A stretch of 64,000 nucleotides of DNA, from positions 86,476 to 150,475 of the forward strand of contig NZ_JACOFW010000003.1 in assembly GCF_014284305.1 (NCBI RefSeq), in the 5' to 3' direction. A model generated the notes under the pieces. It worked only from the letters and a program-made list of their open reading frames with translations. It ran no database searches and was not told where the DNA came from. How positions within the stretch are numbered: the stretch's first letter is position 1; each line of letters opens with the position of its first letter. Shown here in pieces: positions 1 to 64,000 of the stretch. The position numbers were made by a program, and so were the translations under genes. The DNA is from Affinundibacterium seohonense. GTDB lineage: Bacteria > Pseudomonadota > Gammaproteobacteria > Burkholderiales > Burkholderiaceae_D.

Positions 1-513
1 AAACACGATGCACGCGCTAGCAGGCACTGCTAATTCTTCCGCCGCTTTTAAGAACACTTCAGGATCGGGTTTGGCTTTACTGACTTTATTGCCATCGACA
101 ATCGCATCAAACTGATCGAGCAACTGTATGCGCTCCAAGATCAAGACCGCATTTTTACTCGCTGATCCCAGCGCCACTTTGATGCCCTGCGCGCGCACTG
201 AAGTCAAAAACTCGGCAGCACCTGGCAAAATTTCTTCTGGTCCGATTTGCTGTATGTATTCCAAGTACCAACCATTCTTACGCACCAAGGCCGCATCAAA
301 TTCCGCGTCATCAAGCTGCTTGCCACCCAAGCGCAAAATCAATTTCAAAGACTCAACCCGACTGACACCTTTAAGCTGCTCATTGTCATGCTCAGTAAAA
401 TCAAAACCCAAACTATTCGCCAAACGCTTCCAAGCCAGATAGTGATACTTCGCGGTATCCACAATCACACCATCTAGGTCAAAAATGCAGGCTGGTTTCA
501 TAGACTTACTCAT
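1..513 (-). CDS. pgmB: beta-phosphoglucomutase, HAD family (3' end outside window)
   Basis: The minus strand from an ATG at 513 is open to the window edge (171 codons, C-terminus missing). The N-terminus carries the HAD nucleophile motif DLDGVIVDT, directly followed by KYHYLAWKRLA, the cap arrangement typical of beta-phosphoglucomutases. Later come GSASKNA (motif II) and KAKPDPEVF (motif III). Family enzymes interconvert beta-glucose 1-phosphate and glucose 6-phosphate in the cytoplasm, usually beside a maltose, trehalose or kojibiose phosphorylase; that partner would lie left of this window. Two LacI-type palindromes upstream suggest sugar-responsive control. The HAD assignment is firm; the PGM substrate is inferred from motif order. 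Confidence 0.85.
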   Translation of the reverse strand, partial: MSKSMKPACIFDLDGVIVDTAKYHYLAWKRLANSLGFDFTEHDNEQLKGVSRVESLKLILRLGGKQLDDAEFDAALVRKNGWYLEYIQQIGPEEILPGAAEFLTSVRAQGIKVALGSASKNAVLILERIQLLDQFDAIVDGNKVSKAKPDPEVFLKAAEELAVPASACIVF

Positions 514-572
514 ATTCTGGAAAATTAAAAAGCGCTGATTGAATGATTTTTTGTGAATTTTTAATGGGTTAA

Positions 573-588
573 TTCAAAGCGCTTTGGA
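573..588. promoter_or_regulatory. LacI/GalR-type operator, copy 1
   Basis: Palindromic core CAAAGCGCTTTG in the context TTCAAAGCGCTTTGGA, about 60 bp upstream of the beta-phosphoglucomutase ATG. The central CG and the symmetric flanks are typical of LacI-family operators. It is 32 bp, about three helical turns, from a second copy. Confidence 0.7.
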
Positions 589-604
589 TTGATTTCCAGT
601 TTAA

Positions 605-620
605 TTCAAAGCGCTTTGAA
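605..620. promoter_or_regulatory. LacI/GalR-type operator, copy 2
   Basis: Perfect 16-bp palindrome TTCAAAGCGCTTTGAA, same core as the copy at 573-588. Two in-phase sites fit cooperative binding or looping by a dimeric or tetrameric LacI-family repressor. No such repressor gene lies in this window. Confidence 0.7.
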
Positions 621-821
621 AAGTAAAGCAAAAAACGCGAGGTTTTGTTGTTTTGTGGAATTGAAGGGATGGCGCTTGCTCTGACCTATAGACGAAATCA
701 CTACGCAACTGCCGGAAAAATAGCAGTTACAAGATTCACCGAGCATTTGAAACATCATTGTGATTCTTACATTTGTATGTTAACTTCGTTTTCTTTCACA
801 TTGAAACAAGTTAGATCTCGT

Positions 822-1352
822 ATGGCTCAATCACCTTACTTTGTAGAGACTCGCTGGGGCGGGAGTGAAGATTCCCCACCCGTCAAACGTCTGGCTGAAA
901 TCGTTGATGAACTCAACGTCAATGATAGTGAACATCCCGATACATGGTTAGTACATGAGGAAAGCGGTTGGACATTGCGGCTGGATGAGGAAGGTTTCGC
1001 TTATTTGGACGATCCAGATCTTTCAACTATGGGACACATGAATAGCGTATCTCGCGCTAAAGGACTGGAATTGTGGATTAAATTTGTGGAAGCAGGCCCT
1101 AAAGGCGTTGAATCCTTTACTTGGGTTCAAGGACCTAGAATATTTTCAGAACTAGAAATCAGAAACCAACGCATCGAATCTGAAAGAATTATTCTCGAAA
1201 GTGATCGCGAGTTTTTTCAACAGTTAGGAACTGAAGACCAAACTCAGAGTGGCAAAAATGCCAGTTGTACACGTGGGCGTATCGAGTACAGCGTATTTTG
1301 TGCTGTTCATCACTTCGAGCAAATCCGAAAGCGCCCATGCCCATTTGTATAG
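822..1352 (+). CDS. hypothetical protein
   Basis: Unrecognised protein of 176 residues from the ATG at 822. The frame is open further upstream to 645, but that extension reads like non-coding sequence (poor residue composition) and overlaps the region next to the LacI-type operators, so 822 was preferred; no strong ribosome site is visible at either start. The protein is acidic and soluble, with no signal peptide or membrane segment, rich in Trp and Glu (WGGSEDSPP, WLVHEESGW). The last 35 residues are Cys- and Arg-rich and differ in character from the rest, so the C-terminus may be a shifted or decayed end. No function is proposed. Confidence 0.5.
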   Translation: MAQSPYFVETRWGGSEDSPPVKRLAEIVDELNVNDSEHPDTWLVHEESGWTLRLDEEGFAYLDDPDLSTMGHMNSVSRAKGLELWIKFVEAGPKGVESFTWVQGPRIFSELEIRNQRIESERIILESDREFFQQLGTEDQTQSGKNASCTRGRIEYSVFCAVHHFEQIRKRPCPFV

Positions 1353-1493
1353 TCTTGGCGCAGAAATCTAGCCTTTGATCGATTGAACAAATGACGGCGG
1401 TTCAAACTTGAACACTTTTACCAACGCACGCTCGCCCCTGTTAGCCTCTCATCTCAAACGCAAAACCTGAAGTTACACAACCCAAATCAGTCA

Positions 1494-2318
1494 ATGAAAA
1501 AAACAAAAATACTCATTTTCCTTCTCTGCGCAGCCCTGACAAGCTGCGCAAGCATCTCCCCAAAACAAGAACTGATAGACAACCCCACTCCCCTGTCACG
1601 AGAAATTTTCAATACGGTATCCGCCGAGCAATTTGAGAGCGCCAATTTTGTCTCTTCACGCGGTGCGCAATTACCCTATCGCTTGCTGCGGCCATCAAAA
1701 CTAATTCCAGGAAAAATTTATCCGCTAGTAGTCCAACTGCATGGATCAGGAGAAATTGGGACTGACAATGTAAGCCAGTTAGATCGACTGGCGAAAAGCT
1801 GGGCAATGCCGGATGTTCGCGATCGGTATCAGGCCTTTATTTTGATTCCGCAGTTTTCAATCAGAAGCGCGAACTATGGTCCAGCTTCACCGGGTCAACA
1901 TGCTGTGCCTTCGGCTATGTTGAATGACACAGTTGAGCTAATTAAGCAATTTAGCGCAGCAAATCCCGTGGATAAATCACGGATCTACGCCTCGGGATTT
2001 TCTATGGGTGGCTCAGCAACTTGGCTGTTGCCAAGCATCGCACCGGGTATGTTTGCAGGCATTGTTCCCATGTGTGGAATCGCGCCGCCTAACTCTCTGG
2101 CAAACAGTTTTACGAATCTCCCTATCATCGTGATTCACGGTGACGCAGATTTAGAGAACCCGATTACCGCTGATCGACGATTTGTCCAAGCGATTGCTAG
2201 TCAAGCTGGGCAGCAAGTCACATTGAGAGAGTACAAAGGGCTGAAGCATCAGCCACCTTCCGATGTCTATCCCGGATACTGGTGGCGTGATTGGTTATTT
2301 AGTCAGCAGCTCAAATAA
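1494..2318 (+). CDS. lipoprotein alpha/beta hydrolase (esterase/PHB-depolymerase-like)
   Basis: 274 residues. The N-terminus is a lipoprotein signal (MKKTK, hydrophobic stretch, lipobox LTSC with Cys 18), so it probably sits in the envelope. The hydrolase fold is shown by the oxyanion strand VVQLHGSGE, the nucleophile elbow GFSMGG (Ser 170), an acid in IHGDAD (Asp 217 or 219) and His 252 in KGLKHQPP. The layout resembles predicted peptidases and feruloyl/PHB-depolymerase-like esterases of the prolyl-oligopeptidase type. The substrate cannot be read from the sequence. It is a single gene, with the next one convergent. Confidence 0.75.
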   Translation: MKKTKILIFLLCAALTSCASISPKQELIDNPTPLSREIFNTVSAEQFESANFVSSRGAQLPYRLLRPSKLIPGKIYPLVVQLHGSGEIGTDNVSQLDRLAKSWAMPDVRDRYQAFILIPQFSIRSANYGPASPGQHAVPSAMLNDTVELIKQFSAANPVDKSRIYASGFSMGGSATWLLPSIAPGMFAGIVPMCGIAPPNSLANSFTNLPIIVIHGDADLENPITADRRFVQAIASQAGQQVTLREYKGLKHQPPSDVYPGYWWRDWLFSQQLK

Positions 2319-2384
2319 GGTCTATTTCGACGGACTGCTGATTTACGATAACTGCAAAACAGCGTTGTCCGTCGTCGCCTAAAT

Positions 2385-2750
2385 TCAGCCAGCTTTGTCA
2401 CACATCTTACGGCAGCTTGCAGCGCAATCGTGACAAGCCTTGACACAGGCATCCATGCCGCCAACGGCTTCACAGCTTTTGGCGCAAGCCTCACAAATAT
2501 CAGCGCAAATGCCGCAAAGCGCTTGATGGAATGGTGAACCAGATAAATGCATGTTGGCGGATGTTTGACAGATCGCAGCGCAATCCATCATTAGTCGAAA
2601 ATGCGTGGCTTCGACATGCGCTCCGCCCATCTCCAGACAATGCATCATCGCCGTGTGCAAACAAGTCGCGTGGCAATGCGTGCAGGCTTCAATACACGAT
2701 TGCATCTCTTTATTGTGGGCAGTGTGGTCGCTCGCCATGATTTGATTCAT
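2385..2750 (-). CDS. four-helix bundle copper-storage protein (Csp/DUF326-like)
   Basis: 121 residues from the ATG at 2750, which has a clear AGGAGA site 8 nt upstream; an upstream in-frame extension to 2870 lacks such a site and was rejected. The protein is packed with Cys and His in helical CxxxC spacing (CIEACTHCHATC, CAAICQTSA, CGICADICEACAKSC, CVKACHDCAASCRKMC). This is the pattern of Csp proteins, whose four-helix bundles store many Cu(I) ions inside the tube. There is no signal peptide, so it is probably cytosolic (Csp3-like). One of the recurrent GTNCGN4CNNAC palindromes lies 112 bp upstream. Confidence 0.85.
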   Translation of the reverse strand: MNQIMASDHTAHNKEMQSCIEACTHCHATCLHTAMMHCLEMGGAHVEATHFRLMMDCAAICQTSANMHLSGSPFHQALCGICADICEACAKSCEAVGGMDACVKACHDCAASCRKMCDKAG

Positions 2751-2861
2751 TTGTGGTTCTCCTAAAATGGTTAATTGGAAAGAGCTACGATTCACCGTAA
2801 AAGCAATCGGTCGAGATGCTCCTCTTTCTACTGACAATAGGAGATTGATGGGTAAGAGTCT

Positions 2862-2875
2862 GTTCGACAACGTAC
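2862..2875. promoter_or_regulatory. recurrent palindrome site 1 (GTTCGACAACGTAC)
   Basis: Matches the 14-bp consensus GTNCGN4CNNAC that recurs in promoter gaps of this window. It lies 112 bp upstream of the copper-storage gene and 148 bp upstream of the divergent VOC gene. Regulatory role inferred from recurrence. Confidence 0.5.
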
Positions 2876-3023
2876 GATTATTCTCTTTTTGGACTATTTC
2901 TCATCAGCTTATTCATTGCATGATCTAAAAAGTTGGCAGACAGGCTGCATACACCTTACTATCTAGCCATGCGATCAAGGCATATCGCGATTCAGTCGTT
3001 TTTCTTCTCAAACAGGAGGCAAC

Positions 3024-3410
3024 ATGCAAAGAGTCACAGGCATAGGCGGTATCTTTTTCAAAGCTAAGGATGCACCGGCATTGCAGGCTTGGTACAAACA
3101 GCATTTAGGCATTGATGTTCAGGCTTGGGGTGGCACAGCTTTTAGTTGGGCGGACAAGGAAGGCAAGCCAGTCGGTGGCACCACGATTTGGTCTATCGGT
3201 GGCCAAGAGGGAGATGCGTTCGCCCCCAGCTCGGCACCTTTTATGATCAATTATCGAGTCGACGATTTGCTTGGCTTAGTTGAGCTACTGAAAGAAGAAG
3301 GCTGCCATGTGCTCGATAAGATAGACGAATCTGAGTACGGTAAATTTGCCTGGGTGATTGATCCCGAAGGCAATAAAGTTGAGCTCTGGCAGCCGCCGCT
3401 AGGTCAATAA
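3024..3410 (+). CDS. VOC family protein (glyoxalase/bleomycin-resistance fold)
   Basis: 128 residues with an AGGAGG ribosome site just before the ATG. One vicinal-oxygen-chelate domain is visible: an N-terminal strand-helix unit (GIGGIFFKAKDAPALQAWYKQHLG) and a C-terminal one ending in the hallmark DPEGNKVELWQPP, whose Glu usually is a metal ligand. Sequences of this kind are annotated as glyoxalase-like or antibiotic-resistance-like proteins, but the substrate is unknown. It is followed after 25 bp by a membrane protein on the same strand and may share its transcript. Confidence 0.8.
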   Translation: MQRVTGIGGIFFKAKDAPALQAWYKQHLGIDVQAWGGTAFSWADKEGKPVGGTTIWSIGGQEGDAFAPSSAPFMINYRVDDLLGLVELLKEEGCHVLDKIDESEYGKFAWVIDPEGNKVELWQPPLGQ

Positions 3411-3435
3411 CCAACATTCAGCCAACATCCTACTC

Positions 3436-3843
3436 ATGCCAACGAACATCATCACCGTCGCCGGTCGTTTCTCAATTTTTATACTCGTATCACTAGTCGC
3501 CTTCACGGCAATTTTGTACTTCGTTACTCGCCATCGCGTACGACGTCCTCAAGGTTTCAAGGTGATCGCAGTCGCACTTTTGGTCGTCGTTGGCGGCATG
3601 GTGTTTGCTAAATTTGGAAACAATGCAGGTTTACCGTGGTGGATTTATTATACGGTTCCCGCACTTGTGACCTTGCTAGTGCCGCCCTTGTCTTTTAAAT
3701 TCAATGGCAAAGAATTGCTGCAGTATTTGTTACTGGCCTTTCTATCATCGCCAGCGATTCATGTACTGTTTTCGTTTTTCTTTGACTGGCACGAATATAT
3801 GCCTTTCATCCATATACCTTCGCTGCGCTCATTGCTTGCCTAA
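3436..3843 (+). CDS. hypothetical membrane protein
   Basis: 135 residues with about four hydrophobic helices (near residues 10-30, 42-58, 68-84 and 92-115) and a basic loop HRVRRPQG after the first, which sets that loop on the cytoplasmic side. I do not recognise the family. It begins 25 bp after the VOC gene and is probably co-transcribed with it. No catalytic motif is visible. Confidence 0.65.
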   Translation: MPTNIITVAGRFSIFILVSLVAFTAILYFVTRHRVRRPQGFKVIAVALLVVVGGMVFAKFGNNAGLPWWIYYTVPALVTLLVPPLSFKFNGKELLQYLLLAFLSSPAIHVLFSFFFDWHEYMPFIHIPSLRSLLA

Positions 3844-3882
3844 ATACATGCAATGAACGGTTAGTGGAATACGGCTTCGCCA

Positions 3883-4704
3883 CTACTGACGGATAAATGT
3901 CAGCAAATCTTGTGTGAATTTTTCTCTATGCGTTGCAAACAAACCGTGTGGCGCGCCGGGGTATTCAATCAGCTTGGCGTCCTTGATGCCTTGTGCAGCC
4001 AATCTAGCCGAGGCTTCAATAGGTACGGTCTTATCTTCTGTGCCGTGAATAATTAAAGTCGGTACTTTAAAATGCGCTAAGTCACCGCGAAAATCCGTGC
4101 TTGAAAAGGACTTTAAGCATGCCAGAGTCGCTTTGAGACTAGCCTGCATAGCGATATTGCGCATATTGTCTAACAGCTCATCACTGATCACATTGCCGGG
4201 CGTATCCGCACCGAAAAAAGCACGAAAGAAGCTAGTGAAAAACTTGGCACGATCTTCATTGATTTTCTGCGCAGTTTCATCAAATGCCGCTTGCTCAGTG
4301 CCGCTTGGATTGTCGGCCGTCTTTAAGCGAAAGGGAACGATAGAAGATACCAGTGCCGCTTTTGCCACTGACTTACCACCATGGCGCGACATATAGCGAG
4401 CGACTTCCCCACCGCCCATAGAAAATCCTACGATGATCGCGTTCTGCGCTTGTGTGTATTCAATCACGGCAGCAAGATCGTCGCTCAAAGTATCATAATC
4501 GTAGCCATCCCAGGGTTGGGCAGAACGGCCAAAACCACGACAATCATAGGCAATCGCGCGATATCCTGCATCCGCGATTGCCATCGCTTGTGCATCCCAG
4601 CTATCGGACGATAAAGGCCAACCGTGAATCAAAATGATGGGCTGACCTGCACCCCAGTCTTTTACATAAAGCTTAGTATGGTCTTTTGTATCAATGTAAG
4701 TCAT
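3883..4704 (-). CDS. alpha/beta hydrolase, non-heme chloroperoxidase type
   Basis: 273 residues from the ATG at 4704; an in-frame extension to 4806 was rejected because homology-like sequence starts at MTYIDTKD. The fold is textbook: oxyanion motif LIHGWP, nucleophile elbow GFSMGG (Ser 95), acid Asp 224 in HGTEDKTVP and His 253 in GAPHG. CRGFGRSAQPWDGYDYDT is characteristic of the cofactor-free haloperoxidase/arylesterase group, which in practice acts as an esterase or perhydrolase. No signal peptide. A recurrent palindrome 89 bp upstream suggests stress-type control. Confidence 0.85.
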   Translation of the reverse strand: MTYIDTKDHTKLYVKDWGAGQPIILIHGWPLSSDSWDAQAMAIADAGYRAIAYDCRGFGRSAQPWDGYDYDTLSDDLAAVIEYTQAQNAIIVGFSMGGGEVARYMSRHGGKSVAKAALVSSIVPFRLKTADNPSGTEQAAFDETAQKINEDRAKFFTSFFRAFFGADTPGNVISDELLDNMRNIAMQASLKATLACLKSFSSTDFRGDLAHFKVPTLIIHGTEDKTVPIEASARLAAQGIKDAKLIEYPGAPHGLFATHREKFTQDLLTFIRQ

Positions 4705-4792
4705 GGCCCAGCCCTTTACGTGAATCAGTGCGGATAAATTCGAATCGCGATACCTTCGAGGCCGAATATAGGCGGTCAGCATACGTTTGACC

Positions 4793-4806
4793 GTACGACA
4801 GCGCAC
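4793..4806. promoter_or_regulatory. recurrent palindrome site 2 (GTACGACAGCGCAC)
   Basis: Fits GTNCGN4CNNAC. It lies 89 bp upstream of the alpha/beta hydrolase (minus strand) and 134 bp upstream of the SSB-like gene (plus strand). Confidence 0.45.
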
Positions 4807-4939
4807 CCAATTAAGAAGAAAAGTACGATCAAAGAGGAACCAGTAACGTATTAAAATGTTGCCGGCATTAAATGCTTAGGTTCTACCCACGGGACAGGCT
4901 CTATAATGGCCGTCATTCCATTTTTATGAAGCACTCAAG

Positions 4940-5248
4940 ATGATAGATGCACTGATCGCAGGACGCCTATATGGCATCGCTGAACAAAGAACGGGCCATG
5001 CGGGTTCTAGCTACGTAACTTGCAAAGTCAAAGCAATGACAGATGATGGCGATGGCATCATCTGCAATGTGATTGCCTTTAACGATGTTGTGCGCGAGGC
5101 TTTGCTCGGTTTGGAGGATGGTGCGAGTGTTAGTCTGTCAGGTGCATTGACACCCAAGGTCTGGACTGACAAGCAAGGTAATGCACGTCCAGCTTTAGAT
5201 TTAGTCGCGCATAGCATACTGACGTTATCGCAATCTGCGTCTGAATAA
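4940..5248 (+). CDS. small single-stranded-DNA-binding (OB-fold) protein
   Basis: 102 residues. The segments MIDALIAGRLYGIAEQRTG, YVTCKVKA, VIAFNDVVREALLGLEDGASVSLSGALTPKVW and LVAHSILTL match the strand order of a single OB fold as in SSB/PriB-like proteins. It lacks the acidic C-terminal tail of housekeeping SSB, so it is a short accessory paralogue and not the essential ssb. It stands alone and ends directly before a strong terminator. Confidence 0.7.
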   Translation: MIDALIAGRLYGIAEQRTGHAGSSYVTCKVKAMTDDGDGIICNVIAFNDVVREALLGLEDGASVSLSGALTPKVWTDKQGNARPALDLVAHSILTLSQSASE

Positions 5249-5251
5249 AAA

Positions 5252-5284
5252 ACGGCGACTTGAATGTCAAGTCGCCGTCTGTAT
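5252..5284 (+). terminator. rho-independent terminator after the SSB-like gene
   Basis: 12-bp perfect stem ACGGCGACTTGA / TCAAGTCGCCGT with a 3-nt loop, followed by a T-rich tract. It starts 4 bp past the stop codon. Confidence 0.9.
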
Positions 5285-5369
5285 TTTATTTTGAGCGTTT
5301 TATATTAAGTCGTACTTGACTCGAATTTAGCTCAAAATTAGCTCAAATTTGCTTCGCCTTCACGACCAT

Positions 5370-6047
5370 CTAGTCATTGCTAACCAAGCGACCATCGGTC
5401 AATCGTACCCGATCGCCTTCGCGCCACTCTGGTTTATTGCTTGGCTTAAAGGTGCGAATGTCACCGTTTTCCATTTTCACAACGACTTCGTAGATGGTTT
5501 GCGTGTTACGACTTTTTTCGATCTCGTTGCCAGCGTAACCACCACCCACAGCACCAGCGACTGTCGCTAGTTTACGTCCATTACCGCCACCGACTTGATT
5601 ACCGATCACACCGCCAAGGACAGCACCTGCCACGGCGCCAATGCCGCTACCCTTTTCTGCTTTTTGTTCATAACTAGTAACAGAGTCAACCACACCACAT
5701 TGCTGGCAGATCGACTTACGTGGCGCTTCTGCGACCTTCACTGGTTCGCGAACTTTTTCTGCCGGACGCGCTGTTACGGTTTTATTGCTATTGGTGGATG
5801 TTTGACGTGACGCAGCATTGTCAGTTGAGGCGACTGGTTGAACTGGAGTCTCTACAGCATCCTTAGATTGTGCTGATGCGACATCCGTGGCCAAGCTGTT
5901 AGGCATAGAATCTTGTTTGACTTCACTCTTTGATCCTGGCAGTAGACCTGTCATCGCTGCGACGCCGACCAGACTAAAGATAATAACGGCAATGGCGGCA
6001 ATCGCCATTAATGGGTGTAAAGTTTTTTTCGATTGGTTATCGCTCAT
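5370..6047 (-). CDS. glycine-zipper 2TM domain protein
   Basis: 225 residues. A single N-terminal membrane helix (residues about 12-35) is followed by a Pro/Thr/Lys-rich linker. A pair of Cys (CQQCG) then precedes a glycine-zipper pair (GIGAVAGAVLGGVIGNQVGGG and the following ATVAGAVGGGYAGNEIE), and the C-terminal YEVVVKMENGDIRTF...GDRVRL strand unit is typical of the Rickettsia 17-kDa-antigen-like family. The role is envelope-associated but not defined. The same module with the same CxxCG-type motif occurs in the protein at 28929-30071, so they are paralogues. Confidence 0.8.
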   Translation of the reverse strand: MSDNQSKKTLHPLMAIAAIAVIIFSLVGVAAMTGLLPGSKSEVKQDSMPNSLATDVASAQSKDAVETPVQPVASTDNAASRQTSTNSNKTVTARPAEKVREPVKVAEAPRKSICQQCGVVDSVTSYEQKAEKGSGIGAVAGAVLGGVIGNQVGGGNGRKLATVAGAVGGGYAGNEIEKSRNTQTIYEVVVKMENGDIRTFKPSNKPEWREGDRVRLTDGRLVSND

Positions 6048-6350
6048 TTTGGACTCTTATTTGATGTGGACACGCATAGTAACGGCTATTTCACTTTGAA
6101 GGTTGACCAAGTCAAGCGAATGCACCGCATTCATCCCAAATGGGCAAACGCTAGTGTCAATTTTTAAATAATGCATTTAGCAACGCTGCGATCATCATCG
6201 AAGGTAAAAGCGTTCAAGCACAGCCAACGGTAATGCAAGCGAATTATGACTTTTAGCCAGAGTTATCGATGCAAAAAAAAGATCGATATTGTCATCTTCG
6301 CCGAACTCTCATAAGATGCATTCCTCACTGTTTTATTTATAAGGATATCT

Positions 6351-8486
6351 ATGTCCCCTACAAACTGGTCTGCACTCGGCGTCTCTATGATCATGGCGAT
6401 GAGTAGCACACAAGTCGCTGCACAAGCGAGCAAAACTCTATCAGCACCCATCGCGGCCAAAGCCCAGTGGTCTGAAGTCCGCCACGGTGAGACGGTCACC
6501 GATGATTACCGCTGGTTACAGAAAAAAGAAGATCCAAACGTCATCGCCTATCTGAATGCAGAGAATGACTACACAGCGGCCCTGACGGCAGGTGTGCAGC
6601 CTTTGGCCGACAAACTGTTTGCCGAGACCAAAGGACGCATGAAAGAAACGGATCTGTCTGTGCCTGTGCGTCGCGGCAAATATTATTACTATTCTCGTAC
6701 GGAAGCTGGCAAGCAATATGGCATCAATTGCCGTCGCCTGGCCGACGCGCAAATGAATTACGATGAAAAAGCCGCAGAAGAGATTCTGTTGGATCAAAAT
6801 GAATTAGCCAAGGGTCAAAAATTTTTCATGGTCGCGGGCACTTCGGTGAGTCCTGACGATCGCTACCTCGCCTACTTGACCGACACCACGGGCTATCGCC
6901 AATTCAAATTACAAATCAAAGATTTAAAAACTGGTGAACTCTTAAGCGACACCGCTGAACGTGTCACCAGCATGGCGTGGGCAGCAGATAACAAGACCAT
7001 GTTTTATGTGCAGGAAGATGCGACAACCAAACGCTCTGATCGCTTATTCCGCTTTAGCCTCGGTGAAAAAGCGAGCGAAATTTACCATGAAAAAGTCGAG
7101 CAATTTGGTATCGGTGTTGGCACTACCCACGATAGAAAATTCATCCAACTCCAAGCCTACGCGACGGATACCAGTGAAACATGGATGATCGCTGCGGACA
7201 AGCCACAAGCCGCATTCGCATCCGTATTGGGTCGTACGAAAGGCCATCGCTACAATGTCGAACATCGTGATGGTAGCTTGTTTATCCGCACCAACAAGAA
7301 CGCGAAAAACTTCCGTATTGTGACGGCACCTGTCGGCAAAGTCGCAGAGAAAAATTGGAAAGAAATCGTTAAGCACGATGACAAAGTTCTGGTTGGCAAC
7401 TATGAAGTGTTCCGTGACTTTTTAGCGGTGACTGAAAAAACCCAAGCGCTCAATCGCACCCGCATTTACAACTTCAAGTCCAGGCAATGGAAGAGCGTAC
7501 AGTTCAATGATGAAGTGTATTTAGCGAACACCACAGGCACGCCAGAATTCACTGCGCAAAAACTGCGTATGTCTTACCAATCACCCACCACACCGCCGAT
7601 GGTGATGGACGTTGACATGGCGAGCGGTGAGCGCCAGATCTTGAAACAACAAGAAGTGGTCGGTGGTTTTGACGCCAGCAAGTACGAAGCCCGTCGCTTG
7701 TGGGCAACAGCAAAAGATGGCGTCAAGGTGCCATTGTGGGCCGTGTATAAAAAGGGCGTGAAGTTTGATGGCACTGCCCCTACCCTGCTGTATTCCTATG
7801 GTAGCTATGGTATTTCTACCGAAGCGACCTTTGCCTTGAGTCGTTTAAGCTTACTCGACCGTGGTGTAATTTATGTGCAAGCCCACATTCGTGGCGGTAC
7901 CGATCTGGGTGAACGCTGGCACGAAGATGGTATGTTGATGAAGAAGAAAAACACCTTCACTGACTTTATCGCTGCTGCAGAATTCTTGATCCAAGAAAAA
8001 TGGACTAGCAAAGATAAGTTAATTATTCAAGGTGGTAGTGCTGGTGGTTTGCTAATGGGTGCCGTCGTCAATATGCGTCCTGACTTATTCAAAGCAGTAC
8101 ACGCGGCTGTTCCTTTCGTCGATGTGATGAACACGATGATGGATTCCAGTTTGCCATTGACGACAGGTGAATATTTGGAATGGGGCGATCCAAACAACAA
8201 GGCCGCCTACGATTACATGCGCAGCTATTCTCCGTATGACAATATCGAGAAGAAAGCTTATCCAGCCATGTTGGTCACGACGGGTCTAAACGATAGCCAG
8301 GTCATGTATTGGGAACCAGCCAAGTATGTTGCAAAATTGCGCGCACATAAAACGGATAACAATCCCCTGCTTTTAAAAACCAATATGGCAGCCGGTCATG
8401 GCGGCGCATCGGGTCGTTATGATGCAATCAAAGAAGGCGCATTCAATTATGCGTGGATGTTGTCGCAATGGGGTATTCACGAATAA
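6351..8486 (+). CDS. ptrB: oligopeptidase B (S9A serine peptidase), exported form
   Basis: 711 residues. An N-terminal signal-like segment (residues 1-24, ending ...TQVAAQA) suggests periplasmic location. A seven-bladed propeller domain precedes the C-terminal hydrolase domain with Ser 563 (GGSAGG), Asp 648 (GLNDSQV) and His 683 (AAGHGG). The N-terminal stretches ENDYTAA, GRMKETDLSVP and YYYSRTEAGKQY are oligopeptidase B signatures, as opposed to prolyl oligopeptidase. The enzyme cleaves short peptides after basic residues. AAGGAT lies upstream of the ATG. It is monocistronic, with a terminator just downstream. Confidence 0.9.
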   Translation: MSPTNWSALGVSMIMAMSSTQVAAQASKTLSAPIAAKAQWSEVRHGETVTDDYRWLQKKEDPNVIAYLNAENDYTAALTAGVQPLADKLFAETKGRMKETDLSVPVRRGKYYYYSRTEAGKQYGINCRRLADAQMNYDEKAAEEILLDQNELAKGQKFFMVAGTSVSPDDRYLAYLTDTTGYRQFKLQIKDLKTGELLSDTAERVTSMAWAADNKTMFYVQEDATTKRSDRLFRFSLGEKASEIYHEKVEQFGIGVGTTHDRKFIQLQAYATDTSETWMIAADKPQAAFASVLGRTKGHRYNVEHRDGSLFIRTNKNAKNFRIVTAPVGKVAEKNWKEIVKHDDKVLVGNYEVFRDFLAVTEKTQALNRTRIYNFKSRQWKSVQFNDEVYLANTTGTPEFTAQKLRMSYQSPTTPPMVMDVDMASGERQILKQQEVVGGFDASKYEARRLWATAKDGVKVPLWAVYKKGVKFDGTAPTLLYSYGSYGISTEATFALSRLSLLDRGVIYVQAHIRGGTDLGERWHEDGMLMKKKNTFTDFIAAAEFLIQEKWTSKDKLIIQGGSAGGLLMGAVVNMRPDLFKAVHAAVPFVDVMNTMMDSSLPLTTGEYLEWGDPNNKAAYDYMRSYSPYDNIEKKAYPAMLVTTGLNDSQVMYWEPAKYVAKLRAHKTDNNPLLLKTNMAAGHGGASGRYDAIKEGAFNYAWMLSQWGIHE

Positions 8487-8512
8487 GGTAGTTTTTAAGA
8501 ATATCCAACGAA

Positions 8513-8555
8513 AAACACAGGGATGATCCAGCACGGATATCCCTGTGTTTTTTTT
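8513..8555 (+). terminator. rho-independent terminator after ptrB
   Basis: 12-bp stem AAACACAGGGAT / ATCCCTGTGTTT around a 14-nt loop, ending in a run of T. Confidence 0.85.
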
Positions 8556-8736
8556 CAGCTATAGGTATACAAACTCTACGCGCCTGCCGAAAAATAGTCC
8601 CTCAAATAATCTTAATGAACCATCAAAATTAAATACGTTTAAGATAAACACATGCAATGCTAGTATCAGATTGGTATGAGCCTCGACTATGACGCTCGTG
8701 TCATCACAACTCACATCACTTTTAGAGGTATTCAGC

Positions 8737-9222
8737 ATGCATGACAAGGTTCTGAAATTCGTTTGCAATATCGTTTTAGGTACTACTCTTTTAGCTACCG
8801 CTTCGAGCAGTTTTGCAGTAGAGAAGGACGCTCTTCTGCCAGCTGGATGGACAGCCCTACCAAAAGAAAAATCTAGCCAAGGTGGTCTGGTCGCGATCGA
8901 AGGTTTTTTCACTAGTCCCAGGGTCAAAACAAAAGCCATACTGGTTGAGAACAAGACCGAAGGCAAGTATGGGCTAGCGGTGACCATGCCAACAAATCAA
9001 ACAGCGAAAATTATCCAAACTTTTAAAGACATCTCTCCGAACCCACCGAGCCTCAGCGTGATCAAAGCTGGGAAGTATCATCCTACCTGCCAGCCAGAAG
9101 TGACAAAATGTGATGCGTTTGTCGTGAAAAATCAAGCCATTGGATTCGCGTTTAATGAGTCCAGCGCGCAAATCATCTACTTCGATAAGAATAAGTTTCA
9201 CGCCGTTTTTGTTGCTGATTGA
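8737..9222 (+). CDS. hypothetical exported protein
   Basis: 161 residues from the ATG at 8737, preceded by AGAGG; the frame opens at 8689 but that extension has no ribosome site. Residues 1-27 form a Sec signal peptide ending ASSSFAVEK. The mature protein is small, Lys-rich and beta-strand-like (TKAILVENKTEGKYGLAVTMP, AFVVKNQAIGFAFNES), with two Cys (CQPEVTKC) likely forming a disulfide. The strand pattern recalls invasion-associated-locus-B-like periplasmic proteins, but this is only a resemblance; no function is assigned. Confidence 0.6.
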   Translation: MHDKVLKFVCNIVLGTTLLATASSSFAVEKDALLPAGWTALPKEKSSQGGLVAIEGFFTSPRVKTKAILVENKTEGKYGLAVTMPTNQTAKIIQTFKDISPNPPSLSVIKAGKYHPTCQPEVTKCDAFVVKNQAIGFAFNESSAQIIYFDKNKFHAVFVAD

Positions 9223-9640
9223 GCCTCTTGTTTGCAGCAAATTTGCCATCCATTTGTTACTCGTTTCTTAATCACTCGTTGTGTATGTTTGGCTTTGACA
9301 ATCACTGTGTATATCCGTAATGATGACAACTTCGTGTAGCGATAAATTCTTTATTCCCTAGACTACACCCAACTTCACTATCCAAGTTTAACTATCAATT
9401 CGCGATGTATGTATGCCAACGCCAGCCTCCGTGCTGGCATTTTTTTTGCTTATTCATAAAAAGACATGCCAAGACACGTAAAACTATTGACACCAATAAA
9501 TACTTTAGAAAATAGACTTTTTAATACAATTACTTTAGTCTTCGTTGCTCAATAAAATTTATTTTACAAAAACAATATTTATCAACGACGCATAAAGTGC
9601 AAATGACGCATGCACCTACGTCCACCAATGGGAGAACTTT
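9223..9640. other. intergenic stretch, 418 bp
   Basis: AT-rich gap upstream of the P450 gene. It holds a hairpin with T-run (9421-9448) and a possible sigma-70 promoter with TTGACA at 9487-9492 and an AT-rich -10 region near 9510. No ORF looks coding on either strand. Confidence 0.4.
9421..9448 (+). terminator. rho-independent terminator
   Basis: Stem GCCAGC / GCTGGC with a short loop, followed by ATTTTTTTT. It is about 200 bp after the nearest plus-strand gene, so it may end that transcript or a short unannotated RNA. Confidence 0.7.
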
Positions 9641-10852
9641 ATGGATTTCGCGACACGAATCAAAACTTGGGCAACTAACAACCTAGCTTTCATCTTCGGA
9701 CTACTGCGCACTTTCAAACCGAATCTGATCATCAAAGAATTTGCACTGATCACGCGTTTTAGTGATGTACAAGAAGCCTTATCTCGCCCTGATGCACTAG
9801 GTGTCACTTATGCCGAAAAGATGGGTAAGATCACCGGGGGCAGCAATTTTTTCCTCGGCATGAACGACACCCCAACCTATACCCGCGATGTCTCAAATAT
9901 GCGTTTAGTCGCACGTCGTGACGATGTGGCACAAGTGATTGCGCCTATGGTAGAAAAATTCGCCCAACAGCTAGTCGCTAAAGCCGATGGCAAAATCGAA
10001 ATGGTGAGTCAACTCAGTAGTATCGTGCCTTGCCAATTTAGCGCAGAATATCTGGGGGTGGCCGGTCCAAGCCAGCAAGAATTATTTGACTCGACCAGCA
10101 GCATGTTTGCTTATTTATTTTATCCAGACAATCCTGACGAAGTCGATCAAGCCGCACTTGCCAACAGTGTCAAAACCTGCGCCTATCTTGATCAACTGAT
10201 CGCACAACGAAAACAAGAAGCCGCCGACGGACAAGTCAAAGACGACATCATAGGCCGCTGTCTGAAGTTGCAAGCTAGTGGTACGCCAGGCATGAGCGAT
10301 CTAGAAATTCGCAATAACATTATCGGCATCATCATCGGCTTAATGCCCACCACCTCGAAATGCGCGGTACTGGTGATCGACTATTTGCTAGATCATCCAG
10401 AGCTACTCGCCGGTGCGCAACAAGCAGCGCTTGCGAATGATGACGAGACACTACGTAAAACTATGTTAGAGGCCTTACGATTTAATAGCTTTGGTGCTGG
10501 AGTATTTCGCATTGCGAATGAAGACTATGTGATCGCCAGTGGCAGTTTCCGTTCTAAAAAAATCCCCAAAGGCAGCAAAGTGCTGGTGGCTTTGCAGTCA
10601 GCCATGTTGGATGGTCGTGAACTCGATGACCCTAAATCCTTCCGACTAGACAGACCCGATTATCAGTACATGCATTTCGGTTACGGCATGCATACCTGCT
10701 TCGGTCAATACATCAACATGGTGCAAATCCCCATGATTGTCAAAGCACTCTTACGTTGTAAAAATTTACGTCGCGCTGCTGGCGACGCTGGCAAGGTCAA
10801 GTATCAGCAAGCCTTTCCGGTCAGTTTGCATTTGGAATTTGATCAAAGCTGA
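9641..10852 (+). CDS. cytochrome P450
   Basis: 403 residues with GGGAGA before the ATG. The heme-binding loop HFGYGMHTCFGQ carries the axial Cys 353 and fits FxxGxHxCxG. The K-helix ExxR is E277-R280 (EALRFN). The I-helix region GLMPTTSK keeps the Thr pair but is otherwise unlike the usual AGxxTT. Length fits soluble bacterial class I P450s, which need ferredoxin and reductase; neither lies nearby. The patatin gene starts 65 bp downstream on the same strand, so the pair is probably one operon. A lipid or fatty-acid substrate is only an inference from that neighbour. Confidence 0.88.
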   Translation: MDFATRIKTWATNNLAFIFGLLRTFKPNLIIKEFALITRFSDVQEALSRPDALGVTYAEKMGKITGGSNFFLGMNDTPTYTRDVSNMRLVARRDDVAQVIAPMVEKFAQQLVAKADGKIEMVSQLSSIVPCQFSAEYLGVAGPSQQELFDSTSSMFAYLFYPDNPDEVDQAALANSVKTCAYLDQLIAQRKQEAADGQVKDDIIGRCLKLQASGTPGMSDLEIRNNIIGIIIGLMPTTSKCAVLVIDYLLDHPELLAGAQQAALANDDETLRKTMLEALRFNSFGAGVFRIANEDYVIASGSFRSKKIPKGSKVLVALQSAMLDGRELDDPKSFRLDRPDYQYMHFGYGMHTCFGQYINMVQIPMIVKALLRCKNLRRAAGDAGKVKYQQAFPVSLHLEFDQS

Positions 10853-10917
10853 ATGACTAAAATTCGCAATACCAAATCGCGAGTTGTTATCCCGTCTTGA
10901 ATTAAGGGCTGCACATC

Positions 10918-13200
10918 ATGAATAACAAGCATCAACTCCTGCACGACATCTTCAGTGCCGAAATTGAAGAAATCAACCAACGAAAAATCTTAAGCAAAGA
11001 TGGCGACATCATTTATCGTCGCGACCATGACTTAATCGATTTTGAAGCCATTTTACTGCCGCATGATAAGCGTTCAAAAGTGCTCAATGAGGTCATAGAG
11101 GAGATTAAAAATAGTCAATCTGCTTGGGAGGCTGATCAATCCGTCGCCCATCGCGGTCTGATCGGTCTGGCATTCTCTGGCGGTGGCATACGATCCGCGA
11201 CAGTCAACCTCGGCATCTTACAAGGATTACGTAAGCTAGGCTTACTCAAGGCGGTTGATTATCTATCGACCGTCTCTGGTGGTGGCTACATCGGTTCTTG
11301 TTATAGCGCAGTCAATGCAGCGCAAGCAAAGTTACATACGCAGGCGGACGAAAAAACCCAAGCGATCGCGCACGATGCCTTGTTTCAACACCAACCCGGC
11401 GTGCCCGAAAATCCAATTTTCCGCCATTTACGCAATAACGCTAACTACATGGCTCCCAATGGATTGATTGATGTACTACGGGTTCCCAGCGTATTTTTGC
11501 GTGGTATGGCGATCAATTTCTTTGTCGTCTTTCCTTTCCTTTTATTGTTCGCCGCGCTCAGTGCAATTCTACTTTCCGCGCCTATCAATTGGCACCATCA
11601 ATTAGCGACCTTGATTCGCGATCTTGGCATACCCTTGAGTAAAAGCAGCGAGCGGTTTTCTTTGACCATTACGGTCATCATGCTGACGGGTGCGGTCTAT
11701 CTTTTGTCGCCTCTGGTAAGCGTATTATTGCAATCCCAAATGCAGAAAGAAAAAGGAAATGCTGGCTGGTTGATTCGTAGTCGCGCCAGTCGTTTTTTAG
11801 GCTGGTGTTTGGCCGCAATTTTTGTCTGTGCCGCCTTGGAACTACAACCCTGGGCAATAGAACTTTATCGCGACAAGCTCGGTCAACAATTCAGCTTTCA
11901 AGAAATCGCCTTGCTAGGGAGCTTTGGCAGCCTCGGTTTAAGCGCGATTGCGGCCAAACTTTTGCCCAAGATTGCTAATGTATTTTCGCGCATGGGGATT
12001 TATCTTTTGGGCTTAATCGGCTTCTTAGTATTTTGGCTGTTTTATCTGCATCTCAGCAATGATCTACTCAGCGCAATGCCCACGCAGCAAGCTGGTTTTG
12101 CATGGGTCAGCCCAGCGGGATTTACCGCCATCGCGATGCTTCTGCTGGGTTTTAACTGGCTCACTGGCGATGCCAATTTCACTAGTATCAGTCGTTTTTA
12201 TCGTGATCGTTTAAGCAAAGCCTATATCTTTGGCTTCAATGCCAAAGACGAAATCGAACAAACTGATGATCTGAAATTATCGGCATTAGACTCCAATTTT
12301 GCGCCTTACCATCTACTCAATACCACCTTAAATCTAAGTCGCACCAGTCAAGCATATTGCGATGACCGACGCGGCGATTTCTTCTTTTTTAGCAAGCGCT
12401 ATATCGGCAGTATGAGTACCGGCTATTGCCAAACTAGCGAAATGGAGACACATACACCCGAGCTCAATTTGGCTACCGCAATGGCGATCTCCGCAGCAGC
12501 GGCAGCACCAAACTTAGGCAAGAGCACTATTAAGCCGCTGGTGTTTATTTTGGGCATGCTCAATATTCGCTATGATTATTGGTTGCAAAATCCCTATTGG
12601 ATCAAGCAAGGAAAGGCGTCTAGTGATCGCCCCAACCCTGGCTATTTTTTACGTGAACTCGCCAGTAATTTAAGCGCAGATACGGCATACGTCAATTTAT
12701 CCGATGGTGGTCATATTGAAAATCTAGGCATCTATGAATTGATAAGACGTGAATGCCGATTAATCATCGCAGGTGACAGCGAAGAAGATCTGGCGCTCAC
12801 GTTTTCTGGTCTTGCGGATCTTATTCGTCTAGTACAAATCGACTTTGGCGTCATCATCGTGATGGAAGGATTAGACGATATCCGCAATGGCAAACAACAC
12901 TACGCCATCGGCACAATTTACTATTGCAATGAAAAAGTCGGCAAATTAATCTACCTGAAAACCTCGCTGTTAGGTGACTTCAGTCTGCGCGATAGCTTGG
13001 CACCCGATGCTTATCTCACGTCCCAATTACGTAGCGACGATGTGGCATTTGATCACAATCCCTACATCGCCCATTATAAAACGCAGGATCCGACTTTCCC
13101 ACATCAATCCTCGGCCAATCAGTTCTATGACGAAACCCAATTTGAATGCTACCGCGCTTTGGGTTTTCAGATTGCGACGACGTCGTTGGGGCAACGCTAA
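10918..13200 (+). CDS. patatin-like phospholipase with multi-helix membrane insertion
   Basis: 760 residues. The patatin core is visible in two halves: oxyanion loop SGGGIRSATVNLG (Gly 88-90) and nucleophile motif TVSGGGYIG (Ser 120) near the N-terminus, and the catalytic Asp 596 in LSDGGHIENLG far downstream. Between them lie about six hydrophobic helices (roughly residues 195-410), so the catalytic domain is interrupted by a membrane region. The Ser-Asp dyad predicts acyl hydrolysis of phospholipids at the inner membrane. Similar large patatins occur in proteobacteria as hypothetical integral-membrane forms. It probably shares a transcript with the P450. Confidence 0.82.
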   Translation: MNNKHQLLHDIFSAEIEEINQRKILSKDGDIIYRRDHDLIDFEAILLPHDKRSKVLNEVIEEIKNSQSAWEADQSVAHRGLIGLAFSGGGIRSATVNLGILQGLRKLGLLKAVDYLSTVSGGGYIGSCYSAVNAAQAKLHTQADEKTQAIAHDALFQHQPGVPENPIFRHLRNNANYMAPNGLIDVLRVPSVFLRGMAINFFVVFPFLLLFAALSAILLSAPINWHHQLATLIRDLGIPLSKSSERFSLTITVIMLTGAVYLLSPLVSVLLQSQMQKEKGNAGWLIRSRASRFLGWCLAAIFVCAALELQPWAIELYRDKLGQQFSFQEIALLGSFGSLGLSAIAAKLLPKIANVFSRMGIYLLGLIGFLVFWLFYLHLSNDLLSAMPTQQAGFAWVSPAGFTAIAMLLLGFNWLTGDANFTSISRFYRDRLSKAYIFGFNAKDEIEQTDDLKLSALDSNFAPYHLLNTTLNLSRTSQAYCDDRRGDFFFFSKRYIGSMSTGYCQTSEMETHTPELNLATAMAISAAAAAPNLGKSTIKPLVFILGMLNIRYDYWLQNPYWIKQGKASSDRPNPGYFLRELASNLSADTAYVNLSDGGHIENLGIYELIRRECRLIIAGDSEEDLALTFSGLADLIRLVQIDFGVIIVMEGLDDIRNGKQHYAIGTIYYCNEKVGKLIYLKTSLLGDFSLRDSLAPDAYLTSQLRSDDVAFDHNPYIAHYKTQDPTFPHQSSANQFYDETQFECYRALGFQIATTSLGQR

Positions 13201-13271
13201 CAAGATAATTGGCACGGCTTTGCTTCACGACCAATTGCAAGATTGTGGATCAATCTAAGTATTGAGAAAAT

Positions 13272-13380
13272 TAACTCATAGACGCTAGTGTCATTTCCAC
13301 AAAGGCAGGAATCCAATGGCGCAAGAACCTGAAGACGCTGGATCCCTGCTTTCGCAGGTTCTACACCATGATGTTTTGGA
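13272..13380. repeat. diverged copy of dispersed palindromic element
   Basis: Contains facing segments AAAGGCAGGAATCCAATGGC and CGCTGGATCCCTGCTTTCGC, resembling the cores of the elements at 26421-26900 and 44571-44712, but without their TTCAGTTAA ends. Probably an old or related relic. Confidence 0.45.
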
Positions 13381-13395
13381 CTTCACTAAGTGGCA

Positions 13396-13420
13396 AAAAA
13401 GGGGCACGAAGCCCCTTTTT
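13396..13420. terminator. bidirectional rho-independent terminator
   Basis: Perfect inverted repeat AAAAAGGGGC / GCCCCTTTTT around ACGAA, placed between the convergent patatin and delta-60 genes; it can serve both strands. Confidence 0.9.
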
Positions 13421-13446
13421 CTCGATCAGTAAGAACAATCACCTTC

Positions 13447-16400
13447 TTACATAAACACATCCTGCTGCAAATGAATACCAACCAACATATCATTGCTCGC
13501 GAGTGCAATTGGCGTCGCTGGTGGCACGGGCGGTATTGATCCAGGTAAGCTATTACCAAACAAATCCGCAATACCTGTACCGCTGGTTTTCAGATTCAAG
13601 TTCAAGCTGCCTGTACCCACAATTTGATCAATGTACACACGATAAGCGCTGCCGCTCAAAGCCGTGATGGAACTCAAATGCGCAGTTGCACCGCTGCCAG
13701 AGCTCAAGAAGAAATCATCAAGCGTCACACCAGTGACATTCTCGTTAAATTTCACAATATAGCTACCCGTTGTCACCGTCGGACGTGGTGAGCGTAAGGT
13801 TTCGATCGAGCTGATGAATGGTGCCATGTCATCGTCCAGACTGATCGTCAGTTTTTTGGTGAAACTCAAACCATTCGCGTCCGTCGCTTGCACCATTACG
13901 TAGTAGTCTTTTTCTGTCATTGATCGTGGATCGATCACTTTCAAACTATTACCAACGATGCTGAACTTCGCATTGTCGTTGCCAGCAGTGGCGGCCGTCA
14001 GTGCAAAGCTGTGGGTATCGCCGACATTGTTGTCCGTTGCCGATAACAAGCCCACCGTCGCATTCCCGCCTTCGGATTGCGCCACAAACGCATCAGACAA
14101 CAGAATGTTAGTCGGTGCGGTGTTGACACTGCTGGTGATCACGGTGGTCGTGCTATTGATCGCTGTGCCGCCATGTTGATCTTGTACCGTAATGGTAAAC
14201 GTCGTGGTCTCGCTGGTGTTCAATGCCAAACGACTAGGGTTTGGTTCGAACACCAAAGCACGAATCGCTGCCTGCATTGCTACTGGTGACACCGCATCAT
14301 GCACATAACTAACGCCGCCATCATTGGTATAAAAACCCGCCAATGCCATCGAGTTCGCGGTGAAGCTGCCTTTCAATGGATTGTCTAATGTGATGGTGGC
14401 GGTTTCCAATGCACCGACATCGGGGTCAGTGACCGATATCGTTTTGAATGGTTGAATTCTTTGTACATTTGTCGCGGTTTGTCCGGCCTGACTTCCATCG
14501 ACTGTTGGCGCGACATTTGATGAAACTAAGGTCACAACCGTGCTACCTTGCACCATCGCGTTACCAGCACCACTGCCGTCGTTAAAGCGCCATATAATCT
14601 CAGCGCTACCAGAGGCATTATTGGTATTGGCGTAGGTAATCTGTTGTAGTGCGGCGTTGACCAATGTCTGCGTCGCACTGGCATTAAATGCCAAGCTCAA
14701 ATTGCCGCCAACATTTGTGAAGCTACCAATATCAATCGCACCAACGATGACACGACCACCACTCAATTGTAAGCTGCCACTACCTGCAAACACATCTTGC
14801 GGATTCGCCCCGCCATTGCGCGCTAGCGTTATGCTACTGCCAGCGTAATTTGTCGCATTCAATTCTTGGTCGGTGATTTGGACGTTGTTGTCGAGGACAA
14901 CTGCGCTGCCGTTGTTTGTGTAAGTTGGTGTGGCGTCTAAGGTATTGTCGGTGTTAAACGTCGTATCTAGACTGCCATCCCTGTTGTAGCGCACAAGCGA
15001 AAACCAACCGCCACCTCCCTGCAGGATCTTACCATCCGCTTGCACCATAACGCTCGAGCCTTCTTCATAACCACCTAGATCGGTAATGACCGTGCCATCA
15101 GTGTCAAAAGTAGTATCCAGGCTACCGTTACTATTGTAGCGCAGTAGGGCAAAATCTCCCCCGCTTGTCCCACTAAGAAGAATCTTGCCATCCTCCTGCA
15201 TTGCTATGCTGAAGCCTTGACCATAGTGACCTAAATGCGTAACGACCTTGCCTCCAGTACCAAAAGTCGTATCTAGGCCACCGTCACTGTTGAAACGCAC
15301 TAAGGTAAAATTATCGTTGCCATTGCCATTCTTGCTGACTCCACCCAACAGAATCTTACCATCTGTCTGTACCGTAACACTGTAGGCTACATCTCTATCA
15401 CCGATCGCGACTGTGACCTTACCGTCAGTATCAAAAGTCGTATCAAGGCTTCCGTTACTGTTGTAGCGGACAAGTGCAAAAACATTATTCCCGCCAATTT
15501 GGCTTTGTCCAGCGAGCAGAATTTTGCCATCTATCTGCACTATGATACTGCGGGTGAAATCCCAATCAGCTAAGTGAGTAGTAACTTTTCCGTCAATATC
15601 AAAAGTTGTATCGAGACTACCGCTACTATTGTAGCGTACTAAAGCAAAATCAGTATCAGCGGCTCCACCTACGAGAATCTTGCCATCCGCCTGCAGTGCG
15701 ACACTTTCAGCAACATCAGGAACATTCGAATAACGACCAACACCGACAGTCGTAGTGAGTTCGCCATCCGTACCAAAAGTTGAGTCAAGACTACCATCAC
15801 TGTTGAAGCGCACTAAAGCAAACGCCAATTTACCACCACTTTGGCTAGTTCCCGCAAGCAGAATCTTGCCGTCCGCCTGCACCGCAACACTAGGGTATGT
15901 TGTGCCATATTGAATACCCATTGCGACGTTGACTTTACCATCTTCACTAAAACTTGTATCTAAAGTGCCATCAACGTTGACGCGCATGATTGAAAAATCA
16001 TAAATACTGCCACTCCAACTAGTTCCGCACAATAGAATCTTGCCATCCGCTTGTAACGCCAAGTCTTTTGAATCATTAACATTATCATTGAACGCGGCGA
16101 CGAAACTGCCACTCCCAAGGTTGAAAGTCGGTGCATCATTGACTCCCAATACATTCAAGTTAAAAGTCGCAGCACTAGCACTCAAAGCTAGCCCATCGCT
16201 GACCTTAAACTGAAAAGTCGAATGCCCAATCCCACTCGCATCGGCCGCTGGCGTGAACACCAAATAACCCGCATTGATATCAGCAATACTAATGAGCTGA
16301 TCATTCGCCACATTCACGCCTTTAAGGCGCAGCGTCCCTATCGTAGGTGGTACTGTGATTTGCACCGCTTGCAGAGTGTCGCCGCCATCGCTATCGACAA

Positions 16401-16488
16401 AATTAAAATCACTAGCACTAAGAACGTAACGAGTATCTTCGTTGGTATTGTGCGTGCTGTTACTGGTTGTCGGTGCAGCATTTGCCAT
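13447..16488 (-). CDS. delta-60 repeat beta-propeller / cadherin-like surface protein
   Basis: 1013 residues, AAGGAAA before the ATG. Residues 1-120 form a VCBS/cadherin-like domain (NEDTRYVLSASDFNF...). Residues about 128-515 contain seven delta-60 repeats, each with a core like LQADGKILLAG followed by FALVRFNSDGSLDTTFG; seven blades would close one propeller. Further cadherin-like and Ig-like domains follow (NAAPT... and a final SIETLRSPRPTVTTGSYIVKFNENVTG unit). There is no Sec signal and no RTX nonapeptide array, so secretion is unclear; type I export with an atypical C-terminus is possible. It ends NDMLVGIHLQQDVFM just before a terminator. Probably an adhesin or matrix protein. Confidence 0.8.
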   Translation of the reverse strand: MANAAPTTSNSTHNTNEDTRYVLSASDFNFVDSDGGDTLQAVQITVPPTIGTLRLKGVNVANDQLISIADINAGYLVFTPAADASGIGHSTFQFKVSDGLALSASAATFNLNVLGVNDAPTFNLGSGSFVAAFNDNVNDSKDLALQADGKILLCGTSWSGSIYDFSIMRVNVDGTLDTSFSEDGKVNVAMGIQYGTTYPSVAVQADGKILLAGTSQSGGKLAFALVRFNSDGSLDSTFGTDGELTTTVGVGRYSNVPDVAESVALQADGKILVGGAADTDFALVRYNSSGSLDTTFDIDGKVTTHLADWDFTRSIIVQIDGKILLAGQSQIGGNNVFALVRYNSNGSLDTTFDTDGKVTVAIGDRDVAYSVTVQTDGKILLGGVSKNGNGNDNFTLVRFNSDGGLDTTFGTGGKVVTHLGHYGQGFSIAMQEDGKILLSGTSGGDFALLRYNSNGSLDTTFDTDGTVITDLGGYEEGSSVMVQADGKILQGGGGWFSLVRYNRDGSLDTTFNTDNTLDATPTYTNNGSAVVLDNNVQITDQELNATNYAGSSITLARNGGANPQDVFAGSGSLQLSGGRVIVGAIDIGSFTNVGGNLSLAFNASATQTLVNAALQQITYANTNNASGSAEIIWRFNDGSGAGNAMVQGSTVVTLVSSNVAPTVDGSQAGQTATNVQRIQPFKTISVTDPDVGALETATITLDNPLKGSFTANSMALAGFYTNDGGVSYVHDAVSPVAMQAAIRALVFEPNPSRLALNTSETTTFTITVQDQHGGTAINSTTTVITSSVNTAPTNILLSDAFVAQSEGGNATVGLLSATDNNVGDTHSFALTAATAGNDNAKFSIVGNSLKVIDPRSMTEKDYYVMVQATDANGLSFTKKLTISLDDDMAPFISSIETLRSPRPTVTTGSYIVKFNENVTGVTLDDFFLSSGSGATAHLSSITALSGSAYRVYIDQIVGTGSLNLNLKTSGTGIADLFGNSLPGSIPPVPPATPIALASNDMLVGIHLQQDVFM

Positions 16489-16726
16489 GTTGTTTCCTTG
16501 TTAGCAGTTAGTGGAATCGTGTTTAATTCAATGACGTAATGATCGAAGGCTCTGTCAATTCATATGCTGATAAGATGCCAAATTCATATAGATCCTAGCT
16601 TGGCGACATGTGAGTCAATTGACTAGTGCTGGCAATATCAACAAAGAACGACAAACTATAGCAAGTTTTGAATGCCAGGTGTTGAATTGCCAAGTGAAAA
16701 TAGCCTGTTTTATCGCTATTGACTTG

Positions 16727-16777
16727 AGAAGAAAGCTGAGAAGAAGATTAAAAAGAAGACTAAAAAGAAGACTGAAA
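16727..16777 (+). repeat. short purine-rich tandem repeat
   Basis: Imperfect repeats of about 12 bp (AAGAAGACTAAA-like) in the gap between the delta-60 gene and the zf-TFIIB gene. Translation gives an Arg/Lys-Leu ladder in one frame, which I take as an artefact of the repeat. Confidence 0.5.
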
Positions 16778-16861
16778 TGCGACCGGCCATCCCAAAGCAC
16801 TAGCTTGTCGAACGGTGCAGACGAGGGCAGCAATATTCATTTTAGTGAAGCTCACGTTCCT

Positions 16862-17326
16862 CTATAAGTTAACAATCCCAGACACGAGATCAATCACATC
16901 GATCGCATCGAATGCATCAAATGTTGATTGCTGTGTTTTCGTTTGATCCACGGCTGTTAGACTGTTTCCAATCTTTTCCAAGCGATGTTTTGTCGGCAAA
17001 CCAAACTGCAATATCATCTTTTCCAACTCGCCACTGTCTAACCAAATGCCATCGCAATGCGGACACACATCAATTTCGATTCCCTTAATATGCATTAGCA
17101 TCATGGTGGTACATCGTTTTGGACATAGGCGTGGCGTATGCAGATTGGGGGTATTGCCTGCGATCTCTCGATGGACTTGTAAAGCAGCTTGCGCTTTGAC
17201 TTGGCGAAAAAAATCACCTGGAATAAATATGCCATGACAAAGCTGGCAGCGATGGGAGCTCAGGCCCTCGACTAGTTTTTCTTGCAAACGCGATTGGTCG
17301 ACTGGACAGTACATGTTTTCATCCAT
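16862..17326 (-). CDS. zf-TFIIB domain protein (zinc-ribbon)
   Basis: 154 residues from the first ATG at 17326; the frame is open upstream to a TTG at 17419, so the start is uncertain. Two zinc knuckles are visible. The first is CPVDQSRL...CQLCHGIFI. The second, CPKRCTTMML...CPHCDGIWLDSGELEKM, is a clear zf-TFIIB-type ribbon with the GxWLDxGEL tail. Such proteins are common, often with a double ribbon like this one, and their function is unknown. The C-terminal tail is Asp/Ile-rich. It is divergent from the membrane protein at 17520. Confidence 0.75.
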   Translation of the reverse strand: MDENMYCPVDQSRLQEKLVEGLSSHRCQLCHGIFIPGDFFRQVKAQAALQVHREIAGNTPNLHTPRLCPKRCTTMMLMHIKGIEIDVCPHCDGIWLDSGELEKMILQFGLPTKHRLEKIGNSLTAVDQTKTQQSTFDAFDAIDVIDLVSGIVNL

Positions 17327-17519
17327 GAATGAGGAATGATAGGGATCTCGAATTACCAAAACTTCGTCGCAGCTTAGCACTACTTGGCTAGCGAATACAT
17401 GAGTATTACGTGTCGACAATTACCGATAGTCAGGTGCTGCCAAGTTCTAAGAGAGCATCCAAAATCAATTTATTCAATGCTATCATCGCCCTATCTAAGA
17501 ACTGACTATCGTCCCCATC

Positions 17520-18314
17520 ATGACACCCCTCCCGCCTAAATATGTTGCTTCCAATCGTCCGGTCAATCAAAGGACCAGCCCACCACCTGATCCGGCGAAA
17601 GCAGCGATACATCCGCGCGTGCAAGAGCGAATGAACGCATTGAAAGCGAAACATCAATTCGGCCTTCCCTTGACGGAGCAATTACTTAGCGTCTACGGAA
17701 CTGCAAAGCCAACACAACTGACTCTCACCAAGATCACCGGCGGCCTGCTGCTGGCACTTTCTGGCACAGGCTTGGCGTTCGCCGCCATCGAAAAATCGAT
17801 CTTCCTCACCTGCGCGGCAGCATCAGGACTTTTACTTGGACTATTTGTTTTACTTCGACCAGGTTTACAAAAAACCGACGATACGAACCAGCATACCAAC
17901 TTGTTTGATCCAAGCAGTGTGGCAGCCTTTGACCGTGCTTTGGAACAAATCAGCGATGAGCTTGATGCCAAGTTTTTGACGCAATTAACATCGATCAAAG
18001 CGCAAATCATACGCATCGCTACACTCGCGAGTCGCCCAGATGTGAGCGCACAATTTTCTATCGAGGACCGGCATTATTTAAGCGAAAGTCTGCGTCGCTA
18101 CCTACCTGATACCCTGCAAAGTTATTTACAAGTACCGCTCAATGCGCGGGCTAACAAGATGGGCGACTTGAATCAAAGTCCCGACGAATTATTACATCAA
18201 CAGCTCAATTTATTACAGCAGGAATTTGATAAGCGCGAACACAAATTGATCGAGAATACTGCCGAACAATTACAGCATCAACAGCGTTTTTTGGAACAAA
18301 AAATCAAGAATTAA
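17520..18314 (+). CDS. membrane protein, weakly XpaC-like
   Basis: 264 residues. A Pro-rich N-terminus is followed by two closely spaced hydrophobic helices (about residues 70-90 and 93-115) and a long soluble helical C-terminal part ending in a Gln-rich coiled coil (LHQQLNLLQQEFDKREHKLIENTAEQLQHQQRF...). The segment SLRRYLPDTLQSYLQVP resembles a motif of XpaC-like proteins that often sit beside TelA-type toxic-anion-resistance proteins, but no telA is present. Function unknown; the family link is tentative. Confidence 0.6.
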   Translation: MTPLPPKYVASNRPVNQRTSPPPDPAKAAIHPRVQERMNALKAKHQFGLPLTEQLLSVYGTAKPTQLTLTKITGGLLLALSGTGLAFAAIEKSIFLTCAAASGLLLGLFVLLRPGLQKTDDTNQHTNLFDPSSVAAFDRALEQISDELDAKFLTQLTSIKAQIIRIATLASRPDVSAQFSIEDRHYLSESLRRYLPDTLQSYLQVPLNARANKMGDLNQSPDELLHQQLNLLQQEFDKREHKLIENTAEQLQHQQRFLEQKIKN

Positions 18315-18611
18315 GTTAGTGTCATGACGATCGTAACATAAGCCAATCAAAACCCTCTTCCCCATACTCACCGCGTTTTTCACCGCATTTTTCACATTCG
18401 ATTCACACGTAAGTCACACTTAACTTACATGTAAACAGACTGCTATCTTTACTTTTTTATAGCGCCACTCCTGCATTTCCAGCAAAAAATGTTTGGCATA
18501 AAACATGCTAATGCTTATGTCGAGCAGATCGACCAAGGCGACTCTTGAGCCGGTCTGACAATCGACTGTCGATGAACTTTTACCGGTTCACAAGCACATG
18601 GGGAAATTCAA

Positions 18612-19958
18612 ATGACGAATCAAAGTGTAGTGGTACATGCCAATCAAAGTTGGCTCGATACTGGTATTACCGTCTCGCCATCCAGCTCTCTGACCATCAG
18701 TTTTCAGACCGGCGCATGGACCGCAGACCCAAGTACCAATCATCAGCAATTATACGGACCCGCTGGAGACGCAGCGATCATCATTCCTGCGTCGGAACCT
18801 GGCTATCCCTTGGTTGGCGCGGCGATGGGCGCATTGGTGGGTCGTATAAACGATGGTCCCGTATTTTTGATAGGCGCTGGTCCTACTGTCTTGCCTAGTG
18901 GGCAATCTGGCAATTTATCGCTGTGCATCAACGATGACATTAACCATCTCTACGGTGCCGGACTGGCTGACAATCTCGGCCAAATCACTGTCTTCGTGTA
19001 CAGCACCAACACCTTGCCGATGCTAACCTACCCAGTTATCAATGAACCCGCACAAGTATCGCCAGCGGCAGCCGGTAGTGCGCTGGGTCCATTACAACAT
19101 TTGATCGGCACCTGGACAAATCAGCTCAAGGACACCGATGGTCTTCCGTATTCTTACAATGTGATGCCATTGCCTCAGGTAGATCCCAGCTCACCAACGG
19201 GATACATCTTAAAAAACTTTGCTTATTATGAGGAGCTAACTTTCTCCGCGATACACGGCAGCGCACCGAATCGCGGCGGCCTTGGCACACAGAATTGCAA
19301 TGTGCTGTTCTACGAACAACGTGTGTACTTTGCCGAAGGTCCGAATAAAAATGCATTGGTGCATGCAGAAAATGGATCTCTGTTATTCATCAACGATCAA
19401 TTACAGGCACTTGGCCCGTATGGTAATGGCGATCAACCGGGACTCGGGAATCAAACTGTTGCCAACAGTGTCGCGCCGACTCAGCAATTTAATCTGATTA
19501 AACAAATCTCAGTACCCCATGGGAATTCGATTTTGGCTGCAGGCACCTTTCAAGCACATACAGGCGCACCGCAAATTCCCGTCGTTTCTAGCTTGCCAAG
19601 CGGTGTGCCGACCACACAGTATGGGCAAATCGATCCGATCGCCAATCCCAATCCTGGCTACACACTCAATCCTAATCAAGCCTTAGCAGATGCGTTGTTG
19701 GCAGCACCAGTGACACAATTTATTGCACTCAATGTCAGTAGCGGCAACGGTGGTGGCGGTGTGACGAATATCGGCTTTGAACAACAGCATGCCAACGTCG
19801 ATCAGTATTCGTGCACTTACTGGATAGAAGCCCTCAACAACGCCACGGAATTTACGCAACTGCAGTACTCACAAACCATCATGATGCGTTTGCCAATTGC
19901 TGGCGACATTATCAGTTTTCCACACATCACCACGAACACCCTGACCAAAATACAATAA
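18612..19958 (+). CDS. PA-IL-like lectin domain fused to a nitrobindin/THAP4-like beta-barrel domain
   Basis: 448 residues. Residues 1-130 resemble the PA-IL (LecA) galactose-lectin fold: VVVHANQSWLDTGITVSP, an LTISFQTGAW strand, GPAGD, GALVGRI, then SGNLSLCINDD and ITVFVYS. Residues about 158-448 begin GPLQHLIGTWTN and continue with YYEELTFSAI; this opening is typical of THAP4/nitrobindin-like or lipocalin-like barrels, some of which bind heme. No signal peptide. It is first in a tight same-strand unit with the ferritin-like, MNIO and DUF2063 genes (14-bp gap to the next), so a role with those products is likely. Exact ligands are unknown. Confidence 0.65.
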   Translation: MTNQSVVVHANQSWLDTGITVSPSSSLTISFQTGAWTADPSTNHQQLYGPAGDAAIIIPASEPGYPLVGAAMGALVGRINDGPVFLIGAGPTVLPSGQSGNLSLCINDDINHLYGAGLADNLGQITVFVYSTNTLPMLTYPVINEPAQVSPAAAGSALGPLQHLIGTWTNQLKDTDGLPYSYNVMPLPQVDPSSPTGYILKNFAYYEELTFSAIHGSAPNRGGLGTQNCNVLFYEQRVYFAEGPNKNALVHAENGSLLFINDQLQALGPYGNGDQPGLGNQTVANSVAPTQQFNLIKQISVPHGNSILAAGTFQAHTGAPQIPVVSSLPSGVPTTQYGQIDPIANPNPGYTLNPNQALADALLAAPVTQFIALNVSSGNGGGGVTNIGFEQQHANVDQYSCTYWIEALNNATEFTQLQYSQTIMMRLPIAGDIISFPHITTNTLTKIQ

Positions 19959-19972
19959 CGAAAGGAAGCCTT

Positions 19973-21652
19973 ATGTCATCAATGACCCATCGCCATCTTG
20001 AGCAAGTTCCAACTGATCGCGCCGCCTTGCATCAGTTATTGCAATTGGCTGTCGAAGTGGAGCTCTTCACGATCCCTCTATACATGAGTTCACTGTATTC
20101 GATCCGCGGTATGTATCTGAACTCACCGACAGGTCAAAGTATGTGGCCAGGCATGAAACCAAACTATCAGGTCAGTTCCGCTAATCAGTATGCCTATAAC
20201 GCCATCTTCAGTGTGTATATTCAAGAGATGCTGCATCTGCAATTGGCCAGCAATTTATGCACGGCTGTGGGATTTACGCCGCAATTTCCAGCACTCGATT
20301 ACACCAGTTTTGGCAGCTCGATTCCCTGTATCGGTGATTTAAAAAATGTCAAAGGCTACGAAGATGTGCAAGTCAGATTGGGACCACTGGATCACAATCA
20401 GATGAAATTATTCTTAGCCATTGAGATGCCAGACTGGGAAGCCAATGACGATAATAATAATCGCCCCGCTGTGCCATTTCCTGTGGGCGCCAATGGTAAG
20501 GCAACGATCCCAGCCTCATTTGGTTCAATCGGACACTTATATCACTGCATAGAAGCCTACTTTGATCTTGAGTACGATGATAAAACCACGTTGTGGGACA
20601 AAGTGTTTACCGCTGATTCCGTACAAGTCGACATGTTCAATTTTAAATCGCAAAAAGAGCAGCATGCGGCTAGAGAATATCCTCAATTTCCCGTCAGCTT
20701 CAGCAGCAATTTAACAGCAAAAGACGCACGCAAAACGGCACGTGAAATGATCAGCGCGATTTTGGATCAAGGTGAAGGTGCCGTGGCCAACTCGGTGGTA
20801 CCAGGTCGATTCGTCCCGGCTGAACAAAGAATGGAAAAAGACTACAGCAAAAGCAATGCGATCGTACGTGCGCAATGGGATAAACAAAGCCATTATGATC
20901 GGTTTGCACTGGTGTACTCTTGGTTGGACATGATAGAAACTTGGCCGACTTGGTTAGCATCACGCCCAGCGGGCGCGGCATGGACTGCCGATGACCTATT
21001 ACTGGATCCGACGACTGCCACCTCAGCCGACATCGCAGCGGCACAGGCGCGCGCCACCGCCATGAATGCCGCCAGCACCGCAGCAGAAATCGATAATGCA
21101 CTGAGCCATAGTTACTGCAATCTGCTGGCCGCAATTGAATCCGCATGGAGCAACTCAGCGATCAGTTTTCCGGCAGCCGCGATGCAAGCCTTGTCAACCC
21201 GGGTGGCAACTGTTTGGGCCACTGGTGGCTCACCGAGCTTCACACCTGTCACCCCTAGCGTCATTGGTAATAATGCCCACGCCTGCCAAGGCTTAGATCC
21301 GAATAATCCTGGTACCAATAATTGCGCCAATGCGGTCATCCACACTTGTGCAGGCTCCAATAGTTGTGCCAATCAAGGTGGTTGCGGCTATCCACCGGAT
21401 ACTAGTCTGCCCGACTTTAATTCTGCAGCTGGCAATGGCGGTTGTGGCGCACCGATCCCAGTCGCCCAGATTCTGCATAATGGCACACCCGCCATCAACG
21501 TCAACGGTACTAACATCACCGCCAGCACCGGACAGAGTGTGTACGATACGGCGTGGACGGTCTTCCAGGCACGCTTTAGCGGCAATGAGAGCGTGCAAAA
21601 AGCGAACAAACCAACACCGAATAGCTTGCGTATCGTACTGCCACCAAGCTAG
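19973..21652 (+). CDS. ferritin-like (VioB-type) protein with Cys-rich C-terminal segment
   Basis: 559 residues from the ATG at 19973, preceded by AAAGGAAG. Residues about 5-290 form a ferritin-like di-iron domain of the VioB/RebD-associated kind: ALHQLLQLAVEVELFTIPLYM supplies a first helix with Glu ligands and IQEMLHLQLASNLC gives an ExxH-type second site. A C-terminal region follows with six Cys (438, 451, 459, 465, 471, 491) in Gly/Asn-rich context, e.g. NACxGL-like HACQGL, HTCAGSNSC and NQGGCG. This resembles the Cys motifs of bufferin-type (DUF2282) MNIO substrates. Since the next gene is an MNIO, I infer that this tail is the modification substrate, fused to the enzyme-like domain. Confidence 0.75.
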   Translation: MSSMTHRHLEQVPTDRAALHQLLQLAVEVELFTIPLYMSSLYSIRGMYLNSPTGQSMWPGMKPNYQVSSANQYAYNAIFSVYIQEMLHLQLASNLCTAVGFTPQFPALDYTSFGSSIPCIGDLKNVKGYEDVQVRLGPLDHNQMKLFLAIEMPDWEANDDNNNRPAVPFPVGANGKATIPASFGSIGHLYHCIEAYFDLEYDDKTTLWDKVFTADSVQVDMFNFKSQKEQHAAREYPQFPVSFSSNLTAKDARKTAREMISAILDQGEGAVANSVVPGRFVPAEQRMEKDYSKSNAIVRAQWDKQSHYDRFALVYSWLDMIETWPTWLASRPAGAAWTADDLLLDPTTATSADIAAAQARATAMNAASTAAEIDNALSHSYCNLLAAIESAWSNSAISFPAAAMQALSTRVATVWATGGSPSFTPVTPSVIGNNAHACQGLDPNNPGTNNCANAVIHTCAGSNSCANQGGCGYPPDTSLPDFNSAAGNGGCGAPIPVAQILHNGTPAINVNGTNITASTGQSVYDTAWTVFQARFSGNESVQKANKPTPNSLRIVLPPS

Positions 21653-21664
21653 ACATTGAAGTCG

Positions 21665-22633
21665 ATGACATCAGCAACTTTACCTCTTGCTCAAGTCGCT
21701 TGGACGACGAACGATAAGCAATCATGTAGCGGAAAGCGCAAGCCGGTACCCAACTTAGGTTTGGGTATCGGCTTGCGTCCCTGCCATTTTCAAGATGTTC
21801 TGCGTCACGAGCCTGGGCAAGCTACAGGCACAACTCACGCACCCGATTGGCTAGAAGTGATTTCCGAGAATGTCATGGATGACCACGGTCAGGCGCGACA
21901 AATTTTGCGGCAAATTGCCAAGCGATATCCCTTGGTATTTCACGGCGTCTCGTTATCGATAGGCAGTAGTGACCCTTTAAATATGCTGTATTTGCAGCGC
22001 CTAAAAGACTTGTGCGCAGAGTTTTCACCCGCCTGGATTTCGGATCATTTGTGTTGGACTGGTGTTGGTAGCATTAATAGTCATGATTTACTGCCACTTC
22101 CCCTAAATCAGGCAAGTCTGCGTCATGTGATTTCGCGCGTGCATCAGGTACAAGAGATATTAGGTCGCCGCTTGATTCTCGAGAATCCAAGCAGCTATCT
22201 CCACTTCAAAGAATCTGATATCCCTGAATGGGAATTTTTCAATATGCTTTGTGAGGCCACTGGCGCAGGTATCTTGTTAGATCTAAACAATGTCTATGTC
22301 TCCGCATTTAACCTAGGATTTCAAGCGCAAGATTATCTCAATCATCTCGACACCCACCATGTCACCCAAGTGCATCTGGCAGGACCACGTCATTATGGAA
22401 CGCATATCATCGATACCCACGACAGCCCGGTGGTGGACGAGGTATGGGGTTTGTATCGCCAACTCGTAGAACAAACCGGTGCGATTTCTACACTCTTGGA
22501 GTGGGATGCCGCCATTCCAGAATTTGCCGATCTGATGATGGAATTAGACAAGGCTCGCCACATCACAACTGCACAATTGTCAGCCAGATCCACGACCAAC
22601 AAACACGACTCAGCTTTGCCATTGGAATTATGA
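21665..22633 (+). CDS. MNIO family enzyme (DUF692; MbnB/TglH/ChrH-like)
   Basis: 322 residues from the ATG at 21665, 12 nt after the ferritin-like stop; a TTG at 21656 in the same frame is an alternative. Family motifs appear in order: LGLGIGLRPCHF, WLEVISENVM, FHGVSLSIGS, WISDHLCW, ENPSSY, LDLNNVYVSAFNLG, VHLAGPRHYG, IDTHDSPV and LLEWDAAIPE. The His, Asp and Glu residues in them are the multi-iron ligands of this TIM-barrel family. Known members oxidise Cys (or Asp, Asn) in peptide substrates, giving oxazolone/thioamide, thiooxazole and related products. Its stop overlaps the partner gene start by 4 bp (ATGA), showing coupling. Confidence 0.93.
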   Translation: MTSATLPLAQVAWTTNDKQSCSGKRKPVPNLGLGIGLRPCHFQDVLRHEPGQATGTTHAPDWLEVISENVMDDHGQARQILRQIAKRYPLVFHGVSLSIGSSDPLNMLYLQRLKDLCAEFSPAWISDHLCWTGVGSINSHDLLPLPLNQASLRHVISRVHQVQEILGRRLILENPSSYLHFKESDIPEWEFFNMLCEATGAGILLDLNNVYVSAFNLGFQAQDYLNHLDTHHVTQVHLAGPRHYGTHIIDTHDSPVVDEVWGLYRQLVEQTGAISTLLEWDAAIPEFADLMMELDKARHITTAQLSARSTTNKHDSALPLEL

Positions 22634-23517
22634 GCACGGGCATACAGACACATCAACAAGACCTGATAGCCTGCATCACTAGCGGCAAGCAGGAGGCGTT
22701 CACTCAGGCGGCTCAACACTTACGTCCGAATGCGTTCCTGAGTGCGACCCAGGCACTCGCCATCTATCGCCAAGGCTATCTTGCGCGCCTGTTGGAATGC
22801 TTACGTGCTGACTTCCCGCTACTCGTAAGCCATCTCGGCGAAACCTTGTTCAATCACTTTGCCACCGAGTACATCGCAGCACACCCTCCCACGTCCTACA
22901 GTCTGTTTGATCTAGGAGAACAATTTCCCGTGTATTTACAAAAGAGTTGCCCAGATTTAGCGCGATTAGATCGTGATCAGCGAGCACAATGTTTACTCCC
23001 CATCGAGCTAGCCAAACTAGAACGTCTGCAGCTACAAGTGCTGCGGGCTCAAGTCGATCACGACGCCATCATGGATGAACCAGACTATCAATCTGAGCAA
23101 GCCTTATTGGATTGTTGTGTGCGTGTGCCGACTACCTGTGCGCTGCTACAGACCGAACACCATTTGCCCGAGTATATCCAAACTTTAAAGCGAGCCGATG
23201 CCAACAAGGACCAAATCCAAGCACAAGTCGCTACGACTTATATCGTGGTGAGTCGCCCTCGTTATGTTGTGACAACGCAGGCACTCACAGACTGGCAGTA
23301 CATCTTTTTACAAACGATACAGTTACTGTCGACACCACATTCAGCACTTAGCATCGCCGATTTGATAGGACACTTAGAGGCTAGAGAAGAGATCAGGCGA
23401 GAATTTTTGATAGCAAATTTGTCGCTATGGTTACCTGTGGCTGTCAGCAAGGGCTATGTTTCTATCGAAAACCATCGCCTTGATTCCGCACTTAGTAAAG
23501 CCAAGCAATTCGTTTGA
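22630..23517 (+). CDS. MNIO partner protein (DUF2063)
   Basis: 295 residues from the ATG at 22630, which overlaps the MNIO stop; the frame is open upstream inside the MNIO gene but that part is a shadow. The N-terminal half is the DUF2063 putative DNA-binding domain: RQGYLARLLECLRADFPLLVSHLGETLFNHFATEYIAAHPPTSYSL and LFDLGEQFPVYL are diagnostic. The C-terminal half shows a less conserved fold with YIVVSRPRYVV. In characterised systems this partner binds precursor peptide and activates the MNIO. It ends the operon; the following 200 bp carry no gene. Confidence 0.9.
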   Translation: MSTGIQTHQQDLIACITSGKQEAFTQAAQHLRPNAFLSATQALAIYRQGYLARLLECLRADFPLLVSHLGETLFNHFATEYIAAHPPTSYSLFDLGEQFPVYLQKSCPDLARLDRDQRAQCLLPIELAKLERLQLQVLRAQVDHDAIMDEPDYQSEQALLDCCVRVPTTCALLQTEHHLPEYIQTLKRADANKDQIQAQVATTYIVVSRPRYVVTTQALTDWQYIFLQTIQLLSTPHSALSIADLIGHLEAREEIRREFLIANLSLWLPVAVSKGYVSIENHRLDSALSKAKQFV

Positions 23518-23575
23518 TGGGTGAATGCTTTTGGTTACTGAAGTCACGAAGGTAACTAAAGTACCTAAAATGAAC

Positions 23576-23678
23576 AAAGCCTGCAAATGCTTTGCAAACA
23601 CATGCGCAATGTATCGACGAACGTCTTACGAAGCGTTAGTACCACAAGGGTGAGTTCACAAATCGATCTGCAGGCTTT
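23576..23678. repeat. 10-bp inverted repeat enclosing a 103-bp span
   Basis: AAAGCCTGCA at 23576-23585 and TGCAGGCTTT at 23669-23678, in the gap after the DUF2063 gene. It might be a structured RNA end or a small element relic; there is no T-run. Confidence 0.3.
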
Positions 23679-23716
23679 AGGAAGTCAGGTCGGACTTGAC
23701 TATCCTTACATCGATA

Positions 23717-24028
23717 TTACTTCAAACGCATATCATTTTTTACTGCCGACACGCCTTTGACATTGCGCGCCAAAGAAACTGCCTTATCGATATTCGCGAT
23801 ACTGGTAACAAAGCCGCTCAATTGCACTGTGCCTTTGAAAGTCTCGACATTAATTTCAGCGGACTTGAGTGTCGGCTCATTCAAAAACTCAGATTTCACT
23901 TTGGTAGTGATCCAAGAATCATCGATATATTCGCCGGTACTTTCTTGCTTCTTGGTCGCAGCACAGCCTGCTAAGGCTACTAATGAACTGGCGAAGATCA
24001 CTGCAGCGATTTTTTGAATTGTTTTCAT
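23717..24028 (-). CDS. BON-domain lipoprotein
   Basis: 103 residues. Lipoprotein signal with lipobox LAGC (Cys 22), then one BON domain: DDSWITTKVKSEFLNEPTLKSAEINVETFKGTVQLSGFV...ANIDKAVSLARNVKGVSAVKNDM. BON domains, as in OsmY, are thought to bind membranes and typically mark osmotic or envelope-stress proteins. AGAAAGA lies before the ATG. It opens the envelope-stress cluster that runs to 35 kb. Confidence 0.85.
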   Translation of the reverse strand: MKTIQKIAAVIFASSLVALAGCAATKKQESTGEYIDDSWITTKVKSEFLNEPTLKSAEINVETFKGTVQLSGFVTSIANIDKAVSLARNVKGVSAVKNDMRLK

Positions 24029-24133
24029 ATAGTCTTTCTATTGGATTGAGTAAATAGTGGGTAGTGACGAGTTATGACATCGAACTCTGGCACAAGGGGT
24101 GTCAACATTTTGCAAAAAGAACAGCAAATAATC

Positions 24134-24697
24134 TTACTTACCGTATTTTTTCTTGGCGTTCGCAACACAAGCATCTTTTGCATTGCCAGCCAAGCCATCG
24201 CATTTTTCTAAAGCGACTTTATATTCCGCATTGAGTTTGTCAGCGGCTTCATCTTTACGAGCATCGAGTACTTTCTTGTCAGCTTTGGCAGTTGCCATTG
24301 CCGCGACTTTGACAGATTTGGCTTTCTTGATGCAGACATCTTTGTCATTGCCAACCATGGATTTGCACTTCGCTTCATCCACTTCGTAATCCGCTTCGGC
24401 AATCTTTTTGATGGCAGTCGCACGGGCACTTATCGTGTTGTGAAAATTGGCATAAGCATTCTCTTCCAGATGCACACGGACAGCAGTCGCCTCTGCTTGG
24501 CAAATATCTTTAGGATTGTCTGCCAGCGTTTTACATTTAGCAGCAGCAATTTTGTAATCCGCCTCTGCCTTAATTTTTTCATTCTTAAAAATTGTAGCGG
24601 CATCAGGTTCGGCGGCATCAAGTTCGGCGGCAATGGCATTGACACTGAAGCCAAACACACTGGCGCAGACCATTGATATCAGTAGAGTTTTTTTCAT
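24134..24697 (-). CDS. exported protein with three Cys-pair repeats
   Basis: 187 residues from the ATG at 24697; an upstream extension to 24775 was rejected because the signal peptide starts at MKKTLLISM and ends near AIAAELDA. The mature part is helical and Lys/Ala-rich, with three internal repeats of about 27 residues: ADYKIAAAKCKTLADNPKDIC, ADYEVDEAKCKSMVGNDKDVC and AEYKVALEKCDGLAGNAKDAC. Each has two Cys about 11 apart in a hairpin-like arrangement, so three disulfide-locked helical hairpins in the periplasm are likely. I know no function for this family. It shares an upstream region with two recurrent palindromes with the divergent gene at 24924. Confidence 0.7.
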   Translation of the reverse strand: MKKTLLISMVCASVFGFSVNAIAAELDAAEPDAATIFKNEKIKAEADYKIAAAKCKTLADNPKDICQAEATAVRVHLEENAYANFHNTISARATAIKKIAEADYEVDEAKCKSMVGNDKDVCIKKAKSVKVAAMATAKADKKVLDARKDEAADKLNAEYKVALEKCDGLAGNAKDACVANAKKKYGK

Positions 24698-24824
24698 TTT
24701 TGCTTTCGTTATTAGAACAAGTGAATCAAAGGAATAGGCTTCATCGCCCGCACAGCTTATTGCGTCAGCGCCCAAGATAAATGCATCGACCTAGTCTTTA
24801 TACCGAACTACAAGGACGCCCTCT

Positions 24825-24838
24825 GTTCGCTATCCAAC
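24825..24838. promoter_or_regulatory. recurrent palindrome site 3 (GTTCGCTATCCAAC)
   Basis: Fits GTNCGN4CNNAC in the divergent promoter gap between the Cys-repeat protein and the glycine-zipper lipoprotein. It is paired with site 4, 34 bp away. Confidence 0.55.
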
Positions 24839-24858
24839 ATAGTATTTTTTTTGCTTGG

Positions 24859-24872
24859 GTGCGTTGGCGAAC
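24859..24872. promoter_or_regulatory. recurrent palindrome site 4 (GTGCGTTGGCGAAC)
   Basis: Fits GTNCGN4CNNAC with symmetric arms GTGCG / CGAAC. It lies 52 bp before the ATG at 24924. Confidence 0.55.
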
Positions 24873-24923
24873 AGAAATGATTTCAATTTTTTTCTATTAT
24901 CAGGAACCTAACCAGGAGCGATC

Positions 24924-25364
24924 ATGAAAAGAACCACCCTACCCCTCGCACTAATTTGCATTGCCAGCTTAACGGCCTGCGCAAATAATGCACCGTATCA
25001 AACCTCCCGTCCGTATGAAAATGGACAAACGCAATACGGTGCGCACGGCACCATCGAATCAATTAATTGGGTGGGCAATGACCGTCCAAGTAGCGGTGCT
25101 GGTGCCGTGGTCGGTGGCATTGTCGGCGCGATCGTTGGCAATCAAGTTGGCGGCGGTACTGGGCGTGCAGTCGCCACCGTGGCTGGCGGTATCGGCGGTG
25201 CTGTGATTGGCAATAATTTAGAAAAAAATCGCAGCGACAATTTTTATCAAATTCGAATTCGTATGGACGATGGCGGCCATCATGTTGTACATCAAGACGA
25301 CATCGGCAATCTGCGCACTGGCGACAGAATACGTATCGCCAATGGCCGCGCCTATTTGTTGTGA
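24924..25364 (+). CDS. glycine-zipper 2TM lipoprotein
   Basis: 146 residues, AGGAG before the ATG. Lipobox LTAC (Cys 19). A glycine-zipper hairpin follows (GAGAVVGGIVGAIVGNQVGGG, then ATVAGGIGGAVIGNNLEKN), and the C-terminal strand unit YQIRIRMDDGGHHVVHQDD...GDRIRI is shared with the proteins at 5370-6047 and 28929-30071. Its compact form is close to the SlyB/17-kDa-antigen type of outer-membrane lipoprotein. Two palindromes upstream suggest co-regulation with the other stress genes here. Confidence 0.85.
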   Translation: MKRTTLPLALICIASLTACANNAPYQTSRPYENGQTQYGAHGTIESINWVGNDRPSSGAGAVVGGIVGAIVGNQVGGGTGRAVATVAGGIGGAVIGNNLEKNRSDNFYQIRIRMDDGGHHVVHQDDIGNLRTGDRIRIANGRAYLL

Positions 25365-25421
25365 TCCTATTCGAAAACTAGAGCCCCTCGTTTTTCGTCT
25401 TCAACGATACAAAGGAAACTT

Positions 25422-25571
25422 ATGTTGTATACCCTCGCCATTATTCTGATCGTCCTATGGCTATTAGGATTTGTCAGTGCTTATACCCTCGGTGGTTTTA
25501 TCCACATTCTCTTAGTCATTGCCGTGATTGTCTTATTGGTCGGCTTCATTAGTGGACGCCGTCGACCGTAG
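25422..25571 (+). CDS. small membrane protein, lmo0937-like
   Basis: 49 residues, below the usual ORF cut-off, with AAAGGA before the ATG. Two hydrophobic helices (MLYTLAIILIVLWLLGFVSA and HILLVIAVIVLLVGFISG) with the loop YTLGGF between them and a basic GRRRP end. This is the pattern of the lmo0937 family of stress-associated two-helix proteins. It sits between the glycine-zipper lipoprotein and a coiled-coil protein on the same strand. Confidence 0.8.
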   Translation: MLYTLAIILIVLWLLGFVSAYTLGGFIHILLVIAVIVLLVGFISGRRRP

Positions 25572-25640
25572 ACGATTCCTACGCGAAATAGATGGATTGT
25601 GATACTCATTTTTACTATGTTGGCTTACGAAGGAAACTAT

Positions 25641-25925
25641 ATGCTATCCAGAATTGAATATACAGAAAGAATGCGACAAGAACTCGATGCACTAAATATG
25701 CAATTGCATAAGCTCGAATTGTCCGCACTCGACATGCAAGAGGATGCTCGACTCCGTTACAACTTGGAAATTGACAAAGTAAAATTTCAATCGATGCTGG
25801 CAAAAGAAAAGTTTGAAAATCTGCTGCTGAGTAGTGAATCATCATGGAACAACATGGTGACCGAAACAGAAAAGATTCGAGACGCCTTTGTGAATTCCTT
25901 TCACTATTTCAAATCTCAAATTTGA
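25641..25925 (+). CDS. small coiled-coil protein
   Basis: 94 residues from the ATG at 25641, with GAAGGA upstream; an extension to 25599 has no ribosome site. Almost the whole sequence is helical with heptad-like spacing (YTERMRQELDALNMQLHKLELSALDMQ...LEIDKVKFQSMLAKEKFENLL), rich in Met and Glu, with no membrane segment. It lies in a row of short stress-type genes. Family not recognised. Confidence 0.6.
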   Translation: MLSRIEYTERMRQELDALNMQLHKLELSALDMQEDARLRYNLEIDKVKFQSMLAKEKFENLLLSSESSWNNMVTETEKIRDAFVNSFHYFKSQI

Positions 25926-25946
25926 TCTTTTTCTGAAGACCTCATC

Positions 25947-26099
25947 ATGTCACTCATCATCTTATTAATCTTAGTGCTGTTACTGGTCGGCAGTTTTCCG
26001 ACATGGCCGCATAGTAAAAATTGGGGCTATCGCCCAAGTGGCGCTCTGGGTATTGTCGCTCTAGTGCTAATCGTATTGCTCATCACTGGTCGTATGTAA
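25947..26099 (+). CDS. DUF3309 small membrane protein
   Basis: 50 residues, too short for standard ORF cut-offs. Helix MSLIILLILVLLLVGSFPTW, a hydrophilic middle HSKNWGYRPSG, then helix LGIVALVLIVLLITGRM. The PTWPHSKNWGY...PSG centre is the DUF3309 signature. These proteins are widespread in proteobacteria, often beside CsbD and entericidin-like genes as here. Function unknown. Confidence 0.85.
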   Translation: MSLIILLILVLLLVGSFPTWPHSKNWGYRPSGALGIVALVLIVLLITGRM

Positions 26100-26169
26100 T
26101 ATCTGCCCAGATCAGCAAACTCCTACTTCCGGCGATACGATGCTATCGTCACTTACTAGAAAGTCATCC

Positions 26170-26373
26170 ATGAACAAAGATCAAGCAAACGGCGCCCTTA
26201 AAAATATCGGCGGCAAAGTTCAACAAGAAATTGGCAAAGTCACTAGCAATAAGCAACAACAAGTGGCTGGCTTAAAAAATCAAATTGTCGGCAAAGCACA
26301 AGTCGTGGTTGGCGATGCCAAAGCGGCGATTAAGGATGTACAAAAATCGGCTAGCAAAGCGATGAAAAGATAG
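26170..26373 (+). CDS. CsbD-like stress protein
   Basis: 67 residues from the ATG at 26170. MNKDQANGALKNIGGKVQQEIGKVT and QQVAGLKNQIVGKAQVVVGDAKAA follow the two-part CsbD pattern of a small, hydrophilic, Lys/Gln-rich protein. CsbD family genes belong to general-stress regulons, although the molecular role is not established. Its probable terminator (26901-26923) has been pushed away by the inserted elements described next. Confidence 0.85.
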   Translation: MNKDQANGALKNIGGKVQQEIGKVTSNKQQQVAGLKNQIVGKAQVVVGDAKAAIKDVQKSASKAMKR

Positions 26374-26420
26374 TTTGCACTTGGTTCAATCTGAGGTCTA
26401 ATCAAAGCAGCCAGGCTTGC

Positions 26421-26900
26421 AATGCGGTTCAGTTAAATGCAAAACTTCGAGGCGTTATCTATGCGAAGGCAGGGATCCAGTGTCGTTAGGCTTTTACGCC
26501 ACTGGATTCCCGCCTTCGCGCACTGCTGTCCGGAATAATATTTGGGATATTAGGGAAATGCTGATGATGCTTGAGTTGCACGATGACGTTGTTTGAATGG
26601 ACTTGAAAAAGAACGATAAGTGGTGGCTGTCAAGTTTCCCTCTCCCGCGAGCGGGAGAGGGCTAGGGTGAGGGTGGTTCAGAAGTTGCATCGTAATTTTT
26701 AAGGCGAGGTGGTGAAGAAATCGCTTTTTAAATTCTTAAATATCGTTAATCGAACCTGAAACTCCCTCATCCCCGCCCCTTCTCCCGCTTGCGGGAGAAG
26801 GGAGTATCAAAATAGAACTGTCAATAAAATTATTCCGGACAGCAGTGCGCCTTCGCGGAAATGACGAGAAATAAAACAAGAGCTTAACTGAACAGCATTA
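26421..26900. mobile_element. MITE-like palindromic element, copy A, interrupted by a second element
   Basis: Outer ends AATGCGGTTCAGTTAA (26421-26436) and TTAACTGAACAGCATTA (26884-26900) are inverted repeats. The interior aligns in reverse orientation with the intact 142-bp copy at 44571-44712 (shared CGAGGCGT, GGGATCCAGTGTC-like and TTCCCGCCT segments). Without the inserted 337 bp plus duplicated target it would be about 140 bp. It carries no ORF. It appears to have landed in the terminator of the CsbD gene. Confidence 0.65.
26520..26848. mobile_element. nested MITE with 20-bp terminal inverted repeats
   Basis: The ends are perfect 20-bp inverted repeats: GCACTGCTGTCCGGAATAAT at 26520-26539 and its reverse complement at 26829-26848. 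An 8-bp direct repeat GCCTTCGC flanks it (26512-26519 and 26849-26856), as expected for a target duplication. The interior has no transposase; it holds two hairpins of the CCCTCTCCCGC...GCGGGAGAGGG type at about 26637-26675 and 26763-26803. It is a non-autonomous element that inserted into copy A of the other element. Confidence 0.8.
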
Positions 26901-26923
26901 CAGCCATATTTGGCTGTTTTTTT
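26901..26923 (+). terminator. terminator, probably of the CsbD gene, displaced by insertion
   Basis: CAGCCA TATT TGGCTG followed by seven T. The sequence left of the element at 26409-26414 also reads CAGCCA, suggesting that the element inserted in this hairpin and duplicated its left arm. Confidence 0.65.
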
Positions 26924-27051
26924 CGCTGATTCTTTTTCACCAAATGCATTCACCAAACTTCCTCACCAAATCGATGACAAAAAAAACACCGCAATTCAAC
27001 ATTACGGTGGTCTGCTAGATTTGCAAAGGAGGACTTTGTTACACGAAGGAT

Positions 27052-27453
27052 TTACATTTCTACCGGGTGATAGTAGGTATGCATATTACTCACCCAAGTC
27101 TCATCGGCCATATTAGGCCAATGGTCGGAATTGAATCCTGGCGCATTCTCAAAACGTGCTTTGGCCATATTCATCGTGAAGCGTTTATTCTTAGGATCTA
27201 ATGTCAGCGCGCTCCAAGGTACCGCGAATAACTTTTCACCGATGGTGAATACACCGCCCATCGACATAACTGCATAGGCGATTCGTCCGTTCGGCACGTC
27301 CAGCATAATCTCCTTGATATCGCCAAGATGCTCTTCTTGCAGATTAAATACGGCATCACCAATCAAGGTATCAGCGCCCATTAAGCGTGGACCAGGTCCA
27401 TACTCTTCGCCATTTTTGTAAATACCCAACATGTCACGATTTTCATAATTCAT
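27052..27453 (-). CDS. PRC-barrel domain protein
   Basis: 133 residues with AGAGG before the ATG. Core segments GADTLIGDAVFNLQEEHLGDIKEIMLDVPNGRIAYAVMSMGG and KLFAVPWSALTLDPKNKRFTMNM are the PRC-barrel beta-barrel found in proteobacterial stress and RNA-metabolism proteins. No signal peptide, so cytoplasmic. A recurrent palindrome lies 67 bp upstream, so it probably belongs to the same stress regulon as its neighbours. Confidence 0.88.
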   Translation of the reverse strand: MNYENRDMLGIYKNGEEYGPGPRLMGADTLIGDAVFNLQEEHLGDIKEIMLDVPNGRIAYAVMSMGGVFTIGEKLFAVPWSALTLDPKNKRFTMNMAKARFENAPGFNSDHWPNMADETWVSNMHTYYHPVEM

Positions 27454-27519
27454 CTTGTAACCTCTTTGTGTTTAAGCGGAAGTGCTGCGTCAGTGTCCGC
27501 TAGTTTCTACTCTGCTTCG

Positions 27520-27533
27520 GTGCGCTTACGTAC
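27520..27533. promoter_or_regulatory. recurrent palindrome site 5 (GTGCGCTTACGTAC)
   Basis: Fits GTNCGN4CNNAC, 67 bp upstream of the PRC-barrel ATG, in the short gap downstream of galU. Confidence 0.55.
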
Positions 27534-27566
27534 ATAACTTCGACTCGATAAAAAATAGTTCTGTCG

Positions 27567-28562
27567 CTATGCGAGCAAAGCTAATTTCTGCTGTTGCGGC
27601 TCCACATTCTGTTGCTTGAAACGACGATTCGTTTGCTGCAGATAGGCTTGAAATTCGCTAGCGACCTCTGGATGCTTGAGGCCAAATGCCACACTGGCCT
27701 TCAAATAGCCGAGCTTTGAGCCACAGTCATAGTGGGTAGCAGCAGTGGTATAAGCAAGTACGGGGAAATCCTTGAGCATCGCGGCAATCGCATCCGTCAA
27801 TTGGATCTCGCCGCCAGCGCCCTTACCAATGTGTTCGAGGTAATCAAAGATCTTAGGAGAAAAAATATAGCGACCAACCACGCCTAGGTTCGACGGCGCG
27901 CAGTGTGGCTGCGGCTTTTCGACGATGCCAGTCATGCGATGCAGATGTGGGTCGGGATACTGCGTATCGGACACAAAGTTGGTACTAAAATTTGAACTCA
28001 ATATCATTTCCGGACTAAATCGATTCATGATGCTAACGATGCCATATTGCTGCACCAGATGATGCTCAACTTCCTGCACCGCCACCACGCTTGATTGATG
28101 CAGGTAATATTGCTGCGCCATTTGCGCAATCGCAGAAGGATAGCCAGGATCAGCATCCATCAGATCGTCTGCCAACAGGACGGCAAAGGGATGATCGCCG
28201 ATGACCGGCCGTGCGCATAGTACGGCGTGTCCTAAACCCAATGCAGCGGCTTGTCGGATATAAATGCAGTGGACATGTTTGGGAATCACGTTTTGTACTA
28301 AATCCAGCAAAGCTTGTTTGCCCGCAGCTTCTAATTCAGCTTCAAGTTCATACGCGGTATCAAAATGATCTTCGATAGCACGCTTATTACGACCTGTCAC
28401 AAAGATCATCTCTGTGATGCCAGCTTCGACAGCCTCCTCTACCGCATATTGAATTAATGGTTTGTCGACGACCGTCAACATTTCTTTTGGTTGGGCTTTC
28501 GTGGCAGGTAAAAATCGACTGCCTAAACCTGCCACAGGGAACACCGCTTTTTTGATCTGCAT
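27567..28562 (-). CDS. galU: UTP-glucose-1-phosphate uridylyltransferase
   Basis: 331 residues, AGGAG before the ATG. The nucleotide-binding start [26 protein letters not shown] is diagnostic of GalU, and [21 protein letters not shown] and GIVEKP follow as expected. It makes UDP-glucose from UTP and glucose 1-phosphate in the cytoplasm. UDP-glucose is the donor for the cyclic glucan synthase encoded at 35-44 kb and for envelope polysaccharides. It lies amid stress genes, with two recurrent palindromes in its upstream gap, which suggests that glucan supply and stress response are tied. Confidence 0.93.
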
Positions 28563-28754
28563 TTTTTACTCCTGGTTGGCGAAACTCCACAATGGGTTTG
28601 ATTCGCATCATGTGTAAATAGAAGGTGAATAGTTCGCAAAGCTGCCACGAGGCATGGCTTGGCTTGATTGACATCTGGTGCTGGTATGTTTCCCGACCGC
28701 CAGCCCCGGTAGTTTGATAGCTGTTAAGACTACCGAAACGAGGTTGCCGATTCG

Positions 28755-28768
28755 GTGCGCTATCCCAC
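28755..28768. promoter_or_regulatory. recurrent palindrome site 6 (GTGCGCTATCCCAC)
   Basis: Identical in its 14 bp to the reverse complement of site 10 at 53281-53294, 24.5 kb away, and present in the galU/28929 promoter gap. Confidence 0.6.
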
Positions 28769-28796
28769 ACAATAATTTTGTCGTTGATTTTCTAAT

Positions 28797-28810
28797 GTGT
28801 GTTAGCGCAC
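28797..28810. promoter_or_regulatory. recurrent palindrome site 7 (reverse: GTGCGCTAACACAC)
   Basis: Read on the minus strand it fits GTNCGN4CNNAC. With site 6 it forms a larger inverted repeat in the same promoter gap, 119 bp upstream of the ATG at 28929. Confidence 0.55.
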
Positions 28811-28928
28811 CGTAGCTCACGGAGAATGCTAGTAATCTGACTCTATGGTCAGCATTTTCTTATCTGGACTATGGATAGAAACCTGCTGATCCCAGTCTCT
28901 CCGTAAGCCTTTACACACTCGCTAAGAA

Positions 28929-30071
28929 ATGAGAAAAGCCATGCACATCCTCAACCAATATCGTTACCAGAATCTGCCAGTAATTGATGGTTTAGCTGCC
29001 CTTCCATTACTGCTGTCGAGCTTGCTTCTGGTGAGTGCTAGTGCGGTAGCACAGAGTCCGTCTGCCAACTATCAGGATAGAAACGACCGAAATGCAAGCC
29101 CGCGCATTCAAACTTTTTATGTCGATGAAGTGAGACGATTGGGAGCTGGTGTTGATCTCAATTTTAGTATGTATGGCACTCCTGGCGGTCAGGCGAGTCT
29201 GCGCATTGCGGGTGCCACCCGTAATCTGAATTTAACAGAAGTCGGGGTTGGCGAGTACGAGGGAACTTACACGATCAGTGCCCGCGATAGAATCGCCGCG
29301 CGCAGTCAAGTGACCGCCAATCTACGCGTCGGTAATCAGGTTAGTAGTGAGGTCTTAAATGAGTCGCTGCAAATCGGGGTGGGTTATCATCCAAAGAATG
29401 ACGTCTCCGGCAAACTCGCTATACAAAATTTCCGCTTCGATGCGTCTGAAGACTTAGATCCAGGCAGTAATTTATCTTTCTATTTGAATGGCAATCCGGG
29501 TGCCAGAGTAGAATTATCGATCAGCGGTGTCCGCGGCAAAGTGTTAATGTCGGAATCTGGTAGTGGTGAGTATGCGGCGAATTACATCATACGCAGCCGT
29601 GATCAAATCACACCGCGTAGTGAAGTCATCGCCTATCTGAGCTTACGTGACCGCACCATCAGTCAGCAGTTGGCGCGAGGTTTGAGCGGCAATATATCGC
29701 AAGTCAAGTCAACGCCACCAATCAAGAAAAACAATTGTTATAACTGTGGTCGAATAGAAGCGATCAATATTATCGAGACACGTGGTGAAGGCGGCTATTT
29801 AGGAACCATAGGTGGCGGTCTTGCTGGCGCTTTAATTGGTAGTCAAGTGGGTGGCGGCAATGGACGAACAGCGGCACAAATTGCAGGTGCCATTGGCGGT
29901 GCCTATGCTGGTCGGGCAATCGAAGGAAATAGCCGGAAAACCAGTCACTTTGAAGTCATCGTTCGATTGCAAACAGGCGCTACCCAGACCTTAAGTTTTG
30001 CCAACGACCCAGGCTTTCATGTCAATGATCAGGTCAAAATCGATAACGGTCGCTTAATTCGCAATCCTTAA
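28929..30071 (+). CDS. exported protein: two beta-domains plus glycine zipper
   Basis: 380 residues. A Sec signal (about residues 1-41, ending SAVAQS) is followed by two related beta-sandwich-like repeats of about 95 residues: VDLNFSMYGTPGGQASLRI...YEGTYTISARDRI and SNLSFYLNGNPGARVELSI...YAANYIIRSRDQI. Next comes a CYNCG motif, a glycine-zipper pair (GGGLAGALIGSQVGGG, GAIGGAYAGRAIEG) and the C-terminal FEVIVRLQTG...NDQVKI unit. It is the largest of three glycine-zipper paralogues here and likely envelope-anchored. The role of the repeats is unknown. Confidence 0.8.
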   Translation: MRKAMHILNQYRYQNLPVIDGLAALPLLLSSLLLVSASAVAQSPSANYQDRNDRNASPRIQTFYVDEVRRLGAGVDLNFSMYGTPGGQASLRIAGATRNLNLTEVGVGEYEGTYTISARDRIAARSQVTANLRVGNQVSSEVLNESLQIGVGYHPKNDVSGKLAIQNFRFDASEDLDPGSNLSFYLNGNPGARVELSISGVRGKVLMSESGSGEYAANYIIRSRDQITPRSEVIAYLSLRDRTISQQLARGLSGNISQVKSTPPIKKNNCYNCGRIEAINIIETRGEGGYLGTIGGGLAGALIGSQVGGGNGRTAAQIAGAIGGAYAGRAIEGNSRKTSHFEVIVRLQTGATQTLSFANDPGFHVNDQVKIDNGRLIRNP

Positions 30072-30113
30072 TTTTTATGTAGGTGTGCTGCAATTTGCCG
30101 CATACCTGCACGC

Positions 30114-31019
30114 ATGTCCAACCCACCCTTCATTTCAACAGCAATCAGAAAGCTAATTATGTTGCCTGCCATCGCTCACTCTACTCGACATGCTTTTCAA
30201 CACAACGAACTTCGATCAAAAGAGCTTTGGTCTAGCGTGCAGGAGGTGTGCGATTTACTGCGCATCAACCGGCCGCTGGATTTGTACGAGGACAGCAGTC
30301 GCTTTCAGCATGTACGCTTCAAGGCAGGACAAACTGTTAATCTGAATAATGATCCTTTGGAAAATTTGTTTTTAGTGAATTGTGGATTCTTGAAATCCTC
30401 GATGACGGATGACCTTGATAAAGAACTGGTGTTGAGCTTTCCGATGAAAGGCGATCTGATTGGGGTTGATAGCATTCATCTTCAGCACCACCAGTCCCAG
30501 ACCATGGCCCTATCGGATTGCGACATCATCTTGGTTCCCTATTCGACCTTACAAGAATTATGCAAAAAATCAGAACAGTTTGGTCATGCTATATTGCAGA
30601 TCATGAGCCGAGAGATTGTACGTGAACGCTATATGCTAGGCGTCCAACGTAGCTTGAGCGCCGAAGCCAAAGTCGGTCGATTTTTATACATGATGGGCGA
30701 GCGCTATGCACAACTTGGTTACTCCTCACGTCGCTTTAATTTACGCATGTCACGTAATGAAATTGCGAACTATCTCGGCGTTGCCATCGAAACTGTCAGC
30801 CGCATACTCTCCGTGTTTCATCGACTAGGTGTCATCACCGTCAATCAACGCGAAATTGTGATTATTGATCCAGCTTTTCTGACTGACCTGTTGAAATTTT
30901 CGTCCACCAAAGATCGCTCTGCAGAGAGATGTACGCAAAAAAGCCAGCTGGGTACAGTCAATAAGTTCGCCAAGCCTAAACAACAACAGCGGCAACAGCC
31001 CGAATTGGCACTCTCTTAG
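30114..31019 (+). CDS. Crp/Fnr-family transcriptional regulator (Fnr-like)
   Basis: Up to 301 residues; the ATG at 30159 (preceded by AGAAAG) is an equally good or better start. A cyclic-nucleotide-binding-type barrel (residues about 60-165: VRFKAGQTVNLNNDPLENLFLVNCG) is followed by a long dimer helix and a winged HTH, MSRNEIANYLGVAIETVSRILSVFHRLGVI. The ETVSR helix is of the Fnr/Crp type that reads TTGAT- or TGTGA-like half sites. The N-terminal Cys cluster of oxygen-sensing Fnr is missing, so it is not an Fe-S sensor. The C-terminal tail after about 270 is Gln/Lys-rich. Confidence 0.88.
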   Translation: MSNPPFISTAIRKLIMLPAIAHSTRHAFQHNELRSKELWSSVQEVCDLLRINRPLDLYEDSSRFQHVRFKAGQTVNLNNDPLENLFLVNCGFLKSSMTDDLDKELVLSFPMKGDLIGVDSIHLQHHQSQTMALSDCDIILVPYSTLQELCKKSEQFGHAILQIMSREIVRERYMLGVQRSLSAEAKVGRFLYMMGERYAQLGYSSRRFNLRMSRNEIANYLGVAIETVSRILSVFHRLGVITVNQREIVIIDPAFLTDLLKFSSTKDRSAERCTQKSQLGTVNKFAKPKQQQRQQPELALS

Positions 31020-31088
31020 TATTACCGCGATCGATCTTGGCACCGTCCAAGCGTCTAATTTCTCAACCTTGGTGATCAGGCGGAAGCA

Positions 31089-32642
31089 ATGCAATATTCT
31101 GACAAGCCGCCTGGATCACAAAGCTGGAATCACAGCAACAACGTAGATAAACAAAGCCTCACTAAGGCCACGCCTTTAGCGAAGCTGGGCAGCTATTGTA
31201 TCGTTGCCAGTTGCTGCTCATGTAGCGTATTGACACCTCATGCACAAGAGCTAACACCAGAATCCAAAACAGCATCCATGCCCAGCAATCGTACCGACGA
31301 TGATCATGATCGTAGCGCCTCCGTGCGAGTAGGTAATTTAACGCCAGACGCCAGCCAAGCTGATCTGATGGTGAGAAATGCGCAAGGACAATTAACGACA
31401 AAAGCCAGCGCGGTGTTATTAAAAAAACGCTGGCGCGGCGCCTATCAAGATTTACGTACACTCGCCATCTTGGAACAAACCGTCACGGGCAATCCTTTGA
31501 TTGACGGCAACCAAATCACGCTCTTGCATGACGGGCCGCAAACGATGGCAGCAATGATCGCCGCGATTAAGACTGCGAAAAAACACATCCATTTAGAAAC
31601 TTATATTTTCGATCAAGATCCTTTGGGGGATGGCTTTGCCAAGCTATTAATGGAACGGCAAGCCGCTGGTGTGCAAGTGCGGATTATCTACGATAGTGTC
31701 GGCACGCTGGGCACCCCACAAGCCTTCTTCGATGCGCTCAGTGCGAGCGGCATTGAGTTACTCGCCTTTCATCCTTTTAATCCTGTACGGGCACTGAGCG
31801 AAGCGGTACCGTGGTCACCAAACCAGCGCGATCATAGAAAATTGCTGGTGGTCGATGGGCAAATTGCATTCACTGGCGGCATCAATATCAGCAATAGCTA
31901 TGCAACCAGTTCCTTATTCCGTTCAAAGCAACGCGGCAATCCAGCGGTAGGCTGGCGCGACACCCATATACAAATGGTCGGACCCGCCGTGGCAGCGATT
32001 CAGTGGGTGTTTTTAGATACCTGGCTGGAGGAGAAAAAACTGGATTTCGCCGACTTGCCGGTGGCTGACTTTTTTCCGCTTTTACCGCAAAGAGGGACAC
32101 ATCTAGTACGCGTCTTAGCCAGTGGACCGCAAGACAATCAAGATATTTACCAAGCCTATTTGGTAGCGCTAAATCAGGCTCAACATCGGATACACATTAC
32201 CTGTGCTTACTTTGTGCCTGACAAGGCAATCCTCGCGGCCTTAGGCGCAGCGGTCAAACGTGGAGTCGATGTGCGATTAATACTACCCGGCGTGAACGAC
32301 AACGATTTGGTTTCTCAAGCCTCAAAATCCTACTTCGCTGAGATGTTAGAGCAAGGCGTACAGCTGTTTCAACTGAAAGTGGCAGTACTACATGCGAAAA
32401 CCGCGGTGATTGATGGTCAATGGTCTACTGTGGGCTCGACCAATATTGATACCCGCAGTTTTTTACATAATCGTGAGATCAATGTAGTCATCTATAGTCC
32501 GGCATTTGGACAAGAGATGGAAAGTGCTTTTGCTGAAGATCTACGTTCTTCTATACCGGTCAGCCAAGAATCGTGGGCGCAACGCTCGCTGCTTGACCGT
32601 ATCAAACAATGGTTTGCGCGGCGTCTGGCATATTGGTTATAA
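31089..32642 (+). CDS. phospholipase D-family cardiolipin synthase
   Basis: 517 residues with two HKD motifs: HRKLLVVDGQIAFTGGINIS (His 249) and HAKTAVIDGQWSTVGSTNID (His 435), the active-site pair of PLD-type cardiolipin synthases (ClsA/ClsB kind). Such enzymes join phosphatidylglycerol units at the inner membrane. The N-terminal 55 residues are unlike the family; SYCIVASCCSCSV may act as a short membrane or lipoprotein anchor, so the true start is uncertain. It starts 69 bp after the Fnr-like regulator. Confidence 0.85.
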   Translation: MQYSDKPPGSQSWNHSNNVDKQSLTKATPLAKLGSYCIVASCCSCSVLTPHAQELTPESKTASMPSNRTDDDHDRSASVRVGNLTPDASQADLMVRNAQGQLTTKASAVLLKKRWRGAYQDLRTLAILEQTVTGNPLIDGNQITLLHDGPQTMAAMIAAIKTAKKHIHLETYIFDQDPLGDGFAKLLMERQAAGVQVRIIYDSVGTLGTPQAFFDALSASGIELLAFHPFNPVRALSEAVPWSPNQRDHRKLLVVDGQIAFTGGINISNSYATSSLFRSKQRGNPAVGWRDTHIQMVGPAVAAIQWVFLDTWLEEKKLDFADLPVADFFPLLPQRGTHLVRVLASGPQDNQDIYQAYLVALNQAQHRIHITCAYFVPDKAILAALGAAVKRGVDVRLILPGVNDNDLVSQASKSYFAEMLEQGVQLFQLKVAVLHAKTAVIDGQWSTVGSTNIDTRSFLHNREINVVIYSPAFGQEMESAFAEDLRSSIPVSQESWAQRSLLDRIKQWFARRLAYWL

Positions 32643-32651
32643 ATCTAACGC

Positions 32652-32681
32652 AAAAAAAAGGCGCTCGATTGAACGAGCGCC
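32652..32681 (-). terminator. rho-independent terminator for the two-BON-domain gene
   Basis: Stem GGCGCTCG / CGAGCGCC; on the minus strand it is followed by eight T. It lies between convergent genes. Confidence 0.85.
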
Positions 32682-32700
32682 ATGGCATAACAAGCTAGAC

Positions 32701-33309
32701 TTACTTTTTAACACTCATGTGGTTCACTACACTCACCACACCTTCAACTGTTTTTGCGACATCACTGGCGTGTGAAATTTGCGTTTCACTATCCACATAA
32801 CCGCTCAGTTGTACTTCGCCTTTAACGGTAACAACGGAAACTTCACGACTTTTCATGATCGGGTCAGCCAGCATTGCGGACTTCACACTCGCGGTAATGA
32901 CGGTGTCATCAATTTTATTGCCAACGGATTGGGTGCCGTCTTTGATACTCAACTTATTGTTCACATTACGAACGCCCATGACTGCTTTTGTGACTTCGAC
33001 GCCACGATCCATTTGTGCCTGGGTATCGACAAAACCACTCAGCATGACATCGGCTTTAAATGTTTCCACTTTGATGTCCAAGCTTTTGACATACTCATCG
33101 GCCATTAAGGCTGATTTCACTTTGGTGGTTAACACCGCATCATCCACTTCGGTGCCGATGGTAATCGACGCCGCAGGTGCGACCGGCTCCGTGGATCGGT
33201 TGCATGCAGCCAAGCTGCCTAACGTCAGGCTAACAGCCACGATACCAAACAATACATTACTGCTGGTTGATTGTTTAGCGGTCTTTTTTTGTGTAAGTAG
33301 TGCAGTCAT
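32701..33309 (-). CDS. two-BON-domain lipoprotein
   Basis: 202 residues from the ATG at 33309 (AGGATT upstream); the in-frame extension to 33435 overlaps the DUF883 gene and was rejected. Signal with lipobox LAAC, then two BON domains: DDAVLTTKVKSALMADEYVKSLDIKVETFKADVMLSGFVD and DDTVITASVKSAMLADPIMKSREVSVVTVKGEVQLSGYVD. This is the OsmY architecture, normally periplasmic and osmotically induced, here with a lipid anchor. It is a paralogue of the one-domain protein at 23717-24028. Confidence 0.88.
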   Translation of the reverse strand: MTALLTQKKTAKQSTSSNVLFGIVAVSLTLGSLAACNRSTEPVAPAASITIGTEVDDAVLTTKVKSALMADEYVKSLDIKVETFKADVMLSGFVDTQAQMDRGVEVTKAVMGVRNVNNKLSIKDGTQSVGNKIDDTVITASVKSAMLADPIMKSREVSVVTVKGEVQLSGYVDSETQISHASDVAKTVEGVVSVVNHMSVKK

Positions 33310-33365
33310 GATAAATCCTAATAGTGGAATGAATAAAATAGAGACGAGATGGCATCTTGCAGGTG

Positions 33366-33683
33366 TTAGCGGCGGCGACCGAGTAGGACGCCGATCACTA
33401 AACCGACACCGACCGCTGCGCCTATCGCACGCCACGGATTTTCTTTGACATAGACCTCGGTACAGTCACTTGCTTCTTTTGCCGAATTGATGACGCTGTT
33501 CTGTGCTTCATGGAGCTTTTTACTTGCAACTTCTAAAAGTTCCATCCCGCGCTTGATCGCTTCGTTTGCTTTTTCACCGGTAAGTGTTGTTGCTTCTTCA
33601 AATAACATTTGTGCGTCCTTAACTAGTTCGTTGAAGTCCTGAGTAACAGCTTGGTAGCTGCTATTAAATTTGTTCTTAGCCAT
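33366..33683 (-). CDS. DUF883 / ElaB-YqjD family membrane-anchored protein
   Basis: 105 residues. A long amphipathic helical N-terminal part (LVKDAQMLFEEATTLTGEKANEAIKRGMELLEVASKKLHE) is followed by the family C-terminal signature YVKENPWRAIGAAVGVGLVIGVLLGRR, a single membrane helix with an RRR end. ElaB and YqjD are stationary-phase inner-membrane proteins that bind ribosomes in E. coli. It lies 56 bp upstream of the two-BON gene and downstream of the OmpA/DUF4398 genes, all on the minus strand. Confidence 0.9.
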   Translation of the reverse strand: MAKNKFNSSYQAVTQDFNELVKDAQMLFEEATTLTGEKANEAIKRGMELLEVASKKLHEAQNSVINSAKEASDCTEVYVKENPWRAIGAAVGVGLVIGVLLGRRR

Positions 33684-33729
33684 AATGTGCTTTCTGAGTT
33701 CAATGAATTTGGCGTTTCTGCATGCTCAA

Positions 33730-34713
33730 TTAACGCGGTGCGATCTTGCCGCTGTCATCTGACAAAATAATTTCTACGCGGCGATTCAAACGACGCTCAT
33801 CCGCAGTCTGATTACCAGCCACCGGGAACGATTCACCATAGCCGCGACTACTGATGCGATCACGGCTGACACCCATGCCGTGCAAGGCACTTCGCACCGC
33901 GTCACTGCGACGTTCAGACAAGGCTTGGTTGTAGGCATTTGTTCCGACGCTATCGGTAAAGCCTTCAGCCAAGGCCATGCGTTGCGGGTTTTGTTGCAAC
34001 ACATCCGCCAATTTCTGAGCGATACGCATGCCTTCTGGTGACAGACGCGATTGATTGGTATCGAATAACACGTCGCCAAAGGTAATCACGATGCCACGTT
34101 CGGTTTTCTTTGCAGCCAGCTCGGCTAACTGCGCTTCCAGCTTCGCTGCTTTCGCTTGGGCTTCTTGCGCCAGACGTTGCGCTTCTAAGGTGTCGTTTTG
34201 CGCCGCTTGCGTTGCTTGTTTGGATTGCTCTGCGCTTAGCTTCGCCTGATCTGCAGCGATCTTAGATTGATCCGCCGCATTCTTTGCTCGCTCGGCTTCT
34301 AACTTAGCTTGATCAGCTGCTGCTTTTGATTGATTCGCTTCTTGCGTACGCTGATCTAGTCGCAATTGATCACGTTGTTTGTTGCTATTTTGTACGTCCG
34401 CTTCGGCTGATTTTTGCTTAGCAACTTCTTGCGTGGTGGCGATTTTTTGTTTTGCCAAATAAGCCAGTGAGTCAATCTTTTGTTCACTGTCACGATTGAG
34501 CGCCGCTTCATTCGCAACCGCCAGCGCTTCACTAGCGTGTTTCATCTCTAAAGGTGCATACGTACCGACTGCCGGATTATTCTGCGCCATCATAAAGTCG
34601 CTGCGAGTCTGGTCTAATAATGTAGTGGTTTTGGGTGTTGTGCTGCATGCAGCCAACAACACGCTAATCGCTATTGCGATTGGCGTCATGATGCGGGTGA
34701 TTGATGTTTTCAT
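33730..34713 (-). CDS. OmpA/DUF4398 lipoprotein
   Basis: 327 residues from the ATG at 34713 (AGGAAA upstream). Lipobox LAAC. Residues about 25-95 are DUF4398-like (YAPLEMKHASEALAVANEAAL). A long Ala/Gln/Lys-rich coiled coil of AADQAKLEAERAKNAADQSK type follows, then a C-terminal OmpA-like peptidoglycan-binding domain (GDVLFDTNQSRL...LAEGFTDSVGTNAYNQALSERRSDAV...GYGESFPVAGN...NRRVEI). It would bridge outer membrane and peptidoglycan. It is 57 bp from the DUF4398 gene and likely in the same operon. Confidence 0.9.
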   Translation of the reverse strand: MKTSITRIMTPIAIAISVLLAACSTTPKTTTLLDQTRSDFMMAQNNPAVGTYAPLEMKHASEALAVANEAALNRDSEQKIDSLAYLAKQKIATTQEVAKQKSAEADVQNSNKQRDQLRLDQRTQEANQSKAAADQAKLEAERAKNAADQSKIAADQAKLSAEQSKQATQAAQNDTLEAQRLAQEAQAKAAKLEAQLAELAAKKTERGIVITFGDVLFDTNQSRLSPEGMRIAQKLADVLQQNPQRMALAEGFTDSVGTNAYNQALSERRSDAVRSALHGMGVSRDRISSRGYGESFPVAGNQTADERRLNRRVEIILSDDSGKIAPR

Positions 34714-34770
34714 GAAATTTCCTAAGTAGATATTAAAGGCGTTGGTGGTCTTGAGTCTGAGCAAGTGGTT

Positions 34771-35157
34771 TTATTTTCGCAACGCGTTCGCACGATTAAA
34801 TTCTTCGCGCATGATACGAATATCTTCTTGCAATGCATCAGCCGCTACCTGCGCTTTCGCAGAGTTCGCCTTACTTTGCGCCAGCTTGGCATCGACCTGC
34901 GCTTGATTCGCCAACTCGATCGCTAAGGGATAGTCTTTCGCTGCCATCGCGGCATTCGCCAGACGCATTTTTTCACGTGCGGCACTCATTTCTACTGGTG
35001 CAAATTCTGCACCGCCAGCGCCAACGGCGTTATCAACCGCCGCTTTGGACACGGCAACATCAGCGGTCGCCGGGGTTTTCATACTGCTGCAGCCAACAAT
35101 TGTGATCAATAATAAGATAGTAAGTGGACTGAACAATTTTTTTAGATCTTGGTTCAT
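34771..35157 (-). CDS. DUF4398 lipoprotein
   Basis: 128 residues from the ATG at 35157 with GGAGAAA before it. Lipobox IVGC. DUF4398 signature FAPVEMSAAREKMRLANAAMAAKDYPLAIELANQAQVDAKLAQSKAN, then a short coiled coil. It is the first gene of a minus-strand run (DUF4398, OmpA/DUF4398, DUF883, BON) with a recurrent palindrome 77 bp upstream. The function of DUF4398 is unknown; the pairing with an OmpA-domain paralogue suggests an envelope-spanning complex. Confidence 0.88.
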   Translation of the reverse strand: MNQDLKKLFSPLTILLLITIVGCSSMKTPATADVAVSKAAVDNAVGAGGAEFAPVEMSAAREKMRLANAAMAAKDYPLAIELANQAQVDAKLAQSKANSAKAQVAADALQEDIRIMREEFNRANALRK

Positions 35158-35233
35158 CGTGTTTCTCCAGTTAGACGGTAAGTACATTAAGCAAAGTGCT
35201 GTACCGTTATAAGTGAGAACACACGACAGTTCT

Positions 35234-35247
35234 GTTCGCTGGCGAAC
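35234..35247. promoter_or_regulatory. recurrent palindrome site 8 (GTTCGCTGGCGAAC)
   Basis: The most symmetric member of the set (GTTCGC / GCGAAC), 77 bp upstream of the DUF4398 ATG. Confidence 0.65.
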
Positions 35248-35295
35248 GTAGCATTTATTTAGGCAAACTTTCTGTCGAATTTCTAGCCCATGGCA

Positions 35296-37392
35296 TCAAA
35301 TACTGTCGTTCTTCAGCAAAATTAAAACAACATGCGTCTTGCCATCGTCTTGCATCGTGATGAAGTCCTGATGTTGTGCAAGACCGTCCAGACGCATTCC
35401 AGCTTCGCCCGTAGCTGTTTGTTGAACGGTGATTTCATAGCGACTAGATTGATATTGATAGCTCATAGAAAAGCCATCCCAAGTCGCCGGTATGCATGGT
35501 CGTATGCGCAATTGGTTCGCCCGGATATCGAGTCCAAGCAAAGACTCCCACATCAGTCTTAGCATCCATCCGGCAGAACCGGTGTACCAGGTCCAACCGC
35601 CACGGCCAGTGTGTGGTGTGACGGCATACACATCAGCAGCTACCACGTACGGCTCAACCTTATAACGCGCTATCGCGGCTGCAGAATTGCCATGCTGAAT
35701 GGGGTTAATCATGTGCATCAATTCCCATGCCTGCGCACTGCGTCCTAACTTGGCCAAGGCCATCACTGCCCAAATCGCGGCATGCGTATATTGACCACCA
35801 TTTTCGCGCACCCCGGGAACATAGCCACGGATATAGCCAGGATTCGGTTCTTCCTGATCAAATGGCGGTGCCAGCAATTGCACCAATCCTGCCTCTTTTT
35901 GCACTAGTCTGTCCAACATGGACTGCATCGCCATCGCATTACGTTCTGTGCTGCCAGCACCGGACAACACCGCCCAGCTTTGAGCAATTGAATCAATTTG
36001 GCAGGCATGATTTTGCGCTGATCCCAATGCGCTGCCATCGTCAAAATACGCGCGCCGATACCATGCCCCATCCCAACCAGCGCTCGCTATTGCGGTTTGT
36101 AGTGCGCTAGCGCGGTCCTGCCATGTCGCGGCTAATTGTAGTTCGCGACGTTGTTGCGCCACGACAGAAAAATCTTGCAAGCATTGGTAAGCGAAGAAAC
36201 TTAGCCACACACTTTCGCCTTTACCCTGCACGCCAATTTGATCAAAGCCATCATTCCAATCACCTGAACCGATCAGACACAAGCCGTGCTGCCCCAAACG
36301 ATTACTATGTTCCAAGGCGAGTACACAATGCTGATATAAGGTGGCGGATTGGGATGTTGGTGATGCCAGATCATAATAAGAATCCTCTTCCGGATTGAGC
36401 GCTCTGCCATCAATGAAGGGAATCATTTCATTTAGAATTTGCTGATCACCGGTGACCGTGAGATAACGCACGACCGCAGCGACTAGCCACAAGAAATCGT
36501 CCGAACAACGCGTGCGTACCCCACGATTGCCGGGCGGATGCCACCAATGCTGGACATCACCTTCGATAAATTGACGCGATGCCGCTAAGACGATGTGTTG
36601 GCGCACTAATTGTGGCTGGCTATGCACCAGCGCCATACTGTCTTGCAATTGATCACGAAAGCCAAACGCACCACCCGATTGATAAAAGCCGCTACGCGCC
36701 CACATTCGGGCTGACAGCGTCTGATATAACAACCAGCCATTCGCTAACAGATCAAAGGCAGGTTCATGGGTCTTCACTTGCATCGTGTCTAAGGTCGCGG
36801 ACCAGTAGGACTTTACCTTTGCCAATTCTTCATAGGCGCAACTGACGCCTTCAAACTTTGTCAAAAATTCTGACACCGGTATCAGTTTGACGGCTGGCTG
36901 ATGTTGTGTGCCCTGATCCAATGCACCAAGCATATAAACCAGTTCACACACCTCGTTTGGCTCCAAGCTAATCACATATTGAAACGCGGCACAGGGATCT
37001 AAACCGGCTCCGGCCTTGCCAGCTAGTCCACGCCTTTCCATCGCTTGCGGATGGTCTAAGGAGCGATTGCGCCCAATAAATTCTTTACGGTCAGCCGTCC
37101 AATGCGGTGTTGATTGACCTGCTCGTCTTTGATGGCGACTCTGCGTTTGATAAAAAGCGGTAAAGTCAGCAAATTCCGCATGATAAGGATTACGCGCCAA
37201 GATGGTGTGCGTGCCAGCATCAAGATTGCTCTCCTGCCAGGTATGAACATGCATCTGGGTTTTGGCACGGATATCACCAAGCACCCATTCCACATAGCTG
37301 CTCACCGATAACTCTTGGGTTTCGTCACCGATATTTTGCAGACGTAAAATCGTATATTTAATAGGCACATCAAGACACACAAAGACCGTCAC
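35296..37392 (-). pseudogene. ndvB: cyclic beta-1,2-glucan synthase, C-terminal part (out of frame)
   Basis: 698 codons from a GTG at 37392, but the homology-like frame is open back to about 37479, reading GDYLCRHGFGFSEFEHEQ before that GTG. So this is not a separate gene but the end of the one at 37389-44480, shifted by the repeat at 37461-37481. It contains the GH94-type phosphorylase-like domain: YVEWVLGDIRA, SGFYQSGGAFGFRDQLQDSMAL, CLIGSGDWNDGFDQIG (general-acid Asp region), NGGQYTHAAIW and GRGGWTWYTGSAGWM. In NdvB/ChvB this region trims or controls glucan chain length before cyclisation. As written it has no ribosome site. Confidence 0.75.
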
Positions 37393-40300
37393 CTTGCTGG
37401 CAATGTGGTCCTGCTCATGCTCGAATTCACTAAAGCCAAATCCATGACGACAAAGGTAATCCCCCTGCCCTGCCCTGCCCTAGGCAAGGGCGACCAGAAA
37501 GTACCGCTCTGTTCGTTGCGGATATATAGCATTTCTGCACCCGCATCACTGACCGCATCATTGTTCCATGGCGTCAGGCGATATTCATGGGCATTGCTAA
37601 CCCAAGTATATGACTGGCCACTCTCCGATATCACGGTACCCAGTTGTGGATTAGCAATGACATTCACCCACGGTGCTGGTGTTTTACGGTCGTTACCACT
37701 GCGTATCACATAGGATTTTCCATCTAACTCAAATCCCCCGTAACCATTGCTTTCCAAAAGCTCAATGTCCAATACCGCCGGCTTATCTTTTGAAAATGGA
37801 TGCTGAAATCCAGATTTATCTTTACCCGTCAGTGGAAGATGGCTACGCTTCGCTTTGACGCCCTGACCGAACAGATTTGCCAGATAACTGGCATTTTGAT
37901 TGAAGGCCTCTAAAGCGGGCAGGATGCGCTCAACCAGCGGCCTGCGATTCATTTGTTCGAGTAAGCTACCTTGCTGGTCGCTCAGACAAATTCTCGCGAC
38001 ATTTAAAAAGAGATGCCGATCTTCCAAAGAAATTTGATCCAGAGCGCGGACAAAAATCCCGCCTTGTTTAAGGTGATTTTGCTGCTTATTTTGATGCAGT
38101 AGAGGCAGCGCGGAGATCAGTCCCACAATTTGCTCTTGTAGAGCCTGGCGATAGCCATTGTGCTCTTCATTCCAAATCACCAGATCCACTTCCAAGCCTT
38201 TGGATCGCCAATACACGTGCGCCGACACCAATTGCTGTATCAGTGTGAGATTCGCCTGATCTTTGATTTGCACCAACACAATAGGTAGATCGCCAGAAAT
38301 CGCATAACTCCACAGCGCCGATTGCTGACGCCGATTCAATTGCAAAATCTCGGGAGCGGCACGTAATAAGGGATTGACGTAAATGATAGAGCTAGCTAAT
38401 CGAGTATAAGTTTGTGCCTCGCTTTCACTAATATTGAGCTGACGCAGAGTAACCTGACTATGAGTCCAAGAAAGCTCAATGACCCGATCAGCGAGATGAC
38501 GATCTCGATACTTATCGATCAGCGTCAAAGCATGTGGACGGTCATGGGCAACGCCCGTGACAAAATCGACACTAATGGTCTGTTCGGGTGCCAGGTGCAG
38601 TAGAACGCGTATCGCCACGATAGGATCGAGCACGGATCCCTGCGATTGACTCAATGCCCCAAAATGCTGCATGGCTTGTGGGTCGCGTAAATCGCGGGTA
38701 CGTCCAATAAATTGCGCGCGGTCAGTTTCATAACTAATCGCCTCTATCTCTACTCCATGCACCGCTACCAGATGAAACAGGCAAGGATGAAATTCCTGAT
38801 CCGAACGCGGGCGACGTTGGCACAAAATCGCTTGTCGTGCAAATTCGATTTCGGTTTGGACAAATAAGTTACTGAAAGCAGGATGCAAGTTATCGGCCGC
38901 AGCCGTATTCAACACCACTTCGCTATAACTGGTAAGTTCCAAAATACGCGGTCGCCGAGAACGATTCGTAATGTGTGTACGGCGCAATTCAATATCATCT
39001 TCGGGTGATAAAACGATTTCAGTATGCTGCAAAAATTGGTGGTCAAGACGGCGAAATTCTGCCCGCCCTTCTGAGAAAATCACCTCCATTTGCTCTGCCG
39101 GCACCAAAGTCGGTTGATAGGTACTGGACCAAAAATTTTGAATCAGACGTGCATTGCTATCGAACTCTCGCAGATAACAAAAACTACCCCAATGATCGCG
39201 CGTACTATCTTCACGCCAACGATTCAGCGCCAGGTCATTCCAACGACTGGCACTGCCGCCGGCGCTGCTGATCATCAAATGATAACGACCATTGGATAAA
39301 AGTTGTACTTCGGGTGTCTGGTGATCTGGCTTATGAATCACGCGCACCGCCATTTCCTGCAAATTGGAGTTATTGCGAATATCAGACAGTTCACTAGTAT
39401 TCGCGTAGGTAGCATGACTCTTAGGAACACGTTCATGCAACAGCGGCAAACTCGCCTGCAAACTCGGCTCCATCACAAAGCGTCTTTGTAGTGGTTTATC
39501 CAGTAACAGATAAGCCAAGGCCAGTAAGCCCATACCCTGATGATGACTCATGAAAGAGCGGATCAAGACATGGGTTTGTCCATGTGCCAGACGTGATTGG
39601 GTGTAATCGATCGCTTCATAAAATCCAAAGCTGCCTTCAAAGCCCAAGGCGGACATCGCCTGTAAATTGTCGCAGGCTTCTTTCGGCATCACCATCAAAG
39701 CCATCATGCTGGCATACGGCGCGATCACCAAATCATCGCCTAGTCCACGCTTAAAACCAAGGCCGGGAACACCAAAGGCGCGATATTGATAGTTGAGGTG
39801 CGGATCAACCTGATTGTATCCAGACTCTGAAATACCCCAAGGTACTTTTCTCTCAACACCATACGCGATTTGTCTCTGCACTGCCGTGCGATAGGTTTGA
39901 TTGAGCAGCGTATGCGAAAAATTCGGCATCACTAACAGTGGCATCAAATACTCAAACATCGAACCACTCCAGGACATCAGTATCGGCTCACCATTCGCCA
40001 GCGTCAGTTGCCTGCCGAGCGCGAACCAACTCTCTTGTGGTAAGCGGTTTTGTGCGATGCCGACGAAGCTGGCCAGACGCGCCTCGGATGCCAATAAATC
40101 ATACGCATTGTTATCCAGACGGCTGTCAGTATGGTTATAGCCTATCGCTAGTAAATGACTATTGGTGTCGTACAAAAAACCTAGTTCCATCTGATTAATA
40201 TCATCGATCCGCGCGCATAGGGTCTGTATCTCTGACAAGCAAGCTGAAGCACGCAAACTTGCGAGTAAGGTCAAGCGCGTAATTTCCGCGATGATCTCTT

Positions 40301-43300
40301 GGTAGTTGGCTGGTTTATCGCCCTCAAAACTGTCAATACTGGCAGAAAAATCTTCATGCAATTGCACCAGATGCTGGTGACTAGGAATTCGCCGCAATTG
40401 GTAAAAATGCTGCATCTGCTCGGCAGTTAAGTGCTCCCCCATCGTTAACCAAGGACAGTGCAACAAGAGATCATCTAGCCCATCTACCACTTGTTCAGTC
40501 AACGCATCAACCCAGAGCTGCACTCCGTCCTGCTTTGCAGATAAGGGCAGTTGCTGTGCGTGCAAATGCAGACTTGTCGGTAACTCAACACACAAACGCT
40601 GAATCGCCTTTAGGTGATCAAACGCATGAAATAGATTATTAGCTTGATCTTGTTCGTGTACCGTATTCTGCATGCAGATATGGTCGAGTAACTGCCGTAA
40701 GGACTCGGTTCTCTGCATGTCACTTTCAGCGACGTGACTGCAAAGTATGCTAAAAGTATCTTGCAGGCCGTCAAAATAAGTCCAGCGAAAAATCTGACTA
40801 CTCGCCATCCCTGACAGTCCAGTGCGCAACACCATTAAATGTCCGGCTAAATTCCCGCTATCGACCGTGGAAACATATTTTGGCAACAGTGGACTTAGAT
40901 TCTCAGTGTCATACCAATTATAAAAATGCCCTTGAAAACGAGCTAATTTCTCCATCGTCGTAATGCATAACTGAGTGCGTTTGACTAAACGTCCAGCAGA
41001 AATAAAAGCGAAATCATAGGCAACTAAATTTGCCAATAAAGACAGACCGATATTCGTTGGGGAAGTCCGGCGAGCCTGCACCGCAATCGGGAACTCTTGC
41101 ACATTATCGAGCGGCAACCAATGGTTCTCTGCATTGACGTAGCGTTCAAAAAACAACCATGTCTTGCGAGCGAGTTGGCGCAAATATCGACGCTCCGACT
41201 CATCCACCTGACTGATATTCAGATGTGGCGTACGACTAATCCAAGCCGCAGTCAGCGGCGCACCTATCCATAGCAGTAAAATCACACTCGCTGCGGGCAG
41301 TGCCTCGGGACGCCAATATGCCAGCGCGACAAAAATCAATATACCGCTGACCGGGGAAAACCACATACTGCGACAAGTTGCCCGCCAAGCATTCCCCGGA
41401 TGTCGATTGGTTTGACTTGAAGGATTCCAATCGAGTAGCTGACGTCCGGAAATTCGGATACGCCATTGGGTACGACCAATAGCATCAAGATTGCTGAAAG
41501 CCTCAAAGGGTAAAAAGCTGATAGCAAGAAAAATTTGTGTCAATTGCTGGCGGGTATGCCACAACCAATCTTTACCCATCGCGCGCCATGCAAGCTCGCG
41601 ATGCGGCTTGATGATGCTCAAACTGGAACGCGCAAAGTTTAAGAATTGCGACATACATAAGCTGATCAGCGCAACGATCAAACCAAATTGTGGCGAGGCC
41701 AACAAGAACCAAGAGAGCACCATTAGTACACTCAACACCATAGGAAGCACACTGCGACGCAAGTTATCAAATAACTTCCACCGTGAGAGTAAGGTCAAAG
41801 GATTATGACAATAGCTTGTGCGGACATCATTCGCCCTGTCATAGGCCGGCACTTTCGCCAACAACCACGCCGCAATTTGCCAATCACCCCGTATCCATCG
41901 ATGGCGCCGCAGCGCATCGGCTTGATAACTGGCAGGCTGTTGTTCATGCAGTTCTACATCACTGACTAAACCAGCGCGGGCATAGCAGCCTTCCAATAAA
42001 TCATGGCTGAGAATACGATTTTCTGGCAGACGATCCTTTAAGGCCAGCTCAAAGCTGTCGATCTCATAGATCCCCTTGCCGATAAAAGAGCCCTCACCAA
42101 ACACATCCTGATAAACATCAGATACCGAACGCGTATAAGGATCAATCCCCACTTCACCAGCGCATAGTAGTTCGTAGCGTGTGGCATTTTCATCTGGCAA
42201 GCTGACGGCAATTCGAGGCTGCAAAATGCCATAGCCCGCCACTACACGTTGCAGTTGAACGTCATATTTCGCCCGATTTAAGGGGTGTGCCATGGTCGCA
42301 ATAAACTTACGCGCAGCGTCACGCGGCAATCCTGTATCGGCATCGAGTGTAATGATGTAGCGGATTGGCGGCATGAGATCCGGCGCGCCAACAATGTGGG
42401 TGAAAGCCGCAGCGCCATGGCCACGCAAATAAGCATTTAAAGCGGCCAATTTGCCGCGTTTGCGTTCATATCCCATCCAGCATTGCTGTTGTGGATTCCA
42501 TAAACGTGGTCGATGAAATAGTAAGAAATAATCGATCACTTGATCCTGCGTCACAGGGGTCAAACTTTCACTGATATGACTACTTCGTAAAGGATTTTGC
42601 GAGTGACGGTATTTTTGATTCAATAAGGTAATACAAGTTTCCGCATGCAATAACAAACCAGCATCCTCCGGCAATTCTGCACTGACTGCATCGGCAAAAT
42701 CGGTCAATAAACAAAACCGTAAATGCGGATCGCGATTTGCCAAAAATCGTAGCTCTAAAGTATCCACCAGCTCATCAATATTTTGCTGACTGGTCATCAT
42801 GCACGGCACCACAATCATACTCGCCGAAGCAAGGGGCACACCCTGACTAAAATCCATTCTCGGCAACGATTTTGGCGCAGTCATCATGGTGACTAACCAA
42901 TTCACCGTCGTGACACCGAATTGACTCATCGCGACGATACTTAAAACTGTGATCGTCGTCAGCAACACAACGGATTCCCCCTCAAGTCGCATACTGCGCG
43001 CTAGCAGATAGAGAGCACCTATGCTCAGTAGGCCGATGGCAAATAGATAAAGGCCGAGGGGAAAACGCATCAAGTATCGACGCCATTGCTGCTGCAGGGG
43101 TAATTTGAAATCCAGCAATTCTTCTAGCGCCAACTTACCGTCACCAATCAGATAATAGCCAGGGTGCATCAGTCGTACATCCAACGATGATTTAATTTCC
43201 TCCAAAAAAATTGCCGATGCGGGTGCACTCGCACTCTGACCATCAGTGCTCTTGCGCATCGCTCTAACAGAAAGATCAATGGCAATCTTGGCGACTTCCA

Positions 43301-44480
43301 ACTCACTGACTGGGCTATGTCTTGCCAACTGTTCGACGGCGTGACGATACTGATCGCGCGTAGCAAAATCCATCTCTTGATAAGTCTTACTAGGATCTAA
43401 ACGCAGGCATTGTTCGACATGACTAAGATGTTCAACAAATAAACGCCAATCGATCGCCGATAACAAACGTAAGCTGGCGATACTATTGCTAACAGAAACC
43501 TGATCTGCGGCTTGATGCTGTGCATCAGCTTGCAACATCGATTCTATATTTTGATTGGACTCCGCCAAGCTTTGCGACAACCAGCTAAGTGGTAACAGCA
43601 GACTGGGATTTTGCGCTTGAATTCTCCGAACAAATTCAGCGACAAAAGCACTTTGCATGGGCGGATTGGTGTGCGCCATTTCAGCGACCACTAAGATCAA
43701 TTTATTCGGATCGTCCTCAGCACATTGAATGAGCCGCTGCGCCCACTCACACGCCAGATTGCGATGTATTCGGGATTGTTTGATATACAGTGCCACACGC
43801 CGCAAATTCTCGATCAACGCCAGCCTGAGCATAATCGGAATCGCCCACAACTCTCCCAGCATCAAACTTTGGGTTTCCTGATACGCGCTAATAAAACCGC
43901 GCAAACTATCTGGATCAATCCGTCCGTCACCATGGGCAATCGCTTCCAAGGCCAGATCATAAACACGTGGCAAACCACGTGATTCACCATGCGATAAGCG
44001 TGGCAATTGCTGACTATAATCTTTAGGAAGATGGCGCTGGGCTGTGTGTATCTGCTCTTCGATCACATAAAAATTATCCAGCAACCATTCGGCTGCTGGC
44101 GTCACTTGATATCCCGACTGGGTGGCGGCAATTAGGTGGGCACAAGCATCAATAATGCTTTCTTCATTATCAGCAAGCCGACGCAATAATTGATTGCGCC
44201 CTGACTTTGCTGCCAGCCGATGGTGGTGCGCTAAATGGCGTCCATGTTGCTCCATTTGCTGCGCACTAAACAGCTCTGCTCTCAACGGATTTACATCATC
44301 ATGCGGCACGCGTTTTGCGGTTGAAAAACGCTGCCAGACAGATGATATTGTCGCCTTAAAAGCGGGGTACAAATCGCCTTTAGGGATATCGAATAGAGAT
44401 GAATTACTCTTCTTGGTTTTCAAAGCTTGCGTCCCATCTCTGCCGTTGGCGTAGTTTAAAAAGCTGATGCCCGACCGCAC
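37389..44480 (-). CDS. ndvB: cyclic beta-1,2-glucan synthase, N-terminal part (frameshifted)
   Basis: 2363 codons from a GTG at 44480. Order: N-terminal GT84-type region (LLDNFYVIEEQIHTAQRHLPKDY, MLGELWAIPIMLRLALIENLRR), membrane helices near residues 470-545, a GT2-like catalytic segment with ITLDADTGLPRDAARK (about 710) and HRWIRGDWQ, more helices near 910-1010, a glycoamylase-like domain (GEPILMSWSGSMFEYLMP, about 1507), then GH94-linked repeats (NGRYHLMISSAGGSASRW, NGYGGFELDGKSYVIRSG). The last 20 or so residues are out of frame. The intact protein of about 3060 residues would polymerise UDP-glucose to periplasmic cyclic glucan. GalU at 27.6 kb supplies the donor. Confidence 0.85.
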   Translation of the reverse strand: MRSGISFLNYANGRDGTQALKTKKSNSSLFDIPKGDLYPAFKATISSVWQRFSTAKRVPHDDVNPLRAELFSAQQMEQHGRHLAHHHRLAAKSGRNQLLRRLADNEESIIDACAHLIAATQSGYQVTPAAEWLLDNFYVIEEQIHTAQRHLPKDYSQQLPRLSHGESRGLPRVYDLALEAIAHGDGRIDPDSLRGFISAYQETQSLMLGELWAIPIMLRLALIENLRRVALYIKQSRIHRNLACEWAQRLIQCAEDDPNKLILVVAEMAHTNPPMQSAFVAEFVRRIQAQNPSLLLPLSWLSQSLAESNQNIESMLQADAQHQAADQVSVSNSIASLRLLSAIDWRLFVEHLSHVEQCLRLDPSKTYQEMDFATRDQYRHAVEQLARHSPVSELEVAKIAIDLSVRAMRKSTDGQSASAPASAIFLEEIKSSLDVRLMHPGYYLIGDGKLALEELLDFKLPLQQQWRRYLMRFPLGLYLFAIGLLSIGALYLLARSMRLEGESVVLLTTITVLSIVAMSQFGVTTVNWLVTMMTAPKSLPRMDFSQGVPLASASMIVVPCMMTSQQNIDELVDTLELRFLANRDPHLRFCLLTDFADAVSAELPEDAGLLLHAETCITLLNQKYRHSQNPLRSSHISESLTPVTQDQVIDYFLLFHRPRLWNPQQQCWMGYERKRGKLAALNAYLRGHGAAAFTHIVGAPDLMPPIRYIITLDADTGLPRDAARKFIATMAHPLNRAKYDVQLQRVVAGYGILQPRIAVSLPDENATRYELLCAGEVGIDPYTRSVSDVYQDVFGEGSFIGKGIYEIDSFELALKDRLPENRILSHDLLEGCYARAGLVSDVELHEQQPASYQADALRRHRWIRGDWQIAAWLLAKVPAYDRANDVRTSYCHNPLTLLSRWKLFDNLRRSVLPMVLSVLMVLSWFLLASPQFGLIVALISLCMSQFLNFARSSLSIIKPHRELAWRAMGKDWLWHTRQQLTQIFLAISFLPFEAFSNLDAIGRTQWRIRISGRQLLDWNPSSQTNRHPGNAWRATCRSMWFSPVSGILIFVALAYWRPEALPAASVILLLWIGAPLTAAWISRTPHLNISQVDESERRYLRQLARKTWLFFERYVNAENHWLPLDNVQEFPIAVQARRTSPTNIGLSLLANLVAYDFAFISAGRLVKRTQLCITTMEKLARFQGHFYNWYDTENLSPLLPKYVSTVDSGNLAGHLMVLRTGLSGMASSQIFRWTYFDGLQDTFSILCSHVAESDMQRTESLRQLLDHICMQNTVHEQDQANNLFHAFDHLKAIQRLCVELPTSLHLHAQQLPLSAKQDGVQLWVDALTEQVVDGLDDLLLHCPWLTMGEHLTAEQMQHFYQLRRIPSHQHLVQLHEDFSASIDSFEGDKPANYQEIIAEITRLTLLASLRASACLSEIQTLCARIDDINQMELGFLYDTNSHLLAIGYNHTDSRLDNNAYDLLASEARLASFVGIAQNRLPQESWFALGRQLTLANGEPILMSWSGSMFEYLMPLLVMPNFSHTLLNQTYRTAVQRQIAYGVERKVPWGISESGYNQVDPHLNYQYRAFGVPGLGFKRGLGDDLVIAPYASMMALMVMPKEACDNLQAMSALGFEGSFGFYEAIDYTQSRLAHGQTHVLIRSFMSHHQGMGLLALAYLLLDKPLQRRFVMEPSLQASLPLLHERVPKSHATYANTSELSDIRNNSNLQEMAVRVIHKPDHQTPEVQLLSNGRYHLMISSAGGSASRWNDLALNRWREDSTRDHWGSFCYLREFDSNARLIQNFWSSTYQPTLVPAEQMEVIFSEGRAEFRRLDHQFLQHTEIVLSPEDDIELRRTHITNRSRRPRILELTSYSEVVLNTAAADNLHPAFSNLFVQTEIEFARQAILCQRRPRSDQEFHPCLFHLVAVHGVEIEAISYETDRAQFIGRTRDLRDPQAMQHFGALSQSQGSVLDPIVAIRVLLHLAPEQTISVDFVTGVAHDRPHALTLIDKYRDRHLADRVIELSWTHSQVTLRQLNISESEAQTYTRLASSIIYVNPLLRAAPEILQLNRRQQSALWSYAISGDLPIVLVQIKDQANLTLIQQLVSAHVYWRSKGLEVDLVIWNEEHNGYRQALQEQIVGLISALPLLHQNKQQNHLKQGGIFVRALDQISLEDRHLFLNVARICLSDQQGSLLEQMNRRPLVERILPALEAFNQNASYLANLFGQGVKAKRSHLPLTGKDKSGFQHPFSKDKPAVLDIELLESNGYGGFELDGKSYVIRSGNDRKTPAPWVNVIANPQLGTVISESGQSYTWVSNAHEYRLTPWNNDAVSDAGAEMLYIRNEQSGTFWSPLPRAGQGRGITFVVMDLALVNSSMSRTTLPAR
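37461..37481. repeat. pentanucleotide repeat (CCCTG)n at the glucan synthase frameshift
   Basis: On the plus strand CCCCC is followed by three TGCCC units, i.e. CCCTG repeated three times plus a partial. The two halves of the gene differ in frame exactly here. Loss of one 5-bp unit, or gain of two, would restore one frame of 3060 or 3065 codons; one extra base in the adjoining G5 tract would do the same (3062 codons). Confidence 0.8.
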
Positions 44481-44522
44481 TTCGGCTTGGAACCAGCTTA
44501 AATGAAACAGAGATTTTTCTAA

Positions 44523-44536
44523 GTGCGTTTCCGCAC
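44523..44536. promoter_or_regulatory. recurrent palindrome site 9 (GTGCGTTTCCGCAC)
   Basis: Symmetric arms GTGCG / CGCAC fitting GTNCGN4CNNAC, 43 bp upstream of the cyclic glucan synthase start. Confidence 0.55.
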
Positions 44537-44570
44537 ATAAACAGGAGCAAAAAAAGAACTAAACTGAGGA

Positions 44571-44712
44571 TAGTGCTGTTCAGTTAAGCCTAATTCCACG
44601 TATCTTCATTCCCGCAAAGGCGGGAATGAAGATACGTAAAAGACTAAAGACACTGGAACCCTACTTTCGCAGGGCTGACGCCTCGACATTTTGAGATTAA
44701 CTGAACAGCATT
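44571..44712. mobile_element. MITE-like palindromic element, copy B (intact)
   Basis: 142 bp bounded by inverted ends TAGTGCTGTTCAGTTAA and TTAACTGAACAGCATTA. A perfect 13-bp direct repeat ACTAAACTGAGGA flanks it at 44558-44570 and 44713-44725, a clear target duplication. Inside is a long hairpin (CGTATCTTCATTCCCGC facing GCGGGAATGAAGATACG). No ORF. It is the same family as copy A at 26421-26900. Confidence 0.85.
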
Positions 44713-44790
44713 ACTAAACTGAGGACAAATTACACACTACAAACTACGCAAACTTCCACTACGAGCATGACATCACCAATACCAACATTG

Positions 44791-46257
44791 CTAAACACGT
44801 TCAGGCAATCCAGAAAGGATGCCAACGTAATTCGTCAACGCTTCACCGATACAAATGTCGTCTTCGGCTATCGTATAGAAGCAAATATCTTTGCTATGCG
44901 TACTGGATCGAACCTTCACCACGGCAATTACGCGGCGCAGCTGGCCACTGATTTCAACGTATCTCTGCATGATGATGGCATCGGCCAAGAAAGCATTACC
45001 AGAGCTGCTAAACTTCAAACTGGTATATTGATCTTCAAGTTCTGCCGTCATCAAGACTGTCACACCCATGGCAGTCAAGCTAGCGACCATGCGATATAGA
45101 GCCTCGCGAAAATCTTCACGAAATACCGCCGACAACGCTAGTTCAAAACCCGACAGAGAATCAATCACCAAACGCTTGGCCTGTAAGCGACGCACATTTT
45201 CTACCATGTCATGAAAAATTTCATCCAACGACAAATCCAAGCTTTGGGTGTTAATCACGCCAACATTGCCACTCTCTATCATGCGTTTAAGTTCTTGACT
45301 AAGTAATTGATGCGGGCTTTTTTCAAATGCAGCGATCACTCCTTTTTCTCCCACACGTACACCCTCGGCCAAAAATTGAGTCGCTAATATGGTTTTACCA
45401 GAGCCAGAAGGTCCCACCACTAAAACAGAGTAGGCTTGCGGTACCCCACCGCCCATCATTTGGTCTAATGTCGTATTGCCCGTTGACATTCTGATCGCGT
45501 CACCTTGCACTTGACTAGCACTATTATTAAGTTCAACACTGGCAACCGCACGTGAAAATACCTCAATCCCAGAATCGCTAATTTTGAACGTATGCAAACC
45601 CGGACTCTGCGCCTGACCACGCATCTTAACCACCTGAATTTTACGTATCATGGAATCACGATAGGACATCTGCGACATCCAGATGATGCCATCAGCGACG
45701 GTGAATATCGGACTCGATTCCGCTTCTTGAACGAGATATTCCCCGATCAAAAAACTCGTCGCTTGCCAACTACTCATTTGCATACCTAGTTGCTGCACCA
45801 AGTGTTGCAAGCCAGATATCCCTGGATCGTCAGAGCGCGCGCTCTGGACGATAGAGCGAAACGAATCGACAAACACCAATCCTGGCGAAAACCCCTGCAC
45901 TTCTTCAATAATACGCGACAGCACCCGATCAAAATCCCCATCCAATAAATCTGCCGCGAGATTCACAAACTTAATCGAGCTATTGACTTTGGCAAAATCA
46001 AAAAAGGGAAACTGTTGCTGATAGCGAAGCATTTTTAAGGGTGACTCACCGAGTACCGTAAAGAAGATCGCACGTCGATCAGGATTCGCTAATGCAAACA
46101 TCATTTGATGTGCCAGCGTGGTTTTGCCGCTACCAGGAGTCCCCGCCAATAAATTAAATGAAAATTCCGGTAAGCCGCCGCCCAGCAATGCATCTAAGCC
46201 GGGCACGCCTGTTAGTAATTTTTGGATACGAACAGGCTGATTGTCGATCTCACTCAT
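44791..46257 (-). CDS. KaiC-like double ATPase domain protein
   Basis: 488 residues. Two KaiC/RecA-type domains in tandem: the first with Walker A GTPGSGKT (residues 39-46) and Walker B LVFVDSF, the second with GPSGSGKT (about 283-290) and RLVIDSLSG. The LTGVPGLDALLGGGLP and STGNTTLDQMMGGGVP openings are typical of each KaiC lobe. In cyanobacteria KaiC is the clock core; in other bacteria KaiC-like proteins occur in signalling operons without KaiA or KaiB, as here. It is last in a six-gene operon with three two-component proteins and a Crp-like regulator, so it probably acts as an ATP-driven signalling hub. Confidence 0.92.
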   Translation of the reverse strand: MSEIDNQPVRIQKLLTGVPGLDALLGGGLPEFSFNLLAGTPGSGKTTLAHQMMFALANPDRRAIFFTVLGESPLKMLRYQQQFPFFDFAKVNSSIKFVNLAADLLDGDFDRVLSRIIEEVQGFSPGLVFVDSFRSIVQSARSDDPGISGLQHLVQQLGMQMSSWQATSFLIGEYLVQEAESSPIFTVADGIIWMSQMSYRDSMIRKIQVVKMRGQAQSPGLHTFKISDSGIEVFSRAVASVELNNSASQVQGDAIRMSTGNTTLDQMMGGGVPQAYSVLVVGPSGSGKTILATQFLAEGVRVGEKGVIAAFEKSPHQLLSQELKRMIESGNVGVINTQSLDLSLDEIFHDMVENVRRLQAKRLVIDSLSGFELALSAVFREDFREALYRMVASLTAMGVTVLMTAELEDQYTSLKFSSSGNAFLADAIIMQRYVEISGQLRRVIAVVKVRSSTHSKDICFYTIAEDDICIGEALTNYVGILSGLPERV

Positions 46258-46338
46258 GGGGTTGCTCCGGGTTATACAATTTTGAAAATGGAATTCGATG
46301 TTGCGAACTTCTAGTATCTTGACTGCGATCTGACATGG

Positions 46339-46794
46339 CTATGGATCACCTCGGGGATCGTCACTATCAGGTTCGACTTTCGATTCAGCATCAGGCAAAA
46401 TCGAGCCCCATGCGACCTGTAAAATATTTTGCGTTAATCCAGCACCGATCAAGCCACCCAATAGACGTATAAACGTGTCGAGTAACATACGGCTTGCGCG
46501 TTCCGCCAAAGCTAATTCCTGTTGGTCTAGTTGTGACCGTAGTTCATCAAAGCGCGTGCCAGCCTGTGAGGATGACAGGCGTAATTGCAACCAGGGATAA
46601 TCTTCCTTCAACAAGTAAACACAGCGTGAATATAGAGACTCAAAACCGGCTTCTCCAATAATGCTGATCAGTTCACGCGCGAGATGCTCCCATAATTGCA
46701 AGGTGGCTGCGCCAATCTCATCGGGCTGCCGCTCAAAGGCACGTTGCAACCATTTATGATGATGCGTAAACTCATCTGGTCTAGGTAGCGTCAT
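46339..46794 (-). CDS. hypothetical protein in the KaiC operon
   Basis: 151 residues, helical, with conserved-looking segments LWEHLARELISIIGEAGFESLYSRCVYLLKEDYPWL and a mildly hydrophobic helix LLDTFIRLLGGLIGAGLTQNIL near the C-terminus, ending in an acidic tail. It has no KaiB (thioredoxin-like) or KaiA features. It lies 22 bp after the kinase-REC gene and 81 bp before the KaiC-like gene, so it probably works with them. Family not recognised. Confidence 0.7.
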   Translation of the reverse strand: MTLPRPDEFTHHHKWLQRAFERQPDEIGAATLQLWEHLARELISIIGEAGFESLYSRCVYLLKEDYPWLQLRLSSSQAGTRFDELRSQLDQQELALAERASRMLLDTFIRLLGGLIGAGLTQNILQVAWGSILPDAESKVEPDSDDPRGDP

Positions 46795-46816
46795 AATTAA
46801 AAATTAGAAAAGTGTT

Positions 46817-48238
46817 TCAAGTTGACAGCCAACCTGCCATCAAATTCAGCAGTGTATCGGTTGCAACTGGTTTTACCAAGAAATGATCAAAACCAGCTTC
46901 TATTGCTTGCTTTCGGTCTTGCGCCTGGTTGTATCCTGTGTACGCGACAAGACAAACCGGGCGCTTCGTTTTACTCTTACTTGCACTGACCGCAGGGATT
47001 GCGCGGATATTTCTGGCAATTTCAAAACCATCGTGATTCGGCAGTCCCAAATCGCAAAAAATCAAGTCAAACCCATCTTCACCGGCATCGTGAATTAGTT
47101 GAATGCCATGAGCACCATTAAGTGCCGTACTGACGCGATGGCCTTCACCGATCAATACCTCTGCCAGAACTGCCAGGGTATCGGGATTATTTTCGATGAT
47201 CAAAATGCTAAAGTGTGGTCGGTGGCGTGACTGCCGAGTTTCGCTTAGCTGCCCAGACGTCGACACTGGCAATGAGGACGACAATATGGAAAGCGGTAGT
47301 TCCACCACAAACTCACTTCCCAAGCCTATCCCCTCACTCTTCACCTTGACGTCACCTTCATGCATACCGACGATGCTACGAACCAAAGCCAAACCGATTC
47401 CCAGCCCACCTTGTGCCCGATCGATCGATTGATAGCCTTGAGAAAATAATTCAAAAATTTGTTGTTGAATATCAGCAGCGATACCGATCCCATTATCTTT
47501 GATGCTGATTAAAATACGATCATGATGTTTTCTAAAACGTATCGATATCGTCTCGTACTCCGGCGAAAACTTCGAAGCATTGATCAGTAAATTACTAAAC
47601 ACTTGTGATAACCGCAAAAAATCAGCATACACCGTCATCGGCATCAATAATGGCTCACAATCGAGAAGCTGGTGCCTGAGTGCAATCGAAGGACTACTCA
47701 CTTCAATCGCATTATCGATAATTGATTTCAACGTGAACTCTTGCTTGTACAAACTAATACGTCCACTACTAATGCGGGAAGCGTCCAGTAAATCGTCAAC
47801 CAGATGACCTAGCTGCCCTACTTGACGCGCGAGGATACCGTGTAATTTCGGTAAATTGTCATGACTATCGGTGAGCTTAGCAATTAATTCGGTTGCCATC
47901 GCGATTGGCGCTAATGGATTGCGTAATTCATGCGCCAGCATCGCTAAAAATTGTTCTTGCTTCAGTTTTGCTTGCTCTGCGGCTTCTTGCATTGTCTGCG
48001 CGTTCATAGACGCAATCACCAGGTGTTGATTGGCTTCGCGCAGCTGCAGAACGAGTTGTTCTAAAATATTTTTGTCATTAATAACATCAAATTGATTTTC
48101 TAGGCGCGATAGCAATTCGGCGATGGTGGTACGTAATTGTGCTGTCTCCTGACTATGTTGATTGACCTGTTTGAGATGACTAATCTCCAACAGCGTGATG
48201 AGATTATTCTCAATATTACTGCCTCGGGTGGGATTCAT
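46817..48238 (-). CDS. hybrid histidine kinase (HisKA-HATPase-REC)
   Basis: 473 residues from the ATG at 48238, 4 bp after the stop of the upstream gene; an overlapping upstream start was rejected. A coiled-coil N-terminus leads to the phospho-acceptor box LAMLAHELRNPLAP (His about 105), then the ATPase lobe with NLLINASKF (N box), DNGIGIAADIQ (G1) and GGLGIGLALV (G2), and a C-terminal receiver domain (IENNPDTLAVL, FCDLGLPNHDG, KPV). There is no membrane segment, so it is a soluble kinase. Its input must come from partner proteins, probably the REC-PAS protein next to it. Confidence 0.92.
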   Translation of the reverse strand: MNPTRGSNIENNLITLLEISHLKQVNQHSQETAQLRTTIAELLSRLENQFDVINDKNILEQLVLQLREANQHLVIASMNAQTMQEAAEQAKLKQEQFLAMLAHELRNPLAPIAMATELIAKLTDSHDNLPKLHGILARQVGQLGHLVDDLLDASRISSGRISLYKQEFTLKSIIDNAIEVSSPSIALRHQLLDCEPLLMPMTVYADFLRLSQVFSNLLINASKFSPEYETISIRFRKHHDRILISIKDNGIGIAADIQQQIFELFSQGYQSIDRAQGGLGIGLALVRSIVGMHEGDVKVKSEGIGLGSEFVVELPLSILSSSLPVSTSGQLSETRQSRHRPHFSILIIENNPDTLAVLAEVLIGEGHRVSTALNGAHGIQLIHDAGEDGFDLIFCDLGLPNHDGFEIARNIRAIPAVSASKSKTKRPVCLVAYTGYNQAQDRKQAIEAGFDHFLVKPVATDTLLNLMAGWLST

Positions 48239-48242
48239 ATCA

Positions 48243-49520
48243 TCAATCCAAACCATCAAAAACTGTGATGGTTTCAGTTTCGGACATGATGGCAACGATC
48301 ACCCATTTATCTGATATGGAATTTCTCTCAGTGTCACAGGCAAATGCGCGCCACTCAATACCGATTGGACTATATTCACCAGCCTGAATTCGCAATTGTG
48401 TATTCTCGCGCAGCATCCCGGTCGTCACAACAAGATTGGCAAATTCTTCATTGCGGGTATGCATATCGCTTAGCCCCCAATGGTGTAAATCAAAGTTAGC
48501 AAGATCTTGATGCGCAATGCCAAACAAATTACAGGCAGAAAGATTGGCATCCAACAGGTTTTTGGACTCACCATCAAACACCATAATCGCTAGCCCTACA
48601 CTGTTAAGTGCCATGCGTAAATAAGTAGATTCAATATTCGCTCGTTGTCGATCATTGAGCTCCATACCGATACCACGGTAACCAGTAAACCGCCCCACGT
48701 CATCAAAAATTGGCTCACCACTCACCTGCAAGAACTGATGGCTACCATCGTTTAAAATCCGTCGGTAAACATAGTTAAGGAAAGGCGTACGGCTTTGTAT
48801 TTTCTCGTGCAATTGCGCATATTCAGCCTGATTCCAGGCGTCATCATTGACGTCATCGCTGGCATCAAGCTTGGCATCTTCTGGCTCTCTGCTCGAATTC
48901 TCTAGAGGCTCACTTGCAAGCCCATCGTCGCTGATACTGCGTATCCCTAACATCTCAAATACGGGACCTTCCGCACTGATGTAATTGCCATTTGCATCTT
49001 GCTCCCAATACCAATCGGAAGACAATTTAGTAAAACTCTTGAAGCGAGCCTCACTTTGGCGCAATTGCACGGTTCGTTCTTCCACTCTTTTTTCTAGAAT
49101 GAGGTTGTATTCAGCGAGTCGCTTATACAGCAAGCGCACTTCCAGCATATTCGCGATACGCGTTTGCAGCTCAACTAGTTCAAACGGTTTACTGACAAAG
49201 TCTTTTGCACCTGCCTGCAAAGCCCGTAGTTTTTCTGCTGGCTGTGCGGTGATCACCAATACTGGCGTATAGGATTGCGGTTCAACTTCTTTCAGTGCTT
49301 GCATTACGGCAAAGCCATCCATTACCGGCATTTGCAAATCTAATAGGATCAAGTCAAACTGGTGTTGCCTGTGCAATTCACAGACGGCGGTGGGATCGAG
49401 CGTGGAAAACACATGTTGATAGCCGATATTGGCGAGAATTTTTTCAAGCAAGGTGACATTTGCGATCTGATCATCGACAACTAAAATTTTCGCCTGGTGT
49501 ATCTCGGGTTTCACTAACAT
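48243..49520 (-). CDS. response regulator with PAS domains (REC-PAS-PAS)
   Basis: 425 residues. The receiver domain at residues 10-130 is complete: ILVVDDQ, phosphorylation site LILLDLQMPVMDGF, and KPFE. A coiled coil (LEKRVEERTVQLRQSEARFKSF) leads to a PAS domain (SSDWYWEQDANGNYISAEG...) and a second PAS-like segment from about residue 300 (LRMALNSVGLAIMVFDGES). There is no output domain such as HTH or GGDEF, so it passes signals on by protein contact. The gene is 9 bp after the upstream kinase and 4 bp before the next. Confidence 0.9.
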   Translation of the reverse strand: MLVKPEIHQAKILVVDDQIANVTLLEKILANIGYQHVFSTLDPTAVCELHRQHQFDLILLDLQMPVMDGFAVMQALKEVEPQSYTPVLVITAQPAEKLRALQAGAKDFVSKPFELVELQTRIANMLEVRLLYKRLAEYNLILEKRVEERTVQLRQSEARFKSFTKLSSDWYWEQDANGNYISAEGPVFEMLGIRSISDDGLASEPLENSSREPEDAKLDASDDVNDDAWNQAEYAQLHEKIQSRTPFLNYVYRRILNDGSHQFLQVSGEPIFDDVGRFTGYRGIGMELNDRQRANIESTYLRMALNSVGLAIMVFDGESKNLLDANLSACNLFGIAHQDLANFDLHHWGLSDMHTRNEEFANLVVTTGMLRENTQLRIQAGEYSPIGIEWRAFACDTERNSISDKWVIVAIMSETETITVFDGLD

Positions 49521-49529
49521 GATTTTCTT

Positions 49530-52268
49530 TCAATGTGACTTATCGCCACTGCGGATAACTGACGCGTTCGATGAACTCGTTGTGGCATGTTCAAGAGCTT
49601 GATTTAAGGCGTTCATAAACTCATCGACCTTGATCGGCTTAGTCAGATAGCGATAAAAGCCGGCCTGCTGTCCATTCTCAATATCTCGCGGCATCGCGTT
49701 GGCGGACAAGGCCATCACAGGAATGTGCTGGGTCGCGGGATCGTTCTGCAAAATCTTTAAGGCACCGAAGCCACTAATGCCGGGTAGATTAATGTCCATC
49801 AAAATGACATCCGGTTTGTAAACCCGTGCCATTTGTATACCGAGGTGTCCATCGATAGCGGAAATCAAACGTAAATCGGGACAACGGGCGACTAGCTGCT
49901 CAACCAAGGCCAGATTAGCGGGATTATCTTCGACATATAACAAAGTACGTTTACCCAAATCCGGCGATCCAAGTTGTTTATCTTCGTCCTCACAGATAGG
50001 TAAAATCGATTCAAAATGGGGCAACTTGGGCATCGCCGAGGCATTAAGTTCTATCCAGAAAACACTGCCCACACCAACCTGGCTCTCGACCCCAATTTCG
50101 CCCCCCATCAGCTCGACCAACTGTTTGGTTACGACTAAACCGATACCGGTTCCTTCTTCACTGCTAGTCTCCTGCCCCAATCGATTGAATGGTTGGAATA
50201 ATTGTTGTAACTGTTTGGAATTCAGTCCAGCTCCAGTGTCGGTCACATTCACGCGGATCCTGGATTTACTAGCCAGCTGGCACTCGATAAACACCTTACC
50301 ATTATCGCGATTGTATTTGATGGCATTCGACAGCAAATTAATCATCACTTGTTTGACCCGCATACGATCGGCATGTACATAAAACATTTGATCAAGTTTT
50401 GGGAACTGCATACTGATATTTCGTTTTTGCGCCTGCGGCTCTATCATGGCCTGACAGTCTTGCAAGACCTCAGTCAAGGACATCGCTTCTTGCGAAATCG
50501 TGACACGTCCGGACTCGATCATCGCCAAATCAAGGATTTCGTTGATCAACTTCAGCAGATACCAGCCAGCTTGCAAAATTTGATCAATCGATTGTTTTTG
50601 TGCGCAACTTGGCGCGGGTGTTTCTGATGCCATCAATTGCGCAAAACCCAGAATGGCATTGAGCGGCGTGCGCAGCTCGTGGCTCATACTCGACAAAAAT
50701 TCTGACTTGGCTAAATTGGCTTTTTCGGCAGTGGCGATCGCCAAATTAAGCTCGACGTTGGTCACTTGTAATGCCAGTTCAGATTGCTTGCGTTCGGTGA
50801 CATCGCGCGCTGCCGCGAATACGCCCTGTAGATTGCGTTCACGATCATAGAAGGTGGTGGCGTTATATGACACCACCGTTTTTTTACCATCTTTTGCTTG
50901 GGCAGTGAGCTCAAAGTTTGTCACTTTTCCCTCTTGCATGACTCTGGCAATCGCTGTTTCAGCTCGCTCGGGTTCCGTAAAATAATTTTTACACGGCGAC
51001 CCTATCAACTCCTCTCGAGTACAGCCGGTGAGTCTTTCCATCTGCTGATTTACATCGCTTATCAAGCCATCGGGATCTGTCGTCATCAAGGCATCGATAT
51101 TCGACTCAATCAAGGAACGGGTGTAGAACTGCAGGTCACGCAAACGCTGATCGGTAATCGCCTGTGTCGCCTCAACTTGTTTGCGCGCACTATTGTCGAT
51201 GCCGATTAAGAGATAACCAATCACCTTACGTTCCACATCACGCAATGCTGTCACTGAGACATTGGCGGGAAAGCGCGTACCGTCTTTACGCACATACGTG
51301 AGGTCATAGATATCTTCGATACCGCGCGACGCCTTGTAAACCAGGGCTTCAAAACCTGGCAAGATTGTCGTGCCCATTTCTGCACTGAGCTCTTCGGCAC
51401 GCTGTATGACTTCCTGAGGATCTGAAATATCAGCAGGACTAATCTTATCCAGCACATCGAGCGCGGTATAACCAAGCATGCGTTCAGCGCCAACATTAAA
51501 AATTTGTATCACGCCCTGCGCATCAGTCGCGATACTAGAAAAATTGGTACTGTTAAAGATCGCGTCTTGCAAAGCGCCTTTTTTCAACAAGGGCAATTGT
51601 TGTTCATGCAGCGTGTACTCTTCAACTAGGCGGTGGTGGATACTTCTCTGTATCCAAGCCGACAGTAAGCCCGTCACAATCAGCAGCGAAATAATGACGA
51701 AGGCGATTTGCGTAAGTCGAGCCAACTCTTCACTCTGCTGCTGATGCAAATCATCTTGAATCTGACGTTCCAATCCCAATACAAGGCGACGAATATCGCT
51801 GGCTAATTCGAGACCTTTATTGAACTTCGGTGCGGCGTTGGCAAACCCGCCAGCTTTAAAGGCTTTTTCGCTATCAATTAAGGTGCTAACCCGTTGTTCA
51901 ACAATACTATTAATGTTGTCGATATCCGCTTGCATTGCGGTCTTACCTAGCACCAGATTTTGTAGGTTTGTCCGATCTTGGGTCAACTCTTGCAAGAGCA
52001 CATCTCTTTGCTGCAATAAGGACGGCTCCTGGGTCAAAAAATAGGCCCATTGGCGATTTTCCGCCTTATCGATATGGGAGCGTAGATTTTCCAAGCCAAG
52101 AGTCAATTGATGAACTTGCTCGAATTCTTTAATTGAGACAGAGGATAAACGTGCGTTATTCCAAGCAATCACGCCGGATAATAATAACAACAACATACAA
52201 ATCTCGAACGCCAATAAAGTCTTGCGTTTGAAATTCGGACTTAAATTCATTTTGAGTATATCGATCAT
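49530..52268 (-). CDS. membrane hybrid histidine kinase (CHASE3-PAS-PAS-HK-REC)
   Basis: 912 residues. A membrane helix at about 16-36, a periplasmic CHASE3-type helical sensor (to about 185, e.g. RSHIDKAENRQWAYFLTQEPSLL) and a second helix near 190-210 set the topology. Two PAS/PAC units follow (DAQGVIQIFNVGAERMLGYT..., DPDGLISDVNQQMERLTGCT...). Next come SMSHELRTPLNAILGFAQL (His about 533), the ATPase lobe (NLLSNAIKYN, DTGAGL, GTGIGLVV) and a receiver domain (LYVEDNPANLALVE, ILMDINLPG, KP). It is the only membrane sensor of the operon and the likely signal entry point. Confidence 0.93.
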   Translation of the reverse strand: MIDILKMNLSPNFKRKTLLAFEICMLLLLLSGVIAWNNARLSSVSIKEFEQVHQLTLGLENLRSHIDKAENRQWAYFLTQEPSLLQQRDVLLQELTQDRTNLQNLVLGKTAMQADIDNINSIVEQRVSTLIDSEKAFKAGGFANAAPKFNKGLELASDIRRLVLGLERQIQDDLHQQQSEELARLTQIAFVIISLLIVTGLLSAWIQRSIHHRLVEEYTLHEQQLPLLKKGALQDAIFNSTNFSSIATDAQGVIQIFNVGAERMLGYTALDVLDKISPADISDPQEVIQRAEELSAEMGTTILPGFEALVYKASRGIEDIYDLTYVRKDGTRFPANVSVTALRDVERKVIGYLLIGIDNSARKQVEATQAITDQRLRDLQFYTRSLIESNIDALMTTDPDGLISDVNQQMERLTGCTREELIGSPCKNYFTEPERAETAIARVMQEGKVTNFELTAQAKDGKKTVVSYNATTFYDRERNLQGVFAAARDVTERKQSELALQVTNVELNLAIATAEKANLAKSEFLSSMSHELRTPLNAILGFAQLMASETPAPSCAQKQSIDQILQAGWYLLKLINEILDLAMIESGRVTISQEAMSLTEVLQDCQAMIEPQAQKRNISMQFPKLDQMFYVHADRMRVKQVMINLLSNAIKYNRDNGKVFIECQLASKSRIRVNVTDTGAGLNSKQLQQLFQPFNRLGQETSSEEGTGIGLVVTKQLVELMGGEIGVESQVGVGSVFWIELNASAMPKLPHFESILPICEDEDKQLGSPDLGKRTLLYVEDNPANLALVEQLVARCPDLRLISAIDGHLGIQMARVYKPDVILMDINLPGISGFGALKILQNDPATQHIPVMALSANAMPRDIENGQQAGFYRYLTKPIKVDEFMNALNQALEHATTSSSNASVIRSGDKSH

Positions 52269-52311
52269 GCGTTTTACCTGAATATGGAATGTGATTCTGC
52301 TTGCGATGGCG

Positions 52312-53103
52312 TCAGCGTTGATGGACGTCCGACAGCAAGCGTTTTACTTCTTTTCTGACGACCGCATAGCACTCACAAACTTGCTGCTCCAAACCAGCAC
52401 GCTGTAACACAGTGATATGTCCGCGCCGATAGCTGATAATGCCTTGGGCTTGTAGTCTGCCAGCGGCTTCGGTGACGCCCTCGCGCCGCACCCCTAACAT
52501 ACCGGCGATCAATTCTTGGGTCATGGTGAGTTCATTGCCGCTTGAACGATCAAGCGTCAACAATAGCCAGCGGCACAATTGCTGATCAACACTATGATGA
52601 CGATTACACACTGCGGTTTGCGACATCTGGGTAATCAGCGCCTGCGTATAGCGCAATAGCAAGCGCATGACGGCACCACCCATTTGAAATTCTTCTAGCA
52701 AAATAGTGGCTTTGATGCGAAACGCCAGACCTGCGGTTTGTATGACTGCGCGACTGGGTGTGGTGTCTCCACCCATCAATAAATTCACGCCCAATACCCC
52801 TTCATTGCCAATCCCCGCGATTTCAGACGAACCACCGTTTTCGAGCAAGTAATGTAAAGAGATGATGGCGGTAGTCGGAAAATAAGCGTGACTGAGTTTG
52901 CCGCCTGATTCGTGCAATACATCACCAAGTCGCAATTGCACTGCTTCTAGATGCGGAGAAAGCCGATCAAACTCTGGTGCGGGAAGTGCGGCCAATAAAT
53001 GATTTTGACTAGGTGTTGCCGCTAACAGCAACTTAGTTCCAGCCGTGTTGGTGAGATTAGGATGTAAAAGCAGACGCGTGCTATTGATGTTTGGACTGGA
53101 CAT
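52312..53103 (-). CDS. Crp/Fnr-family transcriptional regulator
   Basis: 263 residues. An effector barrel with the pattern LGDVLHESGGKLSHAYFPTTAIISLHYLLENGGSSEIAGIGNEGVLGV is followed by a dimer helix and the winged HTH MTQELIAGMLGVRREGVTEAAGRLQAQGIISYRRGHI. The RREGVTEAAGRL recognition helix differs from the ETVSR type of the other regulator in this window, so its operator should differ too. It is first of the six-gene KaiC operon, 43 bp before the CHASE3 kinase. A recurrent palindrome lies 178 bp upstream, fitting autoregulation. Confidence 0.9.
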   Translation of the reverse strand: MSSPNINSTRLLLHPNLTNTAGTKLLLAATPSQNHLLAALPAPEFDRLSPHLEAVQLRLGDVLHESGGKLSHAYFPTTAIISLHYLLENGGSSEIAGIGNEGVLGVNLLMGGDTTPSRAVIQTAGLAFRIKATILLEEFQMGGAVMRLLLRYTQALITQMSQTAVCNRHHSVDQQLCRWLLLTLDRSSGNELTMTQELIAGMLGVRREGVTEAAGRLQAQGIISYRRGHITVLQRAGLEQQVCECYAVVRKEVKRLLSDVHQR

Positions 53104-53697
53104 AGGTACTTCACTTTTCCAGTCTGATTAAGTTGGCGATGTCGCCATCAAGCTTCATATAGGCTGAACTTCGTTCAGTAAATCTTGGTTCCCGTGCAAA
53201 AACGACCAGGAAGCAGCTGGTGGAAGGTAACACACTCTCTACCTTTCAGCCCACTTTAATTGATCCACGAAATTTCGTATGTGGGATAGCGCACATAGCG
53301 CCAAAACGTCTCGCGCTGCATTCAAGCTACCCATCAATGCAAGGTCGCGTAGGCAATCGTGACCATCGCGTTCCCCCCCTGGTGGCAGACGGCACACCTC
53401 CTCTCAATGTGAATAGGTTTGCAAGTTTCTAAACAAGGGTTTGTGGCCAACTAAGCGATTTAACCTGTCTCACGATTCCCTATGTTGGTCAGCGTACAGA
53501 TAGAAAGCTACAGCATCGCCAAGATGAGGTTTGGATTTTAGATTGCGATGAAATCCTTGCGTCTTATGCCCGCTTCTCATCATGGGAATAAGCCTGTTCC
53601 TACCCTAACCACATGATATTCCTGATGTTCATCAAAGACGACATAACCGCATTGATAACGAATCTCAATTACGACAAACCATTAAAAGAGGCAACAA
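53104..53697. other. divergent promoter region, 594 bp
   Basis: Between the Crp-like regulator (minus) and the ice-binding-type lipoprotein (plus). It contains palindrome site 10 (53281-53294). A 70-codon frame at 53220-53432 has no ribosome site and non-protein-like composition. Nothing else is recognisable; the length suggests complex regulation. Confidence 0.55.
53281..53294. promoter_or_regulatory. recurrent palindrome site 10 (reverse: GTGCGCTATCCCAC)
   Basis: The reverse complement is identical to site 6 (28755-28768). It sits 178 bp upstream of the Crp-like regulator ATG and is further flanked by ATA/TAT, giving an 18-20 bp near-palindrome. Confidence 0.6.
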
Positions 53698-56019
53698 ATG
53701 ACTATTCAATCGTACTTTTCTAAACCGTCAGCATGGCTACCATCGTGGCTGACAACATGGTTACCCATCTTCCTGATTGCTGCACTAAGCACTGCCTGTG
53801 GCGGTAGCGGTGATCAAGGGCGCGAGCCAATTTTAGGTCTTCCGGCTGCCAATTTAGTGGCGCTCAATGTATCACCGGCAAATAGTTCTATACAAATTGG
53901 CGGCATACAACAATTTGTCGCGACCGCCTCATTTGCGGATGGTAGCTCACGCGTAGTCAGCAGCGAGAGTAGCTGGACCTCCAGTATCGCAGCCAATGCC
54001 AGTATTTCCAATGCCGGTCTGGCACAAGGCATTGTGGCTGGCAGTACAACCATCACGGCGAAATATGCAGATAAAACGGCAACGGCTAACTTAACAGTCA
54101 TTTCGGTGAATTTAGTGTCGATCGCTGTGACGCCGACGAATCCTACTGTGCCCGTTGGGAATCAGCAAATTTTTAAAGCAATCGGTACCTACTCTAATGG
54201 CACCAGCACAGATATCTCAGCAATCACGACATTTAGTGTAAGTAACCCAGCCATTGCTAGTATCTCTGCATCCGGTACGGCTACCGCCGTGAGCGTAGGC
54301 GCCACACCAGTAGTTGCCCGCTCTGGCAGCGTAAGTGGAACTACTAATTTAAATGTGAGTCCAGCGGTATTGATGCAACTATCCATGGCACCACTTAACC
54401 CTAGCGTACAAGTTGGTGCAACACAGGCCTTAGTGGTTACGGCAAGCTATTCTGATGGCAGCACCATGAATGTCAGTGCCAACAGCACCTATGTCGCTGC
54501 CACAACGAGCGTCGTGAGTGTTGTCGCAAACACTGGCGTGGTGACAGGTTTAACCACTGGTAATAGTGTCGTTACAGCGACCTTCAATGGTAAAACAATC
54601 AGCACAACCGTCACAGTGACACCGGCGCAATTAGTCTCGATTGCCGTAACCCCAGCAAGCGCATTAATTAATATTGCAGCGACACAAAATTTTGTGGCGA
54701 CCGCAACGTATAGCGATGGCTCCAAGGCAAATATCAGCAATACCGTGATTTGGACCTCAAGTGATATCAGCAAAGCGACTGTCCTTTCTGGCGGCACAGC
54801 AACAGGTCTGGCAGTAGGCTCCAGCAATATCGCCGCAACTTTTCAATCTAAGTCAGGCAGCGCGCTACTAACTGTGATGTCAGCACCCGTGATCACTGGC
54901 GTGACAGTCACACCTGCCACCAATACTGTCGTGGCTGGTAGCTCAAGAAACTTTATTGCGACGGCAACCTACTCGGATAACAGTACGCTAAACATTACCA
55001 ATACGGCGAATTGGAGCTCAGCGCAGCCTTTCACGGCCACAGTGAGTCCGAATGGTTTGGCAATTGGTGTCAGTGCAGGTCTTGCTACTATCGTCGCCAA
55101 GGCAGATGGCTTTACCGGATCAGCAGAATTGACTGTCACACCGCTATTGGTCATGACGGCCATTACCGTCACGCCATCAAATTCGAGTGCAACAGTGGGT
55201 GCAAACCTGCAATTTACTGCAACCGCAGTCTTCGATGATTTGAGTACACAAAATATCAGCGACACCGTGGTCTGGAATTCCACCAATCCGGCTGTTGCGA
55301 CCATCAGCAATTCGGCACCTAAGGGCTTAGCTAGCACCTTTGTGGTCGGAAACACGACGATTACAGCGACTCAGGGCAGTCTCAGTGGCGGCACGAATTT
55401 CACCGTTACCGCTGCGTTAATTACCGGCATCAATCTGCGTAGTGCTGAGAGTTTTGCGGTTTTGGCTGGGAATTCAATTACCAATAATTCTGGTGGTTTA
55501 ACTCTGATCACTGGCGACATCGGATCACCATCGCAAACGGTAGATCCGGTACAAACCGCGGGCTATACCAACTATAAATCTGGCGCGATTTTGGCAACTG
55601 CTTTAGCCGATGTTCAAACCGCGATCGCCGATGCGAATGCACGTAGCTGCGATGTCAATTCCGCTGCCGGCATTAATCTTGGTGGTCAGACTTTGCCACC
55701 AGGTGTGTACTGCTACGCTGATGCAATTACCATCACCGGTACGTTTACGATGAATGGCCCGGGCTTGTATGTGTTCCGTACCGGTTCAACATTAGATAGC
55801 TCGTCAAATTCGATCGTCGCCTTGAATGGTGGCGCGTCGGCAGCCAACGTTTTTTGGGTACCCATCGCACCAACCACTTTGGGCGCTAACAGTGCTTTTA
55901 TTGGCACCATCATGACGAGCTCTGCCGCCATTACGATGGGCGATATGGCAACACTGCAAAATGGTCGCGTCTTATCGGCCAGTGCTGTGACGCTTAGAAA
56001 TAATGTAATCACGCTCTAA
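53698..56019 (+). CDS. lipoprotein with six BIG2 domains and a DUF3494 ice-binding domain
   Basis: 773 residues, AAAAGAGG before the ATG. Lipobox STAC followed by GGSG. Residues about 50-575 are six bacterial Ig-like (BIG2) domains of about 87 residues, each starting like LVSIAVTPxNPTVxVG and containing FVATATYSDGS. The C-terminal 190 residues are a DUF3494 beta-helix: SAESFAVLAGNSITN, TGDIGSPSQT, LPPGVYCY, GPGLYVFRTGSTL, NVFWVPIAPTTLG, FIGTIMTSSAAITMG and GRVLSASAVTL. This fold binds ice in cold-adapted microbes and also appears in adhesins. The Ig stalk would hold it away from the outer membrane. Confidence 0.88.
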   Translation: MTIQSYFSKPSAWLPSWLTTWLPIFLIAALSTACGGSGDQGREPILGLPAANLVALNVSPANSSIQIGGIQQFVATASFADGSSRVVSSESSWTSSIAANASISNAGLAQGIVAGSTTITAKYADKTATANLTVISVNLVSIAVTPTNPTVPVGNQQIFKAIGTYSNGTSTDISAITTFSVSNPAIASISASGTATAVSVGATPVVARSGSVSGTTNLNVSPAVLMQLSMAPLNPSVQVGATQALVVTASYSDGSTMNVSANSTYVAATTSVVSVVANTGVVTGLTTGNSVVTATFNGKTISTTVTVTPAQLVSIAVTPASALINIAATQNFVATATYSDGSKANISNTVIWTSSDISKATVLSGGTATGLAVGSSNIAATFQSKSGSALLTVMSAPVITGVTVTPATNTVVAGSSRNFIATATYSDNSTLNITNTANWSSAQPFTATVSPNGLAIGVSAGLATIVAKADGFTGSAELTVTPLLVMTAITVTPSNSSATVGANLQFTATAVFDDLSTQNISDTVVWNSTNPAVATISNSAPKGLASTFVVGNTTITATQGSLSGGTNFTVTAALITGINLRSAESFAVLAGNSITNNSGGLTLITGDIGSPSQTVDPVQTAGYTNYKSGAILATALADVQTAIADANARSCDVNSAAGINLGGQTLPPGVYCYADAITITGTFTMNGPGLYVFRTGSTLDSSSNSIVALNGGASAANVFWVPIAPTTLGANSAFIGTIMTSSAAITMGDMATLQNGRVLSASAVTLRNNVITL

Positions 56020-56105
56020 TAGCCAGTTTCCCCTACATTTAAACCACATCAAATCGCCAGTGAGAGCCACGAATCCAGTGGCTTTTGCTGCAACCGGAGA
56101 ATTAC

Positions 56106-57263
56106 ATGAAACAAAATAAAAAAGTCGGCCTACTCGGTCTTGTCACTTGTGCCTTGCTATTTAGTACACAAGCGAATGCCCAAATGTTCGACCAAGACAG
56201 TCAAACCAAAGAGTGGTCAAAATCAGCTTGGTACATAGGTGCAGGGCTAGGACAGTCACGCACGTCTATTGACGAACAGCGCTTGGTTCGCAGCTTGATG
56301 GATAACGGTGCGAATTCCGTGATGTTCACCAAAGACGAACGCGATCTTGGCTATAAGCTTTTTCTAGGAAAACAACTTAATGAGAACTTCGCTATAGAAG
56401 GTGGCTATTTCAATTTAGGTGAATCGAGCTTTTCTGCACTAGGGAATCCGGGCACACTCCATGGTCGCGTTGGCTTTCAGGGTGTGAATCTGGATTTGCT
56501 GGGTCGGGTGAACTTCACCGAGCGTTTTGCTTTCCTCGCGAATATCGGCATGCATTACACCGAAGCCAAAGCCCATTTCAACGGCGATCGTCTCTACGCA
56601 GTAAGCGATCCCAATCCTAGTGAACGAAAACTCAATGGCAAGTATGGCCTTGGTCTGGAATACCAATTGACAGAGGCACTCGCCGTGCGCGGACAGATTG
56701 AACGTCATCGTGTCAACGACGGCGTGCAAAATCGCGGTGACGTCGATCTGTATTCAATCAGTCTGGTCTACAAAATGGGACAGCCCGCTCCGCAAACCCG
56801 CCCGGCCTACGTTGCGCCAGAGCCTATGCCAGCACCAGCCCCAGCGCCATTGGTCATAACTGAAACAAGACCAGTACAGGAGGTCGCCAAACCAAGACCG
56901 GTGCCAGTCTCAGAAAAAATCAACTTCTCCGCCGAAGCTTTGTTTGATTTCGATAAATCCATCGTGAAACCCGAAGGAAAAGCTGCACTCGATCAAATGC
57001 TCGACTCCCTTAAAAACATGAATACAGAAGTGATGGTCACCGTAGGTCACACTGATTCGATTGGCAGTGATGAGTATAACCAAGCCTTATCCATTCGCCG
57101 TGCCGAAGCAGTCAAAGCCCACTTGATATCACGCGGCGTCGGTGCTGATCGCGTCTATACCGAAGGCCAAGGCGAACGTCAGGCGATTGCCGACAACTCC
57201 ACGAGTGAAGGCCGGGCAAAAAATCGTCGGGTCATCGTCGAAGTAGTTGGATCACGTCGATAA
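56106..57263 (+). CDS. OmpA-family outer membrane porin
   Basis: 385 residues from the ATG at 56106 (GGAGA upstream). The signal peptide ends near ANAQ. An eight-strand beta-barrel domain (WYIGAGLGQSRT, FAIEGGYFNLGES, GLGLEYQLTEALAVRGQIERH, YSISLVYKMG) is followed by a Pro/Ala hinge (PEPMPAPAPAPL) and a C-terminal OmpA domain (FDFDKSIVKPEGKAALDQM, VTVGHTDSIGSDEYNQALSIRRAEAV, EGQGERQAIADN, NRRVIVEV) that binds peptidoglycan. It starts 86 bp after the ice-binding-type gene and may be co-transcribed. Probably a major envelope-tethering protein. Confidence 0.92.
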   Translation: MKQNKKVGLLGLVTCALLFSTQANAQMFDQDSQTKEWSKSAWYIGAGLGQSRTSIDEQRLVRSLMDNGANSVMFTKDERDLGYKLFLGKQLNENFAIEGGYFNLGESSFSALGNPGTLHGRVGFQGVNLDLLGRVNFTERFAFLANIGMHYTEAKAHFNGDRLYAVSDPNPSERKLNGKYGLGLEYQLTEALAVRGQIERHRVNDGVQNRGDVDLYSISLVYKMGQPAPQTRPAYVAPEPMPAPAPAPLVITETRPVQEVAKPRPVPVSEKINFSAEALFDFDKSIVKPEGKAALDQMLDSLKNMNTEVMVTVGHTDSIGSDEYNQALSIRRAEAVKAHLISRGVGADRVYTEGQGERQAIADNSTSEGRAKNRRVIVEVVGSRR

Positions 57264-57272
57264 TCCATCTCA

Positions 57273-57306
57273 TAAGAGAGGCGATGATCTGTCATTGCCT
57301 CTCTTA
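57273..57306 (+). other. hairpin between ompA and the YXWXXGHW gene
   Basis: Stem TAAGAGAGGC / GCCTCTCTTA with a 14-nt loop, without a T-run. It may stabilise the ompA mRNA 3' end or attenuate read-through into the next gene. Confidence 0.55.
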
Positions 57307-57327
57307 ACAATTAACTGGGAATCTATC

Positions 57328-57711
57328 ATGTTAAAAAAAATCGTACTGATTGCTTGCTGTTCACTCACGTTGATGAGTGGCGTCAGCACAATTGCAAGCG
57401 CCCAAGATCTCAGTGTCGTGATGCGCTTCGGCCCTCCTGAGCCACGCACCGAATACAGACCACGAGCACGAAACGGCTACACATGGGCAGATGGGCATTG
57501 GGAGTCACGCGGACGCCGACATACTTGGGTCAAAGGATACTGGCTGCGCAATCAACGCGGCTACAATTATGAACAAGCACGTTGGGAGCAAGATGGGAAT
57601 CAATGGCGAATGCACCGCGGCAAATGGCAACGCAATCAATCTGATCGCGATCATGACGGCATCAAGGACCGCAACGACAGACAGCCGAACAATCCTAGAC
57701 GTCATGAATAA
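57328..57711 (+). CDS. YXWXXGHW repeat exported protein
   Basis: 127 residues from the ATG at 57328; the frame is open into the ompA gene but the signal peptide starts here and ends near IASAQDL. The mature protein has tandem motifs YTWADGHWESRG, HTWVKGYWLRNQRG and a degenerate YNYEQARWEQDGNQWRMHRGKW, i.e. the YXWXXGHW/YXWVXGXW repeat family. A basic and acidic tail DRDHDGIKDRNDRQPNNPRR resembles a thrombospondin type 3-like calcium loop. Exported to periplasm or surface; function unknown. Confidence 0.75.
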   Translation: MLKKIVLIACCSLTLMSGVSTIASAQDLSVVMRFGPPEPRTEYRPRARNGYTWADGHWESRGRRHTWVKGYWLRNQRGYNYEQARWEQDGNQWRMHRGKWQRNQSDRDHDGIKDRNDRQPNNPRRHE

Positions 57712-57907
57712 TACTTTGACTTTCAATCACTAAGCTCACGGCTTTTGATACCGCAACATAGGCTTTTAGCAAGAGGCCGCCACACACTGAATTCAAAGAA
57801 CAAAAGTCAACAATAAATAAATCTGCAGACAATTATTCAGGGGCATAACTTGGCATTAATAAGGTTTTGAAACTGAGTAATAAACGCGTTTTTATCCGCA
57901 TATAAAA

Positions 57908-57955
57908 AAACCGAAGCACAGACGATGTTTCTCGTCGATGGGCTTCGGTTTATTT
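57908..57955. terminator. bidirectional terminator
   Basis: AAACCGAAGC faces GCTTCGGTTT around a 24-nt loop, with A-run before and T-rich sequence after. It ends the OmpA unit and possibly transcription from the tRNA side. Confidence 0.75.
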
Positions 57956-58349
57956 TCTAATATGACCAGCTAAAATCTCAGCCCAATTAATCACTGATAT
58001 TAATCTCGCGTCCCTAGAGAATTACCCTGCGCGAGCAGTGCTCGCTTTGCACCTGAAAAACAAAAAAGCCGCTAAGTCTTTAAACTTAGCGGCATTATCT
58101 GGCGTCCCCAAGGGGATTCTCCTACACAAGCGCAGGCCGCGGAATCGCTTGCAAGCGATTCCCTTCGAATCCCCGGCGCGAGCAGGGCTCGCTTTGCACC
58201 TGAAAAACAAAAAAGCCGCTAAGTCTTTAAACTTAGCGGCCTTATTTGGCGTCCCCAAGGGGATTCTCCTACACAGGCGCAGGCCGCGGAATCGCTTGCA
58301 AGCGATTCCCTTCGAATCCCCTGCGCGAGCAGTGCTCGCTTTGCACCTG

Positions 58350-58388
58350 AAAAACAAAAAAGCTGCTAAGTTTTTAAACTTAGCAGCT
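58350..58388 (-). terminator. terminator of tRNA-Glu
   Basis: Minus-strand hairpin AAGCTGCTAAGT / ACTTAGCAGCTT (with short loop) followed by TTTTTTG, just after the tRNA-Glu CCA. Two near-copies with GCCGC/GCGGC arms occur in the upstream tandem units. Confidence 0.8.
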
Positions 58389-58393
58389 TTATC

Positions 58394-58469
58394 TGGCGTC
58401 CCCAAGGGGATTCGAACCCCTGTACTCACCGTGAAAGGGTGATGTCCTAGGCCTCTAGACGATGGGGAC
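58394..58469 (-). tRNA. tRNA-Glu (anticodon TTC)
   Basis: 76 nt including encoded CCA. Acceptor GTCCCCA pairs with TGGGGAC; anticodon loop CTTTCAC gives TTC; T-arm GGGGTTCGAATCCCC. It is followed downstream by truncated copies of its own 3' end. The glutamyl-tRNA synthetase gene lies 350 bp upstream on the same strand. Confidence 0.97.
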
Positions 58470-58646
58470 ATAAATCTGTCCTTATTACTGACCTTTTTTA
58501 CTGCTTTTACCTGCTTTATTTCGCTTCGTTATTTACGCTTGCGATCAAGTAAGACCAAGATTATATACTCAACTTCTTCATTCCTGCAAGCATTTTTCTG
58601 AAAAACTTAAAAAATACTTTGATGATTTGAATCTATAAACTGATCG

Positions 58647-58722
<76 letters not shown>

Positions 58723-58820
58723 GCACAAAACAGAACCGCGAGTATAGCAAGTTTAAGCTTTGATTGTAAAGCTTCATACTTGGCAATCTCGCGGTCGCAG
58801 CGCATCTTGACCCGTTATCT

Positions 58821-60239
58821 TTAGGCTTTACCTAGGCGCGCTAACACAACTTCTCTGCCGAACAATTCAATCACAGCATCGATCGACGGCGTTTGCAATT
58901 GGCCAGTCAATAGCAAACGCAGTGGCATCGCAAGTTGAGGCATCTTCAGGCCATGCTTGGCTAAAGTCTCTTTCATCATTGCGGAGATTGCGGCCTTGCT
59001 CCACTCAACAGTAGCACATGCTGCAGTGAAATCTTGTAAGGCAGGACGAATCGCATCAGTAATATGCTGCGTGACCAAAGCCGCATCAGGCATAGGCTGA
59101 CGATAAAACAGCATCGCTGCTTGCGCTAGTTCTACCGTGGTGTTGGTACGCTCCTTCAACAAAGCAATCACAGCATCCAAGGCTGGTGCATCTTGAAATT
59201 CAGCACCGGCTTTTTCCATATCGGCACGCACTAATTTCGCTAAGCGCTCATTGTCCGCGGCTTTAATATAGTGATTATTCAGCCAAGCCAATTTTTCTGG
59301 ATTAAATTGCGCGGCTGAGCTGGACAAATGGGTCAGATCAAACCAGCTAATCATTTGCTCCATACTAAAGACTTCGTCGTCGCCATGACTCCAGCCTAGG
59401 CGCGCCAAATAGTTAAGCAATGCCTCAGGCAAAAATCCCTTATCTAAATAATCCATGACGCTGACAGCATCGCGGCGCTTGGACAACTTTTGTCCATCAG
59501 TTCCCAAGATCATTGGCACATGACCATAGAACGGCAAAGGCGCACCGAGTGCGTTCAAAATATTAATTTGACGCGGTGTATTGTTAACATGGTCATCACC
59601 ACGAATCACATGGGTGATTTCCATATCACTATCATCAACCGCAACGCAGAAGTTATATGTCGGTGTGCCATCAGGACGGGCAATCACCAAATCATCCAAT
59701 TCACGGTTAGCAATCGTAATTGGGCCTTTCACGACGTCGTTCCAAGTGACTTCACCATCCAACGGATTCTTGAAACGAATCACCGGCTTACGATCTGCTG
59801 GAATGGCTGGCAAAGTCTTGCCCGCTTCTGGACGCCAAGTGCCGTCATAACGCGGCTTGTCGCCCGCAGCACGTTGACGTTCGCGCATGGCTTCAACTTC
59901 ATCCGTCGAACAATAGCAATGATAGGCGGCACCATCTGCCAACATTTTCGCCAACACTTCACGGTAACGATCCATACGTTTCATCTGATAAAACGGACCT
60001 TCATCGTGTTGCAAACCCAGCCAATTCATGCCATCCAAAATGGCTTGAACTGCTTCTGGAGTCGAACGTTCCAGATCCGTATCTTCAATACGCAAAACAA
60101 AGGTGCCACCAAAGTGGCGAGCAAATGCCCAACTAAATAAGGCAGTACGGGCACCGCCAACGTGTAAATAACCAGTAGGACTAGGCGCAAAACGTGTGCG
60201 CACAGCGGCCGTAGCTTGAGGTATGTGAGATGCAATCAT
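58821..60239 (-). CDS. gltX: glutamyl-tRNA synthetase
   Basis: 472 residues. Class I signature PTGYLHVGG (HIGH equivalent, residues 21-29) and KLSKR (KMSKS equivalent, about residue 255), with IEDTDLERS and [14 protein letters not shown] as in discriminating or general GluRS. The enzyme charges tRNA-Glu with glutamate. It is encoded upstream of tRNA-Ala and tRNA-Glu on the same strand, so synthetase and its substrate tRNA may be co-transcribed. Length is normal for the family. Confidence 0.97.
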
Positions 60240-60370
60240 GGATAGCTGGCGAATTTTACAAACACGACAACAACTATTGCCATCATGTCTAAAAATATCG
60301 CAGGAAAGTGAAAAACGCTATTTTACCGCCTTCACCCATTTCAAGATACCTCCATCCCACCAGCAAGCAC

Positions 60371-61015
60371 TCAACATGGGGCTACGCTATCGGCGATCAG
60401 GCGTTGCGGGTGAGACAGTAATAAAAAATGCTTGCCAGAACATCGCGAAAATAGACTCATCCCCAACTGCTGGGCAACTTGCAATCCCATTTCCGTGGTT
60501 CCTGAGCGCGACAGTAAGATCGGAATCCCCATTTGCGCGCCTTTAATCACCCTCTCTGAAATTAATCGCCCCGTGGTGTACAAAAGTTTTCTCTAGCCAC
60601 ATCTTACCTGCGATAGCATCAACCGCATTGCGTCGTCCGACATCCTCAACAAATTACATCAATGTCGCATCAGCGTTGAATAAGGCGCAGGCATGGACAG
60701 ATCCTGCTTTCTTGTAAATGGAGGAATGGGTGCGTATGGTATCGACAAGCTGGGTAATCGCACTCTGCTTGACTCTCGCATATCCAGGTAAGTGAATTTC
60801 ATCTAGTGAGTCCATCAATGCGCCAAATATGGTTCCCTGCCCGCATCCAGTTGTCACGACGCGCTTTGCCGTACGTTGCTCTATTTGATCTATGCCACTT
60901 TTAGTCACCACTGCGGCAGCGCCCACCTACCAATCGACCTGTATCGATTCAAGTTCGCCAATATCGCGAATCAATCGTTGGTTACTTAGATAGCCTAATA
61001 CTAGCAATTTGGATC
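60371..61015 (-). pseudogene. fdhD: fdhD-like formate dehydrogenase accessory gene, decayed
   Basis: Minus-strand fragments join to one FdhD-like protein: KLLVLGYLSNQRLI, RVVTTGCGQGT, HACALFNAD, FVEDVGRRNAVDAIAGK, then YTTGRLISERVIKGAQMGIPILLSRSGTTEMGL. FdhD transfers sulfur from IscS to the molybdenum cofactor of formate dehydrogenase. The frame is broken by a TAG at 60927-60929, a TAA at 60654-60656 and a frameshift near 60580-60592 (TTTG/TACACC), and there is no clear start. Three lesions show it has been inactive for some time; no formate dehydrogenase genes are present in the window. Confidence 0.85.
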
Positions 61016-61200
61016 TGCGCTTGGCTCAATAAGGGACTTGATTAGAAAGTTTACAGACATCATCGATATTGGCGTGTGTGGGCAATTAAGAGAGTGTGCG
61101 AAGCACAAGTTTCATGCAAATACACCACTACAGCTTTTTCCCATGAGCACGAGGCTCTACAATGTTAGTATCGCATCAATGATACCGTATCCTTTACATC

Positions 61201-62106
61201 GTGAAACCACAATCGACAACACGTCAAGCTCCCCTACCAACACGCCATGGCGTGAGCCCGAGTTACATCTGGATACCCGAGGGACATTGGGAAAGCGCGC
61301 TGCAATTTTTGACACAACAATTCCCTGATATACCCCCAAAAGTGTGGCTGATGCGCATGCAAAAAGCCGAAGTGTGCGACGGCGATGGGCAAGTTCTCAG
61401 CCCTGACAGCCAAGTCAAGCGCGGCATGTGCATTTACTATTACCGTGAACTTGAAGATGAAATCGCGATTCCATTTCAAGAGACTATTCTCTATCAAGAT
61501 GCGCACTTACTAGTCGTTGACAAGCCCCACTTTTTACCCGTCACACCTGGTGGAAAATATCTTCGCGAAACTTTACTGGTCAGACTCAAATGCACAACGG
61601 GAATCGAACATTTAACGCCGCTACATCGGCTAGATAGAGAGACGGCGGGTGTCATGTTATTTTCCACGCAGGTACAGAGCAGGGGAAAGTATCAAACTTT
61701 ATTTCAAGGCAGACAAGTCAATAAAACTTATCATGCCTTAGCAGCACACCTCAGTGAACAAGCGTTCCCCATTCACAAAACAAGTCGAATGGTCGAAAGC
61801 ACGCAGTTTTTTGTCATGCAAGAAATCGACGGCGAGCCCAATAGTGAAACGATGATTAGTATATTGGAGCGCCGTGGCGCGCATTCGGTTTACCTTTTGC
61901 AGCCAAGCACAGGAAAAAAACATCAACTACGCGTACATTTAGCAAGCCTAGGAGCGCCCATCATCAACGATCAATTCTATCCGGTGGCACTCCCGCAAGG
62001 TAGTGATGACTTTCAGAAGCCGCTGCAACTCTTAGCAAAATCGATCGCGTTTATCGATCCGATTTCGGGTGAACAACGGGAATTTCATAGCCAACTTCAA
62101 CTTTAA
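61201..62106 (+). CDS. RluA-family pseudouridine synthase
   Basis: 301 residues from a GTG at 61201. The catalytic motif LHRLDRETAGVMLFS contains Asp 145, and LLVVDKPHFLPVTPGG, KTYHAL and TGKKHQLRVHLASLGAPIINDQFYP are typical RluA-family blocks. The N-terminal 90 residues form an S4-like or short basic extension (WLMRMQKAEVCDGDG...). It isomerises uridine to pseudouridine in rRNA or tRNA; the exact target cannot be told. It is a single gene. Confidence 0.9.
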   Translation: MKPQSTTRQAPLPTRHGVSPSYIWIPEGHWESALQFLTQQFPDIPPKVWLMRMQKAEVCDGDGQVLSPDSQVKRGMCIYYYRELEDEIAIPFQETILYQDAHLLVVDKPHFLPVTPGGKYLRETLLVRLKCTTGIEHLTPLHRLDRETAGVMLFSTQVQSRGKYQTLFQGRQVNKTYHALAAHLSEQAFPIHKTSRMVESTQFFVMQEIDGEPNSETMISILERRGAHSVYLLQPSTGKKHQLRVHLASLGAPIINDQFYPVALPQGSDDFQKPLQLLAKSIAFIDPISGEQREFHSQLQL

Positions 62107-62279
62107 GCGGCATTGTCTTGCTGAGAATTTTCCGATTTTTAAGTCGCTTTTCTAAGGCAGAGCGTTAGTTCGCATAGTCTGCAATCAGCGTCATGGTGCT
62201 GAAACCAGCGATTGACACAAATCAAATCAAGTGCAAGGCGGTTGACAAGAATCCTAGCGCGAAGTATTATCTCACTTCT

Positions 62280-62356
62280 CGGAGTGTAGCGCAGCCCGGT
62301 AGCGCACCTGGTTTGGGACCAGGGGGTCCAAGGTTCGAATCCTTGTACTCCGACCA
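62280..62356 (+). tRNA. tRNA-Pro (anticodon TGG), copy 1
   Basis: 77 nt with CCA. Acceptor CGGAGTG / TACTCCG, anticodon loop TTTGGGA, T-arm AAGGTTCGAATCCTT. Identical to copy 2. Confidence 0.97.
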
Positions 62357-62362
62357 AATTTG

Positions 62363-62394
62363 AAGGATCGTTGAGAAATCGACGATCCTTTTTA
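62363..62394 (+). terminator. terminator after tRNA-Pro copy 1
   Basis: Stem AAGGATCGT / ACGATCCTT with loop TGAGAAATCG, then TTT. Confidence 0.8.
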
Positions 62395-62443
62395 GTTTCA
62401 CCAATTTCGAGAAAGTAATCGACTCGATTTGTTAGCAGTTTTT

Positions 62444-62520
62444 CGGAGTGTAGCGCAGCCCGGTAGCGCACCTGGTTTGGGACCAGGGGGTCCAAGGTTC
62501 GAATCCTTGTACTCCGACCA
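62444..62520 (+). tRNA. tRNA-Pro (anticodon TGG), copy 2
   Basis: 77 nt, identical to copy 1 from CGGAGTGTAGC to the encoded CCA, 87 bp downstream of its end. A local tandem duplication. Confidence 0.97.
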
Positions 62521-62525
62521 AGATG

Positions 62526-62559
62526 AAGCCTCGTTGAGAAATCAGCGAGGCTTTTTTGT
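62526..62559 (+). terminator. terminator after tRNA-Pro copy 2
   Basis: Stem AAGCCTCG / CGAGGCTT with a loop containing TTGAGAAATC, followed by TTTTTT. The loop matches that of the terminator after copy 1 although the stems differ. Confidence 0.85.
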
Positions 62560-62610
62560 TTCCCCAAGCTTTGTTTCGTGCTCAGAATCACGCTATCGGC
62601 ATCACGCTAG

Positions 62611-63735
62611 CTAGACAACATGAAAACGCGCCAACACACGAATCGCCTCACCTACTTGCTTGACTTCGTGAATGATCAAATTTTTTGCCTGATCGACTTT
62701 CTGCAATTCAGGCAATGCGAACATCGATGCACCCTGACCAAGTAATTTGGGAGCCAAATACAACAATAATTCGTCAACACATCCGGCCTCGATCAAGGCA
62801 CCACTAAGCTTAGCACCTGCTTCAACATGCACCTCATTGATTTGCTGCTGGCCTAAGGCAAGCAGCACTTCTGGCAAGTTGACCTGAGTCCTTGCGTCCT
62901 GCTGCCTCTCCGGCAGACAATGCAAATCCACGCCGAAATCAATCAAATGACGCTCTACTTCCACATCACGTGTTGCATGAAAAAGCGTGGCCTTCGAATT
63001 CTTCAGAATCTGTGCGCCAATCGGGGTTCGTAGTTGAGAATCCACGATAACTTTGCGCGGTTGAAAACTTGGCTGCTCACTGCCACCAGGCAAACGCACA
63101 TTGAGACGTGGATCATCCGCAAGGACTGTCCCAATTCCAGTCAATATGACGTCAGCACGGGCGCGCCAACGATGTCCATCCTCACGAGCCGCAGCATCGG
63201 TAATCCACTGGCTACTACCATTCGGCAATGCCGTGAAGCCATCGAGACTCGCCGCCATCTTCAAACGCACCCACGGCAAGCCGGTCTCCATACGCTTAAA
63301 GAAACCCAGATTCATTTCGCGCGCTTCTGTCGCCATTAAGCCATCTTCAACCTCAATGCCGGCCTCACGCAACATCGCAAAGCCTCGCCCCGCGACTTGT
63401 GGATTCGCATCCTTCAGCGCAGCAACGACACGCGCCACACCTGCCTCAATCAAGGCATTTACGCATGGCGGCGTTCTACCAAAATGACTGCAGGGTTCTA
63501 GACTGACATAGGCCGTTGCGCCGCGCATATCCTTGCCGCGACTGACAGCGTCGCGTATCGCCATCACCTCGGCATGTGCTTGACCGACCGGCTGGGTACA
63601 ACCGCTTCCCACTATCTCCCCGTCTTTCACCAACACACAACCCACCTTAGGATTAGGCGAGGTCGCCATCGTTGCCGTGGAAGCTAACTCCAAGGCAAGA
63701 CGCATGTATTCATGATCTTGGGGTGAAAATGGCAT
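62611..63735 (-). CDS. ribD: bifunctional riboflavin biosynthesis deaminase/reductase
   Basis: 374 residues. The N-terminal deaminase domain has the zinc ligands HAEVMA (His 54, Glu 56) and PCSHFGRTPPC (Cys 82, Cys 91). The C-terminal reductase domain has LKMAASLDGFTALPNGSSQWIT and EAGAKLSGALIEAG. It performs the second and third steps of riboflavin synthesis from GTP. Its ATG overlaps the stop of the upstream gene by one base (TAATG), showing translational coupling to the apbC/mrp gene. Confidence 0.95.
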   Translation of the reverse strand: MPFSPQDHEYMRLALELASTATMATSPNPKVGCVLVKDGEIVGSGCTQPVGQAHAEVMAIRDAVSRGKDMRGATAYVSLEPCSHFGRTPPCVNALIEAGVARVVAALKDANPQVAGRGFAMLREAGIEVEDGLMATEAREMNLGFFKRMETGLPWVRLKMAASLDGFTALPNGSSQWITDAAAREDGHRWRARADVILTGIGTVLADDPRLNVRLPGGSEQPSFQPRKVIVDSQLRTPIGAQILKNSKATLFHATRDVEVERHLIDFGVDLHCLPERQQDARTQVNLPEVLLALGQQQINEVHVEAGAKLSGALIEAGCVDELLLYLAPKLLGQGASMFALPELQKVDQAKNLIIHEVKQVGEAIRVLARFHVV

Positions 63736-64000
63736 TAAGTATTTTGTACGGTAATGGTTGGGAATTTGCTGCTCATATCCTTGGCTTTTTCGGCCACTTT
63801 GATCGCCACTTTGCGCGCGATATTTTTGTAAATTTGCGCAATCTCGCCGTCAGGTTCTGCCACCACGGTTGGTTTACCCGAGTCTGCTTGCTGGCGAATC
63901 GCCATGGTCAATGGCAAGCCACCTAGAAATTCAACGCCGTATTCTGCACACATTTTTTCGCCGCCGCCAGCGCCAAATATCGCTTCGGTATGACCACAGT
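63735..64000 (-). CDS. apbC: Fe-S cluster carrier ATPase ApbC/Mrp (N-terminal part outside window)
   Basis: Only the last 87 codons are here; the frame is open to the right edge. CGHTEAIFGAGGGEKMCAEYGVEFLGGLPL with the CxxC-region neighbourhood and the following TMAIRQQADSGKPTVV are the conserved C-terminal part of Mrp/ApbC P-loop ATPases, which carry and transfer Fe-S clusters in the cytoplasm. The stop overlaps the ribD start. Confidence 0.9.
   Translation of the reverse strand, partial: CGHTEAIFGAGGGEKMCAEYGVEFLGGLPLTMAIRQQADSGKPTVVAEPDGEIAQIYKNIARKVAIKVAEKAKDMSSKFPTITVQNT

What the first reader, a model, noticed from the sequence alone, without database searches (positions are those of the whole stretch)
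18612..23517. MNIO modification operon whose substrate may be a Cys tail on a ferritin-like protein
Seen: four same-strand genes with tiny gaps: PA-IL-lectin/beta-barrel, VioB-type ferritin-like protein with six C-terminal Cys, MNIO (DUF692), DUF2063 partner (4-bp overlap). There is no separate small precursor peptide. Known: MNIO enzymes with DUF2063-like partners oxidise Cys in ribosomal peptides (methanobactin, TglH, bufferins). Inference: the Cys-rich segment at residues 438-491 (HTCAGSNSC, NQGGCG) is the modified core, fused to a large redox-type domain and not to a short leader. The product could be a modified, metal-binding protein displayed or carried with a lectin. I know of no described system with this exact four-part layout.
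Basis: partly seen in the sequence, partly recalled or inferred. Interest (0 to 1): 0.82.

Follow-up and report, generated by a model that had tools for sequence, protein, structure and literature searches.

The report
Ferritin-like protein with bufferin-type cysteine core
A widespread but apparently undescribed bacterial three-gene unit seems to use a copper-peptide-making enzyme to chemically alter cysteines built into the middle of a full-size ferritin-like protein, instead of the usual small peptide.

Summary
In this Undibacterium genome a PF12902 ferritin-like protein (559 aa) carries six Cys at 438-491 and is followed directly by a BufB-type MNIO and a DUF2063 partner; no small precursor was found nearby. 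That the ferritin-like protein is the MNIO substrate gains strong comparative support. In 80 named loci (the best of 134 found; five phyla) all six Cys and the C-x5-C-x5-CG spacing are invariant, and the MNIO follows in 77; the other three contigs end at or within 100 bp of the gene. In 98 related genomes this MNIO type occurs in 16, always with the Cys-core protein. Of 16 core-less PF12902 loci read, none has an MNIO. The MNIOs form their own clade beside bufferin maturases, with a distinct residue at a reported specificity site. Corrections: the Cys stretch is an internal, predicted-disordered loop, not a tail; the lectin/heme-barrel gene belongs to one Undibacterium clade, not to the unit. 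Best reading: a probably cytosolic ferritin-like metalloprotein with a built-in bufferin/captophorin-type core, matured by its own MNIO. Modification, metal and role are inferred, not shown. New variant of a known kind.

The parts
19973..21652 (+). Ferritin-like protein (PF12902; FER), proposed protein substrate of the MNIO; 559 aa, no signal-peptide-like hydrophobic stretch
   Evidence: 103.7 bits; AlphaFold2 pLDDT 81.7; 3hl1 Z 31.3, 278 residues, rmsd 2.6; hydropathy
21278..21445 (+). Cys core, residues H436-C491 (HxCQG ... CA ... HTCxGSNxCxxQGGCG ... GGC)
   Evidence: Six Cys identical in 81 of 81 rows; C-x5-C-x5-CG in 80 of 80; pLDDT under 50 at 429-440 and 449-492
21446..21649 (+). Partly conserved C-terminal segment after the core (residues 492-559)
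   Evidence: V523, A527, R553 invariant in 51 rows; block means pLDDT 68-81 for 491-559
21665..22633 (+). MNIO (PF05114), BufB-type maturase of its own clade; conserved motif residues H93, E173, N174, D206, H237, D250, H252, E279, D281 present; Ala282 at the reported specificity site (mapped by motif)
   Evidence: in-frame TTG at 21656 is an alternative start
22630..23517 (+). DUF2063 (PF09836) partner protein, PME-type 1
   Evidence: 70.3 bits; 10 of 10 tested counterparts above cut-off
18612..19958 (+). Accessory gene of this Undibacterium clade: PA-IL-like N-terminal domain plus nitrobindin-type heme-binding barrel; not part of the conserved cassette

Best explanation
The unit is FER-MNIO-DUF2063. 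The ferritin-like protein (FER) is itself the ribosomal precursor. Its ferritin fold, with a plausible metal site, displays an internal disordered loop with six fixed Cys; the DUF2063 protein presents this loop to the dedicated BufB-type MNIO, which oxidises several of the Cys, most likely to 5-thiooxazoles as in bufferins/captophorins. The product probably stays in the cytoplasm as a whole protein (no signal peptide seen, no protease or exporter conserved beside it) and binds a soft metal, most likely Cu(I), for buffering or redox handling. Shown by sequence: gene order, co-occurrence, invariant Cys, MNIO clade and motif residues, no precursor found. Inferred: that modification occurs, which Cys, its chemistry, the metal, the location and the role. 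My estimates: FER is the substrate 0.85; thiooxazole-type chemistry 0.6; metal (Cu) binding as the function 0.5.
For: MNIO directly follows FER in 77 of 80 named loci, 3 cut by contig ends; DUF2063 follows in 76 (80 of 134 candidates were kept); five phyla (labels). Six Cys identical in 81 of 81. In 98 relatives (own genome counted) the Cys-core FER is in 17 genomes, and FER-type MNIO (318 bits or more, 52% identity or more) in 16 of those and in no other; the 17th, G017, has a contig that ends inside FER; the next three MNIO hits (295, 287, 282 bits; 47-51%) lie beside BufA2 hits. G002 lacks FER, MNIO and DUF2063 together at a locus whose flanking genes are 94-99% identical to those of a relative that has them. 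G020 (94% complete): its only MNIO is the FER-linked one and it has no Buf1 or Buf2 hit. The window genome's other MNIO sits next to its own Buf1. PF12902 loci: 4 of 4 with the core have MNIO and DUF2063, 0 of 16 without it have an MNIO in the stretch read. Core versus Buf1 and Buf2 profiles: scores 24.0 and 24.8, none of 200 column shuffles as high in either. MNIO scores as bufferin maturase in 8 of 8 tested. All nine motif residues named are in 81 of 81 MNIOs. The core is the one long stretch predicted disordered.
Against: No chemistry was observed. The core reaches no family cut-off: 0 NCBIfam hits for P0002, at best 16.9 bits against 60 for BufA2 in relatives. FER is unlike established bufferin precursors: 559 aa or more, no signal peptide seen, core not at an end. 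Antoine et al. report that PME-type 1 partners go with signal-peptide precursors, which this would break. No copper gene or regulator was found conserved around the cassette, and the Caulobacter sigma-F promoter that drives bufferins there was not found upstream of FER (0 of 80, exact motif; about ten of these loci are Caulobacter or its family). Co-occurrence alone would also fit FER being a partner enzyme. The 80 loci were ranked by tblastn to the whole query, core included, which favours core-bearing proteins; 54 candidates were not read.
Confidence: 0.72

Rival explanations
1. FER is an oxidative enzyme that works with the MNIO on another, unlinked substrate; its Cys segment is a zinc/iron site or a docking element and is not modified.
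For: FER has a ferritin fold with invariant E30, E85, H88, E151, E268, i.e. a plausible metal site; Antoine et al. judged some proteins encoded before MNIOs to be enzymes (PMC12452194, section 17).
Against: No other precursor found in the 80 loci; G020 has no Buf1/Buf2 hit and no second MNIO (other precursor types were not searched there); the Cys core and the MNIO co-occur while the core-less PF12902 loci read lack the MNIO; the core resembles Buf1/Buf2 above all 200 shuffles.
Confidence: 0.13
2. The Cys loop is modified, but the product is a protein-derived cofactor or internal metal ligand of a ferritin-like enzyme, so the MNIO acts as an enzyme maturase and not in metal buffering.
For: Core is internal and followed by a partly conserved segment; no protease or exporter found conserved beside the cassette; scaffold and MNIO diverge in step (r = 0.89 over 78 loci; shared ancestry contributes to this).
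Against: No substrate or activity known to me for this PF12902 branch; the loop is predicted disordered and cannot be placed at the metal site; the core resembles metal-buffering bufferins.
Confidence: 0.25
3. The four genes including the lectin/heme-barrel form one functional display or carrier system.
For: 14-bp spacing in the window; same layout in three relatives.
Against: Not found before the cassette in 77 of 80 named loci (some contigs are short upstream); gene 1 present without the cassette in G002; a paralogue of its heme-binding half occurs elsewhere in the genome.
Confidence: 0.05

Closest known systems
Bufferins Buf1 (DUF2282) and Buf2 (6/12 Cys), BufABC operons; 'captophorins' (PMC12452194, PMC13097082)
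   Same: Cys-rich precursor gene, then BufB-type MNIO (NF050167 above cut-off), then DUF2063 partner, in the same order; six conserved Cys as in Buf2; local core similarity to both families.
   Different: Precursor is a ferritin-like protein of 559 to about 780 residues (start codons uncertain); core internal; no signal peptide seen; core below family cut-offs; MNIO in a separate clade with Ala, where the Buf2 MNIOs have Asp and most Buf1 MNIOs Thr.
Bufferin fusion proteins of Antoine et al. 2025: Buf1|Cytochrom_C|FGE-sulfatase, MerC|Buf1, MerC|Buf2, Buf_EGKCG|EF-hand_5
   Same: A bufferin domain on a larger protein; the authors propose that MNIOs may modify proteins.
   Different: None is ferritin-like; 'ferritin' and 'VioB' do not occur in that main text; Buf1 and Buf2 fusions are reported there as a few instances, whereas here one fusion type recurs in five phyla with its own MNIO clade.
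TIGR04222 membrane proteins with C-proximal Cys segments (PMC12452194)
   Same: Large signal-peptide-less proteins proposed as MNIO substrates.
   Different: Membrane proteins with PME-type 2 or no partners; here a ferritin fold with PME-type 1.
CC_0557 of Caulobacter vibrioides (PDB 3hl1), PF12902
   Same: Same fold (Z 31.3 over 278 residues); E30, ExxH and DQGEG motifs shared.
   Different: 317 aa against 559, matching model residues 13-424 only, so without the core region.

Membership tests
Bufferin / captophorin system (MNIO + PME-type 1 + Cys-rich precursor) | BufB-type MNIO | tested here: met
   NF050167 340.1 bits, cut-off 310; 7 of 7 counterparts above cut-off
Bufferin / captophorin system (MNIO + PME-type 1 + Cys-rich precursor) | DUF2063 partner with RRE-type domain | tested here: inconclusive
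   DUF2063 met: 70.3 bits, cut-off 27.2, and 10 of 10 counterparts. RRE part: NGO1945_C only below cut-off, in 3 of 10 counterparts; HvfC model 33.9 against 142 for P0004
Bufferin / captophorin system (MNIO + PME-type 1 + Cys-rich precursor) | Precursor matches DUF2282 or BufA2 model | tested here: not met
   No match for P0002; best in relatives 16.9 bits against 60; profile similarity above all shuffles
Bufferin / captophorin system (MNIO + PME-type 1 + Cys-rich precursor) | Sec signal peptide on the precursor | tested here: not met
   Max 12-residue hydropathy of 1.6 or more in the 30 residues before helix A: 0 of 81 FER rows against 44 of 47 BufA. Over the whole longest ORF: 2 of 81 (L098, L116), in extensions 90 and 230 residues long that may not be coding. 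Crude test, no SignalP on hand
Bufferin / captophorin system (MNIO + PME-type 1 + Cys-rich precursor) | 5-thiooxazoles on Cys; copper binding | not testable with these tools
   Needs mass spectrometry and metal titration
PF12902 ferritin-like proteins | Pfam match and fold | tested here: met
   103.7 bits, cut-off 22.3; 3hl1 Z 31.3
VioB (violacein pathway enzyme) | Full-length VioB and vio genes | not tested
PA-IL/LecA lectin (gene 1, N-terminal domain) | LecA fold with calcium/galactose site | tested here: inconclusive
   Z 11.2 over 109 residues from a model of mean pLDDT 57.5; no Pfam match; sugar-site residues not tested

The most novel reading that the evidence does not exclude
MNIO chemistry is used here not to make a secreted or periplasmic peptide metallophore but to mature an intact cytosolic metalloprotein: thiooxazoles installed in an internal loop become a built-in metal site or protein-derived cofactor working with the adjacent ferritin-type metal site. 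The same core-plus-MNIO module may have been joined to PF12902 scaffolds twice: in G369 the core sits on a protein whose scaffold groups with core-less relatives (support 99/98, long branch), while its MNIO lies inside the FER-linked clade (99), joined to the window's branch at 90; one origin of the core-bearing scaffolds is not rejected (AU p 0.123).
Probability: 0.3. Interest if true: 0.9.

Novelty: new variant of a known kind. Interest (0 to 1): 0.72.

Why it matters
The characterised MNIO substrates are short peptides; whether MNIOs also modify full-size proteins is a question raised by Antoine et al. (2025). This cassette makes it directly testable: the substrate candidate is one protein with six invariant Cys, the enzyme pair is adjacent and dedicated, and natural counterparts exist in five phyla. 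It would also break the reported rule that DUF2063-type partners accompany signal-peptide precursors, and it shows a further residue type at the reported MNIO specificity site. If modified, FER would be a metalloprotein combining a ferritin-type site with a copper-type chelator.

Tried and rejected
Rejected: (1) Gene 1 as part of the unit. (2) A hidden small precursor: of the small Cys-containing ORFs listed for 17.8-24.2 kb, nearly all overlap or oppose the four genes or their neighbours; downstream of DUF2063 lie a 42-aa ORF (23525-23653, +) and a 26-aa one (23565-23645, -); the 42-aa one has no convincing counterpart in L031-L033 or L259 (best E 1.0). (3) A sigma-F (GTAACC-N16-CGAA) promoter upstream of FER: 0 of 80 (exact motif, spacer 15-18, whereas PMC3511200 allowed two substitutions; the motif is a Caulobacter one). 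(4) Conserved regulators, DoxX or transporters around the cassette: no other gene cluster was at a fixed place across the set; one in 13 loci lies at varying positions and was not identified, others are confined to 6 loci. (5) Calling the core a member of BufA2: all matches below cut-off. (6) FER as adjamnio-1 to -3 or cluster I of Antoine et al.: cluster I is 122-293 residues, adjamnio-1/-2 go with PME-type 2, adjamnio-3 has a signal peptide; supplementary tables could not be read, so FER may be in their lists without being discussed.

Led nowhere: the DNA search pattern was mis-specified by me and found nothing; PDB sequence searches for gene 1 halves and P0004 gave nothing useful. The VIA-align list for FER tests residues 1-423 only; that the loop and C-terminal part show no fold match is not evidence of a new fold.

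Literature: searches listed no paper that I could see to link a ferritin-like or VioB-type protein with an MNIO (lists are capped; one search shows 10 of 765). Seen: PMC12452194 (outline, abstract, part 1 of the text, sections 13, 14, 15, 17, 18, 19, 21, passages); PMC13097082 (sections 7, 13, 14, passages); PMC3511200, PMC8692599, PMC12538549, PMC13419390, PMC12636315 (passages only); PMC12257519 (term search, no passage). The library holds open papers only.

Caveats on counts: the 80 named loci are the best 80 of 134, found by two scaffold patterns and then ranked by tblastn to the whole query, core included; they overlap with the Undibacterium relatives. Acidobacteriota and Ignavibacteriota rest on one metagenome-assembled genome each. 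In one search the BufA sets hold 29 of 30 Buf1 and 18 of 21 Buf2 loci (rows without the expected motif were dropped). In one search several Buf1 rows have very long branches (up to 3.29) and the method is the quick one. In one search, 123 L210 gave an empty row and was replaced by its ORF from L232. Of 17 core-less PF12902 loci G129 was not read beyond 1.5 kb; G129, G343, G455 and G323 are weak partial Pfam matches, so 13 of the 16 read are solid. In one search at most 13 first-look candidates per genome were scored, so cores may have been missed. The identity gap between FER-type MNIOs and the next hits is narrow (52 against 51%); bits (318 against 295) and the tree separate them better. G225's core has His in place of C465, an exception outside the 80 loci. 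L046 (G042) has FER and DUF2063 in pieces beside an intact MNIO. L098 and L116 have a hydrophobic stretch in a long in-frame N-terminal extension.
Full report
What is there. Four ORFs run on the + strand with gaps of 14 and 12 bp and a 4-bp overlap. Pfam and NCBIfam name them: gene 1, heme-binding barrel (NF040572); gene 2 (here FER), PF12902 ferritin-like; gene 3, MNIO (PF05114, NF050167 bufferin maturase above its cut-off); gene 4, DUF2063 (PF09836).

The unit is three genes. A search of genome contigs with a FER alignment found 134 relatives and kept the best 80. In 77 of these 80 the MNIO follows FER directly and in 76 DUF2063 comes next; the missing ones end at or near a contig edge. The loci come from Pseudomonadota (alpha, beta, gamma), Bacteroidota, Actinomycetota, and one metagenome-assembled genome each of Acidobacteriota and Ignavibacteriota (labels). 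The gene-1 homologue stands before FER in three of the 80. Clustering of neighbours found nothing else kept at a fixed place across the set. In relative G002 the locus has gene 1 and flanking genes 94-99% identical to those of G032 (L031), but FER, MNIO and DUF2063 are absent, about 150 bp standing in their place; gain in the others or loss in G002 cannot be told apart.

The Cys core. Columns for the six Cys are identical in 81 of 81 proteins; a seventh Cys (NxC) is in 77 of 81 and missing in the window's clade. C-x5-C-x5-CG and H-x-C are kept in 80 of 80, while the distance from the first to the second Cys varies from 11 to 19 and the stretch before the last Cys is variable with extra Cys. 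The AlphaFold2 model (51 sequences, pLDDT 81.7, pTM 0.87) falls under pLDDT 50 only at 1-3, 429-440 and 449-492, the core. Residues after it are modelled at pLDDT 68-81. The scaffold matches 3hl1 at Z 31.3, and E30, E85, H88, E151 and E268 are invariant in 81 of 81, so a metal site is plausible; no metal was modelled.

Is the core bufferin-like? By family models no: nothing reaches a cut-off. By profile comparison there is a short local similarity to Buf1 (C[YQ]G...NxCA...HxCAG, 24 columns) and to Buf2 (27 columns), each above all of 200 column-shuffled controls. Homology is likely but not certain; the hhalign probabilities are only 25 and 36%. A distant PF12902 protein in G369 (L217) carries a core of the same layout with a CMGLNSCK start that by eye looks still more like Buf2, and it too is followed by MNIO and DUF2063.

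Dedicated enzyme. In a 129-row tree all 80 FER-linked MNIOs plus the one of L217 are one side of a branch (SH-aLRT 99), next to the Buf2 MNIOs (97), with Buf1 MNIOs one side of another (97); quick method, midpoint root, some very long Buf1 branches. The motif residues checked are identical in 81 of 81. At the residue after the proposed catalytic Asp, which PMC13097082 (section 14) describes as Phe in Lys-Cys and Asp in Cys-Lys enzymes, FER-linked MNIOs have Ala (78 of 81, Gly in 3), Buf2 Asp (18 of 18) and Buf1 mostly Thr (25 of 30). The mapping to that paper's numbering is by motif. In 98 relatives, 16 MNIOs stand out at 318 bits or more (52-100% identity to P0003); they are in exactly the genomes with a Cys-core FER, apart from G017, whose contig ends inside FER; the next three hits (295, 287, 282 bits) lie beside BufA2 hits. 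The window genome's second MNIO lies next to its own Buf1 gene on another contig. G020 has only the FER-linked MNIO and no Buf1 or Buf2 hit, so there the enzyme has no alternative substrate of these two kinds; G020 is 94% complete.

Control set. Among PF12902 loci drawn from the class and phylum samples, other than the window, 4 have the core and all 4 have MNIO and DUF2063; of 17 without the core, 16 were read for 6.4-15 kb and none has an MNIO there; 3 of these 16 are weak partial Pfam matches. The core itself turned up in 3 of 398 phylum genomes (own included), each time on a PF12902 protein (candidates capped per genome).

No short precursor found. Buf1/Buf2 models built from relatives match 0 of 12,762 ORFs of 25 aa or more in the 80 loci (they recover 47 of 47 precursors from which they were built), and no small ORF with three or more Cys lies between FER and MNIO in 77 loci. 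The core model hits only FER in the 80 loci (ORFs of 60 aa or more).

How it works, most likely. DUF2063 recruits FER; the MNIO oxidises several core Cys, probably to 5-thiooxazoles; the modified loop chelates a soft metal, probably Cu(I), on a ferritin-type scaffold in the cytoplasm. Signal peptides seem absent: in the 30 residues before helix A none of 81 FER rows has a hydrophobic stretch of the kind seen in 44 of 47 BufA; over the whole longest ORF two rows do (L098, L116), in long extensions that may not be coding. This departs from the correlation in PMC12452194 (section 19) that PME-type 1 partners go with signal-peptide precursors. The FER-MNIO divergence correlation (r 0.89) adds little, as the loci share ancestry.

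What is new. Protein substrates and bufferin fusions have been proposed (PMC12452194, sections 14, 15, 21), so the idea of an MNIO acting on a protein is not new. A ferritin-like substrate family with an internal core, its own MNIO clade and a range over five phyla is, as far as the open papers searched show, undescribed; supplementary tables were out of reach. Hence 'new variant of a known kind'.

Noticed in passing
9641-13200: A cytochrome P450 (PF00067) and a patatin-like protein (PF01734) lie upstream and have counterparts upstream of gene 1 in the relatives L031 to L033 and L259.
   Followed up: partly
18612-19958: Gene 1 joins a PA-IL/LecA-like domain to a nitrobindin-type heme barrel; a paralogue of the heme-barrel half lies elsewhere in the genome (C12).
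   Followed up: partly
L217:5059-9034 (-): A second PF12902 scaffold carries a related Cys core with extra Cys and a further Cys pair near its very C-terminus, again with MNIO and DUF2063.
   Followed up: partly
L046:4957-8743 (-): FER and DUF2063 are split into several frames beside an intact MNIO in G042; decay or sequencing error.
   Followed up: no
L050:6996-12373 (+): A core-less PF12902 protein (443 aa) lies about 3 kb from a homologue of gene 1's heme-binding half; a similar pair stands in L224.
   Followed up: no
17520-18314: This gene lies upstream of gene 1 here, while its homologues (36-38% identity) lie downstream of the cassette in L031 to L033 and of gene 1 in L259.
   Followed up: no
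62280-62520: Two tRNA-Pro(tgg) genes in tandem.
   Followed up: no
23717-25364: A BON-domain protein (23717-24028, minus strand) and, by eye, a glycine-zipper-like protein (24924-25364) follow the operon; PMC12636315 (passage) lists such proteins near bufferin clusters. In L031 to L033 another gene follows instead.
   Followed up: no
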